Of a stretch of DNA of 9,269 nt, positions 1-9,269 are shown piece by piece; the stretch's first letter is position 1, and every line of letters starts with the position of its first letter. Made by a program: the position numbers and the translations under genes. Below the pieces are notes generated by a model. It searched no databases. It was given only the letters and a program-made list of their open reading frames with translations, and was not told where the DNA came from. Source of the stretch: Candidatus Woesearchaeota archaeon (GTDB lineage Archaea > Nanobdellota > Nanobdellia > Woesearchaeales > UBA583); contig SKGP01000031.1 of the NCBI GenBank assembly GCA_007117405.1, forward strand, positions 1 to 9,269, in the 5' to 3' direction.

Positions 1-482
1 TTTACAAAATAGAAAAAGAAAATTCAATGAAAACAATTCAAGAGATTTCAAAAATGAAACCTGAAGAATTTAAATTAGAATTGATAGAAGGAAAGAATGG
101 CTTTTTTGAAAGATACACTGAAATTATGAAAGAATATAAAAAAATATTCAAAGAAACAAAAAAACTCGAAGACAAAGACATTATTTTTTTTATGCATGAG
201 AACACAAAAATAAGTTTCAATAGACAAATCTCAGAAGAACTTTCATATAGGCTAAATAAATTCAAATTTATTTTTTCATGTCACCAAAAAGACAACTCAG
301 AATTTGTCTCATGCTCTTTTAGAGGAAATAACTATGATGTAAATTCACTTATAACTAATGCCTTAAAAGGAATTAATGGGAGAGGAGGAGGACATAAATA
401 TGCATCAGGAGCAATAATAAACAAAAAAGATTTTGATAAGTTCAAAAAAAAAATCTATGAAATCTATGAAAAAAATAAATAA
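1..482 (+). CDS. DHH-family phosphoesterase, C-terminal part with DHHA1 domain (5' partial)
   Basis: The reading frame is open to the left edge of the window: the codons before the first ATG at 27 read Y-K-I-E-K-E-N-S without a stop. This is therefore the 3' part of a longer gene, with 159 codons visible. The recognisable element is the DHHA1 substrate-binding domain at the C-terminus. It includes the glycine-rich G-R-G-G-G-H-K-x-A-S-G-A motif (about bases 380-411), preceded by the S-x-S-F-R-G strand and followed by a lysine-rich helix. In RecJ, NrnA and GdpP-like proteins this GGGH motif binds the phosphate or nucleotide end of the substrate, while the catalytic DHH metal site lies in the N-terminal domain, here outside the window. 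The activity is probably hydrolysis of short oligonucleotides, single-stranded DNA/RNA or cyclic dinucleotides; which one cannot be told from this part. It ends in TAA, 2 nt from the convergent neighbour. Confidence 0.85.
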   Translation, partial: YKIEKENSMKTIQEISKMKPEEFKLELIEGKNGFFERYTEIMKEYKKIFKETKKLEDKDIIFFMHENTKISFNRQISEELSYRLNKFKFIFSCHQKDNSEFVSCSFRGNNYDVNSLITNALKGINGRGGGHKYASGAIINKKDFDKFKKKIYEIYEKNK

Positions 483-484
483 AT

Positions 485-2338
485 CTAACTTAAAGAATTA
501 ACTTGATTAATTAAACTAGTATATTCAATGGCTAAATCAGACAATTCATCTTTTAAAAAATCAAGCTCTTCAACTTCAGTCTGTATTAAACTATCTTGTT
601 GTTCTAATTCAGTTATTCTTTGATTAATAATAGTCATCTGGCTATTTACTTGCTGCATTTCCAATAATAATTGATTTCTTAACTGTTCACTCTCACTTGA
701 AATAATCCCACTTACAGAAGAATCTTGATTTGTTGATGAAGGCAAAGAACCTGTAGTTTGAGTCTCTGAAATACCATCACTATCAATTTCAGAATCAGTA
801 ACTGAACCTGTTTGAGTTCTTGAAGAACCTTCATTATTTATTGTCAACATAAATCTCTGTTCATGTTCAAACTGTGATAATATCTTAATTTCCATCTGTG
901 TTAAATACATAAACTGAGCTGAAGTCAAAGTATCAAAATTATTTCCTGATGAAGATTCAACTTCTCTCAAATATATATTCGTTACAATTCTATCATTTCT
1001 AGCTTCAAGTGTTGTTCCAACAATCTCACTTAATGGTTGGTCATTCAATGTAAGAACATTTTGTGGTAATGTGAAATCTGTAACTCTCGAAGTAATTAAT
1101 TTACCTATATTATTTGCATTATTCCTTCTAATTTCAAGAGGAAAACTAAATTCTCTTTCTACCCCATCACCTATCAAAAGTGGAAGATTATGTTTCAATA
1201 TACTACTGTCAACTGTTAAAGCATTATTAGTCTGAATGAAAGACTTATCATTCCTTGTAATCTCATCTAGTTTCCTCTTTAAAAAAAAATAAGAATATTG
1301 CTCTTGTGGATTCAATCCTTCGGACAAAATAAAACTATTATAATCTATTACAGGGATTGTTTGTGTATATGTACCTTCGATTTCATAATTTAATCTAACT
1401 ATTATTGGATAATCTCTAGTAACACCCTCTTCAAGTTCAATAATATTCATATTTTCACACTTTACCTCAAGTACAATCCCCTCCGAACCAGTAACTATAG
1501 TTCTATCCCCCTCACTAAAAGTTCCAGAGCTCAACAAAATATATTCATTAGCTTGATTTCTATAATGGCAGGAATAATTCAATAAATTAATCCTATCCTT
1601 GCTAATAATAGTATAATAAAGTTGCATTCCCCTTAAAAGATCTGCTGCTGAGTAGAACTCAGGCCTACTTGCCGTATGAGGTCTTATTGAAAATTCGGCG
1701 GCGGCAGCCGTTTCAGCAACATTTGATGCAAGTTTTCTCTGCAGACATTCCTGATTCATATTACATTTCAAATCTTCCCAAATTTGAGACCAACTACTTG
1801 TAGTAGTATTCATAGCAACTCTTGCATTTTCATCGAAAGTATATGTCCTATCATATAGATTTGCCCAAAGCAAAATACCAAAAAATATCAAAAATAATGG
1901 GAGAAGTAGTGCTAGTTTTACAAATTTATTCTTTGCCTCTATTGAAAAAACTGGTATAGAATATACAACGGCAGCAATAATAACTGCTAAAGTCATAAAC
2001 AAAGAAAGCCAACCCATAAATACCGGATTAAGATTTAAAGGGTCTTTTATCAAATCTAAAAGAGAAAGTGAAGCATTTATCCCCATAGAAAAAATCAAAC
2101 TTCCATAAAAAATAACTAATAAAAATACAAATATAGCCAAAGATATTTTAGATAATAATGGAATCAAACCCATTCTAACTTTATAAACAGAACGTCCTGC
2201 TGCCTGAGTTGATGCTGCTACAGATACTTGAGCTGCATTCTTTAATTTTTTAATAGTTTCTTTTACTTCATCTCTTCCGAAAGCATCCTTAAGTTTTTTA
2301 ACAAAACTCTTCTCTACTTTAGACAAGTCTGGACTCAT
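485..2338 (-). CDS. Large membrane-anchored protein: three TM helices, ectodomain, C-terminal coiled coil; function unknown
   Basis: I do not recognise this 617-aa protein. Its layout is clear. A basic amphipathic N-terminus (about 1-55) probably lies in the cytoplasm. Three hydrophobic segments follow at about 58-85, 106-131 and 140-161. A polar region of about 340 residues comes next, likely on the outside, with four cysteines (C192, C198, C257, C294) that could form two disulfides. Then there is a Ser/Thr/Gln-rich, low-complexity linker (about 504-548) and a Leu/Gln/Glu heptad-like coiled coil (about 550-617). Odd features are an Ala-rich stretch near 205-215 and coiled coil after, not before, the linker. 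The start is firm: ATG overlaps the stop of the upstream gene (ATGA), and a GGAGG site sits 7 nt before it. The architecture suggests a surface or envelope assembly protein. That is inference; no enzymatic motif is visible. Confidence 0.8.
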   Translation of the reverse strand: MSPDLSKVEKSFVKKLKDAFGRDEVKETIKKLKNAAQVSVAASTQAAGRSVYKVRMGLIPLLSKISLAIFVFLLVIFYGSLIFSMGINASLSLLDLIKDPLNLNPVFMGWLSLFMTLAVIIAAVVYSIPVFSIEAKNKFVKLALLLPLFLIFFGILLWANLYDRTYTFDENARVAMNTTTSSWSQIWEDLKCNMNQECLQRKLASNVAETAAAAEFSIRPHTASRPEFYSAADLLRGMQLYYTIISKDRINLLNYSCHYRNQANEYILLSSGTFSEGDRTIVTGSEGIVLEVKCENMNIIELEEGVTRDYPIIVRLNYEIEGTYTQTIPVIDYNSFILSEGLNPQEQYSYFFLKRKLDEITRNDKSFIQTNNALTVDSSILKHNLPLLIGDGVEREFSFPLEIRRNNANNIGKLITSRVTDFTLPQNVLTLNDQPLSEIVGTTLEARNDRIVTNIYLREVESSSGNNFDTLTSAQFMYLTQMEIKILSQFEHEQRFMLTINNEGSSRTQTGSVTDSEIDSDGISETQTTGSLPSSTNQDSSVSGIISSESEQLRNQLLLEMQQVNSQMTIINQRITELEQQDSLIQTEVEELDFLKDELSDLAIEYTSLINQVNSLS

Positions 2339-2952
2339 GCAAGTTCCTCCGTTATTTTTTTCACATTAAACCTATACTCTCCTATTTCGTTTAATATTTC
2401 AACTATTGCCTTTTTTTTCCTTCTTTTCTCAAATATTCCTAAGTTCTTATATGAATCACTTTCATAATACTGTTCAATTTTTTCTGCGAAATACCTTCTA
2501 GCATAATTCTTTATCATATTCTTAAATTTTTCAAACTCCTCAGTATCATGTACTTTAAACAATTGTTCTAAAACATAAAATCTATTCAAAGCATAAAAAT
2601 TTATTATTTCCATTACAATTTTTTCATTTACTTCATTTAAAATTCCATTATTTTTTTTATACTCAGTAAACCATTTATCATAATATCTTTTGATTATGTC
2701 CATATCTGATATGTTCCCAACTACCTTAGAGGAATCTTCTTCCTCATCATTCTGCTGACTTTTCTCATAACATTGTTTTAAAAATGAAATAGTTTCCTGA
2801 TCAAAATTCTGAGAATTTTTTGACATAAAATCTTCAAATTTTTCAATATTTGAAGCAATAAGTTTTGAAATCGATTCCTCAGCTTTCTTTCGTCCATACT
2901 CATCAGATTTTTTATATTCATTCAAAAGACTTATGAATTCTATTTCAAACAT
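2335..2952 (-). CDS. Hypothetical 205-aa soluble charged helical protein, coupled to the membrane protein gene
   Basis: No family is recognised. The product is rich in Glu, Lys, Phe and Tyr and appears almost entirely helical, with no signal peptide or membrane segment. Two helical parts (about 1-65 and 80-205) are joined by a very acidic Q-Q-N-D-E-E-E-D linker at about 66-73. The C-terminal part has a basic K-R-R-K-K-K patch (about 176-181). A longer form could begin at an ATG 21 nt upstream (2973), but AGGAG at 2959-2963 lies 6 nt before the internal ATG at 2952, and the alternative start would place that site inside the coding region. I therefore chose 2952. Its TGA stop overlaps the ATG of the 617-aa membrane protein, so the two are probably translated together. 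A cytoplasmic partner of that membrane protein is the simplest role, as inference. Confidence 0.75.
   Translation of the reverse strand: MFEIEFISLLNEYKKSDEYGRKKAEESISKLIASNIEKFEDFMSKNSQNFDQETISFLKQCYEKSQQNDEEEDSSKVVGNISDMDIIKRYYDKWFTEYKKNNGILNEVNEKIVMEIINFYALNRFYVLEQLFKVHDTEEFEKFKNMIKNYARRYFAEKIEQYYESDSYKNLGIFEKRRKKKAIVEILNEIGEYRFNVKKITEELA
2346..2350 (-). promoter_or_regulatory. Shine-Dalgarno GGAGG of the membrane protein gene
   Basis: On the minus strand GGAGG(AA) lies 7 nt before the ATG at 2338, inside the last codons of the upstream gene. It fixes the start of the 617-aa protein and shows that its translation does not rely only on ribosomes passing from the upstream gene. Confidence 0.8.
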
Positions 2953-2958
2953 AAATAA

Positions 2959-2963
2959 CTCCT
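2959..2963 (-). promoter_or_regulatory. Shine-Dalgarno AGGAG that decides the start at 2952
   Basis: AGGAG on the minus strand, 6 nt before ATG 2952. It favours the 205-aa product over a 212-aa product starting at 2973. Confidence 0.65.
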
Positions 2964-2973
2964 GCAAATACAT

Positions 2974-2981
2974 TTTATAAA
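2974..2981 (-). promoter_or_regulatory. Candidate TATA box for the minus-strand two-gene unit
   Basis: TTTATAAA is a close match to an archaeal TATA box, but it is palindromic and its centre is only about 26 nt from ATG 2952. A transcript from it would be almost leaderless and would lack the AGGAG site. A second A/T-rich candidate (TAAATAAAAA, about 2989-2998) would give a roughly 15-nt leader that keeps the ribosome-binding site. Sequence alone does not settle which is used. Confidence 0.4.
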
Positions 2982-3045
2982 GATTGTTTTTATTTACTCA
3001 GTTGTTAAAATACGCAAAAAGTTTCAAAAGTAAGAATAATAAATA

Positions 3046-3573
3046 TTGGAAAGATTTAAAAAACAGACTGTGTTTAGCAAATTTATGTTACAGTTAATAA
3101 GTAGAGACAGAATAGCAGGAGAAGCAGAACTCATAAATAGAGATATAAATAAATACCTTGAAATGGTCGCAAAAAACAATAATAAAAAATCACTCAATTA
3201 TTGTGATAATCAATCAAAACTATTAAAATCATTAAAAAGCTATTTTCAAAAATATGAAAATGAGCCTATAATTGAATACGAGAGAAATAGTGGAATATTG
3301 AGAACAGGCTGGAAACTTTCAGAAAGAAGCCCTCTTTTTTATAGAGAAGCTAAACAAAATATAGACAGTGGAATAATAGAATTAAATTTCAATTCAAATA
3401 GAAATAGTGGTTATAAATACCTAAATCCACCTTTAGAATATTTATTAATTGATGATTCATTCTATCTAGGACTTGGTTATAAAGATGAAAAATCTAAAGG
3501 AAAAATAAAGCTAATTCATGAGAATATATATGTCCCAAAAAGTAAAATTGAAAGAATAAATCTAGGATTCTAA
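3046..3573 (+). CDS. Hypothetical protein, 175 aa, probable TTG start
   Basis: No known family is recognised. The N-terminal half (about 1-70) is charged and helical, with many Asn and Lys. The C-terminal half looks like beta strands, with segments such as S-G-I-L-R-T-G-W-K and S-F-Y-L-G-L-G-Y and repeated Asn/Ser/Gly turns. There is no signal peptide, membrane span or clear catalytic motif. The frame is closed by TAA at 3040-3042, so the longest possible form begins just after it. No ATG occurs before 3085, so translation starts at TTG 3046 or, giving 162 aa, at ATG 3085. No strong ribosome-binding site supports either. The gene is divergent from the membrane-protein unit and convergent with nikR, with only 2 nt between the two stops. 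Codon use matches its neighbours, which supports a real gene. Confidence 0.6.
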   Translation: MERFKKQTVFSKFMLQLISRDRIAGEAELINRDINKYLEMVAKNNNKKSLNYCDNQSKLLKSLKSYFQKYENEPIIEYERNSGILRTGWKLSERSPLFYREAKQNIDSGIIELNFNSNRNSGYKYLNPPLEYLLIDDSFYLGLGYKDEKSKGKIKLIHENIYVPKSKIERINLGF

Positions 3574-3575
3574 TT

Positions 3576-3962
3576 TTAATAAATTATTATTTTCAATGAA
3601 TCTATTTTTTTTGATGAAGCAAATTTTTTGTAAAAATCCTTAACATCATTGCTTTTTCCTTTAAAAAGCATAATCTCCATACAATTATGATTTTTTATCT
3701 CGTGATGAATATGAGTTTTGACCAAGTGATGTATTTCATGTTTTATTCTTGCAAACTCATCCGTATCTTGTTCTTTATGAGTTACAATTAAAGTACCTTC
3801 AACCTCCCCATTTATTTCTTCAATCTTCTTGTATTCACTTATTAAGTTTCTAATTCCCGCTCTAACTATTTCAGACCTTCCAGAAAATCCCATTTGCTTT
3901 TGAAGAAAATCCATATCTTCTGCTATTTGCTCATTAATTGAAATTGATACAATTTGTGCCAT
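3576..3962 (-). CDS. nikR: NikR-like metal-responsive ribbon-helix-helix repressor
   Basis: At 128 aa this matches the length and two-domain plan of NikR. Residues 1-45 form the ribbon-helix-helix DNA-binding part (V-S-I-S-I-N strand, then G-F-S-G-R-S-E-I-V-R-A-G-I). Residues about 52-128 form the ACT-like metal-binding and tetramerisation domain, with the conserved C-M-E-I-M-L-F-K-G block. In E. coli NikR nickel is bound by H87, H89 and C95 of one subunit and H76 of another. Keeping the spacing of the family, the equivalents here are H75, H86, E88 and C94, so the second His of HxH is replaced by Glu. Extra histidines (H78, H79, H84, H87, H92) lie close by and could take over. NikR proteins repress nickel uptake genes when metal is plentiful. 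Here the gene is divergent from a metallochaperone/PLP operon, with similar palindromes before both starts, so autoregulation and control of that operon are likely. The actual metal is uncertain. Confidence 0.88.
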   Translation of the reverse strand: MAQIVSISINEQIAEDMDFLQKQMGFSGRSEIVRAGIRNLISEYKKIEEINGEVEGTLIVTHKEQDTDEFARIKHEIHHLVKTHIHHEIKNHNCMEIMLFKGKSNDVKDFYKKFASSKKIDSLKIIIY

Positions 3963-3965
3963 AAT

Positions 3966-3977
3966 TTAACAATGTTA
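3966..3977. promoter_or_regulatory. Candidate NikR-type operator before nikR
   Basis: The core TAACA-A-TGTTA (3967-3977) is an 11-bp palindrome with a single central base. It lies 4-15 nt before the nikR start, between the TATA-like box and the leaderless start, where bound protein would block transcription. It shares TTAACAAT with the palindrome before the divergent operon. Assignment to the NikR-like protein is inference from position. The site does not resemble the spaced GTATGA-type dyad of E. coli. Confidence 0.5.
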
Positions 3978-3984
3978 TTAATAA

Positions 3985-3990
3985 TTTATA
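3985..3990 (-). promoter_or_regulatory. TATA-like box of nikR
   Basis: TATAAA on the minus strand is centred about 25-26 nt before the ATG at 3962. This is the spacing expected if transcription begins at the start codon, giving a leaderless mRNA. No ribosome-binding site is seen before nikR, which agrees. Confidence 0.5.
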
Positions 3991-4020
3991 TGTTTTTTGA
4001 TAAAAGTTATTAACATTAAG

Positions 4021-4029
4021 TTTAAAAAT
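4021..4029 (+). promoter_or_regulatory. TATA-like box of the GTPase/PLP operon
   Basis: TTTAAAAAT is centred about 27 nt before the ATG at 4052, preceded by AAG as a possible purine-rich BRE. The spacing predicts a leaderless transcript; no ribosome-binding site is visible. Confidence 0.5.
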
Positions 4030-4031
4030 TA

Positions 4032-4045
4032 TTAACAATTGTTAA
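4032..4045. promoter_or_regulatory. Perfect 14-bp palindrome, candidate operator of the operon
   Basis: TTAACAATTGTTAA is a perfect inverted repeat lying 7-20 nt before the start codon of the first GTPase gene, just after its TATA-like box. A related TAACA/TGTTA palindrome sits at the matching place before nikR, and a third TTAACA copy lies at 4010-4015. This is the classic position of an archaeal repressor site. Binding by the NikR-like protein is inferred. Confidence 0.55.
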
Positions 4046-4051
4046 CTTTAT

Positions 4052-5287
4052 ATGGAAAATAAGAATGATAAAAAAAAACTCCCAGTCACAGTTTTGTCTG
4101 GATTTTTAGGTTCTGGAAAAACAACTCTCTTAAATCATATATTAAAAAATAGAGAAGGGATGAAAGTCGCAGTAATAGTTAATGATATGTCTGAAATAAA
4201 TATTGACGCTGAACTAATAAAAAATTCAGAAGCTAAGCTTTCAAGAACAGAAGAAAAATTAGTTGAAATGGAAAATGGTTGTATTTGTTGTACCTTAAGA
4301 GAAGACCTGTTAATTGAAATAAAAAAACTTGCTGAAGAAAACAGATTTGATTATCTTGTAATAGAAAGTACTGGAATTTCAGAACCACTTCCAGTTGCAG
4401 AAACATTTACTTTTGAAGATGAGAAAGGAAATTCACTTTCAGATTTTGCAAAACTTGATACAATGGTAACAGTTGTTGATGCATATAATTTCTTTCATGA
4501 TTTTTATTCAAAAGAGTTTTTAAAAGATAGAGGAGAAAGTCTTGGAGAAGAAGATGAAAGAACAATAGCAAATCTCCTAATTGACCAAATTGAATTTTCA
4601 AATGTAATTATATTAAACAAAATATCAATGTTGAAAGAAGAAGAAACAAAAAAAATAAAAGCAATAATAAACAAATTAAATCCTGATGTAAAAATAATTG
4701 AAACTGATTATTCCAAAGTAGATTTAAAAGAAATTATCAATACAAACTTATTTGATTTTGAAAAAGCATCTCAAGCAGCAGGTTGGTTAAAAGAGATGAG
4801 GGGGGAACATATACCTGAAACTGAAGAATATGGAATCTCTTCTTTTGTATTTAAATCAAGAAAACCTTTCCATCCAAAAAGATTAAGAAAAGTTTTTAGT
4901 TCTGAAGAGTTCTCAAAGGTAGTAAGAGCAAAAGGGTATTTTTGGCTTGCCACAAGAAATGAATTTGCTATGACTTTGGCAATTGCTGGAAAAATTATGG
5001 AATACAGTATTGCAGGATACTGGTATGCAACAATGCCTGAAAAAGAGTTAAAAGAAGATAAAGAATTCTGGGAGTATATAAGCCCAATATGGGACAAAAA
5101 ATACGGAGATAGAAGACAAGAACTCGTTTTTATTGGTGTTGGATTTGAAAAAGAAAAAATCATTAAATTATTAAATAATGCCTTATTAACTGATGATGAG
5201 ATGAAATTGGAAATAGAAAAATGGTCTGAATTTGAAGACCCATTTCCACAAATTGAAATTGAACCCATTGAAGAAAAAACAATTTAA
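4052..5287 (+). CDS. COG0523/CobW-type G3E GTPase, probable metallochaperone
   Basis: A full-length 411-aa member of the long COG0523 type. The N-terminal GTPase domain has Walker [10 protein letters not shown] (17-25), the metal-binding C-x-C-C motif as C77-I-C79-C80 after E-x-[11 protein letters not shown] (105-112) and V-V-D-A (141-144). The base-recognition motif is N-K-I-S (189-192) instead of the usual NKxD. The C-terminal CobW_C domain begins near 251 and keeps the F-x-P-x-R-L and [11 protein letters not shown] blocks. Family members use GTP to deliver Zn, Co or another metal to client proteins; ZNG1 and Nha3-type activators are known examples. Zinc-starvation members are often under metal-repressor control. 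It is the first gene of the operon, divergent from the NikR-like regulator and probably read from a leaderless mRNA. Which metal and client it serves is unknown; the downstream enzymes are candidates. Confidence 0.9.
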
Positions 5288-5294
5288 ATAAAAA

Positions 5295-6827
5295 ATGTCT
5301 ATAGAAACAATATTGGTCTCAGGACCGCTAGGATCTGGAAAAACAACTATCATAAAGAATCATTTAATTCCATACTACAAAAAAAAAGGAGTTAAAAATG
5401 AATTAAGTCTTCTTGTTAATGATGCTGCAATTGGTAATAACAAAGGAAATATATTAAATACTGATGGTAGAAGACTTTTAGGAGATTTTGAGAATGAAAA
5501 TATATTAATGTTTGGTCAAACCTGTGTATGTTGCGATGGAATTGAAACATTCAAAAGTGCCCTAGAAGAAAAAATAGACCAATCAAAAACAAAATTTTTA
5601 ATTATAGAACCTACTGGAATTGCCAATCCTAACAATATTGCAGATGCAATAATCGATAAAAAAAACATTAATAAATTCAATCTTAAAAATATAGCCTATC
5701 TGCTTCCAGTAAAAAATTTTAACATAGCTGAAAGTCATTCTGGAATTAAAGCAGCAAATCATGTTATTCTAACTTGGCTGCCAGAACAAGAAAACTATTT
5801 TGAAATAAAAAAAGTCGCAGAATATGCTCTAGAATCAAACCCAGATGCTAACATACATTTTTATGATGAAGATTTCAGTTGGGACATTATTTCAAATTTA
5901 AATGAATGGAATATAGAATCATATCTTTCAAGAAAAGGTTTCTTTCAAAGAAAATTCGTCCCAATTCCAATATCAATTGGAAGTATTCAAAAAGATTCAG
6001 GTAATTCTATGCAAACTCAAAATCATGAAAAATATGAAACTAAATCTTATGAAATAAATCCATATTCTATTGAAGAGGACCCAAAAATTCTTGAAAAAAC
6101 ACTTGAAAAACTTGCAAAATCTGGAATAGAAAGAGCAAAAGGATATATAAGATTAGATGGTGATAGCATTCTTCCATTTGACATAGTAAGAGGCAGATAT
6201 ATTATTGGTGAAAGTGAGAGAGACCAAAGAAGAGTTTATGGAAATGGTTCTCTAGAAATAATTAGTAAAAATATTCCAAAAAATATTGATGAGACAATTA
6301 AAGATTTAACAGAAGGTGCAGGAGATGCTGTTGCAATAAAAGGTACATCTCTTGAAGAAAAATTAGAATTATTAAAACATTATGATAATCTGATTGAGAC
6401 CTCAATTCCAGAAAATGGATTTATAAGTCAAACCTATGAAGGTGCAGATATAGCTTTTACTCTTGCCGAACAAATAAAAAGAGAACACAATTACTCTAAT
6501 TCAATTAGAGATATATTTCCAAGATACATGGAGATACACAAACAAGCAATAACTTCACTCAAAGAAAGCAACCAAGAAAACAAAAATTACATTCAATCAA
6601 TGTTTGGGTTAAAAGTATTATATGCGTGGGATACATACAAAGAAAATCTTCCCAAAAGTATTATTCCAGATATAAAATATATTGCAAGAGAATTTATAAC
6701 TGCAAAGTCCAAACTTGGGGATATTGAATATGGGTTTATTCAAAAAGGTTCAAATCCACAAGATTATATAGACTATCTTCAAAAAATGGAAAAAGTAGCT
6801 ACAAATATATTGGGTGATTCAAAATGA
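5295..6827 (+). CDS. Divergent G3E/CobW-like P-loop NTPase with long C-terminal extension
   Basis: This 510-aa protein keeps G3E hallmarks: Walker A G-P-L-G-S-G-K-T-T (10-18), V-N-D (41-43), C77-V-C79-C80, and E105-P-T-G-I-A-N-P. The CxCC and E-x-T-G motifs fall at exactly the same residue numbers as in the preceding GTPase, so the two share a fold and possibly a duplication origin. Where NKxD is expected (about 156-163) it reads H-V-I-L-T-W-L-P, so GTP specificity is doubtful. A CobW_C-like stretch with I-E-R-A-K-G-Y-I-R-L-D-G lies at 278-289. From about 335 to 510 there is a mostly helical region I do not recognise, containing E-G-A-G-D-A-V-A-I-K-G and many aromatic and charged residues. 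It starts 7 nt after the previous stop and overlaps the next gene by ATGA. It is probably a specialised metal-transfer partner; client and metal are unknown. Confidence 0.8.
   Translation: MSIETILVSGPLGSGKTTIIKNHLIPYYKKKGVKNELSLLVNDAAIGNNKGNILNTDGRRLLGDFENENILMFGQTCVCCDGIETFKSALEEKIDQSKTKFLIIEPTGIANPNNIADAIIDKKNINKFNLKNIAYLLPVKNFNIAESHSGIKAANHVILTWLPEQENYFEIKKVAEYALESNPDANIHFYDEDFSWDIISNLNEWNIESYLSRKGFFQRKFVPIPISIGSIQKDSGNSMQTQNHEKYETKSYEINPYSIEEDPKILEKTLEKLAKSGIERAKGYIRLDGDSILPFDIVRGRYIIGESERDQRRVYGNGSLEIISKNIPKNIDETIKDLTEGAGDAVAIKGTSLEEKLELLKHYDNLIETSIPENGFISQTYEGADIAFTLAEQIKREHNYSNSIRDIFPRYMEIHKQAITSLKESNQENKNYIQSMFGLKVLYAWDTYKENLPKSIIPDIKYIAREFITAKSKLGDIEYGFIQKGSNPQDYIDYLQKMEKVATNILGDSK
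6813..6818 (+). promoter_or_regulatory. Ribosome-binding site GGTGAT before the CooC-like gene
   Basis: GGTGAT, complementary to the conserved 16S rRNA 3' end, lies 5 nt before ATG 6824 and inside the end of the upstream gene. It supports that start and coupled translation. Confidence 0.6.
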
Positions 6828-7768
6828 AAATTTCTTTTTTAGGAAAAGGTGGAAGTGGAAAAACAACAATCTCTGGGGCATTTATCAGGTGGTTATCTGA
6901 AAAAAGTGAAGTTATAGCAATTGATGCTGACTTAAATGTTCATCTGCAAAATACCCTTGGAATTGAAGGAGACCTAATAGAAATCTCAGAAAGAATAAAT
7001 GAGATAAAAGACTACTTAAGAGGAAATAGGAATGATATAACAAATGATGATTTTCTCTCAACAACACCTCCATCAAAAAAATCAAGATTTATTAAACCAA
7101 CAAAAAACGACCCTTTTATAAAAAAATTTTCTATTCAAAAAGGAAACATATCTTTTATGAAAGTTGGAAGTTATAATAATGAAGATATTGGCCACAATTG
7201 CTATCATAGCAAACTTGGAAGTCTTGAACATATATTTCACCATATGCTTGATGAAAAAAATGATTATGTAATCTCAGATGCAACCGCAGGAGTAGACAAT
7301 CTAGGGACTTCTCTTTTTTATTCCTACGATATAAATTTCTTTGTTGTTGAACCTACCGAAAAATCTGCAAGTGTTTTTTTAGATTTCTTAAAACATTGTG
7401 AAGAAAAAAAAGTTAAGGTGTATGCTATTGGAAATAAAATAGAAGATGAAGAGGACTTAGAATTTCTCAAAAACAAAATAGGAGAAAAAAGTATTCTAAC
7501 TTGGATTCCATACGAAAAATCAATTCGAAAATTCGAACAAGGTGATAATGATTCAATGAATAATTTTATTGAAAAAAACAAAGAAAAATTTTCTTTAATA
7601 AAAGAAAAAATAGACTCTATTGAAAAAGATTGGAAAAAATATCACTCAAATCTTGTAAATGCACACAAAGAAGGTTGCCAGTCCTGGTGGAATGATTATT
7701 ATAAAAAAGATTTAGCCTCCATTGTCGATTATACTTTCAGTTATGAAGATACAATTAAAAAAAAATGA
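6824..7768 (+). CDS. CooC/MinD-type P-loop ATPase (SIMIBI class)
   Basis: A 314-aa ATPase of the deviant Walker A type: G-K-G-G-S-G-K-T-T (7-15) with the signature lysine K8, I-D-A-D (33-36) for switch I, S-D-A-T-A-G (151-156) for the Walker B/switch II region, and N204-K205 for adenine contact. These are the marks of CooC, MinD, NifH and ArsA relatives, which work as nucleotide-switched dimers. Among them CooC inserts nickel into carbon monoxide dehydrogenase, and the metal-linked neighbours here make a CooC-like role more likely than cell division or plasmid partition. Unusual parts are an H-N-C-Y-H cluster (124-128) and a basic and aromatic tail (about 255-314) with H-K-E-G-C-Q-S-W-W. Either could bind metal. 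It overlaps both flanking genes by ATGA. Function in metal insertion is inference; the ATPase class is clear. Confidence 0.8.
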   Translation: MKISFLGKGGSGKTTISGAFIRWLSEKSEVIAIDADLNVHLQNTLGIEGDLIEISERINEIKDYLRGNRNDITNDDFLSTTPPSKKSRFIKPTKNDPFIKKFSIQKGNISFMKVGSYNNEDIGHNCYHSKLGSLEHIFHHMLDEKNDYVISDATAGVDNLGTSLFYSYDINFFVVEPTEKSASVFLDFLKHCEEKKVKVYAIGNKIEDEEDLEFLKNKIGEKSILTWIPYEKSIRKFEQGDNDSMNNFIEKNKEKFSLIKEKIDSIEKDWKKYHSNLVNAHKEGCQSWWNDYYKKDLASIVDYTFSYEDTIKKK

Positions 7769-9195
7769 ATATAGAAGCAAAAAGAAGTAATATTACAGAT
7801 GAAATATTGAACAAAAACCAAGACATGCTCTTTCAAGCAAAAATGCTACACAAAGGCCCGGTACATCTTCTTTTTCCTCAAGAAATGATAGAAAACATAA
7901 AAAAAATTAAAAAGATTTTTATAGATACAGAACTTGAAATAAAAATATTTTTTGCATATAAATCCAATTCAAAAATTCCTTTTGCAAAACAAGCAAAAAA
8001 AGAGGGTATATTCATTGATGTAGCGTCAGAAAATGAGCTTTCATCTGCCCTTTCTGCAGGATTTATTGGAAGTGAGATAGAATGTACTGGACCAAAAAAT
8101 AACTCTTTTTTAACTCTTGCTATTCATCATCAATGCTTAATTAGTGTAGATTCTTTAGAAGAAATTAAATCCATTTCTAAATTAACAGAACAAATTGGAA
8201 AAAAAGTTGAAATTCTTATAAGACTCAATGACCTTGAAAGCAAAGATAGAAATATCCTAATAAAAAGAAGTAGATTTGGAATCTCAAAAAATGATTTAGA
8301 AAAAGCCTATAACATTTTGAAGAAAAGTAATTGGATAAATCTAAAAGGATTTCATTTCCATTCAGATGGATATGACATAGAAACAAAATCTGGTTTTTTA
8401 AGTGAAATGATTGAAATAACACAAAGAGCTTGGAAAGATGAAGGACTAAGTCCAACAATATTGAATATGGGTGGAAGTTGGAGAAATCCAATTCTAAAAA
8501 ATTCAAAAAACTGGTCCAAATTTATAGAAAAAATGGGAGAGGAAATAATAAAAGGAAAAAATACTCTTGTTTGGGGAAATAATTTTTATGGTATGAAAAA
8601 AAATGAAAGAGGGAGAATATCTGGAAGAGAAAACGCTATTATGAAAAGTTATGAATCAAATATAGAAAAAGATTTGAAAAATCTTGTTTCAAACGATTCT
8701 CTGCTTGGAAGAAAAATCTCCTCAATTATAAATGAAAATATGTTTGAACTTGCAATTGAACCTGGTTTCTCTCTTTTAGATGGATGTGCTATGACAATAA
8801 CTGAAATAGCTGACGTAAAGAAAAGCGATAAAGATGTTTATCATATTGTAATAGATGCTAACATATATAACCTTTCAACAGCAAAAATGTTTGAAATTAT
8901 TGCAGACCCAGTACTAGTAAAACCAACAAATAATAAAAATAATAAAAAATGTGAGGCTTTTATTTTTGGAAATTTATGTACAGAAGATGATGTAATAATA
9001 AAAAGAAAAATCTTTCTTGATAAAATCCCAGAAAAAGGCGACTTAATCTGCTTTTTAAATACTGCGGCATACAACACAAATTTTGAAGATGCAAGTCCCA
9101 TACTTCACGAAAAAGGAAAGTCTTTCTGTATTGTTAAAAAAAACAATAAATTCCTTCTTATTGATGAAAAAAAATACAACCCTTATGAAAAATGA
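7765..9195 (+). CDS. Fold-III PLP-dependent decarboxylase-like enzyme, Y4yA type
   Basis: This 476-aa enzyme has the alanine-racemase/ornithine-diaminopimelate decarboxylase plan: an N-terminal TIM barrel and a C-terminal beta domain. The PLP lysine is K66 in F-F-A-Y-K-S-N-S. Other marks are R-F-G-I-S (180-184), G-F-H-F-H-S-D (205-211), the phosphate-binding N-M-G-G-S-W (234-239), E-P-G-F (332-335, usually EPGR), the catalytic-cysteine block G-N-L-C405-T-E-D-D, and A-Y-N-T-N-F near 435. The G-P-V-H-L-L-F-P-Q opening and the long insert after GGSW (about 245-310) resemble the Y4yA group rather than LysA or ornithine decarboxylase. Substrate is unknown; decarboxylation or racemisation of an amino acid or amino-acid conjugate is expected. 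Diaminopimelate decarboxylation for lysine synthesis is the alternative, but no other lysine genes are visible. The start overlaps the upstream stop, and the stop overlaps the next start, both by ATGA. Confidence 0.85.
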   Translation: MNIEAKRSNITDEILNKNQDMLFQAKMLHKGPVHLLFPQEMIENIKKIKKIFIDTELEIKIFFAYKSNSKIPFAKQAKKEGIFIDVASENELSSALSAGFIGSEIECTGPKNNSFLTLAIHHQCLISVDSLEEIKSISKLTEQIGKKVEILIRLNDLESKDRNILIKRSRFGISKNDLEKAYNILKKSNWINLKGFHFHSDGYDIETKSGFLSEMIEITQRAWKDEGLSPTILNMGGSWRNPILKNSKNWSKFIEKMGEEIIKGKNTLVWGNNFYGMKKNERGRISGRENAIMKSYESNIEKDLKNLVSNDSLLGRKISSIINENMFELAIEPGFSLLDGCAMTITEIADVKKSDKDVYHIVIDANIYNLSTAKMFEIIADPVLVKPTNNKNNKKCEAFIFGNLCTEDDVIIKRKIFLDKIPEKGDLICFLNTAAYNTNFEDASPILHEKGKSFCIVKKNNKFLLIDEKKYNPYEK

Positions 9196-9269
9196 TTATA
9201 ACCAGTATAAAAGAACTAATAGGAAATACACCAATATTAAAACTCGACTCAAAAGTCCATAAATTAAAA
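9192..9269 (+). CDS. Cysteine-synthase-like fold-II PLP enzyme, N-terminus only (3' partial)
   Basis: The ATG at 9192 overlaps the previous TGA (ATGA) and opens 26 codons up to the window edge. The start reads M-I-I-T-S-I-K-E-L-I-G-N-T-P-I-L-K-L. The S-I-x-x-L-I-G-N-T-P-x-x-x-L pattern is the conserved N-terminus of the cysteine synthase/cystathionine beta-synthase family, which includes CysK, CysM and SbnA. These enzymes carry out beta-replacement on O-acetyl- or O-phosphoserine. The PLP lysine and substrate loop lie outside the window, so the reaction cannot be assigned. Its pairing with a decarboxylase in a metal-regulated operon favours a biosynthetic role such as diaminopropionate formation, as in SbnA, over plain cysteine synthesis. 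That is inference. Confidence 0.8.
   Translation, partial: MIITSIKELIGNTPILKLDSKVHKLK

Follow-up and report, generated by a model that had tools for sequence, protein, structure and literature searches.

In the window, a stretch of 9,269 nucleotides from a Candidatus Woesearchaeota archaeon, we found an operon of three NTPase genes and two genes for pyridoxal phosphate (PLP) enzymes, divergent from a gene for a NikR-like regulator. We tentatively propose that this operon responds to zinc shortage and that it may direct the synthesis of a small zinc ligand derived from amino acids and akin to aspergillomarasmine or EDDS, which dedicated NTPases would handle. The earlier note had described a NikR-like gene divergent from a COG0523, G3E-like, CooC-like, Y4yA and CysK-like operon, and all of these genes were found at the positions and with the family signals in Table 1. 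It had also linked genes 2 to 5 by ATGA overlaps, which we observed at 6824–6827, 7765–7768 and 9192–9195; the COG0523 gene is separated from the G3E gene by a 7-bp gap without overlap. No transporter gene was found within the window, Rfam gave no match on the window at the gathering score, and PHROGs gave no matches for three flanking ORFs.

Table 1. Features of the operon and its divergent regulator in the window.
Feature	Position	Strand	Signals and remarks
NikR-like ribbon-helix-helix regulator, 128 aa	3576..3962	-	Pfam NikR_C; divergent from operon
Intergenic region, 89 bp, between regulator and operon	3963..4051		Four TTATTAAY sites, a candidate operator of the NikR-like protein
COG0523 GTPase, ZigA type, 411 aa	4052..5287	+	NF038288, Pfam cobW and CobW_C; CICC motif
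G3E-type NTPase, 510 aa	5295..6827	+	Pfam cobW; YjiA-like core, CVCC motif, C-terminal helical region
CooC-like P-loop ATPase, 314 aa	6824..7768	+	Match to PDB CooC 3kje; C126-x-H128 (CYH)
Y4yA-type fold-III PLP decarboxylase, 476 aa	7765..9195	+	Pfam Orn_Arg_deC_N and Orn_DAP_Arg_deC
CysK-like and rhodanese fusion, start only	9192..9269	+	Cut at window edge; probable continuation L005:2-1306 (contig C21)

The fifth gene probably continues from the end of contig C93 onto contig C21 as a CysK-rhodanese fusion, judging from the sequences at the two ends. These share a 52-bp overlap with 94% identity (three mismatches), across which the reading frame is continuous, and a gene of the CysK-rhodanese type directly follows Y4yA in two other archaeal genomes, which supports the join. 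The joined fusion scored 155 bits with Pfam PALP and 63 bits with Rhodanese, the rhodanese domain being C-terminal. The genes downstream of it, assigned by reading, encode ribosomal proteins; the rightward extension thus did not lead into lysine or cysteine biosynthesis, which would have spoken against the joint function that the earlier note had suggested.

That note had also named rare co-occurrence of the five homologues elsewhere as grounds for refutation. A core block of CooC, Y4yA and CysK-rhodanese genes was present in 12 of 88 CooC-type loci from archaea and bacteria, and the partners were absent in the other 76, the collection part of both counts being the best 80 of 434 relatives. 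The 88 loci comprised five archaeal CooC-type matches, these 80 relatives and the loci of G618, G554 and G810; all searches were seeded from CooC, and RUI239, which fell in two sets, was counted once. Among the archaea, the core block was present in G003, in G328 and in the window together with its probable continuation on C21, and the archaeal matches without the trio (by reading) were the weak ones in G005 and G101. In the genome collection, the block occurred in seven of the best 80 of 434 relatives, all seven among the 10 closest and none among the other 70. It was also found in two more bacteria, G618 and G554, but not in G810. CooC identity to the window's protein was 31–33% for these three and 32–37% for the 70 collection loci without the trio. 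The recurrence of the core genes together indicates that their grouping is more than chance. However, the five-gene set with NikR was found in this genus only (window and G003); therefore, co-occurrence held for the core three alone. The least probable of the alternatives, in our estimate, is that metal and amino-acid genes are loosely grouped in one operon and share no pathway. This would agree with the confinement of the full set to one genus, with the rarity of the 510-aa family (at least five proteins, the window's included, among 7995 candidates scored) and with the many CooC-type loci that lack partners (best 80 of 434 relatives); against it, the three core genes are adjacent in archaea as well as in bacteria of several groups.

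The neighbourhoods pointed to zinc. By its sequence, the gene at 4052–5287 qualifies as ZigA, the zinc type of COG0523, with 628 bits for NF038288 over the curated cut-off of 600; the protein has the CICC motif and its CobW_C domain scored 73.8 bits against 22 (Pfam). In one bacterial neighbourhood (L135), the gene order is Zur-like, unknown, CooC, Y4yA, CysK-rhodanese and ZigA. We also weighed nickel as the metal, with a true NikR controlling an operon for a nickelophore or for nickel handling. The NikR_C domain of the regulator is over the Pfam gathering score (44.4 bits versus 22; RHH_1 is just under threshold at 17.8 versus 20.5 bits), and three of the four nickel-ligand positions of NikR, which we take to be H76, H87, H89 and C95, are kept. 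In an alignment to P. horikoshii NikR (2bj1), assigned by reading, positions 76, 87 and 95 are retained, but His89 is replaced by Glu in the window and G003, and the NCBIfam NikR cut-offs were missed (46–71 bits versus 83–175). Both results speak against a true nickel NikR. In addition, G000 and G003 gave no match to NiFe hydrogenase or CODH, and together with the ZigA and Zur-like neighbours this makes nickel unlikely.

The CooC-like protein is related to CooC, the nickel ATPase of CO dehydrogenase (CODH), in its P-loop family and in its match to PDB CooC 3kje (E 2e-11). The two differ at CxC, presumably the metal motif of CODH-maturation CooC, in place of which the present protein has CYH. 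C126 and H128 were invariant in a 24-row alignment, and the motif of the module members reads CYH in 11 of 12 and CFH in the remaining one; in G101, where the CooC-type protein is linked to CODH, the motif is CFC. CODH (PF03063) had no match in G000 (71% complete), G003, G328 or G352, and matches were found in G101 and G353. The canonical CooC/CODH role was rejected because CYH replaces CxC and the three archaeal carriers have no CODH match. The family is large: 2543 proteins, counting that of the window, reach E ≤ 0.001. A plasmid tblastn search with CooC returned two records, Nonomuraea and Acetoanaerobium, and the alignment gave 56 pattern matches on viral contigs with no relative among them.

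CooC and G3E proteins act in metallocentre assembly, and the second reading of the earlier note was that the PLP enzymes or a downstream metalloenzyme receive the metal. In this case, the three NTPases would insert metal into a PLP enzyme or into a metalloenzyme elsewhere, consistent with the service of NTPase metallochaperones in metallocentre assembly (PMC9164220). However, CODH was unmatched in all three archaeal carriers and NiFe hydrogenase was matched in only one of them. To our knowledge, PLP enzymes of these folds require no metal centre, and we assign this reading a low probability, comparable to that of nickel.

The 510-aa protein scored 68 bits with Pfam cobW, and the NKxD position is not conserved in the alignment (by reading). 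Its AlphaFold2 model (pLDDT 81) matched YjiA best in Foldseek (E 6e-10), from which it differs in an extra helical region. In the proteins of G003 and G328, the CxCC motif has not been kept, and plasmid tblastn with this protein gave no match.

The catalytic residues of both PLP enzymes are intact. In the Y4yA-type enzyme, K66, C405, D409 and EPG are kept in 12 of 12 aligned module members; we take K66 to be the PLP lysine and C405 the C-terminal active-site Cys of fold-III PLP decarboxylases. LysA diaminopimelate decarboxylase was rejected for 7765–9195 (TIGR01048, 135 versus 298 bits). In the fusion, CysK K35 and rhodanese C392 (C21-fragment numbering) are invariant in 12 of 12 members. Archaeal and bacterial CysK-rhodanese proteins are 38–46% identical (35–43% for L134 and L135), and most have an insert near LPGLSxCPDPxDPNDP. 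The fusion is under the cut-off of SbnA, the 2,3-diaminopropionate family (TIGR03945, 122 versus 350 bits), generic cysteine synthase scoring higher, and its AlphaFold model (pLDDT 67) is weak and good for domain order only.

The order of a CysK-like domain followed by rhodanese is that of aspergillomarasmine A (AMA) synthetase, whose structures 8h4h and 8h4q (the synthetase and a biosynthesis complex with O-phosphoserine, OPS) were the only solved CysK and rhodanese fusion among the matches listed; no open-access paper was found for them. According to PMC12751119, AMA synthase couples OPS to L-Asp, and Fda4 of Fusarium poae, a PLP enzyme that has a rhodanese-like domain, takes L-Ala and not Asp or Glu as the partner of OPS; marasmins chelate metal. 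The prokaryotic proteins share the domain composition of these OPS-dependent enzymes, and the same activity is putative here. They differ in the conserved insert and in that a decarboxylase and a CooC-like ATPase accompany them, along with metal-type neighbours, and the fusion is closer in sequence to ordinary CysM/CysK than to AMA synthetase.

For the proposed zinc response, we infer the substrates, product, metal, direction of transport and role of each NTPase as follows. The first step would be a supply of OPS, for which a SerK/SbnI-like protein is a possible source. The G003 operon adds an MFS protein (Pfam) and a ParB-like protein (L016:2673-3065), and the latter matched SerK (E 1.3e-11) and SbnI (E 5.7e-7), both under the cut-offs (44 versus 380 bits, NF053625; 29 versus 350 bits, NF033589). 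This step is weak because the SerK model had no match in G000 (71% complete), G328 or G353, and sub-cut-off SerK matches also occurred in five of 14 control genomes. CysK-rhodanese would then couple the serine-derived skeleton to an amino-acid amine, e.g., aspartate, in the manner of AMA synthetase. The Y4yA-type enzyme would act on the coupled product like SbnH in its own pathway and decarboxylate it to an ethylenediamine-like chelator. A transporter (MFS in G003) could move the chelator, the CooC-like ATPase, the 510-aa G3E protein and ZigA may load, unload or deliver zinc, and the NikR-like protein would shut the operon off in the presence of ample metal. The ligand synthesis suggested in the earlier note is favoured by the fusion architecture, the MFS gene and the weak SerK/SbnI match in the congener, whereas nickel as the metal is not supported.

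A sulfur route is the more serious alternative, although we consider it clearly less probable than the proposed ligand pathway. CysK-rhodanese would take sulfane sulfur, from a SufS-like source in some bacteria, to form cysteine or a thiol amino acid, which Y4yA would decarboxylate to a cysteamine-like zinc-binding thiol. A class-V PLP enzyme lies beside CysK-rhodanese in seven bacterial clusters; in L023 and L032 a family search classed it as SufS-like, and in five more it was so assigned by reading. The neighbours of this type, found in RUI239 and in loci of Obscuribacterales, fit sulfur transfer to the rhodanese domain, as does its invariant Cys (12 of 12), and in Thermococcus the OPS used for cysteine comes from SerK (PMC5120207). 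However, no SufS-like gene was recognised in the archaeal operons or in L134 and L135 (L135 is a short contig), and in the relatives with known activity, OPS is coupled to the amines of amino acids (PMC12751119).

A similar set of enzymes is found in staphyloferrin B synthesis, where SbnA, SbnH and SbnI are a CysK-like enzyme, a fold-III decarboxylase and a ParB-like protein (here in G003) in one operon. Neither an SbnB-type dehydrogenase nor a NIS synthetase was recognised among the G003 operon genes (assigned by match to window genes or Pfam, with a 207-aa ORF without a match). In addition, the present CysK has a rhodanese domain, the matches to SbnA and SbnI are under the cut-offs, and the neighbours are of zinc type. 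Zur-controlled EDDS biosynthesis in Amycolatopsis japonicum (PMC6103462) would share with the proposed pathway the control by metal and an ethylenediamine chelator as product. Clusters of Rhizobiaceae and Mycobacterium avium plasmids also combine Y4yA with a CysK-like gene, with a ParB-like gene in two of three stretches. However, their Y4yA proteins are more distant (24–31% identity), CysK-rhodanese is 23–33% identical to the CysK of other Y4yA clusters, and the NGR234 and M. avium CysK have no rhodanese in the alignment. These clusters carry opine dehydrogenase or ornithine cyclodeaminase, NGR234 also IucA/IucC, and the stretches shown have no annotated CooC or G3E. An Obscuribacter cluster contains an Asp/Asn beta-hydroxylase and an MFS/BT1 protein, and its ParB-like ORF has no family match.

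No description of the present gene set was recognised in the open-access literature among the matches listed, and no open-access paper was found that ties rhodanese, cysteine synthase and decarboxylase to a metallophore. A bolder form of our proposal, which we regard as rather improbable, is a zinc-delivery system of a new kind, common to DPANN archaea and unrelated bacteria, in which a dedicated family of CYH-type CooC-like ATPases works with a purpose-made organic ligand. The ligand would be built by CysK-rhodanese, acting like AMA synthetase, and trimmed by Y4yA, ATP would drive zinc onto or off the carrier inside the cell, and the 510-aa G3E protein would be the archaeal partner. If the proposed zinc-shortage pathway is right, small-genome archaea of this group need few enzymes to produce a zinc ligand of their own, their operon contains neither an NRPS nor a NIS synthetase, and the core of the pathway is common to them and bacteria. 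It would also give members of the large, unassigned CooC-like family a testable role and connect NTPase metallochaperones, many of which lack an assigned client, with organic ligands of zinc. An architecture like that of AMA synthetase, whose characterised enzymes have so far been found only in fungi among the matches listed, would thereby be placed in prokaryotic metal-response loci.

The candidate operator TTATTAAY occurred at 10 sites in three intergenic regions of the window and G003, where 1.1 were expected and none of 2000 shuffles reached 10, a test biased because the motif was picked after looking; these are the densest clusters of both loci. Two sites also lie by znuA in G004, a genome without a NikR match. 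Two further observations favour zinc as the metal. ZnuA had no match in G000 and G003 and was matched in G004 and G005, both without a NikR match, and the znuABC-like genes of G328 have a NikR-family gene in divergent orientation. The product of this gene is no closer to the window's NikR (45 bits) than P. horikoshii NikR is (47 bits). ZnuA and the core module are both present in G328; therefore, the module is no simple replacement of ZnuABC.

The operon proposed in the earlier note proved to be real. The window is contig C93 of a 502-kb genome in 94 contigs (G000; 71.5% complete), and it holds four complete genes and the beginning of a fifth divergent from the NikR-like gene. Family searches assigned the window genes to NikR_C, a ZigA-type COG0523 protein (628 bits against a curated cut-off of 600), a 510-aa cobW-domain protein, a CooC/MinD-like ATPase and a fold-III PLP decarboxylase (Y4yA type), which scored far under the LysA cut-off. 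The ZigA and 510-aa genes were separated by 7 bp, and the genes that follow were joined by ATGA overlaps. The right edge overlapped contig C21 of the same genome by 52 bp at 94% identity, and the reading frame ran through the join. Beyond it, C21 encodes a cysteine-synthase-like domain with a rhodanese (CysK-rhodanese), then a 303-aa ORF of lipoprotein appearance and, by our reading, ribosomal proteins L1, L10 and L12. Because this ORF and the ribosomal-protein genes come next, the operon probably ends at the CysK-rhodanese gene.

The operon was compared with that of a congener, G003. Identity was 58% for NikR, 85% (N-part) and 57% (C-part) for ZigA, 44% for CooC, 41% for CysK-rhodanese, 35% for Y4yA and 26% for the G3E protein, the counterpart of the 510-aa protein. 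In G328, from another family of the same order, the G3E, CooC, Y4yA and CysK-rhodanese genes were adjacent; NikR and ZigA were absent beside this run. The membrane protein gene that follows it could encode a transporter part for the product. An order-wide search at 1e-30 gave CooC matches in 5 of 352 genomes; the strong ones, with E below 1e-117, were G000, G003 and G328, and the other two, at 3e-35, were unlike them. One of these two, that of G101, adjoins a CODH gene. The G3E profile at 1e-20 matched 4 of 371 genomes in a phylum sample, namely the same three and G025, with a weak COG0523-like match. The CooC-like and 510-aa-type G3E families are common to these three genomes in the order and phylum samples. 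Two relatives of the 510-aa protein carry the name Candidatus Woesearchaeota; together with the genes described here, they point to an archaeon of the Woesearchaeota type as the source of the window.

The trio of CooC-like ATPase, Y4yA and CysK-rhodanese was also found in bacteria. The CooC-like family numbered 2543 proteins, and genome-collection loci were examined for the best 80 of 434 CooC relatives. Among these 80, Y4yA and CysK-rhodanese were present in seven of the ten closest loci (39-45% identity), six of Obscuribacterales type and one from a rumen MAG, RUI239; the remaining 70 (32-37% identity) had neither within the DNA examined. In the class of RUI239, 4 of 385 genomes had a CooC match at 1e-60, with the block present in RUI239, G618 and G554 and absent from G810. 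The trio was carried by 12 of the 88 CooC-type loci examined, the 80 best genome-collection loci (of 434) among them. The order CooC, Y4yA, CysK-rhodanese on one strand was kept in 11 of the 12, the window's own spanning the probable contig join; the sole exception was L026, with CooC divergent. Since the Obscuribacterales loci are closely related among themselves, fewer than 12 independent lineages are represented. None of the bacterial loci examined contained a G3E protein of the 510-aa type. Further genes of the larger Obscuribacter cluster, a candidate natural-product locus, encode an Asp/Asn beta-hydroxylase, an amine-oxidase-like protein and a SufS-like enzyme; methyltransferase-like ORFs and a borderline GNAT domain are also present, and an MFS/BT1 protein is encoded on the opposite strand. 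The cluster's ParB-like ORF, with a DGNHR motif recognised by eye, matched no family.

Features of the window and of related loci, with coordinates where available
Genome or replicon (locus)	Coordinates	Strand	Feature
Window	3-482		Open-ended C-terminal piece of RecJ/DHHA1 family protein
Window	485-2973	minus	Two overlapping genes, 617 aa (membrane segments by eye) and 212 aa; no Pfam or PHROG match
Window	6824, 7765, 9192		ATGA overlaps
G003 (L016)			From divergent NikR-like gene: MFS, ZigA, 207-aa ORF, 493-aa G3E, CooC-like, Y4yA, CysK-rhodanese, ParB-like
G003 (L016)	9079-10325		ZigA-like gene, broken by frame changes in the assembly
G328 (L109)	12999-13601		~200-aa membrane protein directly after CysK-rhodanese; no Pfam match
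G554 (L135)			Zur-like, 234-aa unknown protein, CooC, Y4yA, CysK-rhodanese, ZigA
L135; L134 (bacterial)	4029-4733; 8905-9552		215-234 aa protein directly upstream of CooC, alike by eye; no Pfam or NCBIfam match
Obscuribacter (L023; L115)	1284-12503; 7319-11482		Extended cluster of closely spaced genes, two of them CYH-CooC
Sinorhizobium fredii NGR234 (L022)	9522-16567		ParB-like, Y4yA, CysK-like, opine dehydrogenase, IucA/IucC, MFS
Mycobacterium avium plasmid (L021)	7178-12669		CysK-like, ornithine cyclodeaminase, Y4yA, MATE
Agrobacterium plasmid (L020)	10491-14117		ParB-like, ornithine cyclodeaminase, Y4yA, CysK-like
G004 (L015)	4490-11383		Zinc-type region: ZnuA gene, transporter-like ORFs, Fur-like ORF, two COG0523 genes
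Actinobacteria, Ktedonobacteria (L036; also L044, L065, L096)	10001-11563 (L036)		Small conserved ORF (MSLDVS/MSLNVS) following distant CYH-CooC paralogue

The earlier note had proposed, as one of two readings, that the operon makes an amino-acid-derived metal ligand, and this is still the best reading; the strongest new clue for it is the aspergillomarasmine-synthetase-like architecture. Between archaeal and bacterial CysK-rhodanese proteins, identity was 38-46% (35-43% for L134 and L135); against the CysK of other Y4yA clusters it fell to 23-33%. Most members have an insert near LPGLSxCPDPxDPNDP, and all 12 proteins keep the PLP lysine as well as Cys392 of the rhodanese. Among the best 60 of 126 PDB matches, the chains aligning past the CysK domain into the rhodanese were 8h4h and 8h4q, titled as apo Aspergillomarasmine A synthetase and its biosynthesis complex with OPS; by plain score within these 60, they ranked below ordinary CysM (81 vs 113 bits). 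A 2025 paper (PMC12751119) describes marasmins as metal chelators and gives L-Asp as the partner that AMA synthase couples to OPS; for Fda4, a PLP enzyme that has a rhodanese-like domain, the partner is L-Ala, and Asp and Glu are not coupled. In two further papers, SerK is an O-phosphoserine-making protein annotated as ParB (PMC5120207), and a diaminopropionate-derived residue in staphyloferrin B is decarboxylated by SbnH (PMC3179956). On the precedents of AMA synthase and Fda4, SerK and SbnH, we predict a short route in which serine would be converted to O-phosphoserine, then to an amino-acid conjugate and finally to a decarboxylated chelator. The ParB-like gene of G003 gave SerK and SbnI matches, both far under the cut-offs, and sub-cut-off SerK matches also occurred in 5 of 14 control genomes; O-phosphoserine supply by this protein is thus only suggestive. 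The chief fact in favour of a competing, sulfur-based reading is the SufS-like gene in the Obscuribacter cluster and in RUI239. We retain the ligand reading. Known systems are matched only in part: the cut-offs for SbnA, SerK/SbnI, LysA and NikR were not reached, and no NIS or SbnB gene was recognised. The predicted pathway may resemble a staphyloferrin, EDDS or AMA-type pathway in its working, by likeness only. To our knowledge, the link of this predicted metallophore-type pathway to a CooC-like ATPase family is new. The Y4yA clusters of NGR234 and of the M. avium and Agrobacterium plasmids look like related metallophore pathways.

As the metal, zinc is favoured over nickel. ZigA scored above its cut-off in the window, and one bacterial block (L135) is surrounded by a Zur-like gene (108.6 bits against a cut-off of 167) and a ZigA gene cut off by the contig end (94.6 bits across the first 47 residues). 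A Fur-family gene lies directly upstream of the block in RUI239, and we read Fur-like ORFs in four Obscuribacterales clusters. The His89 position is Glu in the window's NikR-like protein and, by our reading, in that of G003. In G328, a NikR-family gene is divergent from ZnuA and from ORFs that we read as ZnuC and ZnuB; this NikR is no special relative of the window's, matching it at 45 bits, against 47 bits for P. horikoshii NikR. There was no ZnuA match in the operon-bearing congeners G000 (71.5% complete) and G003, whereas G004 and G005, congeners without the operon, had ZnuA and no NikR match. As zinc evidence this contrast is weak, since two genomes stand on each side, G000 is incomplete, both matches are lacking in G001 and G002, and G328 has both ZnuA and the module. 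The motif TTATTAAY, picked by eye, was enriched in three intergenic regions of the window and G003: 10 sites stood against an expectation of 1.1, a number reached in none of 2000 shuffles. Two such sites stand beside znuA in G004, although a NikR match is absent there.

Canonical CooC carries a CxC motif. The CODH-linked CooC-type protein of G101 has CFC, whereas the family studied here has CYH or CFH. No CODH match was found in G000 (71.5% complete), G003 or G328. C126 and H128 were kept in all rows of a 24-row alignment, and CYH or CFH occurred in 23 tree-set members, distant paralogues included; the motif therefore marks the wider CooC-like family and not the module alone. The three archaeal copies were not grouped in the CooC tree, in a part of low support, which fits horizontal transfer. 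The model of the 510-aa protein (pLDDT 81) had YjiA as its best fold match (E 6e-10) and a long helical C-terminal part. Its CVCC motif was kept in the relatives P0002-P0005, P0126 and P0127 and lost in the G003 and G328 versions. P0126 is a 505-aa distant relative from a Gracilibacteria genome, GN02-872. The small ORF that follows the distant CYH-CooC paralogues presumably belongs to the SCO5389 family. In Ktedonobacter racemifer, such a paralogue is immediately preceded by a ZnuA-like ORF. These paralogues perhaps represent a further role in zinc handling within this ATPase family.
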